Shown: positions 1 to 64,000 of the stretch, piece after piece
How the letters are laid out: each line of letters opens with the position of its first letter
How positions within the stretch are numbered: position 1 is the stretch's first letter
Assembly (NCBI RefSeq): GCF_004766055.1
Contig: NZ_SPQR01000008.1
Coordinates: 124,001-188,000, forward strand
Origin: Desulfosporosinus sp. Sb-LF
Lineage (GTDB): Bacteria > Bacillota > Desulfitobacteriia > Desulfitobacteriales > Desulfitobacteriaceae
Direction: 5' to 3'
Length of the DNA: 64,000 nucleotides
Position numbers and translations under genes: made by a program
The notes under the pieces: model-generated
What the model was told of the DNA's origin: nothing
Databases searched by the model: none
Seen by the model: only the letters and a program-made list of their open reading frames with translations

Positions 1-119
1 TTGGAGAAGATGATTTGCCCGTGGGCGAAGTAAACTCGAAAGAGCACACTCTATCGCGCAGGGGAATAAATTGGTGAAGGTACTCTAGTTGCTAATGCCT
101 GAAAGGAGGGGAGAATTTA

Positions 120-3100
120 ATGCCGGAAAACAAGAACCCAGATGCTGTCTCTAAAAAGGGTCATTCCCGGTTAAAATTTTGGACCCATAGTAACAAATCT
201 TCCTCGGATTTAATCATTCAACCGATGAATGATGCGAAACCGTCCGAAAAAGAGAAGCCTCAATTCAAGCGGATTCAAGCGCAGGAACCAGGAGATAAAA
301 AGTTTGCTAGGGGAACAAACGACCAAGTCGTTAAGAAGATCAGCTTTCAGAAAAATCAAATGCATCCTCCTGATTCTTCAAAGACGACTATAACACAGCC
401 CCAGTGGATAAGACCTCGTTCGCTGGGAAGCACACAGGTTGCAAACCAACCGATCAATTTACCGTTCAAAGATTCTCTCAAAATAATGAAGGAAGTGATC
501 ATTAAAATCAAAAACTCATCGCATGAACCCAATGAAAAGGTTGAACGTAAAATCGAGATAAGTGTCCCAGAAGAGGTTACCAAAGAGCGCGATCCGATTT
601 CGGTCGAAGAACCTGAACTAATTCAAGAGATCATTGTGAGCGAATCAGACGATGCTCATGATGAAATTAATGGAATTAACGAGATTGAGCTAGATCAAAC
701 AGACCTCGAAGAAGACGCCAATACTGAAAAGCTTATGGATGTTACAGAAATTAGGGAACAGAGCGGAGAAGCAAATGCTGACCTCTACACCGAAGCCGTT
801 AATTTATACAGATTTGGGTTGGCTGGCGACAAAGAAGCGGCAGCACGGGCCTACGATCTACTGAAAATCGTCCATCAGAAAGATCCAGAAAATCATCTGG
901 CCGAAGCATACCTTGGTAGTGCCACCTCCCTATTAGGACGAGATGTCGCGGATTCGAACGAACGGTTCAAATACGCTATACAGGGTCTCAAAATTCTCGA
1001 TAAAGTGGTTGCTCTCGAACCCGAAAATATTGAAATTCGTGGATTGCGTGCCTTTTTATGTTGTAAGCTCCCCGAGCAGTATTTTCATCGCAACGAAACA
1101 GCGATTGAAGATTTTGCTTATTTAGTTTCAAGATATGAAGAGGATGACTGCTTGTTCACAAAAGATTTCTTCTGCCAATTATTGTTCGAGTTAGGATTGG
1201 CCTATAACCGCTTGAGCAGGAAAAAAGAATCAGAATCAACCTGCCGCAAACTATTGTCGTTGACAGATGACCCCAGATATGAAGCACTCATTAAGCAAGA
1301 AGGCATACTCATTTCTGAAAAAGCGAATGGGAAAAAGCAATTAGAACGAGGATTTGCTGTAAAAGGTGAATGGAACAAAGCTAAGTATGACGAGAAATTA
1401 CAAGAGGCCATATCTCTGCATCATCGTGCTTTGTTTAACAGCAAGCCAACAATCGAAAAGGCGTTTGAAATTTTTAAGCAGGCCCATAAGAGGAACCCAC
1501 AGGATCCCTTGATTAGGGCCTATTATGCTGATTGCCTTGCCATTATGGGACTGAATTCTTCCGATACGGCGGTAATGTTCCGTCATACGACTTATGCAAT
1601 CAAAAATCTTGATCAGGCCGTCAATGAGAGTCCAGATAACCTTACTATTCGGTTCTTAAGAGGTTATAACAGCTACAGAATCCCAGAAGCATTTTTTAAG
1701 CGTACGCTAACTGCCATTCGTGATTTCGACTATCTAATTCAAAGGTATGAACAAGATCCATCAAGTTTTGATGAAGAAACTTATTGGCAATTGCTTTGTG
1801 ATTTAGGCCATTCTTATGAGCGACTTGAGCTGAAAGAAGAAGCAAAGGTGGCCTGGATCAAACTCTCTCAATTCGGTGATTCGAAGTTTAAAACCTTAGT
1901 GGATGAAATCCTAAAGGAAGGTTCAGATTTGGGTTTAGCGCAAATTGGACCAAATTCAAGTTTTGATGAACTACTCAAGGAAGGGCAAAGGTTATATGAT
2001 TTTGCCATTGCAGGGAACAAACAGGTTGGTCTAAAGGCCCAAGAACTATTGCAAAGGGCTTGCTTCGCAGATCCCTTGAGCGCTCTTGCTGAAGGTTATT
2101 ATGGCAGCAGTTTGGCGGTAACTGGGCGTAATTCAACAAATCCCCAGGAGATGTTCCAGGGCTTTTTTAAAGGACTTAATCATTTGAAAAAGGCCGTGGC
2201 ACGAGACCCAAATAACCCACAATTGCACCTTTTACTGGCAGACTTATTCCATAATCTTTCTCCGAGCTTCTTTCCTTCAGGTGATAAAGCGATCAAGGAA
2301 TTTAAATTCCTGAAAATGGCGTATGAAAAGGACAACAGTATTTTTCCCGAAGAAGTGTATTTTCAAGTCTTATATGATCTAGGGGTGTGTTATCAGAGTG
2401 CAGGAGAACCTGAGAAAGCCCAAAAGGTATGGTTTAAGCTTTCTAAGATAACTGCGGATCCAAAATTTGAAGTGCTGAGTGACCTTGAAAAGGAAGGGGA
2501 TACGGAAATGAACGCGATTGATAAGGTTCGGGAAAAGTATAAGGAAATCGCTGAGGAACTCGCTAGTGAAAAGTCTCAAAAAAGGTCAGGGCGTAAGGAA
2601 AAACGGTCCAAGGAAAAATCAAAGCGAGGGTCCGAAGACCGGGTTAAGGAATTGAGTAAGCAAGAGACCGAGAAACTCCATAAAAAATCCAAGCGAAAAG
2701 ATCGTAAAAATGTTAGCGAAAAGGCCAAGGAAATGCCTGTGGAAAGAAAAAGACGCCGGGAGAAAGAAAAGACAAAGGATAATCCGTCTGAGGAGAAGCC
2801 CGTCCGCAAGGAAAAGAAACGTGATCGGAAGAAGGCAATTGAGAAAGTCCAGGAAATATTAGCAGAAACAAGTAGTCGAAGGGACAAGAAACGGCCTAAG
2901 GACGAAAAACCAGGGGAAAAGCCAAGTCGCAAGGAACGAAGGAGGAGCCGGGAAAAGGCCGTTGAGAAAGCCAATGAAACGCCGGTAGGAAAAACTAAAC
3001 GCAGGGATAAGAAGAAACGGACTCAAGAGGAGCAGCCTGAGGTAAAACCCAGCCGTAAGGAGAAGAAAAGAAATCGAGAAAATGTAATCGAAAGGCTCAA

Positions 3101-3188
3101 GGAGATGGTGATAAAGAAGGATAAAGAGGCTAAGAAATCACCGACAGAACTGGCGATTGAAACGTCCCACGAGGAACAGGATCAATAA
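120..3188 (+). CDS. Large three-module TPR-like repeat protein with a basic/acidic low-complexity tail
   Basis: I do not recognise a named family. The 1022-residue protein has a polar, probably disordered N-terminus (1-215). Three copies of a roughly 175-residue helical TPR-like module follow, at about 220-393, 421-600 and 614-790. A Lys/Arg/Glu-rich tail (about 814-1022) repeats with a period near 43 residues. Each module carries a version of a helix ending AEAYLGSATSLLGRD and a later segment like AVEDFKYLLARYEQD. The separate gene at 8318 encodes one such module, which indicates duplication. There is no signal peptide or membrane segment, so it is probably cytoplasmic. A scaffold role is only a guess. 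The start has a good RBS (aaaggagggg) nine bases upstream. Hairpins follow the stop. Confidence 0.85.
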   Translation: MPENKNPDAVSKKGHSRLKFWTHSNKSSSDLIIQPMNDAKPSEKEKPQFKRIQAQEPGDKKFARGTNDQVVKKISFQKNQMHPPDSSKTTITQPQWIRPRSLGSTQVANQPINLPFKDSLKIMKEVIIKIKNSSHEPNEKVERKIEISVPEEVTKERDPISVEEPELIQEIIVSESDDAHDEINGINEIELDQTDLEEDANTEKLMDVTEIREQSGEANADLYTEAVNLYRFGLAGDKEAAARAYDLLKIVHQKDPENHLAEAYLGSATSLLGRDVADSNERFKYAIQGLKILDKVVALEPENIEIRGLRAFLCCKLPEQYFHRNETAIEDFAYLVSRYEEDDCLFTKDFFCQLLFELGLAYNRLSRKKESESTCRKLLSLTDDPRYEALIKQEGILISEKANGKKQLERGFAVKGEWNKAKYDEKLQEAISLHHRALFNSKPTIEKAFEIFKQAHKRNPQDPLIRAYYADCLAIMGLNSSDTAVMFRHTTYAIKNLDQAVNESPDNLTIRFLRGYNSYRIPEAFFKRTLTAIRDFDYLIQRYEQDPSSFDEETYWQLLCDLGHSYERLELKEEAKVAWIKLSQFGDSKFKTLVDEILKEGSDLGLAQIGPNSSFDELLKEGQRLYDFAIAGNKQVGLKAQELLQRACFADPLSALAEGYYGSSLAVTGRNSTNPQEMFQGFFKGLNHLKKAVARDPNNPQLHLLLADLFHNLSPSFFPSGDKAIKEFKFLKMAYEKDNSIFPEEVYFQVLYDLGVCYQSAGEPEKAQKVWFKLSKITADPKFEVLSDLEKEGDTEMNAIDKVREKYKEIAEELASEKSQKRSGRKEKRSKEKSKRGSEDRVKELSKQETEKLHKKSKRKDRKNVSEKAKEMPVERKRRREKEKTKDNPSEEKPVRKEKKRDRKKAIEKVQEILAETSSRRDKKRPKDEKPGEKPSRKERRRSREKAVEKANETPVGKTKRRDKKKRTQEEQPEVKPSRKEKKRNRENVIERLKEMVIKKDKEAKKSPTELAIETSHEEQDQ

Positions 3189-3224
3189 TCCCCTTTCTTG
3201 TATAAATGAATCGGGTCAAGATCA

Positions 3225-3266
3225 AAAAAGCACCCTCCACTACAGGCTTCGAGGAGGGTGCTTTTT
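3225..3266 (+). terminator. Intrinsic terminator after the large repeat protein
   Basis: A perfect 14-bp stem (aaaaagcaccctcc pairing with ggagggtgcttttt) ends in a T-run, 37 bases after the stop codon. Confidence 0.85.
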
Positions 3267-3282
3267 CTATGAATCAAGAAAA

Positions 3283-3325
3283 CGAAGGCCAGCACCTAGT
3301 CCTCAGACACCGGTGTTGGCCTTCG
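3283..3325. terminator. Second hairpin, possible back-up terminator
   Basis: A long stem (cgaaggccagcacc with ggtgttggccttcg) has one mismatch. It has no clear T-run, so its role as a terminator is uncertain. Confidence 0.45.
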
Positions 3326-3376
3326 TTGTATTAATGCCTTAGAAAAGCCTTTAGTAAATCTTTAGAGTGATCAATA

Positions 3377-3404
3377 AAACCCCTGCCCTAAGGGGCAGGG
3401 GTTT
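3377..3404 (-). terminator. Terminator for the small reverse-strand gene
   Basis: A perfect stem (aaacccctgccc with gggcaggggttt) lies just downstream of the stop of the reverse-strand 59-residue gene. Read leftward it ends in a short T-run. Confidence 0.7.
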
Positions 3405-3416
3405 GGTGTTTAGGTA

Positions 3417-3596
3417 CTAGTCTTCCTTCGCTGATGAGCGATATGATCCACTATAGCTAGCTCGTTTGCTGTATTCGTCTCCACGGGTGGTTCCTTCCAA
3501 TCCGAATTCACTCATAAGAGCTTCCAGTTTCTCTTTTAGCGCTACGGCCTGTTTGGGATCATCGGGGCCTGAGTTGATAGTAAACATTACACGCAT
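3417..3596 (-). CDS. Small hypothetical protein, 59 aa
   Basis: Unknown function. I placed the start at the internal ATG (protein MRVMFTINSGPDD...) because an aaaggagggg RBS sits about nine bases upstream of it. The longer reading would start upstream of that RBS. The protein has a short beta-strand-like start (RVMFTINSG), a helix (KEKLEALMSEFG) and a Ser/Tyr/Arg-rich end. The opposite-strand reading frame lacks an RBS and was rejected. A strong hairpin follows the stop, so this is a monocistronic unit between two forward operons. Confidence 0.6.
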   Translation of the reverse strand: MRVMFTINSGPDDPKQAVALKEKLEALMSEFGLEGTTRGDEYSKRASYSGSYRSSAKED

Positions 3597-3827
3597 CTTA
3601 AGATCCCCTCCTTTCAACCTATTTAACATTCACTGTGGCACTTTGGGGTCGAATTTCTCTATATGGTATGCAAGTGGAATCTAAAAGGTTCTAGGGGAGT
3701 TTACATTCATTTTGATTTATCTAAACACATTTAAACAATTGCGAGAATAAATTGTTGGTAGATCATTGGCGACCCTAATGTAAGGAGGATCCACAGGTTT
3801 GTGAATTTGAAAAGAAGGAGATGCGTT

Positions 3828-5030
3828 ATGAGAAAAAAGACCTATTTAGCTCGGGTGAGTCTTCTATTACTATCGATCATCTTGATCGTTTCTGGAATTG
3901 GATGTGGCTCACAAGTTGAGAAAAACAGTCAAGAGCCGATAAAAGTGGGGCTTCTCGTGCCCTATACAGGAGTCTTTACCAGCAACGGAGTGGATATCAC
4001 CCGTGGAGTTGAATTGTACTTAAATGAAGTAGGCGGGAAGGCAGCAGGTCGTGACATCAAACTGGTTAAGGAAGACTCGGAGATGAACGGGCAAGTTGGC
4101 TTGCAAAAAACCCGGCGCCTGGTTGAAAGCGAAAAGATTCAAGTACTTACGGGTGTTGTCAGTAGTACCGTTGCTTATGCAATCCGGGATTATGTCGTCG
4201 AAAATAAGGTCCCTTTTATTATCGCAAATGCTGGAGCTTGTGACTTAACAAGAGAAAAAGCAAGCGAATATATCTTCAGAGTTTCCTTCTCTAATGGCCA
4301 GTATGAATACCCTATGGGGCAATATGTCTATAACAAGCTAAAAATTCGTAAAGTCGTAGTCATGGCCCCAGATTATGCAGCAGGTCATGAAAAGGCTGAT
4401 GGGTTCATGGCAGGCTTTAAAGCAGAAGGTGGCCAGGTCGTTCAGGAGATTTATCCGAAACTCGGCACGACGGATTACAGCCCTTACTTAACCCAAATAA
4501 AAGAGGCCGATGCAGTTTGGGTTCATTTTTCAGCAGCCGATTCCATCAAGTTTGTTAAACAATACGATGAGTATGGACTGAAGAAGAAACTTCCCCTACT
4601 AAGTACTGGAGACCTCGTAGATGAATCGTCTCTATTAGGCCAAGGGGATTCAGCGATTGGGATCATCAGTGCCCTTCACTACAGTGCCGCATTAACAAAT
4701 CCAGAGAATGAAAAGTTTGTCAAAGATTACACAGCTAAATACGCGGAAGGTCCTAACATGTTTGCTGAACAGGGCTATGTGGCTGCCAAAGTCATCGTAA
4801 AGGGTATAGAAGCTACAGGTGGGAAGGTAACAGATACCAAGCAGTTGTTAGATTCCATTAGAAAGGTGCAATTTGACGCTCCTCGGGGCCCCTTCAAGTT
4901 TGATCCTAAAACTCAAAACGTGATCTTTAACACCTACATTCGGAAGACTGAGAAAATCAATGGCAAACTCGTTAATACAGTCATTGAAACCATACCCGAT
5001 GTGTCAGACAGGTGGATGGCAGGCAAATAG
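3828..5030 (+). CDS. livK: ABC transporter substrate-binding lipoprotein, HAAT/branched-chain amino acid type (system 1)
   Basis: The 400-residue periplasmic-binding-type protein of the Leu/Ile/Val-BP family begins livKHMGF operon 1. The N-terminus is a signal peptide (basic MRKK, then a hydrophobic core) ending in Gly-Ile-Gly-Cys, a somewhat atypical lipobox. It should be a lipid-anchored receptor on the outer face of the membrane. The mature part opens with the family's IKVGLLVPYTG strand, where the ligand site forms. The ATG at 3828 is preferred because agaaggag lies just upstream; the GTG at 3801 has no such site. The ligand cannot be read from sequence: branched-chain amino acids, amides, urea and other small compounds are all known for this family. 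Confidence 0.9.
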   Translation: MRKKTYLARVSLLLLSIILIVSGIGCGSQVEKNSQEPIKVGLLVPYTGVFTSNGVDITRGVELYLNEVGGKAAGRDIKLVKEDSEMNGQVGLQKTRRLVESEKIQVLTGVVSSTVAYAIRDYVVENKVPFIIANAGACDLTREKASEYIFRVSFSNGQYEYPMGQYVYNKLKIRKVVVMAPDYAAGHEKADGFMAGFKAEGGQVVQEIYPKLGTTDYSPYLTQIKEADAVWVHFSAADSIKFVKQYDEYGLKKKLPLLSTGDLVDESSLLGQGDSAIGIISALHYSAALTNPENEKFVKDYTAKYAEGPNMFAEQGYVAAKVIVKGIEATGGKVTDTKQLLDSIRKVQFDAPRGPFKFDPKTQNVIFNTYIRKTEKINGKLVNTVIETIPDVSDRWMAGK

Positions 5031-5071
5031 TTCGACAAACACAGTTTGTCTTCACCAAGGGAGGGAAAGTT

Positions 5072-5938
5072 TTGGAACTATCCGAGATTGTGATCCAGAC
5101 CCTTAATGGAATTTCATACGGGCTTTTACTTTTCTTATTAGCTGCCGGTCTTTCCCTCATTTTTGGTTTAATGGGTATCATTAACCTTGCGCATGGTTCC
5201 TATTACACGCTGGGGGCATATGTTGGATTGGTAATTATCCAGAAAACAGGGAGCTTTTTCTTCGGATTGTTGGGTTCGGCTGTGATTTTAGCTCTCTTAG
5301 GGATCGCTATGGAACGGCTCTTTTTCCGTAAGCTGTACAAACGGGAATTGGACCAAGTGCTTTTAACCTTTGGTTTTGCCTATCTGCTGATGGACATAGC
5401 GAAATGGATTTGGGGAGGGGTACCTCGGTCCCTCCCTAAACCTCCTTTTTTAGAGGGTTCCATCAGTATTCTCGGAGAGGCTTTTCCGATCTACCGGTTC
5501 GGTATTATTGTTATTGGCCTGGTTATTGCGGTTCTTCTCTGGCTCTTTTTAGAGAAAACCCGGACTGGAGTCATTATCCGAGCGGGTGTCGACGACAAGG
5601 AAATGGTAAGTGGAATGGGAATTAACATAACGTTGTATTTTTCTGGAATCTTTGCTCTAGGGGCATTTTTGGCGGCAATAGGCGGAGTTATTGGCGGTCC
5701 GATCATTGGGGCATACCCAGGGTTAGACTTTGAAATCCTAGTTCTCGCTCTCGCTGTGGTTGTAGTCGGCGGTCTCGGGACTTTGAAAGGGGCGTTCTGG
5801 GGTAGCCTTTTGATCGGTTTTGCAGAAACCTTTGGGAAAGCAATTTTTCCTAATTTCGCGATGTTTACCATTTATGTAACCATGGCGCTAGTCTTAATCT
5901 TTAAACCAGAGGGTTTACTAGGAAAGGAGGAATCCTAG
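5072..5938 (+). CDS. livH: HAAT ABC transporter permease LivH (system 1)
   Basis: A 288-residue integral membrane permease of the LivH family. It forms the translocation pore with LivM. The family signature appears early (SLIFGLMGIINLAHGSYY), and the C-terminus has the usual VVVGGLGTLKGA and FKPEGLLG segments. I use the TTG at 5072 because a gggaggga RBS lies a few bases upstream; the longer reading from 5012 overlaps the livK end without an RBS. About eight hydrophobic segments are visible. It is 41 bases downstream of livK, and its stop codon overlaps the GTG start of livM, so translation is probably coupled. Confidence 0.93.
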   Translation: MELSEIVIQTLNGISYGLLLFLLAAGLSLIFGLMGIINLAHGSYYTLGAYVGLVIIQKTGSFFFGLLGSAVILALLGIAMERLFFRKLYKRELDQVLLTFGFAYLLMDIAKWIWGGVPRSLPKPPFLEGSISILGEAFPIYRFGIIVIGLVIAVLLWLFLEKTRTGVIIRAGVDDKEMVSGMGINITLYFSGIFALGAFLAAIGGVIGGPIIGAYPGLDFEILVLALAVVVVGGLGTLKGAFWGSLLIGFAETFGKAIFPNFAMFTIYVTMALVLIFKPEGLLGKEES

Positions 5939-6918
5939 TGGGCCGAGTGTTGACAAAGAATATACTCTGGGGAGGAATTGTAGTTCTCGGTTTAATGACT
6001 CTGCCGCAGATTGTATCCCCGTATGGTTTGAGTCTGTTAACACAAGTGTTGATTTTTGGTCTCTTTGCCATGAGCTTAGATCTCTTAATGGGATATACAG
6101 GCTTAATTTCATTTAATCATGCCACATTTTTCGGAGTTGGGGCTTACACAGCGGCTATCCTCGCAAGCTATGGTTACCACAACTTTTGGCTTGCCCTTCT
6201 TTTAGGGATCCTGGTCCCAGTACTGTTGGCCCTCTTATTGGGTTTACTTGTCTTAAGAAGTAATGGACCCTATTTTCTGATGATTACGTTAGCCTTCGGG
6301 CAAATGATTTTTGCCTTGGCCTGGAGATGGCGGTCCGTTACCGGAGGAGATGACGGCTTAGCAGGAATCCCAAGGCCTGATCTTGGATTGCCCATTTCTA
6401 TGTGGAAAGCGCAAAATTTTTATTACCTAGTACTTTTCATTTTTGTTCTGACTTGCTTGATCCTGTGGAAATTTATCCGTTCCAGACTTGGTAGATCCAT
6501 TGTTGGGGTACGAGAAAGTGAGTCTCGAATGCAGGCCTTAGGCTATAATACGTGGGCCTTAAAATACCTGTCCTACACTATTGCTGGTGGATTTGCCGGT
6601 TTAGCTGGGGTGCTTTATGTTTACTTTAATGGTTTTATTAGCCCTCAAGAACTCAATTGGACCATGTCAGGCCAGGTTATCCTAATGGTCATTGTCGGTG
6701 GAGCAGGGACTCTTATTGGGCCTGTCGTGGGAGCAAGTGCGATCTTTATTCTGCAAAACCTAATCAGTTCTCAGACAGAGCGTTGGCCTATTTTGATGGG
6801 GATTATTTTCATTCTTTGTGTCATGTACTTAAGGGATGGAGTCGTAGGTTATGCTATAAAATTAAAGAAAAAGGGTCTGAGGAATTATGAAAGCATTAGA
6901 AACCAAAAGCCTGACTAA
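5938..6918 (+). CDS. livM: HAAT ABC transporter permease LivM (system 1)
   Basis: A 326-residue second permease of the LivHM pair. Visible family motifs are LMGYTGLISFNHATFFGVGAY near residues 50-70, GGDDGLAGIPRP near 140, and VIVGGAGTLIGPVVGA near 255. Several hydrophobic helices are clear. The GTG start overlaps the livH stop by one base and has ggaaaggagg upstream. Its 3' end overlaps livG by 32 bases, typical of a tightly packed transporter operon. It acts in the cytoplasmic membrane with LivH, LivG and LivF. Confidence 0.93.
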   Translation: MGRVLTKNILWGGIVVLGLMTLPQIVSPYGLSLLTQVLIFGLFAMSLDLLMGYTGLISFNHATFFGVGAYTAAILASYGYHNFWLALLLGILVPVLLALLLGLLVLRSNGPYFLMITLAFGQMIFALAWRWRSVTGGDDGLAGIPRPDLGLPISMWKAQNFYYLVLFIFVLTCLILWKFIRSRLGRSIVGVRESESRMQALGYNTWALKYLSYTIAGGFAGLAGVLYVYFNGFISPQELNWTMSGQVILMVIVGGAGTLIGPVVGASAIFILQNLISSQTERWPILMGIIFILCVMYLRDGVVGYAIKLKKKGLRNYESIRNQKPD

Positions 6919-7585
6919 ACAATTTGGAGGGCTTGCCGTATTGCAAGAAATTTCGCTACATGTTGAAAAGGGAGAACGGCGAGCAATTATAGGTCCGAAT
7001 GGCGCAGGTAAAACCACCCTTTTTAATACGATTAGCGGGTTGATCAAGCCCAATGCGGGAGAGATTTTTATCTTTGGCGAAAAGGTTACCCAACTCTCAT
7101 CCTATCGTCGGGCGCGGTTGGGCTTAGCTAGAACCTTTCAGCAAAATAACCTCTTCTTTAACTTGAACCTTCTTGAAAACATCAATCTTGCCATATCCTC
7201 CCATAAGGATAAATTTACTCCGAGAGACTTCTTGGAAAAATGGGGATGGTGGGAAAAAAGAGACATCCCTGTGAAGGAATTATCGTATGGAGAACAAAGA
7301 CAAGTGGAACTACTTTTGGCTTTGGCTCAAACTCCTCGGCTACTCTTGCTAGATGAACCGACGGCAGGCATGTCGTCGGCAGAAACCAATAAGATTACGA
7401 CCATGATAGGTAACCTTTCTAGAGAAATCACGGTCTTAATTATCGAACACGATATGAAGGTTGTCTTTGATTTTGCGGATCAGATCACCGTCTTAAATTA
7501 TGGAAGAGTTTTGTTCGAAGGAGCAAAAGGCGAAGTAAGATCTAATGAACGAGTTAAAGAAGTATATCTCGGCTCGGCTGATTAA
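6887..7585 (+). CDS. livG: HAAT ABC transporter ATPase LivG (system 1)
   Basis: A 232-residue cytoplasmic ATPase with a complete nucleotide-binding fold: Walker A GPNGAGKTT, Q-loop in the RTFQQNNLF segment, signature LSYGEQRQ, Walker B RLLLLDEP and H-loop IIEHDM. The segment LGLARTFQ is typical of LivG rather than LivF. It is about 20 residues shorter than the LivG of system 2, mainly between the Q-loop and the signature. It overlaps the end of livM and is followed 15 bases later by livF. Confidence 0.93.
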   Translation: MKALETKSLTKQFGGLAVLQEISLHVEKGERRAIIGPNGAGKTTLFNTISGLIKPNAGEIFIFGEKVTQLSSYRRARLGLARTFQQNNLFFNLNLLENINLAISSHKDKFTPRDFLEKWGWWEKRDIPVKELSYGEQRQVELLLALAQTPRLLLLDEPTAGMSSAETNKITTMIGNLSREITVLIIEHDMKVVFDFADQITVLNYGRVLFEGAKGEVRSNERVKEVYLGSAD

Positions 7586-7600
7586 GGAGGGTGGGCCTTT

Positions 7601-8299
7601 ATGCTTAGGTTAAATGACGTTCATGCCCATTATGGTGAGAGTCATATACTTCAAGGGGTTTCGTTGAAAGTAGAGAAGGGGTCTGTTGTCGCCTTACTCG
7701 GACGAAACGGAATGGGAAAAACGACGACCATTCATGCCATTATTGGATTTAATCCGCCAACCAGCGGAAAAATTATTTTTAAAGGGACTAAGATTAATAC
7801 GCTCCCATCCTACAAAATCGCCCAAATGGGAATGGCTTTGGTACCTCAAGGTCGGCGTATTTTTCGCTCCTTAACGGTAAAAGAAAACTTAGTCTTAGGG
7901 TATAGCAAAAAGAAAACAAAAAAACGTTACACCCTCGATCGAATTTATGAATTATTTCCAGTGTTACAGGAACGGGCCAACCAGCAAGGGAAAAACTTGA
8001 GCGGAGGAGAACAGCAGATGCTGGCCATTGCTCGGGCTTTAATGACAGAGCCTGAAATGATATTAATGGATGAACCTTTTGAAGGATTAGCTCCTGCGAT
8101 TATTAAAAATATTGGACTGAGGATTCATGAACTCAAAAATTCAGGTTTGTCCATTTTGATTGTAGAGCAAAATATCCGGTTCGCAGCAAAAATAGCGGAC
8201 TATCTCTATGTTATGAACAAGGGGGAAATTGTGTATGGCGGAACCCCGACGCAGTTTCACCTGGAAGAAGATCATTGGAGACGATTCATTGAGATTTAA
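7601..8299 (+). CDS. livF: HAAT ABC transporter ATPase LivF (system 1)
   Basis: A 232-residue cytoplasmic ATPase pairing with LivG. Motifs: Walker A GRNGMGKTT, MGMALVPQGRRIFRSLTV (the VPxGRRIF block marks LivF), signature NLSGGEQQM, Walker B MILMDEPFEGLAP and IVEQN. Walker A has Arg-Asn-Gly-Met where Ala is more usual, which is a common LivF variant. The RBS aaggagggt precedes the ATG. It ends the transporter part of operon 1; the next gene, a TPR-like protein, begins 18 bases later with its own RBS and is probably co-transcribed. Confidence 0.93.
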   Translation: MLRLNDVHAHYGESHILQGVSLKVEKGSVVALLGRNGMGKTTTIHAIIGFNPPTSGKIIFKGTKINTLPSYKIAQMGMALVPQGRRIFRSLTVKENLVLGYSKKKTKKRYTLDRIYELFPVLQERANQQGKNLSGGEQQMLAIARALMTEPEMILMDEPFEGLAPAIIKNIGLRIHELKNSGLSILIVEQNIRFAAKIADYLYVMNKGEIVYGGTPTQFHLEEDHWRRFIEI

Positions 8300-8317
8300 A
8301 ATTCTAGGAGGTTTGAA

Positions 8318-8845
8318 ATGAAAGAACTATGGTTAATTGGTGTAAAATGCCATGAACTCGCCCTTAAAGGGGATAAAGAAGCGACAAAGAAGGCCTATGA
8401 ATCCTTCAAAGAGATTCACAAACTGGATCCTAAAAATAATCTAGCCGAAGCATATTTGGGTAGTGCCACCTCTCTTTTAGGCCGAGATTCCATAGATCCC
8501 AATCTAAAACTCAAATTAGTACTTCAGGGTTTAAAGACCTTGGATAGCGTAGTGCTTAAAGAAAAGGAAAACATTCAAATTCGAAGTTTAAGAGCGTATG
8601 TAGGTTTTAATCTCCCCGAAATGTTCTTCCATCGTACAGCTTCAGCTGTAGAAGATTTCAAGTATCTGCTCGCTCGTTACGAGCAAGATAAGGGCGTCTT
8701 CACTGAAAAGTTCTACTGGCAAATCCTTTGTGATTTGGGGGTAGCTTATAAAAGACTGGGACGGAAGAACGAAGCCATAGCAATTTGGGATAAGCTTCTT
8801 CAAGTTACCAGTGATCCTAAATATAAAGACCTCATTAAAAAGTAG
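8318..8845 (+). CDS. Single-module TPR-like protein, relative of the 120-3188 repeat protein
   Basis: A 175-residue helical protein equal to one module of the large repeat protein at the start of the window. It shares AEAYLGSATSLLGRD and the pattern of a His-Arg pair followed by a YLLARYEQD helix. DNA identity in the shared block is also high by eye, which suggests a fairly recent duplication. It has no signal peptide or membrane segment. It follows livF by 18 bases with a good RBS (taggaggtttg), so it is probably the last gene of the liv operon. Two members of one unknown family flanking a transporter operon suggests a shared but unknown role. Confidence 0.85.
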   Translation: MKELWLIGVKCHELALKGDKEATKKAYESFKEIHKLDPKNNLAEAYLGSATSLLGRDSIDPNLKLKLVLQGLKTLDSVVLKEKENIQIRSLRAYVGFNLPEMFFHRTASAVEDFKYLLARYEQDKGVFTEKFYWQILCDLGVAYKRLGRKNEAIAIWDKLLQVTSDPKYKDLIKK

Positions 8846-8867
8846 GAGTCAGCTTTTTTGCCCATTT

Positions 8868-9006
8868 GCACACGTTCCATTGCTATTCGCTTGATGATGT
8901 AGCTAAAATGCAAAACCTCTGGGCTTTCTGCATGTAAACCGTTGCATTTCTTAACGCTTCATCTTCTGCGCTTATTGACGCAATTCCACTAAAGTGCTCA
9001 CTAAGC
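8868..9006. repeat. Dispersed repeat, copy A
   Basis: Two blocks (8868-8898 and 8967-9006) match 21257-21287 and 21295-21334 almost base for base. In this copy the blocks are separated by about 68 bases, in copy B by 7. No reading frame is shared. The similarity fades but continues for about 30 bases to the right (ggcttgggtc here, ggtttgggtc in copy B). Confidence 0.75.
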
Positions 9007-9065
9007 AAAAAATCCTCCTCAGGCTTGGGTCGATGGAGGTTGAGACGACGGGGGGGCTTAAGAGC

Positions 9066-9097
9066 AATTAGGGACGGTTCGCACCGTCCCTAATTTT
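9066..9097. terminator. Hairpin, terminator or REP-like element
   Basis: A perfect 12-bp stem (aattagggacgg with ccgtccctaatt) encloses a 6-base loop and is followed by ttat. It could terminate operon 1. The core gggacggttc also occurs alone near 21440, so it may belong to a dispersed palindromic element. The stretch 8846-9210 holds only this hairpin and repeat copy A. Confidence 0.65.
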
Positions 9098-9210
9098 ATA
9101 TCCCTATTTGTGTCCTATGCAAAATATCCAGCTTGCGGTGTTAATACGCACACAGGGTGAGCCGGAAGAATAAACTATGCTTAAGTGAGCATTGAATATT
9201 GGATATCTAA

Positions 9211-10362
9211 ATGGATAAATATTTTTATGAAATGGAGCTGAATTGGGTGTTGAAAAAGGAAGGCCAAAAAAGTGAAGTATGGTTCGATGGACGGCAAGTC
9301 TCTTTAGAGAGTCAAGATATTTGGGGACTTATCAATAATTCGGCTATCAACAAGATTATCATTACAATGGCCCAACGGCTCGAGGGACATTATCCTTTAA
9401 AGACGGAATTTATTACACAAGTATCCGCACTCGAAGAACTTGAGGGTATTAATAGTGGAGAAGCGGTGTTGTCAAATGATCTTGCTCTCTTAGAATTAGC
9501 GAAAGAGAGAGGGTATAAGGCTTGCGCATATTTTAACATCGAAGGTCGGGAAGCGTTGGAATCTGCTTGGCAAGACGCTGCAAACTATGACTACATTCTT
9601 GTAGATTTCGACTTACCGACCAATATACCTCTGGAGTTAATTATCGCACGTCTTCAAAAAAGCGAGATCATGGTTTTAAAATGCGTGACGAGTTTAAGTG
9701 ATATGGAAATTGCGTTTGGAGTTATGGAGCAAGGAAGTGACGGGGTAGCCTTTGCCAGCACAGATATCCATGAGATCCTAAAAGTAAGTGACTACTTGCA
9801 AAAGAATGACAGTTGGAAGGTAGAACTAAAGCCCCTTACTGTTGCTGAAGTTCGCCATATTGGTATGGGTATGAGGTCCTGTATTGATACGACTGGTCTG
9901 ATGACTAAGGATGAAGGCATGCTCATAGGCTCAACCTCTCAAGGAGGGATTTTTGTCTGCTCTGAGACTCATTTCCTTCCCTATATGAATTTGCGTCCTT
10001 TTAGAGTGAATGCTGGGGCAATTCATTCTTACGTCTGGATGCCTAATGACGCTGCGGAATACCTGACAGACTTGTCTGCGGGTAGTGAAGTATTATGTGT
10101 GAACACAAAAGGAGAAGTAAGGAGGCTTTCGGTAGGTAGAATCAAGACCGAGGTGAGACCCTTGCTTTTAATCCGTGGGGAAGCGGATGGTAAGCAAATC
10201 AATGTTATTGTTCAGGACGATTGGCATATTAGAATCATGGGAGCTGACGGTCAGCCGAAAAACGCAAGCATGATCAAACCTGGTGATCAACTGCTTGCCT
10301 ATGTCAGCGACCCAGGGCGTCATGTAGGGATAAAGGTCAATGAAACAATCTTAGAGAAATAA
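9211..10362 (+). CDS. 3-dehydroquinate synthase II (archaeal type) or GriH-like homologue
   Basis: A 383-residue cytoplasmic enzyme resembling the archaeal-type 3-dehydroquinate synthase family (Methanocaldococcus MJ1249). In that family, NAD-dependent oxidative deamination and cyclisation of ADTH gives 3-dehydroquinate. Diagnostic parts are the C-terminal half: RVNAGAIHSYVWMPND, then a beta-barrel with GEVRRLSVGR, KTEVRPLLLIR, VIVQDDWHIR and a conserved GD-x-LLAY end. The aldolase that makes its substrate follows 16 bases later, which supports the call. The Streptomyces protein GriH is homologous and makes 3-amino-4-hydroxybenzoate, so that product is the main alternative. The RBS is weak, so the start is uncertain; ATG 9232 is a second option. 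Confidence 0.88.
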   Translation: MDKYFYEMELNWVLKKEGQKSEVWFDGRQVSLESQDIWGLINNSAINKIIITMAQRLEGHYPLKTEFITQVSALEELEGINSGEAVLSNDLALLELAKERGYKACAYFNIEGREALESAWQDAANYDYILVDFDLPTNIPLELIIARLQKSEIMVLKCVTSLSDMEIAFGVMEQGSDGVAFASTDIHEILKVSDYLQKNDSWKVELKPLTVAEVRHIGMGMRSCIDTTGLMTKDEGMLIGSTSQGGIFVCSETHFLPYMNLRPFRVNAGAIHSYVWMPNDAAEYLTDLSAGSEVLCVNTKGEVRRLSVGRIKTEVRPLLLIRGEADGKQINVIVQDDWHIRIMGADGQPKNASMIKPGDQLLAYVSDPGRHVGIKVNETILEK

Positions 10363-10378
10363 CCGGGGAGGATCTGAG

Positions 10379-11176
10379 ATGACAGGGAAAGAGGTCCGTT
10401 TAAATCGACTCTTTAAGCATTCAGAACGAATGATTATCGTTCCTCTGGATCATGGCGTATCAGTGGGCCCCATTCAGGGTTTGGAAGATATCCCTAAACT
10501 AGTGAAGCAGGTCAACAAGGGGCGTGCTGATGCAGTCGTAGTGCAAAAAGGCTTAGTCCCCCAAATAAAAGACTATTTGGGGGGGGATGGATGTGAGCTG
10601 ATTGTTCACCTCTCGGCATCGACAGCTCTATCCCCTAACTCAAATCGAAAAGAATTGGTCGCGACGGTAGAACAAGCCATTAGGTTGGGTGCGACAGCTG
10701 TCTCGATTCACGTTAACTTGGGTAATTCTCATGAGTCGGAAATGCTTCGAGATTTCGGGAAAGTATCGAATCGCTGCGATCAATGGGGTATCCCATTATT
10801 AGCGATGATGTATGTTAGAGATGGCTCTAATAACAATGAATTTGATTGGGTCAAACTAAAACATGCAGCCCGTGTTGCTGAAGAGCTGGGGGCGGATATT
10901 ATCAAGGTCAATTATACAGGAAATGTGGAATCATTTTCCGAAGTGGTCAATGCTGTAAAGCTACCTGTTGTTATTGCGGGGGGACCAAAAACTTCGTCTG
11001 TGAAGGACCTTTTAATCATGATTAATGAGGCAATTCGGGCTGGGGCAAAGGGAACTTCAATTGGAAGGAATATTTTCCAAAGCCCTGATCCAGAAAAATT
11101 AGTGCGGGTGATTCGCCAGATTTTGGATAGCAAGATGACAAATGAGGGAATTAAAGAGTTAGCCCGAACATTATAA
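10379..11176 (+). CDS. 2-amino-3,7-dideoxy-D-threo-hept-6-ulosonate (ADTH) synthase-type class I aldolase
   Basis: A 265-residue DeoC/FbaB-type TIM-barrel aldolase like Methanocaldococcus MJ0400 and Streptomyces GriI. The family joins a sugar-derived ketone donor to L-aspartate semialdehyde through a lysine Schiff base. Catalytic residues I can place are Asp24 (PLDHG), Tyr145 (MMYVRDG) and Lys176 (IIKVNYTG). The 31-residue Tyr-Lys spacing equals that of MJ0400 as I recall it. The RBS ggggagga is well placed. It forms a two-gene unit with the upstream 3-dehydroquinate synthase II. Its co-substrate, aspartate semialdehyde, is also the substrate of the Hom enzyme encoded next door, convergently. 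Confidence 0.9.
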   Translation: MTGKEVRLNRLFKHSERMIIVPLDHGVSVGPIQGLEDIPKLVKQVNKGRADAVVVQKGLVPQIKDYLGGDGCELIVHLSASTALSPNSNRKELVATVEQAIRLGATAVSIHVNLGNSHESEMLRDFGKVSNRCDQWGIPLLAMMYVRDGSNNNEFDWVKLKHAARVAEELGADIIKVNYTGNVESFSEVVNAVKLPVVIAGGPKTSSVKDLLIMINEAIRAGAKGTSIGRNIFQSPDPEKLVRVIRQILDSKMTNEGIKELARTL

Positions 11177-11230
11177 CGATCTTGGCATGTATTCTTGTAG
11201 CTTCAAATTTATTTGATTAATCATTGAATG

Positions 11231-11277
11231 AAATAAGGCCTGTATCTAGCTTTCCGGCATAGATACAGGCCTTATTT
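11231..11277. terminator. Bidirectional terminator between convergent genes
   Basis: A perfect 17-bp inverted repeat (aaataaggcctgtatct with its complement) with a 13-base loop and A/T-rich flanks on both sides. It serves the aldolase gene (forward) and thrB (reverse). Confidence 0.9.
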
Positions 11278-11287
11278 GCATTAAGTG

Positions 11288-12190
11288 TTACAAAATGGTA
11301 GAGGAAGTGGCTCCATCGGTATCAATATCTAAGACGATAGCTTGAGCTCTAATCCCGTATTGGTTTATCTTAGTGATCATACTATGGCAAACTTCTTCTT
11401 GTAAGCCTTCGGGAATCAGGGATAGCAGCGTGGGTCCGGAACCACTAAGAGCAGATCCATAGGCACCTGCTTGAAGAGCGGCCTCTAAAGTTTCGAGAAG
11501 ACCGGGAATTAATGCAGCTCGTTGATTCTGGTGAAGTGCATCACGCATACCTTCTTTTAAGAGGGCATAGTCTTCGCGAATAAAGGCTTCTATTAGCAAT
11601 CCAACATGAGAAATATTAAAAACTGCATCTGAGCGGGGAACTTGTGGAGGTAAGATACCCCTGGCTTTTTCTGTGTTGAGGACAGTGTCTGGAATAATGA
11701 CAACCGCCTTTAAATTCGGCAACAGACCTAAGACTCTGGGAAGAATACCACCTTCAATAGGAACAGATAGAGTTACGCCCCCATATAAAGCAGGAGTAAC
11801 ATTGTCCGGGTGCCCTTCTATTGAGTTCGCAACTTGGAGTAACTCATACTTTGAATAGGGTGATCCAGCTAAGGTATTGGCTGCAACAAGGCCGCCAACG
11901 ATGGCAGCGGAACTGCTCCCTAAGCCACGAGCGGGGGGGATGTGATTTTCAAATGTCAAAGCAACGGAGGGAGTGGGGAAGTGAATAAGTTCCCAGAAAT
12001 GGCACATAGTCTTCCAGATAAGGTTGTTTTCATTGGCTGGAATCCCGTTGCAATAAGATCCGGTCAGAGAGATTTGGAACGGTCGATCTGTCTCAATGGT
12101 TATTGAGTTGTAGAGTTGCAGCGCCAGCCCCAAACAGTCGAATCCAGGTCCTAAATTAGCGGAGGTGGCTGGTATCTTAACGCGGATCAT
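11288..12190 (-). CDS. thrB: Homoserine kinase
   Basis: A 300-residue GHMP-family kinase that phosphorylates L-homoserine to O-phosphohomoserine, the penultimate step to threonine. It shows the N-terminal IPATSANLGPGFDCLG block, the ATP-binding loop PPARGLGSSSAA near residue 90 and the C-terminal GSALSGSGPTLLSL. Length is normal. Its ATG overlaps the hom stop codon (ATGA), so the two are co-translated. Threonine synthase (thrC) is not in the window. Confidence 0.96.
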   Translation of the reverse strand: MIRVKIPATSANLGPGFDCLGLALQLYNSITIETDRPFQISLTGSYCNGIPANENNLIWKTMCHFWELIHFPTPSVALTFENHIPPARGLGSSSAAIVGGLVAANTLAGSPYSKYELLQVANSIEGHPDNVTPALYGGVTLSVPIEGGILPRVLGLLPNLKAVVIIPDTVLNTEKARGILPPQVPRSDAVFNISHVGLLIEAFIREDYALLKEGMRDALHQNQRAALIPGLLETLEAALQAGAYGSALSGSGPTLLSLIPEGLQEEVCHSMITKINQYGIRAQAIVLDIDTDGATSSTIL

Positions 12191-13482
12191 GGCTTTTCGC
12201 CCTGTCCGCTTTCAAAGCGAATCACATTTTGAATTGTAAGCACCTTGCTATACGCTTTGACAGAATCTAAGGCTTCTTGAAGTGACCCCTCACGACAGGG
12301 ATGAGTCACAAGGACAATCTCAGCTTGATGATGACCACGCGGTTTTTGGATAATGGAGGCAAAGCTAATATTGGCTTCGGCGAAAAGTAAGGCCAGAGTG
12401 GCAAGTACACGAGGTTCATCCTTTACTAGTAAGCGAATATAGAAGGCAGTATAGAAATCTGAGACTGCCTTAAGGGGAAGGTCAAGGTAACAAGTGCAAT
12501 TACTAGGGGAGGTAGACTTCGCTTGAATACTATTGACAATCCGCATGACATCAGAGACAATCGCACTTCCCGTGGGAAGAGAACCAGCGCCTCGACCGTA
12601 ATACATTGTTTCTCCAACCGCATCACCAATGACAAAAATGGCGTTAAATACACCGTTTACAGAAGCGAGAGGGTGGGTTAAAGGAAGGATAGCCGGATGA
12701 ACGCGAACTTCGATCCCTTCCTCTTGTTGTTTAGCAATTGCTAGTAATTTTATAGTACAGCCTAGCTCGGCAGCATAGGCTAGATCTTCACGTGTAATTC
12801 TGGAGATCCCTTCTACAAAAACATCGTTGAGGGCTACGCGTGAATTAAAAGCAATCGAAGAAAGAATGGCGAGTTTACGTGCAGCATCTAAGCCGTCGAC
12901 ATCGGATGAAGGGTCAGATTCCGCGTATCCTAACTGTTGAGCTTCTGCAAGCACTTCTGCATAATCGCGGCCTTGTTCAGCCATGGCAGTGAGTATATAG
13001 TTGGTCGTCCCATTGATAATCCCCAGTATTGCAGTAATCTTATTAGCGACTAGAGATTCTTTTAGGGTTGCAATAATGGGGATTCCACCACCGACACTGG
13101 CTTCAAAGTGAAGTTCCTTGCTGGCTTTATCTGCGGCATCAAGAAGTTCATGACCATGAAGGGCTAATAAATCTTTATTAGCGGTTACAACATGTTTGCC
13201 ATGTGCTAAGGCTTCTAAAATAAATGTGCGAGCTGGTTCGATCCCGCCCATGACTTCTACAATTATATCGATATCCGGATCTTGAAGAATTCTCTCAGGT
13301 TGATCAGTGAGGAAAAAGTCTCCACTAACTTCACGTTCTTTGTGCAGATCGCGGTCCAGAATGCCTTTGATGTTAATTTCGCAATGTGTTCGGGTCTGAA
13401 TTGCTCCGGCATTTTGTTGTAATATCTTCACTACTCCAGTACCGACTGTACCCAAGCCTAAAATTCCTATTTGAATTGGCAA
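12187..13482 (-). CDS. hom: Homoserine dehydrogenase
   Basis: A 431-residue enzyme that reduces L-aspartate-4-semialdehyde to homoserine, the branch point to threonine and methionine. It shows the Rossmann loop GILGLGTVGTGVV at the N-terminus, the catalytic region with VVTANKDLLA near residue 107, NGTTNYILTAM near 180 and GRGAGSLPTGSAIVSD near 325. A C-terminal ACT domain (about 355-425) is the usual site of threonine feedback. The start is a TTG with gaggggag upstream. A good reverse-strand promoter lies at 13531-13560. It heads the hom-thrB operon. Confidence 0.96.
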   Translation of the reverse strand: MPIQIGILGLGTVGTGVVKILQQNAGAIQTRTHCEINIKGILDRDLHKEREVSGDFFLTDQPERILQDPDIDIIVEVMGGIEPARTFILEALAHGKHVVTANKDLLALHGHELLDAADKASKELHFEASVGGGIPIIATLKESLVANKITAILGIINGTTNYILTAMAEQGRDYAEVLAEAQQLGYAESDPSSDVDGLDAARKLAILSSIAFNSRVALNDVFVEGISRITREDLAYAAELGCTIKLLAIAKQQEEGIEVRVHPAILPLTHPLASVNGVFNAIFVIGDAVGETMYYGRGAGSLPTGSAIVSDVMRIVNSIQAKSTSPSNCTCYLDLPLKAVSDFYTAFYIRLLVKDEPRVLATLALLFAEANISFASIIQKPRGHHQAEIVLVTHPCREGSLQEALDSVKAYSKVLTIQNVIRFESGQGEKP

Positions 13483-13530
13483 TGGAAGACAACTCCCCTC
13501 TTAACGTACAAATGTGTTTACATAGTGGAC

Positions 13531-13560
13531 ATTATACCTCTTTATAGTAGTCTTTGACAA
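13531..13560 (-). promoter_or_regulatory. Promoter of hom-thrB
   Basis: Reading the reverse strand, TTGTCA (13560-13555) and TATAAT (13536-13531) are separated by 18 bases, about 50 bases before the hom TTG start. This is a sigma-A-type match seen directly. Confidence 0.75.
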
Positions 13561-13601
13561 GAGAATCTTTGCGAAATCCATTGCATTCCGAGTAAAAAGG
13601 G

Positions 13602-13630
13602 TTGACACTGAGGAATGGATTCTGTATCAT
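13602..13630 (+). promoter_or_regulatory. Promoter of the ilv-leu operon
   Basis: TTGACA (13602-13607) and TATCAT (13625-13630) are separated by exactly 17 bases. Transcription would start near 13637 and produce a leader of about 245 bases containing the riboswitch. Confidence 0.8.
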
Positions 13631-13670
13631 ATAACAAAGTTCACACAATTAATGTAATATAACAGATAAG

Positions 13671-13768
13671 GAAGTGTACCTAGGGTTCCGAGGTATGATC
13701 CCGCCCCAGAAAGGGCTAGAGGTCCGTAGACCGGGGATAAACCTGTCTGGTCCAAGCGGTACAGAATC
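13671..13768 (+). promoter_or_regulatory. ykkC-class riboswitch, probably subtype 2a (ppGpp)
   Basis: The leader has the conserved ykkC-class blocks: gtgtacctagggttccg at 13673-13689 and ctggtccaagcggtacag at 13747-13764. Their ends pair as P1 (tgtacc 13675-13680 with ggtaca 13758-13763). The class includes guanidine-I, ppGpp, PRPP and other subtypes. From published work by the Breaker group, the ppGpp subtype typically precedes branched-chain amino acid genes in Firmicutes, and the gene context here (ilvE-ilvBH-ilvC-leuCDB) is exactly that. A terminator follows at once, so control is probably by transcription read-through when ppGpp binds. The subtype rests on context, not on a ligand test. 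Confidence 0.85.
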
Positions 13769-13794
13769 CATAATGGATTTACACCGTGGGTGGA

Positions 13795-13847
13795 AAAAAC
13801 CCAAGCGGAAAGTTCCACAGACTAGAGGGGACTGAGCTTGGGTTTTT
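13795..13847 (+). terminator. Regulated terminator (expression platform) of the ilv-leu leader
   Basis: A perfect 12-bp stem (aaaaacccaagc with gcttgggttttt) ends in a T-run, between the riboswitch and ilvE. A second cccaag-type segment next to gtgggtgg (13786-13793) could form the competing structure. Confidence 0.85.
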
Positions 13848-13883
13848 AATTGTCTGAATTTAACACGGAAAGGGGTAGATCGA

Positions 13884-14765
13884 ATGGGACTAGTAATATA
13901 CTGTAATGGTGCATATGTGCCGGAGGAAGAGGCAAAAATATCGGTATTTGACCATGGCTTTTTATATGGAGACGGGATATTTGAAGGGATTCGCGCGTAT
14001 CACGGCCGAGTGTTTAAATTAGAAGAACATTTGAAACGCCTCTATGAATCCGCAAAGTCGATTCAATTGACAATAGGAATAACTAAAGACCAGATGCAGG
14101 AGATTGTACTAGAGACGCTGCGCAGAAATGGTTTAAACGATGCCTACATTCGCCTGGTCGTTTCACGTGGCAAGGGAGACCTTGGGCTTGATCCAAGGAA
14201 TTGTCCACAAGCTGCTATCTTCTGCATAGCGGATCAAATAAAGATTTTCGAGCCAAGCATGTACGAAAAAGGCTTGATAGTAAATACGGTGCCAATTCGT
14301 CGAAATAATCCAGATTCATTAAGCCCACGGATTAAATCCCTTAATTATCTTAATAACATTCTTGCCAAAATCGAGGCTAATCAAGCAGGTGCCGTAGAAG
14401 GGATTATGCTTACTCAAGATGGATATGTCGCTGAAGGTACGTCAGATAATATCTTTATCTATCGAGACGGAGTCTTAATAACTCCACCTCTTTCAGTCGG
14501 AATCCTAGAGGGAATTACTCGGAACTCTGTGTTACGGCTCGCTGATGAATTGGGAATTAAGGCAGAGGAAGAGTTATTTACACGACACGACTTGTATACG
14601 GCGGATGAGTGTTTTCTCACGGGTACAGCTGCCGAATTGATTCCGGTAATCAAAGTAGATGGACGTGAAATCGGGGATGGGGTTCCTGGAGAAGTCTTTA
14701 AAAAGCTTCTCGTTGAATTTAGGGCACTTACCTATGTCAATGGTCCGGAAATTAACAAAGCATAG
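13884..14765 (+). CDS. ilvE: Branched-chain amino acid aminotransferase
   Basis: A 293-residue fold-type IV PLP aminotransferase that carries out the last step to valine, isoleucine and leucine using glutamate. The Schiff-base lysine is probably Lys151 (SPRIKSLNYLNN). Also visible are FLYGDGIFEGIRAY near residues 27-39, EGTSDNIFI near 190 and the TGTAAELIPV block near 250. The size fits the short bacterial IlvE/D-amino-acid-aminotransferase-like group, so specificity is inferred from context. It is the first gene after the riboswitch, with an aaaggggtag RBS. Confidence 0.92.
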   Translation: MGLVIYCNGAYVPEEEAKISVFDHGFLYGDGIFEGIRAYHGRVFKLEEHLKRLYESAKSIQLTIGITKDQMQEIVLETLRRNGLNDAYIRLVVSRGKGDLGLDPRNCPQAAIFCIADQIKIFEPSMYEKGLIVNTVPIRRNNPDSLSPRIKSLNYLNNILAKIEANQAGAVEGIMLTQDGYVAEGTSDNIFIYRDGVLITPPLSVGILEGITRNSVLRLADELGIKAEEELFTRHDLYTADECFLTGTAAELIPVIKVDGREIGDGVPGEVFKKLLVEFRALTYVNGPEINKA

Positions 14766-14800
14766 GAACTAGAGTCTGATAAGTTGGGAGGGGAATGAGT

Positions 14801-16489
14801 ATGGGTGAAGAAACGACGGGATTAAAAGGGGCAACTGTCCTATTAAATGCCTTGCAACAGGAAGGTGTTGACGTCATTTTTGGTTATCCAGGTGGGGTGG
14901 TACTTCCATTATACGATGCCCTTGTGGATAGCCCCATTCGACATGTACTAGCGCGTCATGAACAAGGGGTAGTCTATGCTGCAGATGGGTATGCCCGAGT
15001 CAGTGGCAAAGTAGGGGTTTGTCTAGCTACGTCTGGCCCTGGAGCAACGAATTTGGTGACCGGTATTGCTAATGCTTATTCAGACTCAATCCCGTTAGTT
15101 GTATTGACAGGGCAGGTACCGACGACTTTGCTTGGTTCAGACTCCTTTCAAGAGGCAGATATCATTGGGATCACAATGCCCATTACAAAACACTCATATT
15201 TAGTTAAGGATGCTAGGGAGCTGCCGAGGATTGTCAAAGAAGCTTTTTATCTTGCCAGTACAGGCAGGCCCGGCCCGGTACTTATCGACATTCCGAAAGA
15301 TGTTTTAGCGCAGGAAAATGTCGAACCCTTTGTAGCGGAAATGAAATTAAAGGGGTACAAAGTGTTTGGGCGGGGAAACAATGGTAAGATTGAAGAAGTA
15401 GCAAAGGCACTTTCAGAATCACGTAAGCCTGTACTCTATGCGGGTGGCGGTGTGGTAACGGCCAATGCCGAAGGAATCTTAAGACATCTATCTGACAAAA
15501 CGAATTTACCAGTTGTCACGACCTTGATGGGGTTAGGCAGCCTTCCTGCCGGACACCCGAATCTCTTAGGTATGGTTGGAATGCACGGAACAGTGACAGC
15601 AAACTACGCGGTAGACGACTGTGATTTACTGATTGCGGTAGGCGTTCGTTTCGACGATCGTGTGACAAGTGGCATGGGGCATCGTTTTGCAACCAAAGCA
15701 AAGGTCATTCACATCGACATCGACCCTGTGGAAATCAGTAAAGTGGTAAAAACGCATATCCGAATCGTTGGAGATGCACGCGAAATATTGGAAGAAGTGT
15801 TGGACAGTTTACCAGGGTTTACTGTTCCTCAATTGTCAGACTGGTGGAGTCAACTGCGTGCTTGGCAAAATGAGCATACTTTGGGTTACGACATGGACAG
15901 ACTCACGCCACAGATGGTGATCAAATGTCTCGGAGAACTTGCCGGCGGGGAAGCGATCATTACTACTGATGTCGGACAGCATCAAATGTGGGCTGCACAA
16001 TATTATCCAACCGCACACCCGCGTAATTATGCAACTAGTTGCGGGCTTGGCGCCATGGGTTACGGACTTCCTGCTGCAGTGGGGGCACAAATAGCTCGTA
16101 CAGATGACAAAGTCTTTCTGATAACGGGTGATGGTTCACTTCAGATGTCAATCCAGGAGTTAGGGACCATTGCCCAGAATAAACTTCCGATAAAAATTAT
16201 TCTTTTGAATAATGGTGTTCTTGGCATGGTTCGTCAATGGCAGAAAATGTTCTATAGTGAGCGGTATAGCCAAATACTTCTTCAAGGGAATCCGGATTTT
16301 GTTAAAGTGGCGGAAGCTTATGGAATTCGCGGAATCCATGTTGATTCCACTGAACAGGTTCGAAGTGCGATTACGGAAGCCATCAATCACCCTGGACCAG
16401 TGTTGTTAGATTTTGCGATCTCGCCGGAAGAAGCCGTTTTGCCCTTAGTGCCACCAGGTAACGTTATTACGGAAATGATTGTGAGGTGA
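14801..16489 (+). CDS. ilvB: Acetolactate synthase large subunit
   Basis: A 562-residue TPP enzyme that condenses pyruvate with pyruvate or 2-oxobutyrate, the first common step of Val/Leu/Ile synthesis. It shows the catalytic Glu in RHEQGVVYAADGYAR near residue 55, the FAD/quinone-type middle domain and the TPP motif GDGSLQMS...LLNN near 435-465. I prefer the ATG at 14801 over 14795 because ggagg lies nine bases before the former and only three before the latter. It is 35 bases after ilvE and followed six bases later by ilvH. Confidence 0.96.
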   Translation: MGEETTGLKGATVLLNALQQEGVDVIFGYPGGVVLPLYDALVDSPIRHVLARHEQGVVYAADGYARVSGKVGVCLATSGPGATNLVTGIANAYSDSIPLVVLTGQVPTTLLGSDSFQEADIIGITMPITKHSYLVKDARELPRIVKEAFYLASTGRPGPVLIDIPKDVLAQENVEPFVAEMKLKGYKVFGRGNNGKIEEVAKALSESRKPVLYAGGGVVTANAEGILRHLSDKTNLPVVTTLMGLGSLPAGHPNLLGMVGMHGTVTANYAVDDCDLLIAVGVRFDDRVTSGMGHRFATKAKVIHIDIDPVEISKVVKTHIRIVGDAREILEEVLDSLPGFTVPQLSDWWSQLRAWQNEHTLGYDMDRLTPQMVIKCLGELAGGEAIITTDVGQHQMWAAQYYPTAHPRNYATSCGLGAMGYGLPAAVGAQIARTDDKVFLITGDGSLQMSIQELGTIAQNKLPIKIILLNNGVLGMVRQWQKMFYSERYSQILLQGNPDFVKVAEAYGIRGIHVDSTEQVRSAITEAINHPGPVLLDFAISPEEAVLPLVPPGNVITEMIVR

Positions 16490-16495
16490 TAACCT

Positions 16496-16975
16496 ATGTT
16501 GCATACTCTGGCAGTTCTTGTGGAGAATCACCCTGGTGTCTTAATCCGGGTGGCTGGATTATTTACTCGTAGAGGGTATAATATTGATAGTCTTACCGTT
16601 TGCCAAACTGAAGATCCGGAACTTTCGCGGATGACGATTGTCGTTGCTGGGGATGATCAAGTCATTGAACAAGTAAGAAATCAACTCAGTAAATTGGTGG
16701 TTGTTCACTCGGTCACGGATTTGACCGAGGAAAGTGTTGTCGATCGAGAATTGGCGTTAGTGCGAATTCAAGTGAGTTCAGAGACACGCTCAGAGGTTTT
16801 CCAAACGGTGGATGTCTTCCGGGGACGGGTTGTGGATATGGGTAGAAACGATATCACAGTTGAGTTAACGGGGACAATTAAAAAGCTTGATGCTTTTGTT
16901 CATGCAATTCAACCCTATGGCTTATTAGAATTGGTACGAACAGGAAAAATCGCCATTTTGCGCTCTGAAACTTGA
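16496..16975 (+). CDS. ilvH: Acetolactate synthase regulatory small subunit
   Basis: A 159-residue ACT-domain protein that activates IlvB and confers valine feedback. The first ACT domain is clear (LAVLVENHPGVLIRVAGLF, RRGYNIDSLTV) and a C-terminal half of the usual IlvH/IlvN type follows (about 85-159). Length is normal. RBS gaggtg; spacing of six bases from ilvB supports co-translation. Confidence 0.95.
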   Translation: MLHTLAVLVENHPGVLIRVAGLFTRRGYNIDSLTVCQTEDPELSRMTIVVAGDDQVIEQVRNQLSKLVVVHSVTDLTEESVVDRELALVRIQVSSETRSEVFQTVDVFRGRVVDMGRNDITVELTGTIKKLDAFVHAIQPYGLLELVRTGKIAILRSET

Positions 16976-16984
16976 GAATCAAAG

Positions 16985-16993
16985 TGGTATAAT
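16985..16993 (+). promoter_or_regulatory. Possible internal promoter before ilvC
   Basis: An extended -10 element (tggtataat) lies in the 68-base gap between ilvH and ilvC. No -35 box sits at the correct distance. It may allow riboswitch-independent transcription of ilvC-leuCDB. Confidence 0.45.
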
Positions 16994-17043
16994 ACTATAA
17001 GGCTTGTTATTCAAAGGCTTATTATTGAGAGGAAGTAATAAAA

Positions 17044-18042
17044 ATGGCAAAAATGTATTATGAAGTAGACGCAAATCTGGAGTTATTAAAAGGAAAAGTT
17101 ATCGCGGTAATGGGATATGGAAGTCAAGGGCATGCACAGGCGCAAAATTTAAAGGATTCAGGGCTTAACGTTGTAATCGGACTTCGTCCAGGGAGCGCTC
17201 GTACTGAGCGTGCAAAAGCAGCTGGCTTTGAGGTTATGACCGTTGAAGAGGCAGCTAAGCGTGCCGATGTCATTCAAATCTTGCTCCCAGATGAAAGCCA
17301 AAGTAAGGTTTATAATGAGGAAATCAAACAGCATCTGACAAGCGGAAAGGCTCTAGTGTTTTCTCATGGTTTTAACATTCACTTTGGGCAAATCGTGCCT
17401 CCAAGCGATGTCGATGTCTTCATGGTTGCACCGAAAAGTCCTGGTCACTTGGTACGTCGTACTTATACTGAAGGTGCAGGAGTGCCGGCCTTGATCGCAG
17501 TCCATCAAGATGCTACGGGAAAAGCCAAAGAATTAGCACTCGCTTATGCCAAGGGAATCGGATCAACGAAGGCTGGAGTTCTGGAAACAACCTTTGGTGA
17601 AGAGACTGAAACAGATTTGTTTGGAGAACAAGCCGTCCTTTGCGGAGGAGCTTCAGAACTCGTCAAAGCGGGATTTGACACGTTAGTAGAAGCCGGCTAT
17701 CAACCTGAAATTGCCTATTTCGAATGCTTACATGAACTCAAGCTCATCGTTGATTTGATGTATGAAGGCGGCATGAGTTGGATGCGCTATTCTGTTTCCG
17801 ATACTGCACAGTATGGAGATATGACCATAGGTAAACGGATTATCAACCAAGAAACCCGCAAAGAAATGAAAAAGGTTCTCGAAGAAATTCAAGACGGAAG
17901 ATTTGCTAAAGCATGGTTACTGGAAAACCAAGCGAATCGTCCAGCCTTTAACGCAATGACCCGTAACGAAGAAAAACACCCTATCGAAAAGGTCGGCGAA
18001 CAACTAAGAGGAATGATGAGCTGGCTGAAAAAGCACGAATAG
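17044..18042 (+). CDS. ilvC: Ketol-acid reductoisomerase (class I)
   Basis: A 332-residue enzyme that isomerises and reduces acetolactate or acetohydroxybutyrate to the dihydroxy acids. The N-terminal Rossmann loop is [17 protein letters not shown], followed by GLRPGSART, which usually indicates NADPH preference. The knotted helical domain contains [14 protein letters not shown] and [14 protein letters not shown], with the Mg-binding acidic residues. Length is typical of the short class I form. RBS gaggaag. It is separated from ilvH by 68 bases with a possible internal promoter. Confidence 0.97.
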
Positions 18043-18093
18043 AATGTAATTGTGTCAGAAGAAAATGCGAGCTAAAGGGAGAGAATAATCGTT

Positions 18094-19359
18094 ATGTCTA
18101 TGACCATTACGGAAAAGATTCTGGCACAACATGCTGGACTAGATGAAGTCGTTCCTGGGCAACTGATCACTGCGAAGCTGGATCTTGTCTTAGCCAATGA
18201 TGTGACAGGTCCAGTGGCAATTCAAGAATTTGCAAAGTTTGGAACTGAAAATGTGTTCGATCCCAAAAAGGTCGCCTTGGTTCCTGACCATTTTGCACCA
18301 AATAAAGATATTTTATCGGCAGAGCAATGTAAAGTAATGCGAGATTTTGCTCGGAAACAACAGATCGAACATTATTTTGAAGTAGGTCGTATGGGAATTG
18401 AACATTGCCTGCTGCCCGAACAGGGACTAACCTTGCCGGGTGATCTCATTATCGGTGCAGACTCTCACACATGCACGTACGGGGCAGTGGGTGCATTTGC
18501 AACCGGAGTGGGAAGTACGGATTTGGCAGCAGGTCTGGCAACTGGTGAAGCTTGGTTTCGCGTTCCAGAATCGATGAAATTTATCTTCCAAGGGACCAAT
18601 TTCCAAAAATGGGTCGGCGGGAAAGATCTCATCCTTTATCTCATCGGGAAACTAGGGGTTGATGGAGCACGATATCGAGCGATGGAGTTCACCGGAGATG
18701 GAATAGCAGCCTTATCTATGGATAATCGGTTTACAATGTGCAATATGGCGATTGAAGCCGGTGCTAAAAACGGGATCATCGCTCCTGACGATAAGACGTT
18801 TGCTTATCTTGAAGGACGGGCACGTCGCTCATATCCCTTGTATTATAGCGATGCGGATGCTAAATATCTGGAAGTCCAAGAGATCAATGTGGCAGATATC
18901 CCTTTACAAGTGTCTTTTCCTCATTCGCCAGAAAATGCTAAGTCCGTTCAAGAAGCCGGTGGGATCAAAATTGACCAGGTTGTGATCGGGTCCTGCACAA
19001 ATGGCCGTTTGGAAGATCTGCGAATCGCCGCTGACGTTTTGCGTGGTAAAAAGGTACACCCTGAAATTCGTCTTTTGGTATTCCCGGGAACCCAAACCAT
19101 TCTACGGGAAGCAATGCGCGAAGGAATTATCGACACGTTGATCGAAGCCGGAGCAGCAGTAAGTACGCCAACCTGTGGACCATGTCTGGGTGGACATATG
19201 GGTATCTTGGCCAAAGGAGAGCGGGCCGTTTCTACCACAAATCGTAACTTTGTGGGACGAATGGGGCATGTAGAGAGCGAAATCTACTTAGCCAATCCGG
19301 CTGTTGCAGCGGCATCCGCGATTAAAGGTCAAATTACTCATCCAGAGGAGGTGTCTTAA
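18094..19359 (+). CDS. leuC: 3-isopropylmalate dehydratase large subunit
   Basis: A 421-residue aconitase-family [4Fe-4S] subunit that, with LeuD, isomerises 2-isopropylmalate to 3-isopropylmalate. Cluster ligands are the Cys in GSCTNGR near residue 300 and two in [13 protein letters not shown] near 360. It also shows [20 protein letters not shown] near 125-144. Length matches the shorter two-subunit LeuC/homoaconitase group. It is followed directly by leuD, with no gap. Oxygen-sensitive cluster use is consistent with an anaerobe. Confidence 0.95.
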
Positions 19360-19848
19360 GTGGGGAAAGCGTGGAAGTTTGGGCATGACATTGATACGGA
19401 TGTCATATTGCCAGCACGTTATTTAAATAAATCGACGCCGGAACATCTTGCTGCACATTGCATGGAAGATGCTGGTACAAACTTTGCTCAGGATGTTCAG
19501 CTTGGGGACATTATGGTCGGAGGAAAGAACTTCGGTTGTGGTTCCTCGCGCGAACATGCACCGATTGCCATCAAGGCTTGTGGCATTAAAGTCGTTATTG
19601 CAGAGTCCTTTGCACGGATTTTTTATCGCAATGCCTTAAATATCGGGTTGCCGATCATGGAATGCCCTGAAGCGGTCGCTGGAATTTCGCTCGGGGATGA
19701 AATCGTGGTTGATCTTGCGACTGGTACCATTGAAAATCAGACGACTAATACGAAATTTCAGGCTCGCACATTCCCTCCCTTTATGCAGGATTTGATTCGT
19801 GCGGGTGGACTGATTCCTTACGTTGAAGGGAGAAAAAAGAATGCCTAA
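19360..19848 (+). CDS. leuD: 3-isopropylmalate dehydratase small subunit
   Basis: A 162-residue swivel-domain subunit completing the LeuCD enzyme. It has the motifs [14 protein letters not shown] near the start and [17 protein letters not shown] near residue 53, typical of the short LeuD. The GTG start immediately follows the leuC stop, with gaggaggtg as RBS inside leuC. Its 3' end overlaps the leuB start by 8 bases. Confidence 0.96.
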
Positions 19849-20902
19849 TGTATTGGTTCTTCCAGGAGACGGAATAGGAAAAGAAATTACACCAGAAGCG
19901 GTTAAAGTTTTACAAGCGGTGTTAAAAGGTCGAGCGACCAGCCTGAATTTCGAGTACGGTTTAATTGGCGGAGCCGCTATTGACGAAGCTGGTAAGGCAT
20001 TACCGGACGAAACCTTGGCTGCGGCCAAGGCGGCTGATGCAATTCTGATGGGTTCTGTAGGAGGCCCCAAGTGGGATACACTTCCTGCACCAGAACGCCC
20101 AGAATTGGGAGGACTTCTCGCGATCAGAAAAGCGCTTAGCCTTTACGCAAATATTCGCCCCGTTAAAATGCTCCCTATGTTGGTGGAATCCTCTACGCTC
20201 CGTTCTGAAGTAGTGGAGAACGTCGATCTCGTCGTTTTACGTGAATTGACCGGGGGCCTCTATTTTGGCGAAAAAGGTAGAGGGACAAACCCCAAGAGTG
20301 CATTTGACACCTTGATTTATTCGGAAGAAGAAATCGCTCGCATTGTAGAAATGGGCTTTCAAATGGCTTCCAAACGGCGTGGGAAACTTTGTTCTGTGGA
20401 CAAAGCCAATGTTCTAGAATCGTCCCGTTTTTGGCGCGAAATCACCGTGGAAATTGCCAAAAAATATCCCGAAGTGGAATTAACGCATATGTACGTGGAT
20501 AATGCCGCCATGCAACTAGTTCGCTGGCCTTCACAATTTGATGTGATTGTCACGGAGAACATGTTTGGAGATATTCTCACAGACCTAGCATCTATGTTAA
20601 TGGGCTCCATTGGCATGATTTCGTCGGCAAGCTTAAATGGGTCTAAAGGACTCTATGAGCCAGCTCATGGCTCAGCACCAGATATCGCCGGTAAGAATCT
20701 TGCTAATCCATTAGCTACGATTCTCTCCGGAGCTTTGATGCTTCGCTATTCGTTTGGATTAGAAGATGAGGCTCAAATGATCGAGCGAGCCGTGGAGAGC
20801 GTGTTACAAGAGGGATACCGAACACCTGACTTAGCAAAACCGGGTGATAAAGTACTAGGAACTCTCGAAATGGGAAATGCTGTTGTTGAAGCTCTAAAAT
20901 AG
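19841..20902 (+). CDS. leuB: 3-isopropylmalate dehydrogenase
   Basis: A 353-residue NAD-dependent decarboxylating dehydrogenase giving 2-oxoisocaproate. It shows the [16 protein letters not shown] start, the substrate-binding [10 protein letters not shown] near residue 140, the metal-binding Asp residues in [15 protein letters not shown] near 240 and [13 protein letters not shown] near 275. The ATG at 19841 is used because it begins the conserved [11 protein letters not shown] and has an aaggga RBS. It is the last gene of the operon. leuA and ilvD are not in the window. Confidence 0.96.
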
Positions 20903-20969
20903 GGAAAAACTCAAAAATTAAATTAATCCTTGAAATATTAAGGCGTCTGAGTTAGAGTATCATTAACAG

Positions 20970-21224
20970 TATAATGAATAATGCAGAGGATCGACCCAGT
21001 ATGATAGAGGGTGCTGTTTAGAGAGAAAAACTATGGCTGAGAGTTTTTCCACACGCGATATCAGAAACCCAGTCGTGATGCGCTGATGATGAATCGGACG
21101 GTTTCCACCGTTATTGGGAATGTTGTTGGAGTAATCCATAACATAAAGTTGGCAAAGGCAATAAAGGTGGTACCGCGGAAGGCTTCTTTCGTCCCTTAAT
21201 AAGGGATGAGAGGGGCCTTTTTTT
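20970..21224 (+). promoter_or_regulatory. T-box leader (tRNA-sensing), possibly proline-specific
   Basis: The T-box core aaaggtggtaccgcgg is at 21163-21178, followed by the usual ctttcgtcc-type terminator. Upstream are an AGTA motif (20998-21001), AGAGAG (21020-21025) and a distal ggctg loop in a stem (aaaaact with agttttt). A candidate specifier lies in gaaacccag at 21064-21072. Read as CCC it is proline and is followed by the expected purine; read as ACC it would be threonine. A TATAAT at 20970-20975 is a likely -10. The next genes are proC-proB-proA, which favours proline, but proC begins 375 bases further on, behind a dispersed repeat. Confidence 0.85.
21181..21224 (+). terminator. T-box terminator
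   Basis: A stem formed by ggcttctttcgtccctt and aagggatgagaggggcc, followed by seven T. The 5' arm overlaps the T-box antiterminator, as expected for the switch. Confidence 0.85.
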
Positions 21225-21256
21225 AGAGGAGTAGGAGGAAGTTTCTTAGCACGTTC

Positions 21257-21334
21257 GCACACGTACCATTGCTATTCGCTTGACGATACCCGTTTGCGCT
21301 CATTGACGCAATTCCACTAAAGTGCTCACTAAGC
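21257..21334. repeat. Dispersed repeat, copy B
   Basis: This copy contains both blocks found at 8868-8898 and 8967-9006, here only 7 bases apart. It sits between the T-box terminator and proC. The remaining bases to 21599 hold no gene; a gggacggttc fragment occurs near 21440, as in the hairpin next to copy A. Confidence 0.75.
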
Positions 21335-21599
21335 TAAGAGATTTTCTTTTGGTTTGGGTCAACGGGGTTTGGAACGAGTGAGGTTGTTTGGGTGTTGACG
21401 CAAAAGCGCTCCGGACGGGGAAGAAATTCGGGAAGCGACGGGACGGTTCTCTTGCTTCCTTTATCGGGGGAATAAAAACACCGAGATAAGAGACTGCAAC
21501 AGTTAATAGCCTTCTATAGAATGCTTATATTTTAGATTTTATAGGGTCTGTTATATCCAATCATCCTATAGGTTAAATTGTAATAAAGGGGTGTAGTGT

Positions 21600-22409
21600 A
21601 TGAACCAAGGCATTGGTTTTATCGGTGGCGGAAATATGGCGGAGGCCATCATTGGTGGACTTAGGAAAACGGATAAGGATCTCCAGATTCTTGTCACAAA
21701 TCGTTCGAACCATGAACGGCTTCAACACTTGGTTGATAAGTATGATATTAAGGCTACTCAGCTTCAGGAAATTGTGGATAGTTCTCGTGTTCTGGTCATT
21801 GCTGTCAAACCGAAAGATGTACGTGAAGTGCTTAAACATCTGAAGAATTATAATTTAGAGGATAAATTGATCATAAGTGTAGCAGCTGGGATTACGTTAA
21901 AGCTGTTTTATAAGTACCTTCCGGGTGTTGCTGTGATTCGGGTTATGCCGAATACTTCGACGGCAGTGCTGCATTCTATGACTGGATTGGTGCGTGGAGA
22001 AAATGTCACGCAAGAGCAGGTCGAGAGTGCGGAACGGATTTTCTCGGCGATTGGACGGATTCTGTGGATTCCGGAAGAAAAAATGAATGCGTTGATCGCC
22101 TTAAGTGGAAGCGGACCGGCTTATTTTTATCTTTTTACCGAAAGCCTTATTCAAGCAGGGGTTCAATTAGGGCTCAGTGAAGAAGAAGCCGAGATGTTAG
22201 CGCGCGAAACCCTAGTTGGGGCAGGTAAAATGTTAGCTGAAAGTGAGAAATCTCCCGGTAAATTGCGCGAAGCAGTAACTTCTCCCAATGGGACCACTTA
22301 CGCAGCGTTAAGTGTCTTTAAAGACGATGAATTGTCCCAAACCGTGATGAAGGCTGCTCAAGCCTGTGCGCGGCGTGCAGAAGATATGGAAGGAGAGTAT
22401 TCTGAGTGA
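21600..22409 (+). CDS. proC: Pyrroline-5-carboxylate reductase
   Basis: A 269-residue enzyme that reduces 1-pyrroline-5-carboxylate to L-proline. It has the Rossmann loop IGFIGGGNMAEAIIGG at the N-terminus, AVKPKDVREVL near residue 63, RVMPNTS near 118 and the family signature in the C-terminal dimer domain, ALSGSGPAYFYLFTESL. Normal length. RBS aaaggggtg. Its TGA overlaps the GTG of proB. The trio proC-proB-proA forms a complete glutamate-to-proline route. Confidence 0.96.
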   Translation: MNQGIGFIGGGNMAEAIIGGLRKTDKDLQILVTNRSNHERLQHLVDKYDIKATQLQEIVDSSRVLVIAVKPKDVREVLKHLKNYNLEDKLIISVAAGITLKLFYKYLPGVAVIRVMPNTSTAVLHSMTGLVRGENVTQEQVESAERIFSAIGRILWIPEEKMNALIALSGSGPAYFYLFTESLIQAGVQLGLSEEEAEMLARETLVGAGKMLAESEKSPGKLREAVTSPNGTTYAALSVFKDDELSQTVMKAAQACARRAEDMEGEYSE

Positions 22410-23527
22410 CAGCACTTGAGGTAAAGAGAGTCGTTATAAAAATAGGAAGTAGCAGTTTGAATCATCCGGAGGGGGGGTTGGACGATCAAGCCATCGCTGA
22501 AATAGTGGCTGTCATCGCCGCTCTGAAACAGAAGGGTGTGGAGTGCATTATAGTAACCTCTGGCGCAGTAGCAGCTGGCTTGGGACAACTCAAGTTGCAA
22601 GTGCGTCCACGTGATTTAGCCAGTAAACAGGCGGTTGCAGCAGTTGGACAGGGAGTACTCATTGAAAGGTACGCTCAGAATCTTGAACGCCATGGCTTAG
22701 TAGGAGCTCAAATTCTATTGTCCCGGATTGATTTAGCGGAAGCTTCTCGCTATCATAATGCTCAAAATACACTCGAAAAATTGCTGCGTTTACAAGTAGT
22801 TCCGATCATTAACGAGAACGATACGGTGGCAGTCGAAGAACTCTGTTTTGGAGACAATGATAGCCTTTCTGCCTTGGTAGCAGGGCTAGCCCACGCAGAT
22901 TTATTGATCATTCTCACGGATGTGGATGGCTTATATACGGCTAATCCTAAAAAAGATCCGTCAGCGCACCTTATAGAAGAAGTAGCTGAAGTATCGGCAG
23001 TCGAGACTATGGCGAGTGGCGCAGGAACGACCATGGGTACCGGAGGAATGGTTACGAAACTGAGAGCGGCCAAGATTGCTACTCGCTTTGGCATTGGTAC
23101 CTTGCTGCTGAACTTTTCACGGATCCGAGAACTCTCCGACCTCACCGAAGAGCGAGGACCAAAAGGAACCTATTTTCTACCTGCAAAACATCGTCTAGCT
23201 GGAAGAAAACGTTGGATCGCCTATGCGGGTTTATCTGAAGGAAGTATCCAAGTTGATGAGGGTGCAGCAAAGGCCTTGGTGGAAGAAGGTAAAAGTTTAT
23301 TGGCCAAAGGAATCATTGCGACAGAGGGGACATGGGAGCGAAAAGAAATTGTTCGAATCACTAATCTGTTGGGGGAGGAAATTGCCAGAGGGGTTGTGGA
23401 ACTGAGCAGAGAGGAAGTGCAGCAGGTTAAGGGGTTGCATTCTGAGAAAATGCTACAACTCGTAACAGATTTTGATGGCGAAGAAGTGGTTCACCGTGAT
23501 AACATGACTCTCATGGTGGATGCTTGA
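22406..23527 (+). CDS. proB: Glutamate 5-kinase
   Basis: A 373-residue enzyme with an amino-acid-kinase domain (about 1-260) and a C-terminal PUA domain (about 275-365), the usual two-domain ProB. It phosphorylates glutamate for ProA. It shows VVIKIGSSSLN near the start, TSGAVAAGLGQL, NENDTVAVEELCFGDNDSLSA near residue 135-155 and GTGGMVTKLRAAKIA near 212. The GTG start overlaps the proC stop, with ggagag upstream, so the two are translationally coupled. Confidence 0.96.
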   Translation: MTALEVKRVVIKIGSSSLNHPEGGLDDQAIAEIVAVIAALKQKGVECIIVTSGAVAAGLGQLKLQVRPRDLASKQAVAAVGQGVLIERYAQNLERHGLVGAQILLSRIDLAEASRYHNAQNTLEKLLRLQVVPIINENDTVAVEELCFGDNDSLSALVAGLAHADLLIILTDVDGLYTANPKKDPSAHLIEEVAEVSAVETMASGAGTTMGTGGMVTKLRAAKIATRFGIGTLLLNFSRIRELSDLTEERGPKGTYFLPAKHRLAGRKRWIAYAGLSEGSIQVDEGAAKALVEEGKSLLAKGIIATEGTWERKEIVRITNLLGEEIARGVVELSREEVQQVKGLHSEKMLQLVTDFDGEEVVHRDNMTLMVDA

Positions 23528-23627
23528 TGAACATCAAGGCATGAAAGGGACCCGTTTTAGAATTCTAAGTGTGTTAAAGAATAAGAATTTAGATTTGAGT
23601 ATGTAAATGAAGGACCGGGAGGGCTTT

Positions 23628-24881
23628 ATGATGTTTCATCAAGAATTGATTGAGATTGGAAAAAAGGCTAAACAAGCGGCTCGCCAGTTGGCTTTTGCCA
23701 GCACCGAGTCAAAAAACAAAGCCTTGCTAGCCATGGCTGAGGCTCTGTTAGACTCTGAACAAGAAATCGTTCAGGCTAACAATTTAGATGTTCGAGCGGC
23801 AGAGGAAAAAGGAATCAAGAAAAGCCTCGTAAATCGCCTAAGGCTGACTTCGGAGAGCATTTCGCAAATAAGCCAATCACTTAGGGAAGTCGTCGTCTTA
23901 CGAGATCCTGTAGGAGAGGGAGAAGTATGGACGCGTCCCAATGGCCTTCGTATTCAACAGACACGAGTTCCTCTAGGCGTTGTTGCGATGATCTATGAAG
24001 CAAGGCCAAACGTAACGGTCGATGCGGCAGCTTTATGCATAAAGTCAGGGAATGTTGTGATCCTCAGAGGTGGATCAGAAGCCTTAGAAAGTAATAAAGT
24101 TCTGGCAAGGGTGATTGCGAAGGCTGCTGAAGAGAGCGGCTTGCCTCAAGGATGCATCCAACTAATCACGGAGACTAATCGAGAATGGGTTCAACAGTTG
24201 ATGCGCATGAATGATTATGTGGATGTCATTATCCCACGAGGAGGCGCCGGGCTGATCCAAACGGTTGTAAAAAATGCTACGGTACCCGTTATTGAGACGG
24301 GGACAGGCATGTGCCATGCGTTTGTCGATCGGGAGGCAGAGTATGAAAAGGCAATTTCCATTGTAATTAATGCGAAAACACAAAATCCCGGTGTCTGTAA
24401 CGCCTTGGAAACTCTTCTGGTGGATGAAGTGATTGCCCAAGATTTTCTGCCACGCATAGGGGAAGAACTAAAGAAATACCATGTTGAACTTAAAGGATGT
24501 CCAAAAACGTGTGAAATCTTGCCTTTTGCCCTACCAGCAACGGAAGAAGATTGGGTAGCCGAACATCTTGACCTTGTTTTAAGTGTTAAAGTGGTGCCTC
24601 ACCTTGATGCGGCTCTCGACCACATTTACCAATATAGCACTAAGCATTCTGAAACCATCATCACTGAAAATTACTCGAGGGCTCAACGATTTTTGAGAGA
24701 AATCGATGCTGCTGTAGTTTATGTAAATGCCTCAACACGTTTCACGGATGGCGGGCGTTTCGGCTTTGGAGCTGAAATCGGCATTAGTACCCAAAAGCTA
24801 CATGCCCGCGGGCCGATGGGGTTAAAAGAATTAACAACAGTAAAGTATATGGTTTACGGTGATGGACAAATCGTAAAATAG
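23628..24881 (+). CDS. proA: Glutamate-5-semialdehyde dehydrogenase (gamma-glutamyl phosphate reductase)
   Basis: A 417-residue aldehyde-dehydrogenase-fold enzyme that reduces glutamyl phosphate to the semialdehyde. The catalytic Cys lies in NPGVCNALETLLVD near residue 257. It also shows YEARPNVTVDAAALCIKSGN near 117, IPRGGAGLI near 205 and a C-terminal GAEIGISTQKLHARGPMGL. The ATG at 23628 follows gggaggg by four to five bases and is preferred to 23607. It is 100 bases after proB, with a shared terminator downstream. Confidence 0.96.
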   Translation: MMFHQELIEIGKKAKQAARQLAFASTESKNKALLAMAEALLDSEQEIVQANNLDVRAAEEKGIKKSLVNRLRLTSESISQISQSLREVVVLRDPVGEGEVWTRPNGLRIQQTRVPLGVVAMIYEARPNVTVDAAALCIKSGNVVILRGGSEALESNKVLARVIAKAAEESGLPQGCIQLITETNREWVQQLMRMNDYVDVIIPRGGAGLIQTVVKNATVPVIETGTGMCHAFVDREAEYEKAISIVINAKTQNPGVCNALETLLVDEVIAQDFLPRIGEELKKYHVELKGCPKTCEILPFALPATEEDWVAEHLDLVLSVKVVPHLDAALDHIYQYSTKHSETIITENYSRAQRFLREIDAAVVYVNASTRFTDGGRFGFGAEIGISTQKLHARGPMGLKELTTVKYMVYGDGQIVK

Positions 24882-24896
24882 TATACTATCATGTAG

Positions 24897-24927
24897 AAAA
24901 GGCTGGAAATAGTATCCAGCCCTTTTT
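24897..24927. terminator. Terminator between proA and the convergent lipoprotein gene
   Basis: A stem aaaaggctgg with ccagcccttttt, loop of nine bases, T-run on the proA side and A-run on the other, so it can act both ways. Confidence 0.85.
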
Positions 24928-24947
24928 GTATAGTTACATTAACCTAT

Positions 24948-25514
24948 TTATTTAAGTGAAAGGGCATCTTTTAGAGTCTTACGATTTAAATAGATTTGGA
25001 CCTCGCGGACGGTAGAAAATTGAAGAGCTGTCTCATTAAGCTGGTTTTCGACCCTAGGATTATCCATGACTCCGCCTAAAGAAAATGAACCAGAGAGATA
25101 AATCTCCGCTTTTCCATTAGTAATTGTAGCCTTATCTAACGTTAATTTGGAACGATATAAAGCGTTATATAATCCAGATTGTCCATAGTATGGCTCTTTC
25201 AGAGCTAATAGCTCATCAAAGGCACCCTTCAAAGGTGTATTGGAAGTAGAGATAGTTCTTTCAACCGGTACAAGGCTATCTCCGGTGCCAATGTCCTTAC
25301 CGCTTTTTACGTTATCGTTTAAAGCAATGAGATAAATTTTAACTTGGGATTCGTTTGCGGACAGTGTTGAGGGTACCTGCACAGGGGGAGTCGTTTGCTC
25401 CGTTTGAGTCTGGGGAGGCTTCTGGTCAGTTGGAGCTTGTAGAGGTGTTTTAGTACAGCCGATTGTCATTACGGTAAGAATAAGAATTAAAAGAAAGACC
25501 GTTAATCGTTTCAT
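24948..25514 (-). CDS. GerMN-domain lipoprotein
   Basis: A 188-residue secreted lipoprotein. It has a signal peptide (MKRLTVFLLILILTVMTIGC) with a lipobox Cys at 20, a Pro/Gln/Thr-rich linker (22-52) and one GerMN domain (about 57-188). The domain shows VKIYLIAL, LVPVERTI, PLKGAFDELLA, KATITNGKAEIYLSGSF and VQIYLNRKTLKDALSLK. GerMN domains occur in the Bacillus germination protein GerM and in other envelope lipoproteins. The role here may be sporulation or germination related but is not shown. It is 13 bases downstream of the membrane protein gene on the same strand. Confidence 0.82.
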   Translation of the reverse strand: MKRLTVFLLILILTVMTIGCTKTPLQAPTDQKPPQTQTEQTTPPVQVPSTLSANESQVKIYLIALNDNVKSGKDIGTGDSLVPVERTISTSNTPLKGAFDELLALKEPYYGQSGLYNALYRSKLTLDKATITNGKAEIYLSGSFSLGGVMDNPRVENQLNETALQFSTVREVQIYLNRKTLKDALSLK

Positions 25515-25527
25515 GTTTTACCATCCA

Positions 25528-25986
25528 CTAGATGCATCTCTTTTCGAGGATTTTATGATAAACGTATATTAAAGTGAACGCTATAAGATACACGATTGGT
25601 GACCAGGGTATAATTTTCCATTTAGGATACACTGAAATTCTATAGGGCACTACAATCAAAATCTCAAAAAGTGTCAGTGCAAAAGTCCAAACAGCTACGT
25701 ATAACGCGACTGCATATTTTGACTTAGGTGCAAATTTTATAAACGTAATTGCAAGGCTTGGAAAAACTAATATGCCTGACCAAAAGCTATACCACCCTTT
25801 GAATGGCACACTTACAATGTAGTACATCGAAAATTGCTTACAAAGAAGCATATCACTTGCTAGTGATAGTGCAATAACCATGACTATGACTAAACTATCA
25901 ACAAAGGTCAGCTTATGTTTTGCGACAGCTACTACTGCCATAACCATAAATACTGCTACCATAATCCAATATGGGATGTAAAACAA
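25528..25986 (-). CDS. Small integral membrane protein, CBO0543-like
   Basis: A 152-residue protein with about five hydrophobic helices and few charged loops. The overall layout, with a PKWKIIPWSPIVYLIAF stretch before the last helix, reminds me of the CBO0543 family found in clostridia and bacilli, whose function is unknown. The start is TTG with gaggtgatt just upstream. It is the first gene of a two-gene unit with the GerMN lipoprotein. Confidence 0.65.
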   Translation of the reverse strand: MFYIPYWIMVAVFMVMAVVAVAKHKLTFVDSLVIVMVIALSLASDMLLCKQFSMYYIVSVPFKGWYSFWSGILVFPSLAITFIKFAPKSKYAVALYVAVWTFALTLFEILIVVPYRISVYPKWKIIPWSPIVYLIAFTLIYVYHKILEKRCI

Positions 25987-26090
25987 AGAATCACCTCTAT
26001 TTACTAAATCCGAAAGTTAAGGCTATATGAAGTCGTGTTTTTGACCCGGGATGGTTCACTTAATATCCTATGAGAATTATTATTTAGCTT

Positions 26091-26118
26091 GCCCGGGTTT
26101 ATAAGATATAACACGGGC
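26091..26118 (-). terminator. Weak hairpin downstream of the GGDEF/HD-GYP gene
   Basis: A 9-bp stem with one mismatch (gcccgggtt with aacacgggc), about 100 bases past the stop of the reverse-strand gene. No good T-run. Confidence 0.35.
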
Positions 26119-26216
26119 ATTTGTGATGTACGAGGGAAGGTTAATAAATTAACTAAAGAGTTTGGCTCATGAGCCGGGATTGTTGTTGCTAGATCCCCAA
26201 TTTTTGCTGAGGACAG

Positions 26217-28703
26217 TTATTTCGCCGTTTGCGAGGATGCATCTTCACACAAAATAGTTAAAAATTGTTCTACCATTTCGGGATCGAACTGTTTTCCGGA
26301 ACAGCTTTGTACTTCCTGAACAGCACTTTCTACGCTCATAGCCTCTTTGTAGTGTCTAGCGTGGGTCATAACATCATATGAATCGACAATTGCCAGCAGT
26401 CGGGACAACTTTGGAATTTCTTTACCTGCCAGACCCTGCGGATAACCAGTGCCATCATATCGTTCGTGGTGGGACAGGATTTCATCGGCAACGTGAGCTA
26501 ATTCCGGTGTCGACACTGCGATACGGTATCCTATTTCAGAATGGGTTTTCATAATTTCCCATTCATCCGTGGTTAGTTTAACAGGCTTAAGTAAGATGGC
26601 TTCGGGTATTCCGATTTTCCCAATATCATGAAGAAGGCCTAGGAGAGCCACTTCATCAAGTTCGTCCTGTGTTAGGCCCATTCTCATACCTATCTGTACA
26701 CATAGTTGTGCGATTCTCCTGGTGTGTTCTTCGGTTTCGATATGCTTTTCATGGAGGGATTGCTCAAGAGAACTCAATATTGAACTTTTCGCGCTTCGGC
26801 CTTCTAGAAGCTTAGTGCGGTACATCCTTTCTTCAGCCAGCTTAATAACAGCTTTCATATCTGTATGCAGTTCATCTTTCTTAGCGCGTCCCCACGATAT
26901 ACTGATTGGGGTCTGATATCCCGTCATATTACTACACTCTCTCTTTATGTCCCATATCAAGTTATCAACATAGTCGGCATTGTTGTCGTTGATCAGAATA
27001 ATGAATTCATCTCCACCCCACCGAGCAGGGCTATCATCCGATGAACAGCATTTCCTGAGAATTTCTCCGATCGCACGCAAGAGTCGATCCCCTTCTTGGT
27101 GCCCAAACGTGTCATTGATAAGTTTCAAGCCATTAACATCCCCCATGATGATCCAACTTTGACATAATAGACATTTATCAGCTTTTTCCAACCGGGCTTC
27201 AACAAAAGTTCGGTTCTTTAGCGTAGTGACCACATCCGTCTGGCTCAAATAAAGGTTTTCGGCCTCATAGTTTTTGCGTTGTGTAATATCCGAGATAGTA
27301 CCGATTAACCGCTTGGGGTTCTTCAAATTATCATACTCGACGATCTTCCCTCGAACCTGAAGCCACAACCATTCTCCGGACTTCCTCTGTGCCCTGTATT
27401 CCACGATTAATTTCTCAACTTTGCCGTTCAAGCAATCATTCAAAGCAGCTAGATATTGGTCTCTATCCTCCAGATGAATTATGTTGAAGACTTGATCATA
27501 ATCTAGATAACCTTCGCGGTTCTCGAATCCTAAATATCTGAGCCAGTCAGGGTTAACATAGAATTTATGTAGCAATAGGTCTATATCATAATAGCCATCG
27601 TTAATCGCTTCCATGATCAATTTAAAGCGTTCTTCATTAAGTTTTATTTCTTCATAATAGCTATCAATCTCTTTCAACATGTTATTTGCACTCGTAGCAA
27701 GATTTGAGATTTCATCTTTTCCCGGCAAAGAGATCATTTCAGTCATCTTCTTCTTGTTTCTGAACGATTTCACAAATTCGTCAAGCTTTTCAATTCGCCG
27801 GAATACTAAAAACTCTAAGACTAATAAGCTGAGGCTAGTGATAATTAGAAATGTTGCTATAAATATAACACTAGCGTAATTGATGATAGCCAATCCATCG
27901 AGATACATGGGTCTTCCGGCATTAAGAACCATAATTATCTTAGAATTATGGTAGACATTATTAACAGGTGCATAACTTTTTATAGAATCTGTTGTCGTCT
28001 TGATATACAAGTTAGTGTCATCAAAGGACAATCTTAAATTATCCTGATTCAAAACGTCATAAACTACAGGATCTTGTAGAGTTTTAAATTCGATGTCCTG
28101 TTTCAAGACCTCTTTAAGATAATTCAATAATTTTTGATCAATTAACTTGCAAAAGACAATAACTCCATCATTAGGAGAATTTTTGTCGGACGTCGTCACG
28201 GGCGATATGGAAATAAGTATGGGCTTTCCAGAAATCATCAATAATCCCGTAATAGGAGTAGGGCTAGACATTAGACTTTTATAGTTTTCTCCCTTTTGTA
28301 AACTCTGAAGTAACTCATCTTTAAATGAACTCTCTTTTGCGGCATCGATTCCATAGGTTTTTGCAAACAGTGTATCCCCTTTAAGATCAAAAAAGCCCAT
28401 GTAATTAAGGTTTAAGGAAGTAAAGGTATTATCTTGAAGGTTAACATCAACATAGTGACTATTAGTGCCGTTTAGAAAGTGGAAAGTATCATCCCAATAA
28501 CTCCAGTCCTTCACGGAATTTTCTAAGGAAGATTCTTCTCGCTGTATAATTGACATTGCACGGTGAAAGTCTTGATCAACAATTTTAGTTTCTGTTTTTT
28601 TTGCATAATTCATAAATAAAGCCCTAAGTAATATTGTGGAAAATAATGCTACAAAGAATATTCCGGAGATTGCAACTATAGAAATTTTATGCCTTATCTT
28701 CAA
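26217..28703 (-). CDS. CHASE4-PAS-GGDEF-HD-GYP membrane protein (c-di-GMP turnover)
   Basis: An 828-residue membrane signalling protein. Order: TM helix (about 10-30); extracellular CHASE4-like sensor (about 40-265); TM (about 275-298); HAMP-like linker; PAS/PAC (about 360-480); GGDEF (about 490-640) with intact RWGGDEF; HD-GYP (about 650-820) with HDIGKIG and HHERYDGTGYP. It could both make and break c-di-GMP. The RxxD inhibition site five residues before GGDEF appears lost (SSDD there). The TTG at 28703 is chosen because agaggtgatc, a near-perfect Shine-Dalgarno, lies just upstream. The GTG at 28712 falls inside that site. It is monocistronic. Confidence 0.9.
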   Translation of the reverse strand: MKIRHKISIVAISGIFFVALFSTILLRALFMNYAKKTETKIVDQDFHRAMSIIQREESSLENSVKDWSYWDDTFHFLNGTNSHYVDVNLQDNTFTSLNLNYMGFFDLKGDTLFAKTYGIDAAKESSFKDELLQSLQKGENYKSLMSSPTPITGLLMISGKPILISISPVTTSDKNSPNDGVIVFCKLIDQKLLNYLKEVLKQDIEFKTLQDPVVYDVLNQDNLRLSFDDTNLYIKTTTDSIKSYAPVNNVYHNSKIIMVLNAGRPMYLDGLAIINYASVIFIATFLIITSLSLLVLEFLVFRRIEKLDEFVKSFRNKKKMTEMISLPGKDEISNLATSANNMLKEIDSYYEEIKLNEERFKLIMEAINDGYYDIDLLLHKFYVNPDWLRYLGFENREGYLDYDQVFNIIHLEDRDQYLAALNDCLNGKVEKLIVEYRAQRKSGEWLWLQVRGKIVEYDNLKNPKRLIGTISDITQRKNYEAENLYLSQTDVVTTLKNRTFVEARLEKADKCLLCQSWIIMGDVNGLKLINDTFGHQEGDRLLRAIGEILRKCCSSDDSPARWGGDEFIILINDNNADYVDNLIWDIKRECSNMTGYQTPISISWGRAKKDELHTDMKAVIKLAEERMYRTKLLEGRSAKSSILSSLEQSLHEKHIETEEHTRRIAQLCVQIGMRMGLTQDELDEVALLGLLHDIGKIGIPEAILLKPVKLTTDEWEIMKTHSEIGYRIAVSTPELAHVADEILSHHERYDGTGYPQGLAGKEIPKLSRLLAIVDSYDVMTHARHYKEAMSVESAVQEVQSCSGKQFDPEMVEQFLTILCEDASSQTAK

Positions 28704-28945
28704 ATTGATCACCTCTAAATGTTCATCGAAATTATACTAGAGTCTTGATTTGTTTGATGAATAGGATATTTGCGCGAATTACGTCGAATATTACTATTCT
28801 TTCGACATCTTGTTCTAAATACCTCTTTTCTTGATCTTTCCACTATTCTCTGAGCTTACCCCCAAGGTCCTTTACTTTTAGATGAGATTTTAGTGTGCAG
28901 GTGAGCGTACTTTCTGGCGTCAATTTCTGAACCTGTTCAGCAAGT

Positions 28946-28988
28946 AAAAAGGGACGCAGCGAAATTGAATTTCGTTACGTCCCTCTTA
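28946..28988 (-). terminator. Terminator of the small reverse-strand genes
   Basis: A 17-bp stem (agggacgcagcgaaatt with aatttcgttacgtccct), one mismatch, read leftward into a T-run. The stop codon of the 56-residue gene lies in its right arm. Confidence 0.85.
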
Positions 28989-29145
28989 AAAAATTGTGTA
29001 AGTACCATCTAAACCCACATGGAAATTCCCCTTTGGTACTATACATGCAGATAGCACAATGACAGTTATGGAATTTAAGCTCGCCGCCGAAGTGTTCCTT
29101 GACTACAGCCTTTGCCAACAATTTACAACGTAAAGTCTTAAGCAT
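28975..29145 (-). CDS. Cys-rich small protein, 56 aa
   Basis: I do not recognise it. The 56-residue reading frame has a basic start (MLKTLRCKLLAKAVVKEHFGG) followed by a cluster of Cys and His (HNCHCAIC, then Cys43 and His50), which could bind metal. Support for it being real: its stop is built into a strong terminator hairpin, it begins 28 bases after the upstream gene on the same strand, and no competing frame is seen. The RBS is weak (a gggat about 12 bases upstream). The stretch 28704-28945, upstream of the GGDEF/HD-GYP gene, holds nothing else I can identify. Confidence 0.5.
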   Translation of the reverse strand: MLKTLRCKLLAKAVVKEHFGGELKFHNCHCAICMYSTKGEFPCGFRWYLHNFLRGT

Positions 29146-29173
29146 TTTGTAAATCGTATCCCGTGGTTTGTAA

Positions 29174-29449
29174 TCAGAACTTTATATAGTTCTCGAGATC
29201 GTTTTTAACACCATGTTGTATCTGGATTTCATTGACTCGCGGTATCCACTTGTTTACTCTTTCTAGAACTTCCGTGTCACTTACCTCATCTACAAGCAGC
29301 ACCTGGTTTTCGCTTAACTGTACTGCAATCTTATACTGATTATTTCTAGTATCTGAGCTGACCAGAATTCCTTCATATGGCTCTTTAGTGAACGGTGAAT
29401 TATCGAGAAAAGTCTCTTTGCTCATTAATTTCCCTTTGACCTTGTCCAT
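29174..29449 (-). CDS. Hypothetical protein, 91 aa
   Basis: An unrecognised cytoplasmic-looking protein with a probable beta-rich middle (YEGILVSSD, YKIAVQLSENQVLLVDEV) and a helical end (EVLERVNKWIPRVNEI). No membrane segment or Cys. The ATG at 29449 has agaggaga about 12 bases upstream; an internal ATG (MSKETF) is an alternative start. It is followed after 28 bases by the Cys-rich small gene on the same strand, so the two probably form an operon. Confidence 0.6.
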   Translation of the reverse strand: MDKVKGKLMSKETFLDNSPFTKEPYEGILVSSDTRNNQYKIAVQLSENQVLLVDEVSDTEVLERVNKWIPRVNEIQIQHGVKNDLENYIKF

Positions 29450-29601
29450 TAATAAATCAATCTCCTCTGCTTATATATTGAAGATATTTTGCACCGGTGC
29501 TGTTTTTTTATGTAACCTACAATTTGAAATAACAATATTAGGGCAGAGACTTTTATTGAGACCAAGGGGCAACACGTAAGGCGAATTTCACGAAAATAAA
29601 T

Positions 29602-29645
29602 ATAAACCCTGTGGCCATGTGGAAATTCCTGGCCACAGGGTTTAT
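29602..29645 (-). terminator. Terminator of the ammonium operon
   Basis: A perfect 16-bp inverted repeat (ataaaccctgtggcca with its complement) 26 bases past the amt stop. Read leftward it enters an A/T-rich stretch. Confidence 0.85.
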
Positions 29646-29670
29646 GCAACGTTGGTCTTAATCCATCAGA

Positions 29671-30885
29671 TTATAAATCGTAAGCGACTTCGCCGTGAAT
29701 GGAGGTGTCCAGCCCCAGTATTTCCATCTTTTCGGGTACCCGGACTGAATCGAAAACATTGATGACTTTTAGAATTAGATAGGTTACGACAAAGGCGTAG
29801 ACACCAGTAAAGACAACACCAAATACCTGAATCAGGAATTGGTGAACGTTACCCTGAACTAGCCCACTCGTGCCATTAACGACTGATTCGGCAAAGACAC
29901 CCACCAGTATGGAGCCCAGAATACCGCCGACTCCATGAACTCCCCAGACGTCAAGGGCATCGTCCCAGTCAAGTTTAATTCGCACTTGTACAGCCAGATA
30001 ACAAACAACGGAGGACAAAATGCCGATAATTACTGCAGCCCATGGTCGGACATAACCCGCTGCTGGCGTAATTGTTGCCAAACCAGCGACTGCACCGGTC
30101 AGAACGCCGACCATAGTCGGTTTCTTTTCATGAATCCAAGAAATTAATAGCCAAGTAATCATGGCCAGCGAACCAGCAATATCTGTATTCACAAAGGCCG
30201 TTGCCGCGATTCCATTAGCGGCTAAAGCGCTGCCGCCATTGAAACCGAACCAGCCAAACCATAAGAGGCCAGTTCCTAAGGCAACAAAGGCAATGTTATG
30301 GGGTGCGGCATTTTCCCCTGGCACCATAACTCGTTTGCCGACAAAAAAGACAGAGGCCAAGGCAGCAATGCCAGCGCTGACGTGAACAACGATACCACCT
30401 GCAAAATCAACCACGCCCATTTGAGCCAGAAAACCGCCGCCCCAGACCCAGTGGGTCAAAGGTATATAGACTAAAATGCTCCACAGGACTAAAAACTTCA
30501 GGTAGCTCTTAAAATTGACCCTGTCGGCAAAGGCCCCAGTAATCAAAGCAGGAGTTATAATAGCAAACATTGATTGATAAATATAGAATACTAAAAACGG
30601 TATCGTTGGCCCATAAGCAGGATTGGGGCTCATGCCGACTCCTTGTAACCCGAAATATTGAAGATTGCCGATCAGGCCATGCATGTCTTTACCAAAGGCT
30701 AGACTGAACCCGCCAAAAACCCAAATGGCTGTGACGATTCCCATGGAAATAAAACTCTGAATCATAATAGTCAAAACGTTCTTTTTTCGTACCAGGCCAC
30801 CGTAAAAGAAGGCTAATCCCGGCGTCATTAGGCAAACCAGTGCAGCACTGATTAATACAAAGGCTGTATCCCCACTGTTGATCAT
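29671..30885 (-). CDS. amt: Ammonium transporter Amt
   Basis: A 404-residue, 11-helix ammonium channel/transporter of the Amt/MEP/Rh family in the cytoplasmic membrane. Key features are present: Asp160 (DFAGG), twin pore histidines His168 (IVVHVSAG) and His317 (WGVHGVGG), the pore Phe in QSMFAIITPALI (Phe107) and WFGFNGGS. A C-terminal tail of the type that contacts PII is present, but no glnK/glnB gene adjoins it. It lies 112 bases after the response-regulator gene and ends the sensor operon. A 12-bp imperfect dyad (gagaaattcctc, 30977-30988) in that gap could be an operator. RBS ggaggg is good. Confidence 0.95.
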   Translation of the reverse strand: MINSGDTAFVLISAALVCLMTPGLAFFYGGLVRKKNVLTIMIQSFISMGIVTAIWVFGGFSLAFGKDMHGLIGNLQYFGLQGVGMSPNPAYGPTIPFLVFYIYQSMFAIITPALITGAFADRVNFKSYLKFLVLWSILVYIPLTHWVWGGGFLAQMGVVDFAGGIVVHVSAGIAALASVFFVGKRVMVPGENAAPHNIAFVALGTGLLWFGWFGFNGGSALAANGIAATAFVNTDIAGSLAMITWLLISWIHEKKPTMVGVLTGAVAGLATITPAAGYVRPWAAVIIGILSSVVCYLAVQVRIKLDWDDALDVWGVHGVGGILGSILVGVFAESVVNGTSGLVQGNVHQFLIQVFGVVFTGVYAFVVTYLILKVINVFDSVRVPEKMEILGLDTSIHGEVAYDL

Positions 30886-30997
30886 CTCAAAATCCCTCCA
30901 CTGTTTAAGATCGCTTGTTATTTACATCTTAAAACAGAAAAGCGGATTCGTTAATCAGGGTTATCCTGTATATTCTGAGAAATTCCTCTGTATTTTG

Positions 30998-31642
30998 TTA
31001 GGGCTCGATGAGGTGATTGCGGACAGCATATAAAACCAAATCCGTGATACTTTTCAAGCCTAGTTTATGCATAATATTCGAACGATGAGTTTCCACGGTC
31101 TTTAAACTCAAATTCAGCAGTTGAGCAATATCCTTGTTACTGTTTCCCTCGGCTAAAAGCTGTACTATTTCTCTTTCTCGGGAAGAAATAAGCTCAGCTT
31201 TCCCTCCTTTTCGGTTGAAATTGGCTACGAAGCCAGATACGACAGTTGAAGTAATATCTGAAGAAAGGTAAATTCCTCCAGTCTGTACGATTCTAATCGA
31301 TTTTAGGAGTTCCTCCAGGGCGTTATCTTTTAAGACATAGCCGTTAACTTCCAATTGATACGCCCGGGCCACGAAATCCTCATTTTTATGCATAGTTAAA
31401 ATAATTATCTTAATAGAAGGGTCTTCCTTTTTGAGACGAGCAGCGACTTCTAAACCATTGAGTCGAGGAAGAGAGATGTCCAAAATTGCAATATCTGGTT
31501 TCAGACGCAGAATTTCATCGAGGGCCTTGTGACCTTCGGCGGCCTCGCCAATCACTTCAATATCGCTTTCCTGTTGCAGTAAAAAGATTAGAGATTCGCG
31601 CAGTATTTTATGGTCATCGGCTAAAAACACCTTAATCGTCAT
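30998..31642 (-). CDS. NarL/FixJ-family response regulator
   Basis: A 214-residue regulator with an N-terminal receiver domain (about 1-120; acidic pocket Asp9/Asp10, phospho-acceptor Asp55 in ILDISLP, Lys near 105) and a C-terminal LuxR-type HTH (about 148-210; SSREREIVQLLAEG, then LKTVETHRSNIMHKL). It is the expected partner of a HisKA_3 kinase. Its start overlaps the end of the Amt-kinase gene by 11 bases and has ggaggt five bases upstream. It probably controls transcription of nitrogen genes such as the adjacent amt, but no target is proven. Confidence 0.93.
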   Translation of the reverse strand: MTIKVFLADDHKILRESLIFLLQQESDIEVIGEAAEGHKALDEILRLKPDIAILDISLPRLNGLEVAARLKKEDPSIKIIILTMHKNEDFVARAYQLEVNGYVLKDNALEELLKSIRIVQTGGIYLSSDITSTVVSGFVANFNRKGGKAELISSREREIVQLLAEGNSNKDIAQLLNLSLKTVETHRSNIMHKLGLKSITDLVLYAVRNHLIEP

Positions 31643-33563
31643 AAGGTACCTCCATCATTAAGGTTGTCCCTTTTCCTTCTTCAGTGCTAATATGTAGCTT
31701 CCCACCGAGCATTTTTAGCCTCTCCTGGATGGAACTCAAGCCCAACCCGGCGTGGATTTCATTAACGTTAAAGCCCTGGCCGTTATCACTGATTTGAAAA
31801 AGATAAAGGTTGCTTCTGAGCCTGCTAAAGTTTACGGCGATTTGAGTCGCCTGAGCATGTTTTAAGATATTCGTCAAACATTCCTGAATGACCCGGTACA
31901 GATTTAAGCTAGCGGCTTCTTCCCAGATGGGCATTGTGGTTAGTAAATGATATTCAAACCGGATGCCACTGGCTTTTTCCAGGTTCTTCAATAAAACTTC
32001 GACAGACGCCGATAGTCCTTTCTCTTGCAAAAGAGCCGGTTTCAAATTAAATAAAACCCCTCGGATTTCCTCAATGGTTTCAGCTGTTAAGCTCACTGTG
32101 CGTTCGACCTGCCCACTTAACTGAGAATTCGGATGTTCAACCTTAATTTTCTGAGCAATCATGCCCAATTGTAGTTTTAAAGCTGCGAGGGATTGACCGA
32201 CACCGTCATGAAGATCTCTTGCCAGTTTTACCCGTTCTTGCTCCTGAGTTTCCACGAGAAGCTTGGCTTGCTTCTGCAACAATTGATTTTGAACTTGGAT
32301 TGTTCCGCTGAGGTCCTGAGTCAGAATCTCATAATGCGTCATTTTCAAATAGTCCTGCCAGGAATAAAGATCGGCGAATTCAACTATGTTTAATCCTTTT
32401 TCTTCTTCCTCTACGGAGACCCGTAGGCCAATCGTCTTATTAATCAGGTAAAACATCAAGAGCCCTAAACCAAACGCCCAGAGAAAATTAACACTCACGC
32501 CCGTCAATTGAACCAAAATTTTGACCAGGCGTGTTTGGCCATCCAAAATTTCCGATGGAGCTAAAAAAGCCAACAAGATCGTGCCCGTAGCGCCGCCAAA
32601 ACCGTGAATGGACACCGCTCCCACGGCATCATCCAACCCGAGCTTTTCCAGCCACAATCCAGAAAAGACAACGACGGAACCTGAGATTAATCCAACTATA
32701 ACGGCATCCTGTGGTTGGAGGTAGTTGGAACCGGCCGTAATAGCGACTAGCCCTCCCAAGGCTCCCGCAAAGATAGCCTCCATATAACTATGGTCTTTGA
32801 GGAAAAAATGGTTGGTTAGAATCGCACCGACAACTCCCGAAGCTGCCGAAAAATTGGTGTTTAATAGAATCAAACCGACTCGGTCATTAAACTCTAACAG
32901 GCTGCCACCGTTAAAGCCAAACCAACTAAACCATAAAATGAAAGTTCCTAAAGCTGCAAAGGGAATGTTGGATCGTCCTAATTTTTTTAACTTTCCGGTA
33001 GCATCCCAGCGATCTTTGCGTGCCCCGACCATGATAATTCCAGCTAAGGAAACCCAACCTGCCGTTCCGTGAACGACGGTAGCTCCGGCAAAATCTAAGA
33101 AACCCAGCTGTTTTAACCAGGCAGGTTGATTAAGGAATAAATCTCCCCATACCCAATGCCCAAACAGGGGATAAATGAAACCTGCAAGGAAACCTGCGGC
33201 GATCAGTAAGGGGAGTAGACGGGTTCTCTCAGACATACTCCCGGAGACAATCGTCACCGCGGTTCCGGCAAACATTAGTTCAAAAAAAACAAACACATAT
33301 CCCAGGGAAGGATAAGTAAGAGGCAGATGGCTGAGTAACCAGTAGTTGCCACCGAAAATTCCCAGATGAGTGGGTCCGAACATCAGTGCAAAACCCAAAA
33401 AACAGTAAACCAAGGTCGTGATGACAAACGTGAGGATGTTTTCAATGGCCACACTAATGACATTCTTGGATTGGATAAATCCAACTTCATAGCAAACAAA
33501 GCCGGCCTGCATAAAGAAAACAAAACTCGCACTTACGATGATCCAGAGGTGATTCATATTCAT
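31632..33563 (-). CDS. Amt-domain sensor histidine kinase (ammonium sensor)
   Basis: A 643-residue fusion. Residues 1-380 form a complete Amt/Rh domain: Phe98 gate, WVWG (139), Asp157, twin histidines His165 (VVHGTAG) and His320 (SIHGFGG), WFGFNGGS. A short linker and coiled coil (about 385-442) lead to a HisKA_3 kinase of the NarX/DegS type: phospho-acceptor His452 in RDLHDGVGQ, N-box Asn565, DNGQGF at 593-598, GLGL at 606-609. The intact pore suggests it binds or conducts ammonium while signalling to the overlapping response regulator. Comparable Amt-kinase fusions are known (Kuenenia Ks-Amt5), so the class is described. The combination here is discussed under findings. Confidence 0.93.
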   Translation of the reverse strand: MNMNHLWIIVSASFVFFMQAGFVCYEVGFIQSKNVISVAIENILTFVITTLVYCFLGFALMFGPTHLGIFGGNYWLLSHLPLTYPSLGYVFVFFELMFAGTAVTIVSGSMSERTRLLPLLIAAGFLAGFIYPLFGHWVWGDLFLNQPAWLKQLGFLDFAGATVVHGTAGWVSLAGIIMVGARKDRWDATGKLKKLGRSNIPFAALGTFILWFSWFGFNGGSLLEFNDRVGLILLNTNFSAASGVVGAILTNHFFLKDHSYMEAIFAGALGGLVAITAGSNYLQPQDAVIVGLISGSVVVFSGLWLEKLGLDDAVGAVSIHGFGGATGTILLAFLAPSEILDGQTRLVKILVQLTGVSVNFLWAFGLGLLMFYLINKTIGLRVSVEEEEKGLNIVEFADLYSWQDYLKMTHYEILTQDLSGTIQVQNQLLQKQAKLLVETQEQERVKLARDLHDGVGQSLAALKLQLGMIAQKIKVEHPNSQLSGQVERTVSLTAETIEEIRGVLFNLKPALLQEKGLSASVEVLLKNLEKASGIRFEYHLLTTMPIWEEAASLNLYRVIQECLTNILKHAQATQIAVNFSRLRSNLYLFQISDNGQGFNVNEIHAGLGLSSIQERLKMLGGKLHISTEEGKGTTLMMEVPYDD

Positions 33564-33632
33564 GGTATAAATAGCTCCTTAAAAACGAAAACATTAGACA
33601 TTTGTGTGTATAAAGCTTTGCGAAAACAGCTT

Positions 33633-33661
33633 AGTATACATTATTCGCCTACAGGGATCAA
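33633..33661 (-). promoter_or_regulatory. Promoter of the ammonium-sensor operon
   Basis: On the reverse strand, TTGATC (33661-33656) and TATACT (33638-33633) are separated by 17 bases, 70 bases before the kinase start. The rest of the divergent 33564-33897 gap shows no gene. Confidence 0.65.
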
Positions 33662-33897
33662 GGTATGCTGTTATACCCCTACACAAAAGAGACGAGGAAG
33701 CTTAACCAACCGCAAGTGTAAAATTACCAGTGTTTTTATCACTCCCTTGAAGAAGAATGAAAGAGATAGGGTGCTCCAATTTGAGAAGTTGCGCTTACAC
33801 AAAGTTGTTCAAGAGCTCGAGATGAACTCTCCTTTTGGGGGTAAAGCTGTGATATATTGATACTATCATCTTAGTCAAAGGGAGGAAAGCAGTCTAG

Positions 33898-34530
33898 ATG
33901 GACAAGACTATTCGGAAAATGATACCTGCAGAATTGGAAAGTATCTACCAACGTATTGAACTTGATTTTGCAGTAGGCGAGTATGCTCCATTGAATGTTT
34001 TGGCCAAACAGATTGAAAAGGGTGTACAACAAGGTTCTATTTTTCATAATGGTGAAAATGATGTTGCCTATTCAATTTGCGCAGATGGATGCGCCAACGG
34101 ATATGTCCTCATTAGTTTATTGTCAGTGTATAATGATTTTAGGGCCCTTGGTCTTGGGTCGACTTTCCTAGAAGCCTTGATTAGAAATTATTCCCTGAAG
34201 CAAGGTGTTGTCGTTGAAGTTGAAAAGCCTGAGAACTCAAGAACTGACGAGGAAAGATTACTCTGCGAAAAAAGAATAAAATTCTATCAAAAGGCAGGGT
34301 TTAATTTGGTTCCTAACATCGATTATTCAATATGGGATGTTCCAATGCATCTTATGGTATTACCATTGAATGCGTCTATGAATACTATGAATAAGATGAT
34401 TGGACAAATAATACGCGAAATATACATAGGACTTATGGGAAAACGCTATATTCATAAATTGGAATTTAGTTATGTATTACCCCAGGACATTAAAAGAGAT
34501 GATCAGGATCAGAAAGGTTCAACATTATGA
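33898..34530 (+). CDS. GNAT-family N-acetyltransferase
   Basis: A 210-residue protein with the GNAT acetyl-CoA region at about residues 65-95 (ANGYVLISLLSVYNDFRALGLGSTFLEALI). Here RxLGLG fits the pyrophosphate-binding Q/RxxGxG/A loop. A FYQKAGF segment near 125 is typical of the fold's last strands. The substrate is unknown. A positively charged C-terminal helix (about 160-205) goes beyond the core domain. RBS gggaggaaa. The Crp/Fnr regulator begins right after its stop, so the two are probably co-transcribed. Confidence 0.85.
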   Translation: MDKTIRKMIPAELESIYQRIELDFAVGEYAPLNVLAKQIEKGVQQGSIFHNGENDVAYSICADGCANGYVLISLLSVYNDFRALGLGSTFLEALIRNYSLKQGVVVEVEKPENSRTDEERLLCEKRIKFYQKAGFNLVPNIDYSIWDVPMHLMVLPLNASMNTMNKMIGQIIREIYIGLMGKRYIHKLEFSYVLPQDIKRDDQDQKGSTL

Positions 34531-34531
34531 C

Positions 34532-35200
34532 ATGAGGGGGGAAGTTGTGTTTCAGATAACGGACGGAGAACTTGAGTATTTAATTAGAATAGCTCCAGAA
34601 ATTAAATACCCCAAAGGGCAGATCGTTTTTTCAACCTGCCAAAGGACAAATGAAGTTTATTATATTAAAAGTGGTTTGGTTAAGATTTACCGCACTACAT
34701 CAGACGGTCGTCAGGTGTCTGTTGCAATCCGGTATCCAGGTGACTTTATTGGTCTGGCTGAAGTGCTGAGTCATGTTAATGAGAGAGAGTATAGTGCAGA
34801 GGCAATGGACAATGTATCTATTATAATTATCGGAAAGGATAGCTTTAAAAAAATGCTGACCGAAATGCCCGAGTTTTCCGAGAAGCTGATCAGGCTGATG
34901 AGTGATAGGTTAAGGGAAGCACAGAATACAATCTATGATTTTATCATGAACCCTATTCAAGGGCGGCTAGCCATTCTTCTGTTAAATATGGCGGAACGTG
35001 CAGGGACTGAAGGAGACGATGGTCTTATTCGTGTGCGATTGCGAGTTACCCAGGAAGAACTTGCCTGCGTAATAGGCTCAGCACGTCAAACGATTTCGTC
35101 TCTCCTCAACTTGCTTAAGGAAGACGGGGGCATCCAATATGAAGGTAGAGAGATTGTTAGCGTCAACCCAAACAAACTAAAAACATGGATTCAGGAATAA
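34532..35200 (+). CDS. Crp/Fnr-family transcriptional regulator
   Basis: A 222-residue regulator: cyclic-nucleotide-binding-type barrel (about 15-130), dimer helix (about 130-155, SDRLREAQNTIYDF) and winged HTH (about 165-215) with recognition region VTQEELACVIGSARQTISSLLNLLKEDG. The FNR iron-sulfur Cys set is absent; only two Cys are seen, so it is not a classical oxygen sensor. The start is ambiguous: ATG 34532 directly follows the GNAT stop, but GTG 34547 has aggggggaa ideally placed. A matching DNA dyad (35393-35408) precedes the DASS transporter, suggesting it controls the downstream cluster. Confidence 0.9.
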   Translation: MRGEVVFQITDGELEYLIRIAPEIKYPKGQIVFSTCQRTNEVYYIKSGLVKIYRTTSDGRQVSVAIRYPGDFIGLAEVLSHVNEREYSAEAMDNVSIIIIGKDSFKKMLTEMPEFSEKLIRLMSDRLREAQNTIYDFIMNPIQGRLAILLLNMAERAGTEGDDGLIRVRLRVTQEELACVIGSARQTISSLLNLLKEDGGIQYEGREIVSVNPNKLKTWIQE

Positions 35201-35277
35201 GAAACGGAACTCTCATTAATAGAAGTGAGAGTGTTGAAATTGGATAAAAGTTATTTTACAAAATGAAATAAAAGCTT

Positions 35278-35330
35278 AGCCGATAAAATAAAGGTCTTGT
35301 ATATTACCTTTATTTTATCGGCTGGCTTTT
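35278..35330 (+). terminator. Terminator after the Crp/Fnr gene
   Basis: A perfect 18-bp inverted repeat (agccgataaaataaaggt with its complement) with a 10-base loop, followed by a T-rich stretch. Confidence 0.88.
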
Positions 35331-35392
35331 ATTTTTTGTCACCAATACGACAGAAATGTGTCTCCAATTCGGTTTTCAGTACTTTGGTTTAT

Positions 35393-35408
35393 TGTTAATA
35401 TATTCACA
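35393..35408. promoter_or_regulatory. Crp/Fnr-type binding site before the DASS gene
   Basis: TGTTAATATATTCACA is a near-perfect palindrome (TGTkAA-TATA-TTmACA) and matches the Crp-type TGTGA-N6-TCACA at nine of ten positions. It lies 85 bases before the transporter start and 193 bases after the regulator gene. Confidence 0.6.
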
Positions 35409-35493
35409 TGTGGTAAAACGCTTACAGAGGGGTGAGCTAAAAAGAATTAAAGGTTACCTTTGGATTACAATATGAAAGAATGGAGGGTGTTAC

Positions 35494-36987
35494 ATGTCTG
35501 AGTTTACCTCACAAACAAAAACAAAGAGTACGAAAGTTATGGCGAAATCCACTGGAATTAAACATAACAAGTATGCATTACCTGGATTTATTTTTTCTTG
35601 GATAGTATTTGCGGCAATCTTAACAATGGTTCCCACGTCTGAAAGTCTCACTGGAGGTGGTCGAGCAGCCTTGGCTGTGATGGGTTGGGCTACAACAATT
35701 TGGTTGACCAATGGATTGCCTTTAGCAGTTTCAGGTTTGATGATACCGGTGTTATTATCCCTTACCGGTGCTAGTAAAAAGCTCCCCGAAGCCTTTAGCG
35801 GCTTTACTAATGACGTTACCTTCCTTATTCTTGGGTGTTTTATTCTGGCTGCTGTTATGCAAGTCACTGGCTTAGACAAACGGATTGCACTCAGTATTGT
35901 TTCAAGAGTTAAACCCACAGTAGGGAGTGTTTTGAAAGGCATAATTGGGGCTCACCTAGTAACCGCTGTACTTGTTCCTGCTACCAATGCCAGAGGAGCA
36001 CTTTTCTTGCCGATCATTCAAGGGTTAAACAGTTTATTTGAGAAAGCAGGTGAGGGTGCTAGGGCAAGAAAGGTATTTACAATGGTAGGTATCGGTTTCG
36101 CCTCACTGGCTTCCGGAACTATTTTGATGCACAGCCATATGTCGAATGTCATCGTGGCTCAAACCATTAATCAGGCCATGAAAAAAGACGTTATCACTTG
36201 GGGTTCATGGGCCTGGATGAATTGGCCTTTGCTGGGAATTCTGGTCATCATATATTACTGGGTTAATTGGGTCATGAAATCTAAAAATATTGAAGTCCCT
36301 GGTGGTATCTCGGAAATCAAACGCCAAAAAGAAGCGATGGGTAATATGACGACTACTGAATGGATTGTATTAGTAACCTTTGGCATTGCTATTTTATTGT
36401 GGGCAACCGAACAAATTCATGGTTATAATATGGCCTTAGTTGCCCTAGTCGCTGTGATGGTGCTATTTATTCCGGGCCTTACCAACTTTTCTTGGCAAAA
36501 GGTACAATCCAATACCCTCTTTGGTACTTGGTTGTTGCTCTGTGGTTCCTTGTCGCTGGTATCCGCTTTTTCAAAGACCGGTGTAGACAAGTGGATTGCC
36601 TCTCACTTAGTTGGTTTAGCACCGGCTTGGGGTTGGATTGGTGTTAGTATCTTCATCTGTGTGGTTGTGCAAATTAGCCGATTAGGTATTGTGAGTAACG
36701 TTGCGGCTGTAACCCTCTTGGCCCCTATTGTGGCTGCAATGGCCCCTATGCTTGGGCTGAACACCGTTGCCTTTACTATGATGGTGTTAAATGTGGATAG
36801 TTACGCCTTTGTTTTACCCATCTCGGTAACAGCCTGCCTAATCGCCTATGGAACCGAGGAATTTACCTTTGGCGAATTTGTTAAAGTAGGTGCTCCTATC
36901 ACCTTAATGGTAATTTTCTATATGGTTTTAATCATGGTACCTTGGTATGCAGTAACCGGGTATCCCATCTGGGTACCCGTTCATTAA
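35494..36987 (+). CDS. DASS-family anion:sodium symporter
   Basis: A 497-residue membrane transporter of the divalent anion:Na+ symporter (SLC13/CitT) family with about 12-14 helices. It shows LPLAVSGLMIPVLLSLTG (about 75-92), AVLVPATNARGALFLPIIQGL (about 155-175; an S/N-x-T-type motif region) and SVTACLIAYGTEEFTFGEFVKVG near 445-470. Substrates in the family are dicarboxylates, tricarboxylates or sulfate. DASS proteins have been proposed as sulfate importers in sulfate reducers, so sulfate or a sulfur oxyanion is plausible beside the AprA/B-like genes. It begins the three-gene unit and is preceded by a Crp/Fnr-type site. Confidence 0.9.
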   Translation: MSEFTSQTKTKSTKVMAKSTGIKHNKYALPGFIFSWIVFAAILTMVPTSESLTGGGRAALAVMGWATTIWLTNGLPLAVSGLMIPVLLSLTGASKKLPEAFSGFTNDVTFLILGCFILAAVMQVTGLDKRIALSIVSRVKPTVGSVLKGIIGAHLVTAVLVPATNARGALFLPIIQGLNSLFEKAGEGARARKVFTMVGIGFASLASGTILMHSHMSNVIVAQTINQAMKKDVITWGSWAWMNWPLLGILVIIYYWVNWVMKSKNIEVPGGISEIKRQKEAMGNMTTTEWIVLVTFGIAILLWATEQIHGYNMALVALVAVMVLFIPGLTNFSWQKVQSNTLFGTWLLLCGSLSLVSAFSKTGVDKWIASHLVGLAPAWGWIGVSIFICVVVQISRLGIVSNVAAVTLLAPIVAAMAPMLGLNTVAFTMMVLNVDSYAFVLPISVTACLIAYGTEEFTFGEFVKVGAPITLMVIFYMVLIMVPWYAVTGYPIWVPVH

Positions 36988-37009
36988 CCTATTTAGGGAG
37001 GAAGATTCG

Positions 37010-38770
37010 ATGTCAAGAGCAAATTTGCCCCAATCCTTTGATAAAATAGATGAGGTTCGCATCGATACAGATATTCTGATTATCGGCGCAGGAAATGCTG
37101 GCTGTTTCGCCGCCATTGAAGCCAAGCGTCTTAACCCTCATTTGAAGGTTACTTTAATGGAGAAAGCACACATCGACCGGAGTGGATGCCTAGCTGGTGG
37201 TATGGACGCGATTAATACTTATATAAAAAAGGATCGCACCATCGAAGACTTCGTTCGTTGGAGTCGTTCTCAGGCTGGTGGGCTGATCCGTGAAGATTTG
37301 ACCATTTCGATGGCAGAAGTTTTAAACAAGCCTATCGAAGAATGGGAAGAGTGGGGTATGCCCATTAAATATGAAGAAGATGGGGAAGAGTACAAAACTA
37401 GGGGTAAATGGGATATCACCATTAGCGGTTCGGAGATGAAAGTCATTTTGGCTGAAAAGACCCGTCAAACTGGATGTGAAATCATAAATCGTGTAGTAGC
37501 TACCAACTACCTTATGGAGGGGAATAAAGTCATTGGTGCTATTGGTTTTGGTGTGAGAGACGGCAAGGTGTATATCATTCGAGCTAAGGCAACCATTATA
37601 GCCACCGGTGGTGCAGCTGGTTTGTATAAGCCGTATCAAAACGATGGTAATGACAGCCACCACCAGCTATGGTATGCCCCTTTTAATGTAGGGACTGGTT
37701 TTGCGATCGGTATTCGTCAGGGTGCTGAAATGACGACCTTTGAAATGCGCTGGTGTGCCACACGAACCAAAGATTTTAATGGTCCCATCGATACCATTTC
37801 AGTGGGTTATAAAACACCGATGATTAACTGCAAGGGCGAGCAGATTCTGAAAACCCGTTACGCTCACCTAGGTGGGGATGCCGCTCCCCGCTATATCCGA
37901 GCTAACGCGCCCATGGATGAGTGGCGTGAGGGTCGTGGTCCTTGCTATGTGGATACCACGCACATGACTCCCGACCAAATCCATGATATGAAATACGATT
38001 ATCTAAATGAGCGCCCCAGCTATGTCTTATTTCTAGCCAGCCGAGCACAGGATTTAAGTAAGGAACCCATCGAAATTTATGGCTCTGACCCATACATTGT
38101 GGGGGGACATACAGCTAGCGGATATTGGGTTGATGTAAAAAGAGCTACCACCTTACCCGGATTATATGCCTGTGGTGATGTGGCGGGTGGCACACCCAAT
38201 AAATTTGTGGGCGGTTGTGCTGCTGAGGGGCTCTTGTCTGCTAGGGCTGCCGTTGACTATGTGGCTAGTGTAGAGCAGGGTATCATTAACGAGGAGCAAA
38301 TTTCCCAGGAGAAGGACAGGATTTTTGCACCTGGTTTCCGCCATAGTGTCGTGGGTGACGGTGTTAAACCCCGAGAAATGGAAGAACGGCTGCAGCGGCT
38401 GATGGATGAATATGCTGGGGGAGTGCACCAGTTTTTCAGAATGAACAAAGAAGGTTTGGAATATGCTCTGCGCAACCTCAAGATTTTGAAGGATCAAGTC
38501 AAATACCTAATTGCAACCGATCTTCATGAGTTGATGGATGCTCACGAAGTCATTGATCGATTAGACGTAGCTCAGGTACTGGTGCACCACCTGATGTACC
38601 GTGAAGAAACCAGATGGGCAGGCTGGCAAACCCGTGCTGATTTCCCAGAAAAGAACGATCAAAAATTCGATTGCTTTGTAAACTCCCGTTATAACCCCGA
38701 AACTGGAGACGTAGAAATGTTTACTCGCCCCTATGAACAAATCATCTCGGGGGACCGTTTAAAAGCTTAA
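37010..38770 (+). CDS. AprA-like flavoprotein (adenylylsulfate reductase alpha family)
   Basis: A 586-residue FAD protein of the AprA/fumarate-reductase superfamily. It has an N-terminal FAD loop (ILIIGAGNAGCFAAIEAKR, about 24-42) and long AprA-like stretches: AINTYIKKD, REDLT, EEWGMPI, WYAPFN and TRTKDFNGP with Arg252. A GGH motif follows at His367, and FAD-binding LPGLYACGDVAGG at about 385-400. Arg252 and His367 appear to match the substrate Arg and catalytic His of AprA. It is about 70 residues shorter than typical AprA, missing loop insertions. No signal peptide, so cytoplasmic. True APS reduction is possible, but no sat or qmo genes adjoin, so the acceptor may differ. It follows the DASS gene by 22 bases. 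Confidence 0.88.
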   Translation: MSRANLPQSFDKIDEVRIDTDILIIGAGNAGCFAAIEAKRLNPHLKVTLMEKAHIDRSGCLAGGMDAINTYIKKDRTIEDFVRWSRSQAGGLIREDLTISMAEVLNKPIEEWEEWGMPIKYEEDGEEYKTRGKWDITISGSEMKVILAEKTRQTGCEIINRVVATNYLMEGNKVIGAIGFGVRDGKVYIIRAKATIIATGGAAGLYKPYQNDGNDSHHQLWYAPFNVGTGFAIGIRQGAEMTTFEMRWCATRTKDFNGPIDTISVGYKTPMINCKGEQILKTRYAHLGGDAAPRYIRANAPMDEWREGRGPCYVDTTHMTPDQIHDMKYDYLNERPSYVLFLASRAQDLSKEPIEIYGSDPYIVGGHTASGYWVDVKRATTLPGLYACGDVAGGTPNKFVGGCAAEGLLSARAAVDYVASVEQGIINEEQISQEKDRIFAPGFRHSVVGDGVKPREMEERLQRLMDEYAGGVHQFFRMNKEGLEYALRNLKILKDQVKYLIATDLHELMDAHEVIDRLDVAQVLVHHLMYREETRWAGWQTRADFPEKNDQKFDCFVNSRYNPETGDVEMFTRPYEQIISGDRLKA

Positions 38771-38787
38771 GAAAGGAGGGTGACGAG

Positions 38788-39093
38788 ATGCCACCAGTAG
38801 TATATCAAGATAAATGCAAAGGGTGCGGGAAATGCGAAGAGATATGTCCCGGAGATTTAATGGAATTAGATGAGAATAAGAAAGCTTTTTGTAGAGCTAA
38901 AAGAGATTGCTGGGACTGCATGGCCTGTGTAAAAGCCTGCCAATTCGAGGCCATTGAAACTAGAATTCCGTATCAATTGGGGTACTATCCAGCTAGACTT
39001 ATCCCTAAGATGAAAGAAAAAGAAATTGAGTGGACCTGCATTGATATCAATGGTAAGGTTGATAAGTTCCTAGTAAAGACCCACAACAAATAA
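38788..39093 (+). CDS. AprB-like 2[4Fe-4S] ferredoxin subunit
   Basis: A 101-residue iron-sulfur protein, the expected partner of the AprA-like flavoprotein. It has eight-plus Cys in two ferredoxin-type sets (CKGCGKCEEICPGDLM at about 10-25; CWDCMACVKAC at about 45-55). A C-terminal strand pair, IEWTCIDINGKVDKF, resembles the IMWTIKFRNGSVKRF part of AprB. It lacks the roughly 40-residue AprB tail that wraps around AprA. RBS aaaggagggtg is very strong. It is 17 bases after the AprA-like gene and ends the operon. Confidence 0.88.
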   Translation: MPPVVYQDKCKGCGKCEEICPGDLMELDENKKAFCRAKRDCWDCMACVKACQFEAIETRIPYQLGYYPARLIPKMKEKEIEWTCIDINGKVDKFLVKTHNK

Positions 39094-39111
39094 GTAGAAC
39101 TTGATCGTTGA

Positions 39112-39237
39112 AAGCATCAAACAAGTACAGAGGTGTTGGTCACAGGGTGTTCCGCCTGTCGCATGCACATCGTAGATGGTTTGAATCGACAGAACGACGA
39201 TGTATTGAAAGAGGCAGCTCAAGTGTTTGGGAATTAG
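39112..39237 (+). pseudogene. 3' remnant of an iron-sulfur oxidoreductase (CCG-domain type)
   Basis: An open frame with no start or RBS reads EVLVTGCSACRMHIVDGL and ends at a TAG at 39237. This resembles the C-terminal end of CCG-domain proteins (GlcF/HdrD-type subunits), where a TGCxxCxxQ-like motif near the C-terminus is usual. Only about 40 residues remain and a stop precedes them in frame. It sits directly behind the AprB-like gene. Confidence 0.6.
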
Positions 39238-39272
39238 ATCATCTTCGATCATCTTAAATCATTGCTGAAAAC

Positions 39273-39307
39273 AACAAGGCACTAAGAATTCATCTTAGTG
39301 CCTTGTT
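39273..39307 (+). terminator. Terminator after the AprA/B-like operon
   Basis: A perfect 14-bp stem (aacaaggcactaag with cttagtgccttgtt) with a 7-base loop, followed by gaagtttt. Confidence 0.85.
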
Positions 39308-39343
39308 GAAGTTTTAAATGGAGGTAGGGCATTGGTTTTATCG

Positions 39344-39456
39344 TTAAACTGATAAATACATTGCTCTAACTTCGTCGTTTTCGGCCAAAGCTTCAACAGT
39401 TGCTTCAAAACGTACTTGTCCTTTTTCTAGCACATAGCATCGGTTGGCCAATTTTA
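39344..39456 (-). pseudogene. 3' remnant of a LivF-type ABC ATPase
   Basis: On the reverse strand a short frame reads KLANRCYVLEKGQVRFE, ATVEALAENDEVRAMYLSV and then stops at 39344. This is the typical LivF C-terminus (compare the ends of the intact LivF proteins in this window). No upstream part of the gene is present; the frame fades into the psd promoter region. Confidence 0.7.
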
Positions 39457-39474
39457 GCTTCGAAATGGTATAAT
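39444..39474 (+). promoter_or_regulatory. Promoter of psd
   Basis: An extended -10 (tggtataat, TATAAT at 39469-39474) with TTGGCC at 39444-39449, spacing 19. The -35 overlaps the end of the decayed LivF fragment. Confidence 0.55.
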
Positions 39475-39512
39475 ATGAAGAAAAGACAAAAAGTCAGGGT
39501 GATGAGGTAACG

Positions 39513-40412
39513 ATGATCAAGGTTTATAATAGAAAGACCGGAAACTGTGAAATTGAAAAAGTTGCTGGAGAGTCGTACATTAATTGGATATATTCATCTT
39601 CTATGGGAATGAAGTTCTTAGAGCTATTTGTAAAGAAAAAACTCGCTTCAAATCTATGCGGGTATTATTGTAATAGAGTGATAAGTAGAACCAGAATTAA
39701 AAAGTTCGTCGACGAATTTAAGATTGATATGTCTCGCTTTGAAATACCCAAAGGTGATTTTCGGACCTTTAATGAATTCTTTCATCGAAAGCTAAAAGCG
39801 GACTATAGACCAGATGTGAAGGATAAAAGCATCCTAATTTCCCCCTGCGATGGTAAGATTTTGGCTTATGAGGATATCGATATCAAGAAGCTTGTCCAGA
39901 TTAAAGGAATCACTTATTCTTTGGGAGAACTTATAGGGGCGGACTCTGTAAGTTCAAAGTATGCAAAAGGCAGTTGCCTTATTGTGAGGTTGAGCCCCTC
40001 AGATTATCACAGGTTTCATTTTGTCGATGATGGGGTATGTAGTCAAACAACGAAAATTAAAGGATTTTATTATTCTGTAAATCCTACATCGATCAATAAG
40101 ATTAATAAGATCTTTTGCTCGAATAAACGCGAATGGAGCATACTTCGTTCGGATAATTTTGGCGAAGTGCTGTATGTTGAGGTCGGTGCTACGTTTGTTG
40201 GTTCAATTATTCAAACTTATATGGAGAATAGAAACATAAGAAAGGGAGACGAAAAGGGCTATTTCAAATTTGGTGGGTCGACAGTTATCCTTTTTTTCAA
40301 AGATGGGGTAGTTAAAGTCGACAAGGATATTATGGAGCAGACTGCAAAGGGAATTGAATGTTCCGTTGAAATGGGAGAAAGAATAGGTCTTGCGACTTTT
40401 AAGAAGAAGTAG
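39513..40412 (+). CDS. psd: Phosphatidylserine decarboxylase proenzyme
   Basis: A 299-residue enzyme that converts phosphatidylserine to phosphatidylethanolamine at the membrane. The self-cleavage motif is GGST at 254-257 (in [13 protein letters not shown]); Ser256 would become the pyruvoyl group of the alpha chain. It also shows [10 protein letters not shown] near 90, the SPCDGKI block near 110 and a SDYHRFHF active-site segment near 165. The length and the GGST form fit the clostridial type. RBS agggtgatgagg, then the ATG. The 297 bases after it (40413-40709) hold no gene I can see. Confidence 0.95.
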
Positions 40413-40709
40413 TAATTACGTAAAAACATTTAATCAAAGAAAATAGCAATAAATTATTAGAACGTTAGCTATCCCTTAAATCGATGTGGGCTACCTCAAG
40501 CCTGCTGCCGTTTTAGGGGATTTGTTTATAGTTTTATTACTTATGCCTATGGCCTGACAAAGGTTATTTATTAAGTGATGTCGAAACGTAAGATATTACT
40601 CCAAAAACGGGGTTAATAACACAAAACTAAGTAGGCACCTTAGTTGATTCGAGTATAGTCGCTGTTTTTAAATAATAACTCTCGCACCTAAAATGGGAGG
40701 GGCAAATTT

Positions 40710-41171
40710 ATGGATATAATAGATTCTTTTTTGATCTTCTGCGTTGAAGAAGTACGGTACGCGTTGGAAGTGGCAGCGGTGAAACGGATTGTACGTGCTA
40801 CCGAAGTGACATTTTTGCCAGAAGCGCCTGACTCCGTCCGCGGACTTATCAATGTTGCGGGGGAAATCATTCCAGTGATTGACATGCGTCAGCGGCTCGG
40901 TTTAGCTGGCCGGGAGATGGAGCTAAGTGACCGATTTATTCTCTCGAACATGGCTGGTATGTCGATAGCTTTGTTAGTGGACAGGGTGGAAGGGGTAGTC
41001 GAGCTGCCTATACAGTCGGTAACAAGTGTGAAGACTGCGGTCCAAGATACCGTAACTAAAGCAGTTACCGTCGAGGGAAATATAGTTCTTATTCAACCTT
41101 TGGAGGCCCTTGTTTCTGAGGTTGCTCTCTTGCAGCTAGTGGACATTGGGCTGGAGGATATAAATGAATGA
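40710..41171 (+). CDS. cheW: CheW-type coupling protein (WspB-like)
   Basis: A 153-residue single CheW domain (FCVEEVRYALEVAAVKRIV, then PDSVRGLINVAGEIIPVIDMRQRLGL). It links the receptor to the CheA kinase. It opens a seven-gene chemosensory operon; the RBS is gggagggg. Its end overlaps cheR by 8 bases. A second CheW gene lies two genes later, as in the Wsp system. Confidence 0.93.
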   Translation: MDIIDSFLIFCVEEVRYALEVAAVKRIVRATEVTFLPEAPDSVRGLINVAGEIIPVIDMRQRLGLAGREMELSDRFILSNMAGMSIALLVDRVEGVVELPIQSVTSVKTAVQDTVTKAVTVEGNIVLIQPLEALVSEVALLQLVDIGLEDINE

Positions 41172-42666
41172 AGATTATTGGTTAAAGCAACTCGGCGTCT
41201 TAATCTCTGAGAAAATTGGTCTGCATTTCTCGGAGAACAGGATGCAAGATCTTCGACAGGCTGTGCAAATTTTCACTCAAGAGCATGGTCAGGGAGATAC
41301 CGGATTATTCATTCAATCACTTATAGCCTCCACGCTAACTGAACAGCAGATTAAGACCTTGTCTAGTTGCCTGACGGTGGGTGAAACATACTTTTTCCGG
41401 GAGATGAAGAGCCTGGAGGCATTCAGGGATCATATTATTTCCGGATTCACTAGGCACCAGTCGGGGCGGGAACGAAGGCTTAGGGTCTGGAGTGCGGGTT
41501 GCAGTTCAGGAGAGGAGCCCTACACTGTGGCGATGCTGATCGACCAAATGATTCCCGAGACTAGAAACTGGGATATTCGTATTTATGGCACCGATATTAA
41601 TCTGCAAGCTCTCGAAAAGGCTCGGCGAGGGGTTTACACAAAATGGTCGTTCCGTGGAACGCCGGATACCCTGAGGGATCGATACTTCGAACCAGCAGGG
41701 CAGGGAACGTATGCGGTGAAAGATCGCTTCAAGGACATGGTTTCTTTTTCCTACCTTAATCTAGCCACGGATGATTACCCAGCGGTACTAAACACTCAGA
41801 AGATGGATGTAATCTTCTGTCGGAACGTTATCATGTATTTTACGCCCCGAATGATTCAGCGGGTAATTCGGCGGATGCATCGCTACCTAGTAGATGGGGG
41901 ATGGCTGATCGTAGCCCCTAGCGAGACATCAACACTACTTTCTTCAGAGTTCTCAACGGTTTCGTTCGAAGGGGCGACTCTCTATCGAAAAGTCAATCAA
42001 GAGCCATCTGTTCACAAGGTGTGGGCTCCGGCGGCCTCGGCAGTACCAGAACCGTTTCTGACTGCACCATCAATGTGGCCCGAAACCGTACAGATATTCC
42101 CGGAGGTATTCCTGTCGGCATCCACGGTGCCACCACGTGAGGATAATGAACGACGATATAAAGATGCGTTGGCCGCTTACCAAGATGGTCGTTATGATGA
42201 AGCGGTTGCTACGCTACAAATGATTTGTCCGGGGAACGGATACGGACAACATCAGTCGGAGACTGAGGGTAATGTATTTGCCCTGAGGGCTCGCATCTTA
42301 GCGAATCAGGGGAACCTTGAACAGGCCGTTGAGTGGTGTGAAAAAGCTATCACTAAGGATAAGATCAATCCCGATCACTGGTTCCTTCTTGCTATGATAC
42401 TAATGGAACAGGGACAGGAAAAGGCTGCCGTTCAAGCACTCAAGCGTTCTTTGTATCTTAAGCCAGAGTTCATTGCAGCCTATTACTTGTTGGGAACTCT
42501 TGCACTCCGAGAGAACAGGCCTAAAGATTCGAATCGGTATTTTCGACAGGCAATATCGTTGCTGTCCAACGTACCAAAGGAAAAGACCTTGATGGAGTTG
42601 GACGGGATGACTGCTGGTCGACTGAGGGAAACGATTCAAACGTTGATGATTGAAGAAGGGATTTGA
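41164..42666 (+). CDS. cheR: CheR methyltransferase with C-terminal TPR repeats (WspC-like)
   Basis: A 500-residue protein: CheR N-terminal helical domain (about 1-80), SAM-dependent methyltransferase domain (about 85-275) with VWSAGCSSGEEPYTVAM and DVIFCRNVIMYF, then a linker and three to four TPRs (about 330-470). It should methylate glutamates of the MCP encoded two genes downstream. A CheR-TPR fusion is characteristic of WspC and related alternative chemosensory systems rather than of flagellar taxis clusters. It overlaps both cheW and the next gene's leader. Confidence 0.94.
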   Translation: MNEDYWLKQLGVLISEKIGLHFSENRMQDLRQAVQIFTQEHGQGDTGLFIQSLIASTLTEQQIKTLSSCLTVGETYFFREMKSLEAFRDHIISGFTRHQSGRERRLRVWSAGCSSGEEPYTVAMLIDQMIPETRNWDIRIYGTDINLQALEKARRGVYTKWSFRGTPDTLRDRYFEPAGQGTYAVKDRFKDMVSFSYLNLATDDYPAVLNTQKMDVIFCRNVIMYFTPRMIQRVIRRMHRYLVDGGWLIVAPSETSTLLSSEFSTVSFEGATLYRKVNQEPSVHKVWAPAASAVPEPFLTAPSMWPETVQIFPEVFLSASTVPPREDNERRYKDALAAYQDGRYDEAVATLQMICPGNGYGQHQSETEGNVFALRARILANQGNLEQAVEWCEKAITKDKINPDHWFLLAMILMEQGQEKAAVQALKRSLYLKPEFIAAYYLLGTLALRENRPKDSNRYFRQAISLLSNVPKEKTLMELDGMTAGRLRETIQTLMIEEGI

Positions 42667-42671
42667 GAGTG

Positions 42672-43211
42672 ATGAAGGAAAGCCTTTCTGATCAACAAAA
42701 GAAAAAAATATTTATGGATAGAGCAAAGGATCTGGCACGCGAAAACAATGATGAAACAGCCGAGGGCGAGAGCATCGGGGTGGTAGAGTTCAGATTGTCC
42801 AATGAAAAATATGCCATTGAGTCCAGGTATGTACGGGAAGTGCTCCCACTCAAGGAGCTGACAGCCGTTCCTTGTACCCCGCCCTACATACTTGGTATCA
42901 TCAATGTGCGCGGACAAATCCTTTCCATCATTGACTTAAGAGTTTTCTTTGAATTGCCGCGGGAAGCGGTAACCTTTGCCACCAAGATCCTCGTGCTCAG
43001 CTCGAACGAGATGGAGTTAGGAATTGTAGCGGATGCGGTAACTGGGGCGCGATCTATTCAACTCGAACAGATGCAAGCAGGACTGCCAACCTTAACAGGC
43101 ATCCGCGAGATTTATTTGCGTGGGGTTGTTGGGGATGATCTTGTATTCCTTGATGCGGCAAAGCTACTGGCGGATAAGCAGATTCTAGTCAATGAAGAAG
43201 TCGAAGAGTAG
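42672..43211 (+). CDS. cheW: Second CheW-type coupling protein (WspD-like)
   Basis: A 179-residue protein: a charged helical N-terminal extension (about 1-40) and a CheW domain (VVEFRLSNEKYAIESRYVREVL, CTPPYILGIINVRGQILSIIDLR). The ATG at 42672 is chosen because agaaggga lies ten bases upstream; nearby TTG and GTG codons are alternatives. The N-terminal extension resembles WspD, which also differs from WspB by an extension. It probably forms a second coupling contact in the array. Confidence 0.92.
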   Translation: MKESLSDQQKKKIFMDRAKDLARENNDETAEGESIGVVEFRLSNEKYAIESRYVREVLPLKELTAVPCTPPYILGIINVRGQILSIIDLRVFFELPREAVTFATKILVLSSNEMELGIVADAVTGARSIQLEQMQAGLPTLTGIREIYLRGVVGDDLVFLDAAKLLADKQILVNEEVEE

Positions 43212-43271
43212 CAAACGCATGTTAGGAAGGATTTATATTTAGGTGTATCAAATTTGTAGAGGAGCATGATC

Positions 43272-44954
43272 ATGTTTAATCTTAAGAATATAAAGATAGG
43301 ACGGAAACTCGGGCTCGGGTTTGGGATTATTGTTCTTATTGTCATGGTCGTTGGTTCGATCGGGTATTATGGAATAACGCTCATGTCACAGGAGATGCGT
43401 TATATAAGTGGAAATAGTATTCCTGATCTTCAAAATCTCGCTACCCTCAACTATCAACGCATGGTTATACGTGCCGATTCAATGACTGTGGCTGCAACAG
43501 AGTCTCAAGTAAACGCGGATGATACTCTAAAAAGTGTGATGACTAGACGCAAAGCAAGTTGGGAAATAGTGGATCGTTCCTGGGGTATATTGGTAAGAAC
43601 TCCGCAGACTTCTGATCAAGGCAGGGAATTAATGAAGCAGCTTGAAGGCGAATACACGGCCTGGCGAACTCTGTATGTCGATCTTGATAGGACTATCGAG
43701 CAGATTGCGCTAAACACAGATGCCAAGCAGAAGCGGGCGCTCTATGCCAAATATTCGGAGCTTGTGGTACGTATGATTCCGATATCAGATAAAATGGGTG
43801 CTACTTTCGATAGAATCACAGAAAATAACGTGGTTAACACTAATCAAATAATCAAGGAGCATATTGCAAAAGCAGATTTTCTCAAATTATTGAGCCTAAT
43901 CACGATTGTCTCGAGCATCGTGCTAGTAATTATTCTGTCTGTGGTTATTACACGCAGTGTGAGCGTTCCGATTATGGCGGCTGTGGAGTTTCTCACCTGT
44001 ATTAGTCAAGGTGATTTGATCCAAGAGGTTCCCAAGACACTATGCGACCGAAAAGATGAAAACGGGGATCTTGCGCGGTCCATGCAGACTATGATTGAAA
44101 ACCTCCGCACTCAGATTCGTGATATTTCTCAGGTCTCCAATGGTCTTGTCCTTTCTGCCAGCGAAATAGCGTCATCAGTATCACAGGTGACTAGCGGGGC
44201 ACAAGAGAACTCTGCGGCAGTGATGGAGACGACAACGACTGTAGAAGAGGTCAAGCAGACGGTAAACGTGACGAGCCAGAAGGCCAGAGAGGTGGCAGAT
44301 AAAGCTCAACAGGGCCTCCAAGTGGCCTATGACGGTCGGCAGACGTCTGAGAATTTGGCTATTGGAATGCAGCACATTCGTGAACAAATGACGCTGGTTG
44401 CAGATACAATTATGAAGCTCAGTGAACAGAGCCAGGTGATCATTGAGATTACTACCACGGTCGAGGATTTAGCTGACCAGTCCAATCTTCTGGCAGTGAA
44501 TGCGGCTATAGAAGCAGCTAAGGCTGGGGAACACGGCAAGGGTTTTGCAGTAGTGGCACAAGAGATCAAAAGCCTTGCGGAACAATCGAAACAAGCTACA
44601 AAGCAAGTGCGGAGTATTTTGAACGATATTCAGAAGGCTACAGGAGCAGCGGTGATGGCAACGGAACAGGGAAGTAAGGCTGTTGATGAAGGAATGAAAG
44701 AAGCTACGAGGGCGAGTGAATCAATTCAAGCATTGAGCAAAAACTTTTCGGAATCGACTCAATCTGCCGCTCAAATCGCAGCCGCTAATAAGGAGCAGCT
44801 CATGGCGATCGATCAGGTAACATCGGCGATGCAAAATATCGAAGAAGTGACCACCCAGAACGTAGCAAGTATGAGGCACTTAGAGATCGCGGTACAAAGT
44901 CTGAAAGACATGGGCCAAAATCTCTCTAGAACTGTAACTCGCTACAAGGTTTAA
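43272..44954 (+). CDS. Methyl-accepting chemotaxis protein (WspA-like)
   Basis: A 560-residue membrane receptor: TM1 (about 11-32), extracellular four-helix-bundle sensor (about 35-190), TM2 (about 196-216), HAMP (about 217-270) and a signalling coiled coil whose tip (NLLAVNAAIEAAKAGEHGKGFAVVA) is at about 405-430. The ATG at 43272 is preferred to 43266 because gaggag lies seven bases before it and only one before the other. It is the only receptor gene in the operon. The stimulus is unknown; WspA of Pseudomonas responds to surface contact. Confidence 0.93.
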   Translation: MFNLKNIKIGRKLGLGFGIIVLIVMVVGSIGYYGITLMSQEMRYISGNSIPDLQNLATLNYQRMVIRADSMTVAATESQVNADDTLKSVMTRRKASWEIVDRSWGILVRTPQTSDQGRELMKQLEGEYTAWRTLYVDLDRTIEQIALNTDAKQKRALYAKYSELVVRMIPISDKMGATFDRITENNVVNTNQIIKEHIAKADFLKLLSLITIVSSIVLVIILSVVITRSVSVPIMAAVEFLTCISQGDLIQEVPKTLCDRKDENGDLARSMQTMIENLRTQIRDISQVSNGLVLSASEIASSVSQVTSGAQENSAAVMETTTTVEEVKQTVNVTSQKAREVADKAQQGLQVAYDGRQTSENLAIGMQHIREQMTLVADTIMKLSEQSQVIIEITTTVEDLADQSNLLAVNAAIEAAKAGEHGKGFAVVAQEIKSLAEQSKQATKQVRSILNDIQKATGAAVMATEQGSKAVDEGMKEATRASESIQALSKNFSESTQSAAQIAAANKEQLMAIDQVTSAMQNIEEVTTQNVASMRHLEIAVQSLKDMGQNLSRTVTRYKV

Positions 44955-44981
44955 GTTCCATCGAGTTGGAGGTGAGCCACA

Positions 44982-47324
44982 ATGAGTATATCTGAAGACG
45001 AATTTCTAAAAGAGTTGCGTAAGGTCTTTACGATTGAGGCTGAGGAGCATCTGCAAACGATTGTTGCTGGTCTGATCGATATCGAGAAAAATAAAGACCC
45101 AGCTGGGTATAAAAATATCATTGAAGCCATATACCGGGCGGCTCACAGTCTCAAGGGAGCCTCACGTTCAGTGAACATGATGGGCATAGGGATTGTCTGC
45201 CAGTCCGTAGAGAGTGTTTTTTCAGCGATGAAAAACGGCTTTTTGACACTCGGTTTCGGCGACTTTGATACACTTCATCGTGCAGTTGACGGCATCGCAC
45301 GCATGTTAAGCTCGCCTTCGGGTGAAGGGGGCGAAGCAGTGGACGCACTTACTGGGCCACTAGACTGTATCGTGAGTGGCATTAAAAAGTCTAAGCAGCA
45401 GGAGTCATCTCTGCCTCTTGCGGACCCGATCTTGGTTGAGCCTATTGTGGGTTCTACCCTCTCATTCGTTGCGGAGGAACCATTAAGATGGTCGGAATTT
45501 CATAGCACGGAGCAATTAGAACAGGAACAGGAGGTTTCCAACGGAGAGATATCCGCAACTCCCGCTACGGATATAATGGCAATGGTGGAGACCATCCGGG
45601 TTGAAGCGACCAAACTCGACTCCATCCTCCTGCAGGCAGAAGAACTGATTTCCATAAAACTCGCGGGGGAACAGCGCATTTCAGAACTTGAAGATATTCT
45701 GACCCTATTCGGGCCCTGGAAAAAGGAGTGGGAGAAGGTAGGTACGAGGGCCCAAGTTTCGCCTGAACGAAGCCATACGGATTCTCAGGCATCGTTTGAC
45801 TGGAATTACTCCCGCCTGCTTGATGCAGAAACTAAGCTAAAGGGCTTGAAAAAAGCTCTTCACTCCGATCTTCGAACAAACGGGATGTTGGTTGATCGTT
45901 TATTGGAAGGTACAAAAACCGTGTTGATGCTGCCCTTTTCGACTCTGCTGAGGGCGTTACCAAAAATGGTGCGTGATATCTCACGCCAGCAGAATAAAGA
46001 AGTAGACTTGGTGATTAGTGGTGGTGAAATCAAAGTTGATAAACGCATTCTCGAACGGATTAAGGACCCCTTGGTTCATCTTGTGCGCAACTGCATTGAT
46101 CACGGTATTGAGAAAACGGCTACGCGTCTGGCAAATAACAAGCCAGCCTTCGGCACGATCTTAATCAGCATATCTCAGGTCGAAGGTACTAAGATTGAGG
46201 TACAGGTTACCGATGACGGAAGCGGGATTGATCTGGATCGCGTACTAGGAAGTACAGTCAACCGCGGTTTGCTTTCCGAAGAGGGCGCGAACGTCCTGGA
46301 TAAGCAGTCAGCTTTACAACTGATCTTCGAATCCGGAGTTTCCAGCAGTAACATCATCACGGACATTTCTGGCCGTGGGCTTGGAATGGCGATTGTGAAG
46401 GAGGCTGTCGATAAACTGGGCGGCAGCATCGCCATTGAAACTCGTAAGGAGAAAGGCACCACCTTCAGGATTTGCCTTCCCTTGACGCTGGCCACATTCC
46501 GAGGAATCTTGATCAGAGAATACGGGCATAGTTTCACTTTGCCAACATCGAGTGTTGAACGTGTGATCCGAATCAGGAAGGATGAGGTTAGGAGTGTAGA
46601 AAACCGCGAAATCGTTGCAGTAGAAGGTGTTCCCCTTTCCCTGGTGAGGCTCGGTGCTGTACTAGGACTCGATCCAGTTGCCGATGGATTGGAAGTGTCG
46701 GATTTAATGACCATTGTTATTTTGAAGTCTGGCCAGAACCGCATGGCTTTTGTAGTCGATAAGCTCCTAAATGAGCAGGAAATTCTGATCAAAAATCTTG
46801 GCAAACAGCTTGTGCGCGTACGGAACATTGCAGGAGCCACAGTCTTGGGATCGGGACAGGTCGTTCTTGTCTTGAATGTTGTCGATCTGATGCGGTCTGC
46901 TACCCGTACTGCTAAGACAGCTCCGAATGTTCCGCTGGCAGCAAAAGCCGTGACAAAGCGAAAAGTAGTCCTCGTCGTGGAGGATTCTATCACATCGAGG
47001 ACGCTGTTTAAAAACATACTTGTCTCGGCGGGGTTTGATGTTCATACTGTTGTAGATGGGATGGAAGCGTGGATAGCGCTTAAGGAGAAGCCATTTGACA
47101 TTGTAATTTCGGATGTGGAAATGCCGAGAATGAACGGCTTTGACCTAACTGCCAAAATTCGGAGTGAAGCAAAATTGGCCGAACTTCCAGTTGTATTGGT
47201 TACCTCACTCGTATCGAGGGAGGACAGGGAGCGGGGTGTTGATGTCGGAGCAGATGCCTACATCGCAAAAAGCAGCTTTGATCAGAGTAATCTTCTTGAG
47301 GTCGTTCGACGACTGGTTGGTTGA
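44982..47324 (+). CDS. cheA: CheA histidine kinase with C-terminal receiver domain (WspE-like)
   Basis: A 780-residue hybrid kinase: P1 Hpt domain (about 1-115) with phospho-acceptor His55 in AAHSLKGAS, linker, kinase core (about 300-500) with RNCIDHGIE, DDGSGIDLDRV and GRGLGMAIV, CheW-like P5 (about 505-640) and a receiver domain (about 662-780) with Asp in ISDVEMPRMNG. It lacks a clear P2 domain. The CheA-receiver fusion matches WspE. It should phosphorylate the CheB and the receiver-GGDEF protein encoded next. Confidence 0.95.
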   Translation: MSISEDEFLKELRKVFTIEAEEHLQTIVAGLIDIEKNKDPAGYKNIIEAIYRAAHSLKGASRSVNMMGIGIVCQSVESVFSAMKNGFLTLGFGDFDTLHRAVDGIARMLSSPSGEGGEAVDALTGPLDCIVSGIKKSKQQESSLPLADPILVEPIVGSTLSFVAEEPLRWSEFHSTEQLEQEQEVSNGEISATPATDIMAMVETIRVEATKLDSILLQAEELISIKLAGEQRISELEDILTLFGPWKKEWEKVGTRAQVSPERSHTDSQASFDWNYSRLLDAETKLKGLKKALHSDLRTNGMLVDRLLEGTKTVLMLPFSTLLRALPKMVRDISRQQNKEVDLVISGGEIKVDKRILERIKDPLVHLVRNCIDHGIEKTATRLANNKPAFGTILISISQVEGTKIEVQVTDDGSGIDLDRVLGSTVNRGLLSEEGANVLDKQSALQLIFESGVSSSNIITDISGRGLGMAIVKEAVDKLGGSIAIETRKEKGTTFRICLPLTLATFRGILIREYGHSFTLPTSSVERVIRIRKDEVRSVENREIVAVEGVPLSLVRLGAVLGLDPVADGLEVSDLMTIVILKSGQNRMAFVVDKLLNEQEILIKNLGKQLVRVRNIAGATVLGSGQVVLVLNVVDLMRSATRTAKTAPNVPLAAKAVTKRKVVLVVEDSITSRTLFKNILVSAGFDVHTVVDGMEAWIALKEKPFDIVISDVEMPRMNGFDLTAKIRSEAKLAELPVVLVTSLVSREDRERGVDVGADAYIAKSSFDQSNLLEVVRRLVG

Positions 47325-47363
47325 GGGTAGTTTGCAGTACGTTTATGATGGAGGATATAAGGA

Positions 47364-48410
47364 ATGATTAAGGTTCTTATTGTCGATGATTCCGAAGTAC
47401 ATCGGAATTATTTGACCTATATCTTAAGCTCTGATTCTGAAATCCAAGTGATAGGCCAGGCTGCTAACGGCAAGGAGGCCTTGGATTTCCTGAAGTCTCA
47501 TCAACTCGATGTCATAACGATGGATATATATATGCCGGAAATGGATGGGTTTGAGGTTACACGCCGAATTATGGAGAACAAGCCGGTACCTATCGTGATC
47601 ATTAGTGCCGTTTGGGATCCTAGGGAGGTAGAAAAAACGTTCAAAGCCATGGAAGTCGGGGCAGTATCACTTTTGGAGAAACCAGCAGGTATAGGGAGTC
47701 CGAATTACGAGAAGAATGCTGCAGAATTAATTGCCATGGTCAAGCAGGCAGCGGTGGCCAAGGTAGCCCGAATCCGGCCGCGGCGTGTCCCAGAGTCTAC
47801 ACCTGTTGTGATTCCGCCAACTAAGAAAAAGAGGAGGGAGATTGAGGTTGTCGTGCTAGGCGCTTCGACAGGCGGGCCAGCGGCGATTCAGCAATTTCTC
47901 ACAGGTTTACCCAAGGATTTCCCCTTGCCAATCCTAATTGTTCAGCATATTAGCAGCGGCTTCACCCGGGGATTCGTGGACTGGCTGAATGAATCATCCC
48001 CTCTTCATGTATATGTTGCCACTCAGGGTGAACGTATTCAGGGAGGTCGTGTCTATGTAGCGCCGGAAGAGTTTCAGATGGGTGTCAACGATAGCGGGAT
48101 CATTAAACTAAGAGAGGATCCTCCACAGCATTTTGTGCGTCCTGCAGCATCCTATCTTTTCCTGTCGGCGTTGAAAGCCTTCGCGAATGGCACCGCCGGC
48201 ATACTGCTAACAGGGATGGGCATTGACGGGGCGGTTGAACTTAAACTGATCAAGGATGCGGGAGGGATTACGTTCGCTCAGGACCATGATAGTTCGATCA
48301 TCCATGGCATGCCCGGGGAAGCTATAAGGTTAGGTGGCGCTGACTACGTGATGCCACCCAGGGATATTGCCTCTGTATTAGTGGATCTGGTTACAAAAAC
48401 GTTTAATTGA
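47364..48410 (+). CDS. cheB: CheB protein-glutamate methylesterase (WspF-like)
   Basis: A 348-residue protein: receiver domain (about 1-120; phospho-acceptor Asp54 in TMDIYMPEMDG) and methylesterase domain (about 155-345) with catalytic Ser168 (GASTGGP), His195 (QHISSGF) and Asp288 (GMGIDGA). It removes methyl groups from the MCP when phosphorylated, giving adaptation. In Pseudomonas, loss of WspF gives constitutive WspR activity. It lies 39 bases after cheA and 22 before the cyclase gene. Confidence 0.95.
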   Translation: MIKVLIVDDSEVHRNYLTYILSSDSEIQVIGQAANGKEALDFLKSHQLDVITMDIYMPEMDGFEVTRRIMENKPVPIVIISAVWDPREVEKTFKAMEVGAVSLLEKPAGIGSPNYEKNAAELIAMVKQAAVAKVARIRPRRVPESTPVVIPPTKKKRREIEVVVLGASTGGPAAIQQFLTGLPKDFPLPILIVQHISSGFTRGFVDWLNESSPLHVYVATQGERIQGGRVYVAPEEFQMGVNDSGIIKLREDPPQHFVRPAASYLFLSALKAFANGTAGILLTGMGIDGAVELKLIKDAGGITFAQDHDSSIIHGMPGEAIRLGGADYVMPPRDIASVLVDLVTKTFN

Positions 48411-48432
48411 TGGTGTTAGAGGAGGGTGAACT

Positions 48433-49821
48433 ATGGAAATGAAAGGCAAAATCTTAATCGTAGAGGATAGTTTGACTCAAGCAATGCGCCTTCAATTTCT
48501 TTTGCAACAGAACGGTTATGTCGTACGTGTGGCAAGTGATGGTGTCAAGGGCTTGGCGGCAGCGAAGGCGGAGAAACCGACGATTATTATTACAGATGTT
48601 ATGATGCCTGAAATGGATGGGTACGAGTTATGCACTAGGATCAAGCAGGATGTAACCCTTAAGGATATCCACGTGGTGCTGTTGACATCGCTTTCCGATC
48701 CCCGGGATGTCATCAGAGGGCTACAGTGCGGAGCGGACAATTTTCTCACGAAACCATACGACAATGAACAGCTGCTTCGTCGGGTGCACCACATCCTTGT
48801 GAATATGGAAATGCGCAAAGAGGGCAACGCTCAGATGTCAGTTGAAGTATTCTTTGGGGGTCAGCGTCACACGCTAACCTCGGATCGAGTACAGATCATC
48901 GACTTGCTCTTGTCCACATTCGAGTTAGCCGTGCTTCAGAGCACCCATTTGGAGAAGGTTAGCGCGGACTACCGCAACGCCCTGGAAGACGTTAAGCGTG
49001 CTGAAGCCAATTTAAGAACGCTGATGGATATGAACGGGGACGCTATTGTGGTGGTCGACGGCCGGCAACTTGTCCGGTATGTGAACCCTGCGGCTGAGGG
49101 GATCTTCGGCCGAAGGGTGGATGAAATTCTGCATAAGCCCTTTGACTTTCCGATAGAAGTAGGGCAGCAAGAGATTACGATCAAGTGCGCTGGTGGGCAG
49201 CGGCTGATTGCCGATATGCGCGTCGTGAACTCCAAGTGGGATGGCGAAGATGTGCGCCTGGCCACAATTAGAGATATTACTGAAACCGCGATGTTGCGGG
49301 AACGCTTGCAGACAGAATCTATTACAGACTCACTTACAGGTCTTTACAATCGTCGTGGATTAATGACGCTTGGCGAAAATCAGCTTAAACTAGCTAGTCG
49401 GATGAAGAAACGGATTGTTTGCCTATTTGTCGACTTGGATGGATTCAAGATAATCAATGATATGCTAGGTCATGAAGAGGGCGACAAGGTACTTCGAGAC
49501 GTAGCTCAAATCCTGAAAAAGGTTTTTCGAGAAACAGACCTCATCGCACGGGTAGGAGGGGATGAATTCGCTGTGTTGGCGCTCATGTCGGGGACGGAAT
49601 CTGCAGATGAGCTGATCGCTCGTCTACAGGAGACTATCGCCCAGTATAACGTGAATGGTTGCCGACCGTATCCCCTGTCTATGAGTATCGGAACCAAGTT
49701 CGGTGACTTGGAAGCGCCAAGTTCAATCACCAAATTGATGTCTGGGGCGGACAAACGGATGTATGAGCAGAAATCAGTCAAGAAATGCGCATGTGAAGAA
49801 GCAAATTCGGCCGCAGAATAA
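48433..49821 (+). CDS. Response regulator-PAS-diguanylate cyclase (WspR-like output)
   Basis: A 462-residue cytoplasmic protein: receiver domain (about 5-125; Asp55 in ITDVMMPEMDG), helical linker (about 130-190), PAS (about 190-295) and GGDEF (about 300-455). The active site VGGDEF is intact near 374, and an RETD inhibition site lies five residues before it, so product feedback is expected. It should make c-di-GMP when phosphorylated by the CheA. The PAS domain is an addition relative to Pseudomonas WspR. It is the last gene of the operon, followed by a strong terminator. Confidence 0.93.
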   Translation: MEMKGKILIVEDSLTQAMRLQFLLQQNGYVVRVASDGVKGLAAAKAEKPTIIITDVMMPEMDGYELCTRIKQDVTLKDIHVVLLTSLSDPRDVIRGLQCGADNFLTKPYDNEQLLRRVHHILVNMEMRKEGNAQMSVEVFFGGQRHTLTSDRVQIIDLLLSTFELAVLQSTHLEKVSADYRNALEDVKRAEANLRTLMDMNGDAIVVVDGRQLVRYVNPAAEGIFGRRVDEILHKPFDFPIEVGQQEITIKCAGGQRLIADMRVVNSKWDGEDVRLATIRDITETAMLRERLQTESITDSLTGLYNRRGLMTLGENQLKLASRMKKRIVCLFVDLDGFKIINDMLGHEEGDKVLRDVAQILKKVFRETDLIARVGGDEFAVLALMSGTESADELIARLQETIAQYNVNGCRPYPLSMSIGTKFGDLEAPSSITKLMSGADKRMYEQKSVKKCACEEANSAAE

Positions 49822-49822
49822 T

Positions 49823-49869
49823 CCTATAATTAGGCCTTTGTTTTTCACAGAGGCTTAATTATAGGCTTT
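49823..49869 (+). terminator. Terminator of the chemosensory operon
   Basis: A stem of cctataatta with taattatagg plus an inner gcct/aggc pairing, followed by a short T-run. Confidence 0.82.
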
Positions 49870-49983
49870 TCATTGAGATTTCTCCTGCATATCTCAGGGC
49901 GATTTCAGCCACGATTTTCATTAACGTCGATTCTCGGCACTGTCAGGTCCGATTAATCCAAAAATTCCAGCTTCTTTACCATT

Positions 49984-50436
49984 CTAACAGTCTTGTAAAT
50001 GACTTAATAGTTCTTTATGTGTCCGAAGTAAAATTTGAATATCTTCTTCTGATAGTTTTTCCAAGGCACTAATCATGGCTTGATAAGACAGCGGATTCTG
50101 GACAGATCGTCTCGATAATTCTTTACCTGTAGTTGTTAATGTCAATTGAATTTCCCTACGGTCTACTTCGGATGTTTTTCTCTCAACTAGACCTGAATTG
50201 ACAAGGCCATCGACATTAACGCTTACAGTACTTTTAGAGAGCTGCAACTTTTCAGTAATATCTTTGAGGGTTATTTCAGGAGAAGAATATATGGTATTTA
50301 AAATTCCCATTTGTTGTAACGTTAGTCCCAGACTTACGGCGTTTTGTAGAGCAAATTTGGTAAGTGTTTTACTAATTGTCACAAAAGATTGTACCACCTC
50401 TGCTGCTCGCTTAACTTTGTCATTGTTGTAATCCAT
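49984..50436 (-). CDS. MarR-family transcriptional regulator
   Basis: A 150-residue winged-helix regulator. The DNA-binding part shows LTLQQMGILNTIYSSPEITLKDITEKLQLSKSTVSVNVDGLVNSGLVER, then the wing DRREIQLTLTTTGKE, the classic MarR pattern. It should act as a dimer; the ligand is unknown. RBS taggagg. It is transcribed away from the flippase gene. A near-perfect inverted repeat at its own promoter suggests autoregulation. Confidence 0.92.
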   Translation of the reverse strand: MDYNNDKVKRAAEVVQSFVTISKTLTKFALQNAVSLGLTLQQMGILNTIYSSPEITLKDITEKLQLSKSTVSVNVDGLVNSGLVERKTSEVDRREIQLTLTTTGKELSRRSVQNPLSYQAMISALEKLSEEDIQILLRTHKELLSHLQDC

Positions 50437-50450
50437 ACATATGCCTCCTA

Positions 50451-50513
50451 TAATGGTTCGTGATAAAACGATTTAGATATGAACTATTATAGTATATTGG
50501 GATAAGATGACAA
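50451..50513 (-). promoter_or_regulatory. Promoter of the MarR gene with possible operator
   Basis: On the reverse strand, TTGTCA (50513-50508) and TATAAT (50491-50486) are 16 bases apart. Half-sites taatggttc (50451-50459) and gaactatta (50481-50489) form an inverted repeat with one mismatch that overlaps the -10. Confidence 0.5.
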
Positions 50514-50585
50514 CTGCAAGCACCTTTGAACCAACGGAGAAATGGAAGCCTTTTCGTTCTTAGGAATGCTTTGTTCAAGTACTGA

Positions 50586-50617
50586 GCCTCAATTCCAGCG
50601 GCAAATGGAATTGAGGC
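50586..50617. terminator. Hairpin upstream of the flippase gene
   Basis: A perfect 12-bp stem (gcctcaattcca with tggaattgaggc), 8-base loop, followed by tgttagctttt. It is about 100 bases before the flippase start, so it could be a leader attenuator. Confidence 0.55.
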
Positions 50618-50715
50618 TGTTAGCTTTTGAATTAAATGTTCTACTTATCTATTGTGTTAATGATCCTGATTATGCATATACATGTAACCTAAACCATAAT
50701 TAGGAAGGTCAACAA

Positions 50716-52299
50716 ATGCAGAAACAAAGCTTAGTTAAAGGCGTATTTGTCCTCACGATAGCAGCCTTCATAACTAAAATATTAGTTTTAGCAAATTCAA
50801 TCGTTCAGTCAAGAGTTCTTGGTTCTGAAGGAATTGGGTTAAAAATGATGGTTATGCCATTCATGGGATTGATGATAACATTGACAACCATAGGGCTTCC
50901 CGTTGCTATTTCTAGATTGGTGGCGGAAGCAGATGCTCAAAGAAACGGAGCAAAAGTTAAAAAGATACTTGTAGTATCTTCAACCATAACCGGAAGCTTG
51001 AGCATTGTTGTAGCCTCTCTATCTATTTTATGTGGTAACGCATTTTCCTCATACTTTTTAACGGATCAGCGTTCTTATTATTCATTGATGGCTTTAATCC
51101 TGATCATTCCAATTGTTGCTGTTTCAGGTGTACTCAAAGGCTATTTCCGGGGTATGCAAACGATGAATCCAATTGCTATAGCGCAAGTCATTGAGCAAAT
51201 TGTACGAATCGGTTTTACCTACTTCCTGGTTCAGTGGTTAATTCCTTACGGTATTGAATATGCAGCGGCCGGAGCTGTTCTAAGTAGTGTGATTGGGGAA
51301 GCCTTCTCGTTATTCTTTTTAATGCTGATGTTCAAACTCTCACACCGCAAGAAATTTCACCTTCCAAACTCTCTTTGGAAGAAAGTGTCGAGAGGGAAGG
51401 ATATAGTTGTTGAATTATTACAGACAGCCCTTCCTACCACGGGTAATGGTTTAATATTTTCGGTTTCAAGGGCCATTCAGCCCATTATCATAACCAAAAG
51501 TCTGGCTGTGGCAGGAGTTAGTTCCATCATGATTACGAAAGATTATGGAATGTTGACTGGTTTTGTAATGCCACTTCTATTTTTTCCCGGTTTTATTAAC
51601 CAGTCTTTGGGAGTTAGTTTGGTTCCCGCTATTAGTGAGGCGAATGCTGATAATAATATCCGGTTAATTCATCGTAGACTATATCAAGCCATTTGTGTTG
51701 CCCTCGGTGTTGGTATTCCTAGTACGATGCTTTTATACTTATTTGCTCATGAATTAATGATTGTGATGTACAAATCACCGCAAGCAGCCCCTTTATTAAA
51801 ATTCATTGCACCATTCTTTATAATGCATTATCTCCAAACTCCTCTACAATCTGCCTTAGTGGGACTGGGGCATGCGAAAGTAGCTATGCTCAATAATATG
51901 ATTTCCAAATGTACCACGCTTCTTCTCATTTATCCTCTTGCGACTCATTTTAAACTTGAAATCTATGGAGTAATATTAGCGATAAGTATAGGGGTCATAG
52001 TAGAAACGTTGTTGCATTTTTTCTCCGTTCATAAATTAGTAGGATTCTATGTTAATCCCCAGGAGACGATAAAGATAGTACTAGCGGGGATAGCCATGGG
52101 GTATAGTGGCCGGATAGCGTTTTCCTATCTAAAAAGTAGCGAGTTTAACCTAGGATTTATAACAATGATAGCAGTTATTCTTTCTATTTTAATTTATCTG
52201 ATAATTCTCGTTTTCTTAAAGGTGATTCGCCGTAACGAAATCATGAGAGTTCCCTTAATTGGTAGAATACTAGTTCTCTTATTTCCCTTGAGACGGTAA
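50716..52299 (+). CDS. SpoVB-like polysaccharide/lipid flippase (MOP superfamily)
   Basis: A 527-residue integral membrane protein with about 14 hydrophobic helices, of the stage V sporulation protein B/Wzx/MurJ-like group. It shows the SpoVB-type start LVKGVFVLTIAAFITKIL, GSEGIGL, GLPVAISRLVAEADA and KGYFRGMQTMNPIAIAQVIEQIVRI. Such proteins flip lipid-linked cell-wall precursors, and SpoVB is required for spore cortex. Vegetative paralogues exist (YtgP, YkvU), so a sporulation role is not certain. RBS aggaaggt. Monocistronic with its own terminator. Confidence 0.9.
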   Translation: MQKQSLVKGVFVLTIAAFITKILVLANSIVQSRVLGSEGIGLKMMVMPFMGLMITLTTIGLPVAISRLVAEADAQRNGAKVKKILVVSSTITGSLSIVVASLSILCGNAFSSYFLTDQRSYYSLMALILIIPIVAVSGVLKGYFRGMQTMNPIAIAQVIEQIVRIGFTYFLVQWLIPYGIEYAAAGAVLSSVIGEAFSLFFLMLMFKLSHRKKFHLPNSLWKKVSRGKDIVVELLQTALPTTGNGLIFSVSRAIQPIIITKSLAVAGVSSIMITKDYGMLTGFVMPLLFFPGFINQSLGVSLVPAISEANADNNIRLIHRRLYQAICVALGVGIPSTMLLYLFAHELMIVMYKSPQAAPLLKFIAPFFIMHYLQTPLQSALVGLGHAKVAMLNNMISKCTTLLLIYPLATHFKLEIYGVILAISIGVIVETLLHFFSVHKLVGFYVNPQETIKIVLAGIAMGYSGRIAFSYLKSSEFNLGFITMIAVILSILIYLIILVFLKVIRRNEIMRVPLIGRILVLLFPLRR

Positions 52300-52365
52300 T
52301 CGCAGTTAAATCTAAGATGTGTGAAGAATGCTTAATCGCTTTATTTGCCCATAAATGTGTGTTTT

Positions 52366-52397
52366 AAGGTATCGGTTTAGCAACCGGTACCTTTTTT
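52366..52397 (+). terminator. Terminator after the flippase gene
   Basis: A stem of aaggtatcggtt with aaccggtacctt (one mismatch) and a run of six T. Confidence 0.88.
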
Positions 52398-52579
52398 AGG
52401 TACTATTTTATCACCTGTAAAACAAACTACAAAAATGTCTGAATTAAGAATTAGCCCTTGAATTTACCGGTCAAAAATGAGATACAAGATCGTCTTTTAG
52501 GAGATTTTAAATCATATACTTTGTTCATTCAAAGTAGCAGTCGACTCAAAAACTATGTATTTCAAAGGAGGTGGACTTT

Positions 52580-54130
52580 GTGAGCAATCGATTCCTGGCT
52601 ATAATCTTCATCTTTCTCTTTCTCTTAGGACTTACGACACCAGTTCGAGCAGATACACCAATTCAGTGTATTACGTACAACATCAGTGCAACGCAAAGTA
52701 TCGATGCCAATGAACCCACCAAGAAAACGGATTTTGTCAATATCCAGCAAGTCGTTCCTTCCGCGAAATTGGACATGAAATATGCGACAACCGATAATTT
52801 CACTCGTAAGAAGCTTTATGATAGCGCTAACGCACTGTTGCGTAGAGGAAGCGCTGATAAACTTAAAAAAGTAGCCGACGAAGCCGCGAAAGATGGATTT
52901 CTACTCAAGATTTGGGATGCCTATCGTAGTCCTAAAGCACAGTTCAAAATGTGGAATTTTGTACCTAATTCGAACTATGTGGCGAATCCTTATAAGGGTT
53001 ATTCTAATCACTCGAGGGGATCAGCAATTGACTTGACTCTGGTTGATCTAAATGGAAACGAAATTACGATGCCAACGGGCTTTGACAATTTTACGGTTGC
53101 TGCAGAAAGGGCCAATGAGAATGCTAACGCCAAGTATTTGGAAAAAATCATGGTCAAGAACGGATTTAAGCCTTTGTCAACGGAATGGTGGCATTTTGAT
53201 GACACAGAAACTTACGAACCTGCTGATTCAGCTCAAGTTGCAGTATTTGATGGAAGTGGAAAACAAGACATCGTAATAAGTGCGATTGGAGATGTCACCT
53301 TAGGTCAGGATGAACGCTTTCTCTATGCCGGTAGTTTTAACCAGTACTACAATAAATATGGAGCAAGTTATTTTTTTGAGAGAGTAAAAAAGATACTGAG
53401 TGAGGATGATTTGACCATAGCCAATTTAGAAGGAACTTTGACGGAGGAGAAGGGAAAACCAGATAAACGTTTTCAAGGTAACCAGGCATTCTTCTTTAAA
53501 GGAAGCCCATCCTACACCTCCATACTTAAAGATGGCAGTATTGAGGCTGTAAACTTAGCCAATAACCATAGTATGGATTACCTAGACAAAGGATTTGATG
53601 ACACAAAAGCAGCCTTGGATAAAACGAGCATCACCAATTTCGGATATAGTAAGACCGCTGTATATGAAAAAGACGGTATCAATATCGGATTAATAGGTGT
53701 CAACACGTTAGGAAAAATAGAAGAGGGTGTTAATTTAGTAAACCTGGAATTAGATCTTGCGAATAAAATTCGCACTCTCGATGAAAAGACCTCCCTAATC
53801 GTCGTGAGTTTTCACTGGGGAACGGAAAACATTAGCACGCCAACGTCGGAGCAGCGTGAACTTGGGCGGTTCGCAGTTGACCAAGGGGCAGATTTGGTTC
53901 TTGGTCATCACCCTCATATCATTCAACCGAGTGAAGTTTATCAGGGAAAATATATTGTTTATAGTCTTGGTAATTTTGTGTTCGGAGGCAATTCGAACCC
54001 AACGCAGAAAAATACGGAAATTTTCCGCCAGATATATAGTTTTAAAAATGGTAAACTTGTTGAGGTGAACTCCCCTTTAATCATACCCTGTCGCTTGACG
54101 TCTGGCTTTAAACCAGAGCCTTGTGAATAA
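52580..54130 (+). CDS. Secreted VanX-type D-Ala-D-Ala dipeptidase fused to a CapA metallophosphatase-like domain
   Basis: A 516-residue protein with a signal peptide (about 1-25, ending near VRA). Residues about 50-215 are an M15 VanX-type peptidase with zinc and catalytic motifs SNHSRGSAIDLTL and TEWWHFDD. Residues about 225-505 are a CapA/PgsA-like domain of the calcineurin-like phosphoesterase fold: AIGDVTLGQ, IANLEGTLT, NLANNHSMDY, SFHWGTE, LGHHPHIIQP and YSLGNFVFGG. It should act outside the membrane on peptidoglycan or a related polymer. The GTG at 52580 is chosen because aaaggaggt lies eight bases upstream. VanX alone is about 200 residues, so this is a genuine two-domain fusion. Confidence 0.92.
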   Translation: MSNRFLAIIFIFLFLLGLTTPVRADTPIQCITYNISATQSIDANEPTKKTDFVNIQQVVPSAKLDMKYATTDNFTRKKLYDSANALLRRGSADKLKKVADEAAKDGFLLKIWDAYRSPKAQFKMWNFVPNSNYVANPYKGYSNHSRGSAIDLTLVDLNGNEITMPTGFDNFTVAAERANENANAKYLEKIMVKNGFKPLSTEWWHFDDTETYEPADSAQVAVFDGSGKQDIVISAIGDVTLGQDERFLYAGSFNQYYNKYGASYFFERVKKILSEDDLTIANLEGTLTEEKGKPDKRFQGNQAFFFKGSPSYTSILKDGSIEAVNLANNHSMDYLDKGFDDTKAALDKTSITNFGYSKTAVYEKDGINIGLIGVNTLGKIEEGVNLVNLELDLANKIRTLDEKTSLIVVSFHWGTENISTPTSEQRELGRFAVDQGADLVLGHHPHIIQPSEVYQGKYIVYSLGNFVFGGNSNPTQKNTEIFRQIYSFKNGKLVEVNSPLIIPCRLTSGFKPEPCE

Positions 54131-54409
54131 AATTCCCTATGAGAGTCCTACTGGTAGAAGATTTCAGTAAGGGCTCTGTTTATAGTTAGTTCCCAAAAAT
54201 GGATTGTCGAATAATAGTGGGATTCAAAAAATGAGGGAATTGTAGATCCTTGCTGCGCACGATAATGTTTATCTCCAAACATTTCGTTGAAATGTTAAAA
54301 CGTATGTTCCTATAAAACGAATGCGCTATTATAGTTAATAGATGTCCAATGAGAGGAGTCATTTTAGTTCACAGACAGATCTGAACATGAAGTTCAAGGG
54401 GGTAAGGAA

Positions 54410-54496
54410 ATGAGTAAGAAGAGTCAGGTGGTTTATGGCGGCCGAAAACTAAGAGATGCTCGTCAAAAACTGGAATTGGGAGAGAATTGCGAATAG
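54410..54496 (+). CDS. Possible 28-aa small protein
   Basis: A 28-residue frame starting MSKKSQVVYGGRKL, with a good RBS (gggggtaagga) immediately upstream and a TAG stop. It is basic at the start and acidic at the end. It may be a leader peptide or the stump of a decayed gene; no family is recognised. Confidence 0.35.
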   Translation: MSKKSQVVYGGRKLRDARQKLELGENCE

Positions 54497-54803
54497 GACA
54501 GGTCCCCAAAACCGTTATCTCTGTAAGTGATAATGAGTTACTACGCTGTCCGTTAAAACGTCAATGTAATAACGGTAGTAACGATATAGTGAGTATCTAT
54601 TTATCCTAGTAAAGAATATAGGACTCTAAACAAAGTATTAGCAAGGAAAATCGCGACAACAGAGTGATGACGGAGACCGAGGATAAATCTGCTGAAGTTC
54701 GCTATCTATTGGGTGGAAGAAGTTGGACATCTATTGACTGCGTAGGAGAAGGAGGGATTAGACCGGTTTCTTAAACGTGTCAAGATCAGCTAGGTGTGAT
54801 TTT

Positions 54804-54923
54804 ATGACCAAACTTTCACAGGGAATGTTGATAGAATTAATTGGAGTCAAGTATACTAAATATGGAGTGAACGTTCTTTGGATAGAATGGGTGTTTGCTT
54901 TGAGGGGATTTCAGCGAGACTGA
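54804..54923 (+). CDS. Possible 39-aa small protein
   Basis: A 39-residue frame (MTKLSQGMLIELIGVKY..., with a Trp-rich hydrophobic middle). The RBS is poor (gtgtga). Listed only because it sits between an otherwise empty stretch and a strong terminator; it may be chance. Confidence 0.2.
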   Translation: MTKLSQGMLIELIGVKYTKYGVNVLWIEWVFALRGFQRD

Positions 54924-55035
54924 GGTACCGGATGCGGCATAAAAAAAGCTACAGCCATAGACACTCTAAGGATTCCCCCACTCCTCAAAAGCAGAATACT
55001 CATTCACTGTTAACTCATTGTCGGATAACAACATT

Positions 55036-55075
55036 AAGGAGCGAACCCTAAGGGAATTTTAGGGCTCGCTCCCCT
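55036..55075 (+). terminator. Terminator with no assigned gene
   Basis: A long stem (aaggagcgaaccctaa with ttagggctcgctccccttt-like arm, one mismatch). It implies a transcript ending here. Confidence 0.8.
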
Positions 55076-55209
55076 TATCATTCTGATAGGTTTGAAATGT
55101 CCATTTATTACAATTGACAAAAATAAGAATCGCATCTTACAATGCAAATATACCATAAGGAAGTATATTGGCATTTTTCTCATAATTTCTTATTGGAAAG
55201 GATTAACAT

Positions 55210-55608
55210 ATGAACCATACGATAATTATCGCCAGTTTCTTAGTAGGAGTTCTGATAATCTGGGCAATTATCAAGAACTCAGGAAAGGCCAATCAATCAA
55301 GAATAGATCCTTCAGAAGCCAAAAAGAGATTAGAGTTGGAAAAGGAGATCATCCTTGTGGATGTTAGAACTCAGGACGAATATATCGAGAATCATATTCC
55401 TAGAAGCACTTTGATTCCTTTAAAGGTGCTAGCGAGGGAAGCAAGCAAGAAATTACCGGATAAGCAAGCTACTATTTTCGTTTATTGTAGGAGTGGGAAT
55501 CGGAGCAGAGTCGCTGTAACAATATTATTGAAGCAGGGTTATATAAATGTTTCTAATTTAGGTGGCATAATACATTGGCCGTACAAGACGGTTTCTGGCA
55601 AGAAATGA
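55210..55608 (+). CDS. Membrane-anchored rhodanese-like protein
   Basis: A 132-residue protein: one N-terminal membrane helix (about 4-22) and a rhodanese domain (about 35-128) with IILVDVRTQDEYIENHIPRS and the active-site loop YCRSGNRS (catalytic Cys near 96). Family members transfer sulfane sulfur or act as redox/sulfur carriers. With an uncleaved anchor the domain could face either side of the membrane. The RBS ggaaagga precedes the ATG. Monocistronic between the empty stretch and liv operon 2. Confidence 0.9.
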   Translation: MNHTIIIASFLVGVLIIWAIIKNSGKANQSRIDPSEAKKRLELEKEIILVDVRTQDEYIENHIPRSTLIPLKVLAREASKKLPDKQATIFVYCRSGNRSRVAVTILLKQGYINVSNLGGIIHWPYKTVSGKK

Positions 55609-55675
55609 TGAGATTTATAAAAAAATGGCGAAACCGGTCGTTCAATGATGATTCCACGAAGCAAGTACATATGTA

Positions 55676-55705
55676 TTGACAATGAAGACAGACCTCAATT
55701 ATACT
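55676..55705 (+). promoter_or_regulatory. Promoter of liv operon 2
   Basis: TTGACA (55676-55681) and TATACT (55700-55705), spacing 18, about 90 bases before livK. Confidence 0.7.
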
Positions 55706-55797
55706 TCGGATATAGTACGTTAAGCAATAATCGTGAATAGGAGGAAGGATTTAATTTCAAGAAGTTTCGTCGTTAACTAAGAAGGAGGAAAAGAGAA

Positions 55798-56979
55798 ATG
55801 AAAAAGAAGGCTTCAGTTCTCGTCTCAGCGTTATTAGTAGGTGCGCTTATTGTGACCGGATGTGGGACCAAAACCGCAACTCCTACTGCAACAACGGGGA
55901 GTAATGCAAGCGGAGATGTAATTAAAATTGGTGTTTTTGAACCGATGACTGGAGCGAATGCTGCCGGGGGCGCTTTAGAAGTTGATGGAATCAAACTGGC
56001 TAACAAACTCTATCCCGAAGTCAATGGTAAAAAAGTTGAATTAGTCTTGGTCGACAATAAATCGGATAAGGTAGAGGCTGCTAGTGCTGCTTCTCGTCTC
56101 GTGGAAAAGGAAAAGGTTTCGGCGATCATTGGAAGTTGGGGGAGCTCACTTTCTATGGCGGCTGGGGATATTGTGAAGAAGGCGCAGGTTCCTGCAGTGG
56201 CTGCCTCCGCAACCAACCCACTTGTCACCAAGAATAATGACTTCTATTTCCGGGTCTGCTTTATTGATCCTTTTCAAGGCAAAGTCATGGCTAACTATGC
56301 GTTTAATAATCTAAAGGCAAAAAAAGTTGCCATCGTCCAAGAAGTCTCCAATGACTACTCTATCGGTCTTGCTAAATTTTTCACGGATTCTTTCAAACAA
56401 CTAACCGGAGATAACGACGCGATTGTTGGAGTGGCAAACTACAACACAGGAGACCAAGATTTCTCGGCCCAGCTTACGAACTTAAAGGCGAAGAATCCGG
56501 ATGTTATTTTTGCACCGGGCAACTTCACGGAATCCTCACTCATCATTAAACAAGCACGGCAACTTGGCATTAAAGCCCCATTCATTGGTGGAGATACATG
56601 GGAAGTTCCTGAATTCATCGAAGTAGGCAAAGAAGCTGTTGAAGGAGCTACTTTCTCAACTTTCTTTACTTCTGAGAAGCCAATTACCCCAGAATCAGAA
56701 AAGTTCTTGGCGGAATTCCGCAAGGCAAATCCTGGCGTAGAGCCGGCTGCGGTCACAGCGCTGGGCTATGATGCCTACATTACTATCCTAGATGCTATCA
56801 AGAGAGCCAATTCGGCAGACCCAGTCAAAATAAAAGAACAACTGGCTAAAACGAAAGACTTTCCTGGAGCAGCTGGCATGATTACGCTCGACGAAAACGG
56901 AGATGCTGTCAAAGACGCGGTCATCAAACAGGTCAAGAACGGGAAGTTCGCGTTCATGGATATCATCAAAGCCAAATAA
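55798..56979 (+). CDS. livK: ABC transporter substrate-binding lipoprotein, HAAT type (system 2)
   Basis: A 393-residue lipoprotein receptor of the Leu/Ile/Val-BP family. The signal peptide ends in a good lipobox (LIVTGC, Cys near 22), followed by a Thr/Ala-rich linker. The mature part begins IKIGVFEPMTGANAAGG and contains GSWGSSLSMAAGDI and ATNPLVTKNNDFYFRV, where the family binds the ligand's amino and carboxyl groups. It differs much from the system 1 receptor, so the ligand probably differs. Strong RBS gaaggagg. First gene of operon 2. Confidence 0.93.
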   Translation: MKKKASVLVSALLVGALIVTGCGTKTATPTATTGSNASGDVIKIGVFEPMTGANAAGGALEVDGIKLANKLYPEVNGKKVELVLVDNKSDKVEAASAASRLVEKEKVSAIIGSWGSSLSMAAGDIVKKAQVPAVAASATNPLVTKNNDFYFRVCFIDPFQGKVMANYAFNNLKAKKVAIVQEVSNDYSIGLAKFFTDSFKQLTGDNDAIVGVANYNTGDQDFSAQLTNLKAKNPDVIFAPGNFTESSLIIKQARQLGIKAPFIGGDTWEVPEFIEVGKEAVEGATFSTFFTSEKPITPESEKFLAEFRKANPGVEPAAVTALGYDAYITILDAIKRANSADPVKIKEQLAKTKDFPGAAGMITLDENGDAVKDAVIKQVKNGKFAFMDIIKAK

Positions 56980-57125
56980 CACTTGTATACGTGAATTTTA
57001 GAATTATATAGCGAAGTGTTACCGATACGCTTTCCTTCATCGTAAGGGGAGCGTATCTCTTATCGCAGTTTTGCGTAGTTTCTTAGTCAATCGATATATT
57101 GGACAGCAAGGTAGGTGACAGATCA

Positions 57126-58061
57126 ATGATGATAAATTTAAACATGCTTTTTCAGCAATTGAGTGGGATGGAATTTAGTACGTTTTTGCAGCATTTGGCG
57201 AACGGAATTTCTTTAGGCAGTTTATATGCCTTGGTTGCGATTGGTTATACCATGGTTTACGGAACGTTACGTCTCATCAACTTTGCGCATGGCGATATTT
57301 TTATGATGACGACGTATTTTGCATTTTATGGCGTCACTACGTTTATGCTGCCTTGGTATCTGTCCTTTGTCTTGGCCATAATTCTAACGATGGCCCTTGG
57401 GGTGGTACTTGAGGCAGGGGCTTATCGACCGCTGCGCGATGCGCCTAAGATCTCCATTATGATTTCAGCAATTGGGGCATCGTTCTTACTCGAGAACTTG
57501 GCCACGGTGTTATTTGGCGGACGTCCAAAAGCATTTCCAACTGTAAAGGCTTTAACAGACAGTATCCAGATTGGCTCGGTTTCCATTCAGAAACTTACCT
57601 TCGCCATCCCTATAGTAACCCTTGTTTTCCTTTTTGGACTTTTATTCTTAATCCATCGTACGAAAACCGGAATGGCTATGCGGGCGGTAGCTAAAGATTA
57701 CGAAACGGCGGGGATCATGGGTGTGAACGTCAACCAAACTATTTCTAAAACCTTTGCCATTGGGTCGATGCTTGCCGCTGTTGGTGCGCTCATGTGGGGT
57801 CTTAAATTCCCTCAGATTGTACCCTTGATGGGGATTATGCCGGGTCTTAAAGCCTTTATCGCAGCAGTTATCGGCGGGATCGGAAATATCAAAGGGGCTA
57901 TGATAGGTGGATTTATCTTAGGAATTGGGGAAATCATGATCGTTGCTTTTGCCCCAAGCTTAAGTGGCTACAGGGATGCGTTTGCCTTTATCTTTTTAAT
58001 TGTTATTCTGTTATTTAAGCCGACTGGGCTCACCGGCGAGAAAATAGCGGAGAAGGTGTAA
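57126..58061 (+). CDS. livH: HAAT ABC transporter permease LivH (system 2)
   Basis: A 311-residue membrane permease: YTMVYGTLRLINFAHGDIFM signature near 45-65, AVIGGIGNIKGAMIGG near 255, FKPTGLTGEK at the end. I prefer the ATG at 57126 (aaggtaggtga upstream); the longer frame begins at a TTG at 57099. It is 146 bases after livK, a gap in which a hairpin-like tacgctttcc/ggggagcgta sequence (57026-57055) may attenuate read-through, as is common after receptor genes. Confidence 0.94.
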   Translation: MMINLNMLFQQLSGMEFSTFLQHLANGISLGSLYALVAIGYTMVYGTLRLINFAHGDIFMMTTYFAFYGVTTFMLPWYLSFVLAIILTMALGVVLEAGAYRPLRDAPKISIMISAIGASFLLENLATVLFGGRPKAFPTVKALTDSIQIGSVSIQKLTFAIPIVTLVFLFGLLFLIHRTKTGMAMRAVAKDYETAGIMGVNVNQTISKTFAIGSMLAAVGALMWGLKFPQIVPLMGIMPGLKAFIAAVIGGIGNIKGAMIGGFILGIGEIMIVAFAPSLSGYRDAFAFIFLIVILLFKPTGLTGEKIAEKV

Positions 58062-58063
58062 CT

Positions 58064-59119
58064 ATGAAACAAAAAAAGACACTCCTAACCTTGATAGTGA
58101 TCCTCATCTTATTCGCTTTTGTTTACGGTGCTAATCAGTTTCTTGATCCATACAAAATGAGGATCTTAAATTTATGCGCTATATACGTCATACTTGGCCT
58201 GAGTATGAATTTAATTAATGGTTTTACTGGACTGTTTTCTCTGGGACATGCTGGGTTTATGGCAGTGGGTGCATATACAACGGCTATTCTCACGATGCCA
58301 GACGTTGTGAAGACGCAAAACTTCTTCATGGTCCCAATGATCAAGCCCTTAGACACTATGCATGTGCCTTTCTTCTTTGCGCTTCTGATCGGGGGGATTG
58401 TATCTGGTGTGATAGGTTACCTTATTGGTGCCCCTGCACTAAGGCTACGCGGAGATTATTTAGCGATTGCGACCCTGGGATTTGCGGAGATTATACGGGT
58501 TGTGTTTACAAATATTCAAAGTGTTACAAATGGAGCTCTCGGTCTCAAGGGAATTCCGGTCTCGGCAAACATTTGGTGGACCTTTGGAGCCGCTTTGGTA
58601 ACCTTGCTTTTCATTGGGTCACTGATTAACAGTAGTTATGGCCGGGCGTTCAAGGCGATTCGGGAAGATGAGATTGCGGCTGAAAGTATGGGGATCAGCC
58701 TCTTTAAACACAAGGTCATTGCCTTTACCATCGGGGCTTTTTTTGCCGGTATCGGTGGCGGTCTTCTGGGAAGTTTACTAGGAACCATTGACCCCTTAAT
58801 GTTCCGATTCCTCCTTACTTTCAATATCCTGCTGATTGTTATTCTTGGTGGAATGGGGAGTATGACGGGAACCATCATAGCTGCCTTTATCATCACGATT
58901 GGGGGAGAGGCCTTGCGGTTTCTCGATGAATCAATGACGATTGGTAGCCTGGTCATTCCAGGTATTTCTGGCATGCGGATGGTTGTTTTTTCCGCCCTCC
59001 TTATGATGGTTGTTCTGTTTTTTAACCGAGGCATCATGGGAACGAAGGAAATCACCTGGGACAGTATTGCCGCTAAGTTCAGTAAAAAGTCGCTTGCCAA
59101 AGGAGGGGACAAACAGTGA
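58064..59119 (+). CDS. livM: HAAT ABC transporter permease LivM (system 2)
   Basis: A 351-residue partner permease: NLINGFTGLFSLGHAGFMAVGAY near 45-68, RLRGDYLAIATLGFAEIIRV near 128-147, ILGGMGSMTGTIIAA near 262 and a hydrophilic C-terminus. It begins 2 bases after the livH stop with an aaggtg RBS. Its TGA overlaps the GTG of livG. Confidence 0.95.
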   Translation: MKQKKTLLTLIVILILFAFVYGANQFLDPYKMRILNLCAIYVILGLSMNLINGFTGLFSLGHAGFMAVGAYTTAILTMPDVVKTQNFFMVPMIKPLDTMHVPFFFALLIGGIVSGVIGYLIGAPALRLRGDYLAIATLGFAEIIRVVFTNIQSVTNGALGLKGIPVSANIWWTFGAALVTLLFIGSLINSSYGRAFKAIREDEIAAESMGISLFKHKVIAFTIGAFFAGIGGGLLGSLLGTIDPLMFRFLLTFNILLIVILGGMGSMTGTIIAAFIITIGGEALRFLDESMTIGSLVIPGISGMRMVVFSALLMMVVLFFNRGIMGTKEITWDSIAAKFSKKSLAKGGDKQ

Positions 59120-59889
59120 GTCTATTAAAGGTTGAAAATGTTTCCATGATCTTTGGCGGACTGACTGCGGTCAAGGACTTTAATCTCGACTTAAACAAAG
59201 GAGAAATTGTTGCTTTGATCGGGCCCAACGGCGCAGGGAAAACCACCGCATTCAACATGATCACGGGAGTTTACGCCCCTACGATGGGACGGATTAGCTA
59301 CCTTGACAAGGATATTACCGGTCTAAGACCAGATCTGATCACGAAGCGGGGAATCGCTCGGACGTTTCAGAATATCCGGTTATTTAAAGACTTGACGGTT
59401 CTTGATAATGTCTTGATTGCGAACCATTTGCACCTAAAGTCAAATTTCCTGGAAGCCACCCTGAAACTGCCTCGGTACCGACGGGAAGAAAAGGAAATCT
59501 TGGAGAAGTCACTTAAGCTCTTGGATAAAGTCGGTCTCTTGGATGCGCAAAAAGAGAAGTCTAGTTCACTTCCTTATGGTAAGCAGCGGCGTTTGGAGAT
59601 CGCTCGGGCCCTAGCGACGAATCCAGAGGTACTCCTGCTAGATGAACCAGCTGCCGGAATGAATCCCAAGGAAACCGACGATTTGACCGCGTTTATTCGG
59701 CAGATTCGGGACGAATTTAAGTTATCTATTTTCATGATTGAACATCATATGCAAGTCGTCATGGGGATTTCGGATCGAATTTGTGTTTTTGATCATGGAG
59801 TTACAATTGCGGAAGGTAACCCCTATGATATTCAGAATAACCAGAAGGTGATTGAAGCGTACTTGGGGGTGGCAGAGGACTATGCTTAA
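59116..59889 (+). CDS. livG: HAAT ABC transporter ATPase LivG (system 2)
   Basis: A 257-residue ATPase of standard LivG length: Walker A GPNGAGKTT, RGIARTFQNIRLF, signature LPYGKQRRLE, Walker B VLLLDEPAAGMNP and MIEHHM. The signature reads PYGKQRR rather than SGGQ, a normal LivG variant. GTG start overlapping the livM stop; RBS aggagggga. Confidence 0.95.
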   Translation: MSLLKVENVSMIFGGLTAVKDFNLDLNKGEIVALIGPNGAGKTTAFNMITGVYAPTMGRISYLDKDITGLRPDLITKRGIARTFQNIRLFKDLTVLDNVLIANHLHLKSNFLEATLKLPRYRREEKEILEKSLKLLDKVGLLDAQKEKSSSLPYGKQRRLEIARALATNPEVLLLDEPAAGMNPKETDDLTAFIRQIRDEFKLSIFMIEHHMQVVMGISDRICVFDHGVTIAEGNPYDIQNNQKVIEAYLGVAEDYA

Positions 59890-60610
59890 AATTGAAAACT
59901 TGAGTGTCGCTTACGGTGGGATTGAAGCCTTAAAAGGGATCAGTCTTGAGGTAGAGGAAGGGAAAATTGTCACCCTAGTTGGTGCTAACGGAGCGGGGAA
60001 GAGCACTATGTTGCGCTCGATCGTCGGTCTTGCTAAACCAAGAAGTGGCTCGATCACTTATCATGGGAAGAATTTGCTGACAGAAAAACGTCATAACATC
60101 GTAAAAACTGGAATCACTTTGGTTCCAGAAGGACGGCGCGTTTTCCCAGATATGACGGTTTTAGAAAATTTAAAGATCGGGGCTTTTACTCGCAAGGATC
60201 ATCAAGGGATTAAAGACGATATAGAATGGGTTTTCACTCTCTTTTCCAGGCTTAAAGAACGGGAATGGCAACTAGCGGGGACATTATCTGGGGGAGAGCA
60301 GCAGATGCTTGCGGTGGGACGAGCCCTCATGTCTCGCCCCAAACTTCTTATGATGGATGAGCCATCACTAGGACTTGCTCCCCTTATCGTTAAAGATATT
60401 TTCAACATCATTCGCGAGATTCACAAACAAGGGATGACCATTCTTTTGATCGAACAAAATGCCAATGCTGCACTCCATCTTGCGGATATTGGGTATGTTA
60501 TTGAAACGGGTCGGATTACTATTAAAGGAACCGGCAAAGAATTGTTAGCCAATGAAGATGTAAAGAAAGCTTATTTGGGTGAGAGTGTCATAGCGAAGAA
60601 TTCACACTAA
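59882..60610 (+). CDS. livF: HAAT ABC transporter ATPase LivF (system 2)
   Basis: A 242-residue ATPase: Walker A GANGAGKST, LVPEGRRVFPDMTVLENL, signature TLSGGEQQM, Walker B LLMMDEPSLGLAP and LIEQN. The ATG at 59882 overlaps the livG end by 8 bases and begins the conserved MLKIENLSVAYGG; the longer frame from 59852 has no RBS. It closes operon 2. Its C-terminus (ANEDVKKAYLGE) is the reference for recognising the decayed LivF end at 39344. Confidence 0.95.
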   Translation: MLKIENLSVAYGGIEALKGISLEVEEGKIVTLVGANGAGKSTMLRSIVGLAKPRSGSITYHGKNLLTEKRHNIVKTGITLVPEGRRVFPDMTVLENLKIGAFTRKDHQGIKDDIEWVFTLFSRLKEREWQLAGTLSGGEQQMLAVGRALMSRPKLLMMDEPSLGLAPLIVKDIFNIIREIHKQGMTILLIEQNANAALHLADIGYVIETGRITIKGTGKELLANEDVKKAYLGESVIAKNSH

Positions 60611-60652
60611 GCGTTAAGCTATTTAAACTTTAAACGATTTGTGTAAAGAGTC

Positions 60653-60695
60653 AAAAACGGTGGGTGATTAGAAGCTAATCGACCCACCGTTTTTC
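60653..60695 (+). terminator. Terminator of liv operon 2
   Basis: A long stem (aaaaacggtgggtgattag with ctaatcgacccaccgttttt), one bulge, T-run at the end. Confidence 0.9.
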
Positions 60696-60831
60696 GTCTA
60701 ATCTATTTCAAACCTTCAAATTGCACAGAATAGAAATGAGCATAGTTTCTGACTTGCGGGGTCTGTTACAGAGATGCTATAGTAGTAAAGATCAAAATTT
60801 TCGTTAATATATATAAGGGAGCGGATTTAGT

Positions 60832-61236
60832 TTGAAAGAAGTACTGTCAATTTTAACTGATCAGTCAGCTATTGGATACTTAGCGACAGTTGATGATGGA
60901 AAGCCAAGAGTTAGACCATGGGGATTCATGTTTGAGGAAAACGGAAGGCTTTATTTCTGCACTGCAAGTACGAAGGATGTATATCGGCAACTTACAGCTG
61001 TACCATATATTGAGTACTCAAAAACAACGAAAGACATGGTTTGGGTAAGGGTCAGTGGTGAAATCATATTTGATGACGATATTAGAAAGAAGGAACTAAT
61101 CTTAGAGCGTGCACCTATGCTTAAAAAGATCTACGAGTCACCAGACAATCCTATTTTTAAGATCTTTTATTTGGAGCACGGTAAGGCAACTATTAATGAC
61201 TTCTCACCTAATCCCCCAAGATGTTTAGAGTTTTAA
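60832..61236 (+). CDS. Pyridoxamine 5'-phosphate oxidase-like (PPOX) flavin-binding protein
   Basis: A 134-residue split-barrel protein: IGYLATVDDGKPRVRPWGFMFEENGRLYFCTASTKDVYRQL (about 15-57) is the PPOX-family flavin-site pattern, followed by VRVSGEIIFDDD. Members bind FMN or F420 and have varied, mostly unknown roles; it is not a true PdxH. The TTG start has aagggagcgga upstream. Monocistronic. Confidence 0.88.
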   Translation: MKEVLSILTDQSAIGYLATVDDGKPRVRPWGFMFEENGRLYFCTASTKDVYRQLTAVPYIEYSKTTKDMVWVRVSGEIIFDDDIRKKELILERAPMLKKIYESPDNPIFKIFYLEHGKATINDFSPNPPRCLEF

Positions 61237-61262
61237 ATGTAAAGACAAAATTACCATAAGAT

Positions 61263-61288
61263 GAGGGTGTGGATATCACACCCTTTTA
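61263..61288 (+). terminator. Terminator after the PPOX-like gene
   Basis: A short stem (gggtgtg with cacaccc), 5-base loop, then cttttatt. Confidence 0.75.
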
Positions 61289-61368
61289 TTCTTTAATTGA
61301 CTTCGGACATAAAGACCCCATTTTTTACAACATAGGAGAGTTTGATAAACGTTAAACTGGAGGAAATT

Positions 61369-61725
61369 ATGGCAGTCGGCGAAAGTTATAAAGAATATGT
61401 AGTAGACCAACTTGCAAAGTTAGGTTTTGTTACGGTTAAAAAGATGTTTGGCGGTGCTGGTATTTACTATGACGGTTTGATTTTTGGATTACTTGCGGAT
61501 GATGTCCTATATTTTAAGGTGGACGACTCCAATAAGTCAGACTATGAAAGAGCGGGAATGGAACCATTCCAACCATTTGATCACAAACCCATGGTAATGC
61601 CGTATTATGAGGTTCCCGTTGATATTTTGGAACACAGAGAACTGTTAGCGGATTGGGCTAGAAAAGCCTTATTAGCATCTAGAAATAAGCACGTAAAGTC
61701 CAAGAAGAAAGGAATTACAAAATAA
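61369..61725 (+). CDS. TfoX N-terminal-domain protein
   Basis: A 118-residue protein matching the TfoX_N domain: VTVKKMFGGAGIYYDGLIFGLLADDVLYFKVDDSN (about 19-53), then MPYYEVP. In gamma-proteobacteria TfoX/Sxy controls competence; stand-alone N-domains in Firmicutes have no known role. A Lys-rich tail ends the protein. The ATG at 61369 follows ctggaggaaa by five bases and is preferred to 61342. Confidence 0.88.
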   Translation: MAVGESYKEYVVDQLAKLGFVTVKKMFGGAGIYYDGLIFGLLADDVLYFKVDDSNKSDYERAGMEPFQPFDHKPMVMPYYEVPVDILEHRELLADWARKALLASRNKHVKSKKKGITK

Positions 61726-61826
61726 ATTAATACCAAAGGGGGTCTGCCCAGCTTAAGCCTTTGCCAAAGTGTCAGCTTTTACAAATCAACATTAATAATT
61801 ACTTCAAAGGAGAATAAGAAATTAAA

Positions 61827-63068
61827 GTGAATGATGATTCGAACGATTATACGAGTTTTTCCCCAACATTCTCGCGATCGCGTCGATTATGGATGGCCAT
61901 AATTTTAGGCGCTTTGTCTGCTTTCGGGCCCTTGTCAATTGACATGTACTTACCTTCTTTGCCTATTTTGACCAAGGATTTGCACACTAGCACATCGCTT
62001 GCCCAGTTCAGTCTGACAGCTTGCCTACTCGGGCTCGCGTTGGGGCAATTAGTAGCTGGTTCGCAAAGCGATGTGCGCGGGCGTCGTATCCCGCTTCTGA
62101 TCGGACTGATTAGCTTCACTGTCTCATCCTTGCTTTGTGCTATTAGCCCATCCATCTGGGCATTGATCTTGCTTCGATTCATTCAGGGCGTTGCGGGCTC
62201 CGCAGGCATGGCTATTTCACGCGCTATAGTTAGGGACCTATACTCAGGCTCAGAGATGATAAAGTTTTTTTCTCTTTTAATGCTGGTCAATGGTGTTGGG
62301 CCAATCCTGGCGCCAATTCTAGGTGGGCAGCTACTGCAGTTTACCTCATGGCGGGGGGTGTTTTTTGTTTTGTGTCTGGTCGGTATTTTCATGCTCCTTG
62401 CAGTCTTTTTCACTTTACCTGAGACATTACCACCACAACGTCGCTCGCCAGCCGGTTTGATCAATACTTTAGCGACATTTCGAGTTCTCGTCAGCGATCG
62501 CGTTTTCATGGGATATGCTTTGCCTCAAGGGATGGTAACGGCAGCTATGTTCGCGTACATATCGGGTTCACCCTTTGTTATCCAAAACATTTTTGGAGCC
62601 TCTCCTCAAATGTTTAGTGTATTCTTCGCCATCAATGGGTTTGGCATTATCCTAGCTGGTCAAATCACCGGTAGGCTGGCAAGTCGAATTAACGGAACCA
62701 AACTCTTCCTCGGAGGCCTCATCCTGGCTACAATGGGCGGCATCAGCTTGCTGACGATGATTCTTATCGGAGCAGGACTTACCGCAATCTTACCACCTTT
62801 GTTCATAGTTGTATCGAGTGTAGGAGTCGTATCGACTGCTGGCTCTTCATTGGCGATGGAAAACTATGGCCATTCAGCTGGTAGTGCCTCGGCCTTGTTA
62901 GGTTTATTTTCATTATTAATTGGTGCAATTGTTGCACCCCTCGTAGGGCTTGGTGGCAGTAATACAGCTGTACCCATGGGCATAGTCATCGCTGTCACAG
63001 AAGTTGGTGCGATTCTAAGTTATGCGATATTAAGACGGGGAAAGAATGGCATTGTGCGGGTGGAGTAG
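61827..63068 (+). CDS. Bcr/CflA-family multidrug efflux transporter (MFS)
   Basis: A 413-residue, 12-helix major facilitator protein. It shows LGALSAFGPLSIDMYLPSLP (TM1, typical of Bcr/CflA), the MFS motif GSQSDVRGRRIPLLIG near 80-95 and RFIQGVAGSAGMAISRAIVRD near 115-135 (drug:H+ antiporter signature). It probably exports bicyclomycin, chloramphenicol-like compounds or other small molecules. GTG start with aaggagaa 12 bases upstream. No regulator is adjacent. Confidence 0.93.
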   Translation: MNDDSNDYTSFSPTFSRSRRLWMAIILGALSAFGPLSIDMYLPSLPILTKDLHTSTSLAQFSLTACLLGLALGQLVAGSQSDVRGRRIPLLIGLISFTVSSLLCAISPSIWALILLRFIQGVAGSAGMAISRAIVRDLYSGSEMIKFFSLLMLVNGVGPILAPILGGQLLQFTSWRGVFFVLCLVGIFMLLAVFFTLPETLPPQRRSPAGLINTLATFRVLVSDRVFMGYALPQGMVTAAMFAYISGSPFVIQNIFGASPQMFSVFFAINGFGIILAGQITGRLASRINGTKLFLGGLILATMGGISLLTMILIGAGLTAILPPLFIVVSSVGVVSTAGSSLAMENYGHSAGSASALLGLFSLLIGAIVAPLVGLGGSNTAVPMGIVIAVTEVGAILSYAILRRGKNGIVRVE

Positions 63069-63112
63069 AAAATCATTCGTAATATGTAATAAACTGAAAA
63101 CAGCTCTTATAT

Positions 63113-63150
63113 GAAGGTCCTTTCTATATCGAAAAAGAAAGGACCTTCTT
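63113..63150 (+). terminator. Terminator after the Bcr/CflA gene
   Basis: A perfect 13-bp stem (gaaggtcctttct with agaaaggaccttc) and a short T-run. Confidence 0.85.
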
Positions 63151-63247
63151 GTTCCCTGTCACAGCAATATTTCATCGTTGTTCCGCCGACGAATTACCAA
63201 CAAAGGTTATCTTCCTATAAAATCCTTTGGGCAGGAGATCGATCTTC

Positions 63248-63412
63248 CTAGTACTCTAATGGATTAATATAATACCCGAATGCCCCGGCAATAACCCCTT
63301 CCTCCATGGCTTCGAGAGGGATACCAGCTTCTTCGAGGAGTAGAGTTACCCCTGCGGTTGAATATTTGACAACCTTTACCTCTAAACCTAGAATAATCCT
63401 CAAAAGATGATA
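63248..63412 (-). pseudogene. 3' remnant of a RACo/DUF4445-type corrinoid-activating protein
   Basis: On the reverse strand a frame of about 54 residues reads LGLEVKVVKYSTAG, LLLEEAGIPLEAME and EGVIAGAFGYYINPLEY before a stop. The EAGI...IAGAFGxYINP pattern is the ASKHA end of reductive activators of corrinoid proteins. There is no start and a stop precedes it in frame, so it is a decayed fragment. Confidence 0.6.
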
Positions 63413-63473
63413 TCATAGATATAGAATTGACGCTAAGGTTGCCACCAATGTTAACAAAACAGCTCGAAAAGGA

Positions 63474-64000
63474 ATGATTTTTCTTTTGAAAACTAATTTT
63501 ATTAATAAATCATTTAAACATAAACTGAGAGCTACTTATACCCTACTTATGTTTGTAGTTCTGATTTTAATATGTGCTTTTTTGTATTATCAAGTGAATA
63601 ACATTGTAAAACCCCTTATTAGTCATATCGGTTTACAGGTTGTTGATGGTGTAGCACAATCCATCGGAGAACGGTTTGAAAATCAAGGAAATATGTTAGA
63701 ACAACTTGCAAGTACAGAAACATTCAAAAATGGGGATTTTTCTAGCATCAAAAAAGAGATAGACAATCAAATGAGTAGGCAGGGTGATTTATGGTTATCC
63801 ATGAAGTACCAGCGAGTGACTGGCGAAGAATATGTGAATAACCCAGCTAGCATTCCATCGTCTGTTAGTTATGAGCAGGAATTATTAGCTGGAGATAAAC
63901 TTACGTCGATATCGAAGCCTGTTATTGATGATAGGGATGGTCAATATATTACTTATATAGGGACTAAGGTCATGGATAATGATGGGAATGTAAAGGGATT
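63474..64000 (+). CDS. Membrane sensor protein with Cache-like domain (N-terminal part; cut by window end)
   Basis: The frame is open to the window edge (about 175 residues). It shows one N-terminal membrane helix (about 20-40, TLLMFVVLILICAFLYY) and the start of an extracellular PDC/Cache-like sensor: a long helix with SIGERFENQGNMLEQLAS, then WLSMKYQRVTGEEYV and DGQYITYIGTKVMDNDGN. The output module (kinase, GGDEF or MCP) lies outside. The start is uncertain: ATG 63474 has aaaagg too close, and TTG 63486 is the other option. Confidence 0.75.
   Translation, partial: MIFLLKTNFINKSFKHKLRATYTLLMFVVLILICAFLYYQVNNIVKPLISHIGLQVVDGVAQSIGERFENQGNMLEQLASTETFKNGDFSSIKKEIDNQMSRQGDLWLSMKYQRVTGEEYVNNPASIPSSVSYEQELLAGDKLTSISKPVIDDRDGQYITYIGTKVMDNDGNVKG

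Follow-up and report, generated by a model that had tools for sequence, protein, structure and literature searches.

A candidate ammonium-sensing two-component system, built on an Amt-type sensor and linked to an amt gene, in Desulfosporosinus sp. Sb-LF

What does an ammonium transporter domain do when it is fused to a histidine kinase, and what might such a kinase control? The question is raised by three genes (Table 1) in a 64-kb stretch of DNA from Desulfosporosinus sp. Sb-LF (here called the window). The fusion probably senses ammonium and, via the adjoining regulator, controls a true ammonium transporter; on balance we favour the view that the locus encodes an ammonium-sensing two-component system whose sensor derives from a transporter and which controls a transporter of its own.

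Table 1. Features of the candidate ammonium-sensing unit, in window coordinates
Feature	Positions	Strand	Basis
Amt-HisKA_3-HATPase_c fusion, 643 aa, gene 1, candidate ammonium-sensor kinase	31632..33563	minus	Pfam domains, phylogeny
NarL/FixJ-type response regulator, 214 aa, Asp55 = expected phospho-acceptor	30998..31642	minus	Pfam domains
Half-site 1, AATACAG	30988..30994	minus	conserved
Half-site 2, TATACAG (most relatives AATACAG), 22 bp from half-site 1	30966..30972	minus	conserved
Half-site 3, inverted, CCTGATT	30953..30959	minus	conserved
-10-like hexamer TAAGAT, fixed offset 62 from half-site 1	30926..30931	minus	conserved
Plain Amt, AfAmt1/AmtB type, 404 aa, candidate target and importer	29671..30885	minus	family profiles
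Terminator-like hairpin 3' of plain Amt	29602..29645	minus	-32.8 kcal/mol, z -5.7

A preliminary description of this DNA had proposed an Amt-kinase fusion, an overlapping NarL-type regulator and a separate Amt, and Pfam confirms all three on the minus strand. Within the fusion, Ammonium_transp covers residues 6-397 (325 bits), HisKA_3 residues 443-511 (54.5 bits against a cut-off of 24) and HATPase_c residues 553-641 (52.9 bits against 26.4); the regulator has Response_reg (94 bits) and GerE (73 bits) domains. HisKA_3, HATPase_c, REC and GerE all lie above their Pfam cut-offs, and these domains bear out the suggested pairing of a HisKA_3 kinase with a NarL-type regulator. The residues singled out beforehand (the twin His165 and His320, Asp157, Phe98 and the kinase His452) are all present, as is W139, and H452 lies in the H-box RDLHDGVGQ (residues 449-457). 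A structure model of the fusion (mean pLDDT 72, falling to 41-69 in blocks of 399-476) was used for domain layout alone. The regulator and fusion genes overlap by 11 bp, and the plain amt gene begins 112 bp past the regulator gene; its product scores 405 bits with PF00909 and 450 bits with TIGR00836 (cut-off 343). The stability of the hairpin beyond it was reached by none of 200 shuffles, and the list of a simple terminator scan does not include it.

The neighbours of the fusions were tabulated, as had been suggested. The three-gene unit is real and more than a chance arrangement: each of the 12 distinct intact fusions found is accompanied, on one strand and in an unchanged order, by the regulator gene and the plain amt gene. 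Nine of the 12 units are closely related, but the unit also occurs in two further families of its phylum, where identity drops to 55-57%; among genes that flank the units within 6 kb, L039/L040, L074/L075 and (one gene) L038/L041 are alone in having any in common. These counts come from a phylum search that scored three candidates per genome and a non-exhaustive pattern search of contigs for fusions. The genomes with the unit include named isolates, and none of 72,556 plasmid records held 80% of the fusion. HisKA_3 (PF07730) was found in all three fusions of this type scanned (those of the window, L073 and L075), and HisKA in all four non-Bacillota Amt-kinase fusions scanned by Pfam (L043, L044, L046 and L048). 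In the open-licence literature we found no paper that describes an Amt-HisKA_3 fusion or deals with the regulator of an Amt kinase.

Is the Amt half a receptor? In a tree from which 10 of 63 rows were excluded as near-copies or partial sequences, and for which the tree program issued a long-branch warning on Sd-Amt1, L044, L046 and L048, it is sister (support 98/93) to L043 and Ks-Amt5 (PDB 6EU6; PMC5764959), the latter a histidine kinase from Candidatus Kuenenia stuttgartiensis that is proven to sense ammonium. Among PDB sequences, the fusion matches Ks-Amt5 best (374 bits), with Sd-Amt1 second (275) and AmtB at 132, and Foldseek structure matches rank in the same order. We infer that the Amt half belongs to a sensor lineage. 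The earlier claim of a complete Amt pore is right as to the pore residues, but transport need not follow from them, the sister protein Ks-Amt5 being reported to bind ammonium without efficient translocation (PMC5764959).

The site residues give a more mixed picture. Fourteen of 18 tabulated pore and site columns are identical across the 12 fusions, and Y25 and F22/F29 match Ks-Amt5 in all of them. The two-cation site of Ks-Amt5 consists of Q24, E31, N47, D50, T51, T109 and T112; its Q, E, N and T109 are kept in 12/12 fusions and T112 is represented by S in 11 and A in one, but the site is incomplete, with D50 replaced by T or A and T51 by F or L throughout, so that one of its two acidic residues (D50) has been lost. 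E41 of the fusion takes the place of Ks-Amt5 R46. The idea that these residues by themselves prove sensing was considered and rejected: among 22 distinct relatives that have no kinase, 18 show Q, E, N, D, T and S in six of these seven places (a count that leaves aside L001 and L003, of AmtB type, L045 and L049, partial or odd, and L026, a copy of L058). The fusion might be a transceptor that still transports, or a sensor of another cation or of a pore state: F98, W139, D157, H165 and H320 are kept in all 12 fusions, the Ks-Amt5 pore-blocking residues F27 and F34 (two of the three named) occur in PII-paired relatives too, and D50 is gone. We think this unlikely in view of the sister relation to Ks-Amt5, whose translocation is reported to be inefficient, and of Y25, which is common to the fusions, Ks-Amt5 and L043 and occurs in no tabulated kinase-less relative.

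Amt proteins usually work with PII proteins, and of the four PII genes in the genome two adjoin its other two amt genes. Could the Amt half then serve only to anchor the kinase in the membrane or to dock a PII protein, with the kinase reading internal nitrogen? This seems very improbable: an anchor would have no need of the 14 invariant pore and site columns, the transporter C-terminal motif is swapped for GLNIVE in 12/12 fusions, and 11 of the 12 units are without a nearby PII gene. The absence of a PII gene noted in the preliminary description holds for the window, in which tblastn with four PII queries (E 1e-3) found no homologue, and for those 11 units; as a rule it had to be dropped, since downstream of the G166 unit lie nifH and two genes for PII. 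Its further claim, that the circuit is independent of GlnK, lacks support. The plain Amts of the 12 units form a clade of their own and keep their pore residues in every unit. The plain Amt of the window retains an AmtB-like C-terminus and, given this C-terminus and the four PII genes in the genome, PII control in trans is possible.

If the regulator acts on the plain amt gene, at what DNA might it do so? The interval 30886-30997 had been put forward for binding, and it does contain a conserved candidate element ahead of amt, three half-sites spanning 42 bp (30953-30994), in keeping with the earlier view of the linked transporter as candidate target. Over the 12 loci the offset from element to hexamer is fixed at 62 bp and the distance to the start codon ranges over 101-108; the promoter scan listed no good -35 for the hexamer. 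Leave-clade-out scans, with an element frame picked with all 12 loci in view, ranked the true position first in 11/12 loci and tenth of 29,916 positions in the other (L073/G166). The full profile, trained on the same sites that it recovers, has a single strong match in its own genome (E 2.9e-8; next best 0.52), and matches below 1e-5 in exactly 8 of 60 relatives, namely those with the intact unit. A second match in the window, at 63568 (15.3 bits), was set aside: it falls inside an opposite-strand gene, and its score does not exceed the null maximum of 15.5. The bare half-site pair was uninformative and weighs against the reading, as it showed no enrichment in the genome (168 matches, against 210 for the reversed control), and its six matches in the window were equalled by 20 of 100 shuffles. 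Autoregulation was likewise rejected: ahead of the sensor gene, a 44-bp matrix gave no good site in any of the 12 loci (best 5.1 bits, against a mean null maximum of 8.6 per 64 kb), and a 22-bp pair matrix, whose 95% null is 7.9 bits, gave one in only one of 12 (L037, 14.4 bits; L050 scored 7.5).

Might the linked amt be just one target of a wider regulon, including for example nitrogen fixation genes? The nifH and PII genes after the unit in G166 would suit this idea, and a profile of three half-sites would miss simpler sites made of one or two. We regard a wider regulon as improbable, though rather less so than a PII-docking role, given one strong element match per genome (with lax filters, the next best E across six genomes was 0.068) and the lack of any site beyond chance near the genome's other amt and PII genes (best 13.7 bits, inside an amt coding sequence; 95% null 12.8).

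The favoured circuit would run as follows. The fusion would bind external NH4+ with its Amt half, as phylogeny and the example of Ks-Amt5 suggest, and the change would be relayed via one helix (399-476 in a model of medium confidence) to the HisKA_3 domain, setting either autophosphorylation of His452 or phosphatase activity. The phosphoryl group would then move to Asp55 of the co-encoded regulator, as the gene overlap and matching classes suggest, and the phosphorylated regulator would bind the 42-bp element and activate the amt promoter, leading to ammonium import by the plain Amt, a function predicted from its family. Activation is suggested by the inverted half-site pair, whose centre lies about 44 bp ahead of the predicted start.

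The sign could also be the opposite, with the ammonium-free sensor acting as kinase, ammonium triggering the phosphatase, and amt being switched on under ammonium starvation; this differs from the favoured circuit in sign alone. Control of amt is classically by nitrogen limitation, HisKA_3 kinases are often bifunctional, and His452 is followed by D453 and Q457, which we take to be a phosphatase motif. Such a reversal is possible but doubtful. Phosphorylation of Ks-Amt5 rises steeply at low NH4+ and falls at high (PMC5764959), a weak argument here as that kinase is of another class, and by this analogy a low external level of ammonium seems a likelier stimulus of the kinase than a lack of ammonium. 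A tentative extension of the favoured circuit, which we hold to be plausible rather than probable, is that a receptor site reshaped by E41 and T/A45 would allow trace external ammonium to induce a single transporter gene through the HisKA_3/NarL pair, with no need of the internal read-out by glutamine and PII.

The case for Amt-kinases as direct sensors of external ammonium rests on Ks-Amt5, whose partner is left in the Discussion of its description as a 'yet to be identified RR' (PMC5764959). The question of an Amt-kinase regulator becomes testable here, where kinase, candidate regulator, candidate target gene and DNA element come in one conserved block. Both proteins have an Amt domain with a C-terminal kinase in a single polypeptide, with sister Amt domains, most site and blocking residues in common and no PII gene close by. 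They differ in kinase class (HisKA, PF00512, in Ks-Amt5; PMC5764959), in D50 and R46 of Ks-Amt5 against T/A and E41, and in the linkage of the window fusion to a regulator, a transporter and a DNA element; L043, the Kuenenia hertensis orthologue of Ks-Amt5, has no adjoining regulator, only a lone receiver-like ORF about 3.2 kb away. Amt proteins are trimers in every case that the description of Ks-Amt5 cites (PMC5764959); a change of kinase class in one sensor lineage bears on how a trimeric Amt drives mostly dimeric kinases, and the occurrence of most site residues in kinase-less, PII-paired Amts raises afresh the question of what turns an Amt into a receptor.

Sd-Amt1 from Shewanella denitrificans, whose OFF- and ON-state structures are titled 'Receptor Sd-Amt1' (PDB 8QJ3/8QJ4), falls in the same larger clade; we found no paper on it in the open-licence literature. 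GrtK/GrtR of Burkholderia glumae is also a two-component system for external ammonia, but GrtK has no Amt module, GrtR is NtrC-like and amtB expression is apparently independent of it (PMC12918730). The amt-glnK pairs, which the genome has at other places, share with the window unit an ordinary plain Amt and differ in the PII gene that it lacks. The Uhp system of E. coli consists of the sensor UhpC, the kinase UhpB, the regulator UhpA and the transporter UhpT; UhpB is of the HisKA_3 class and UhpA of the NarL class, as are kinase and regulator in the window unit. The two systems are further alike in having a transporter-like sensor and a transporter as target (PMC8871633, PMC5890159). UhpC, however, is a separate protein and not an Amt, whereas sensor and kinase are fused here, and the likeness is one of wiring only, the UhpB and UhpA family models scoring far below their curated cut-offs (134 of 408 bits and 108 of 258). 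If trace ammonium does induce a single transporter gene in the way tentatively proposed, Uhp logic would have been reached again for ammonium, by way of a different kinase class on the sensor lineage of Ks-Amt5.

Genes fusing a probable Amt sensor domain to a HisKA_3 kinase had the same company at every intact locus found. When duplicate loci had been merged, 12 distinct intact fusions were available, and in 12/12 the regulator gene came second and the plain amt gene third on the same strand, as the preliminary description had it for the present operon. The fusion and regulator genes overlap by 11 bp in 11 of the 12 units (29 bp in L073, the locus of genome G166), and shared flanking genes within 6 kb were found only for L039/L040, L074/L075 and, for one gene, L038/L041. 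Pairwise distances of the three proteins correlate (r 0.97–0.99), as expected for a unit and equally for plain vertical descent. Intact full-length fusions occur (own genome counted) in 8/60 near relatives, 9/82 genomes of the class and 6/398 genomes sampled from the phylum, three of these last belonging to two other families, at 56–57% identity; G020 additionally has a fusion fragment. Loci with the unit include those of Desulfosporosinus fructosivorans, D. acididurans, Acididesulfobacillus acetoxydans and Peptococcaceae bacterium CEB3. A remnant persists in D. metallidurans (L042:5965-7353), where about 190 residues of the fusion are left before it is cut off, there is no regulator gene, and of the Amt just the final 68 residues survive.

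Features of the unit and its surroundings (window positions)
Feature	Position	Strand	Remarks
Amt–HisKA_3–HATPase_c fusion	31632-33563	minus	643 residues; first in transcription order
NarL/FixJ-type response regulator	30998-31642	minus	214 residues; second; 11 bp overlap with fusion gene
Half-site 1 (AATACAG)	30988-30994	minus	in regulator–amt gap
Plain Amt	29671-30885	minus	404 residues; third; 112 bp past regulator gene
Hairpin after plain amt	~29602-29645		-32.8 kcal/mol; z -5.7; equal stability in 0/200 shuffles
Divergent genes upstream	33898-38770	plus	weak GNAT match; Crp-type regulator; Na_sulph_symp transporter; 586-aa protein, by eye resembling a flavoprotein reductase subunit
CHASE4-PAS-GGDEF-HD protein, downstream	26217-28712	minus	outside the conserved three genes

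The hairpin was absent from the output of a simple terminator scan.

The pore and kinase residues cited earlier for the fusion (His165, His320, Asp157, Phe98 and His452) are all present. Among solved structures, the sensor half is nearest by sequence to Ks-Amt5, the ammonium sensor kinase of Candidatus Kuenenia stuttgartiensis (374 bits), followed by the Shewanella denitrificans receptor Sd-Amt1 (275), AfAmt1 (170) and AmtB (132), and Foldseek with a predicted model gave the identical ranking. A tree of 53 rows places the 12 fusions in a single clade (support 100/100), with Ks-Amt5 and its Kuenenia hertensis orthologue (L043) as sister (98/93); these, Sd-Amt1 and three alphaproteobacterial HisKA fusions group apart from kinase-less relatives at 100/99, a deeper grouping less safe than the Kuenenia one because some branches were flagged as long and only Bacillota searches supplied kinase-less rows. 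The kinase is HisKA_3 in 3/3 units scanned, whereas it is HisKA in L043, as also in L044, L046 and L048; thus more than one kinase class is found on one sensor lineage. The proteins in two alphaproteobacterial MAGs (L046:5992-9348 and L048:5989-9384) are hybrid kinases (Amt-PAS_7-HisKA-HATPase_c; 1118 and 1131 aa) with two receiver stretches.

In Ks-Amt5, two ammonium ions are reported to be held by Q24, E31, N47, D50, T51, T109 and T112, and F27, Y30 and F34 to form an obstruction (PMC5764959). All 12 fusions keep the three bulky residues as well as Q24, E31, N47 and T109; T112 is replaced by S in 11 and A in one; D50 gives way to T or A, and T51 to F or L, throughout. Where Ks-Amt5 has R46, every one of the 12 has a glutamate (E41 of the fusion), one helical turn ahead of T45, which may, at a guess, be the acid in a shifted position. 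The argument from site residues is weakened by a control: six of the seven places read Q, E, N, D, T and S in kinase-less relatives as well (18 of 22 distinct ones). That most of these residues recur in PII-paired Amts (e.g. L052:5945-7306) speaks against the notion that they are peculiar to sensors; a PII gene adjoins or is fused to the Amt at 7/7 such kinase-less loci tested by tblastn. An Amt-PII fusion in G051 (L058:7018-8724) has both domains in a single 568-aa open frame (PF00909, 368 bits; PF00543, 74 bits). Two residues do set Ks-Amt5, L043 and the 12 fusions apart from the tabulated kinase-less rows, Y25 (14/14) and L222 (13/14; V in L073), and so does the C-terminal motif: GLN is found in the 12 fusions, Ks-Amt5, L043 and Sd-Amt1, and GLD...H...AY in the 7/7 kinase-less relatives printed.

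In type the plain Amt belongs with AfAmt1 and AmtB (366 and 309 bits, respectively), and it exceeds the TIGR00836 cut-off; the plain Amts of the units form a separate clade (100/98). The unit had been described as lacking a PII gene, and a search of the 64-kb window indeed found no PII homologues. The further claim of independence from GlnK found no support, as the plain Amt retains an AmtB-like C-terminus and the genome (4.27 Mb, 30 contigs), with four Amt genes, has four PII genes: a tandem pair on contig 6, and one adjoining each of the two amt genes that lie beyond the window. About 1.1 kb past the plain Amt of the G166 unit begin nifH and two tandem PII genes (L073:11145-12692), a hint that at least one lineage ties the unit to nitrogen fixation.

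The regulator–amt gaps (100–353 bp) have in common AATACAG, repeated 22 bp further along, and a third half-site in inverted orientation (CCTGATT, CCGTATT or a variant) 6 bp beyond the repeat; the hexamer TAnnnT lies at a constant offset of 62 in 12/12, and half-site 1 lies a variable 101–108 from the amt start. When the clade under test was kept out of the training, a 44-bp matrix, in a frame chosen with all 12 gaps in view, ranked the true place first over all positions on both strands in 11/12 loci (1 of 30,916 and 1 of 28,916 in the two loci of family f17), and failed in L073 (10 of 29,916). With this matrix nothing comparable was found upstream of the sensor gene. A sequence-only profile gave a single strong match in the genome (E 2.9e-8; next 0.52); matches under 1e-5 fell in precisely the 8/60 relatives holding the intact unit, and in a further set of genomes the top match was at the unit in 6/6 (two being repeats), G166 reaching just 0.001 and the best match elsewhere 0.068. 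The sites' own scores are no evidence, because the profile was trained on them, but the absence of further sites does count. The centre of the inverted pair lies about 44 bp ahead of the predicted start, and a promoter scan listed no good -35, which suggests that the element serves an activator.

Phosphorylation of Ks-Amt5 is reported to rise at low ammonium and fall at high, in a paper closing on 'a yet to be identified RR' (PMC5764959), a point repeated in 2026 (PMC12918730); two Amt genes of K. stuttgartiensis are said to carry kinase domains (PMC7438415), and reviews cite Ks-Amt5 (PMC10433425, PMC8534201). Searches of the open-licence literature for Amt-HisKA_3, Desulfosporosinus Amt-kinase or Amt sensor fusion found no paper naming such a unit. 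The unit most likely works with the layout of the Uhp system, a likeness of wiring and not of family membership, because the NCBIfam UhpB and UhpA models score far below their cut-offs on the unit's proteins. In Uhp, the sensor is an isogene of the transporter (PMC5890159), and UhpC, on sensing glucose-6-phosphate, activates UhpB, which via UhpA raises UhpT (PMC8871633).
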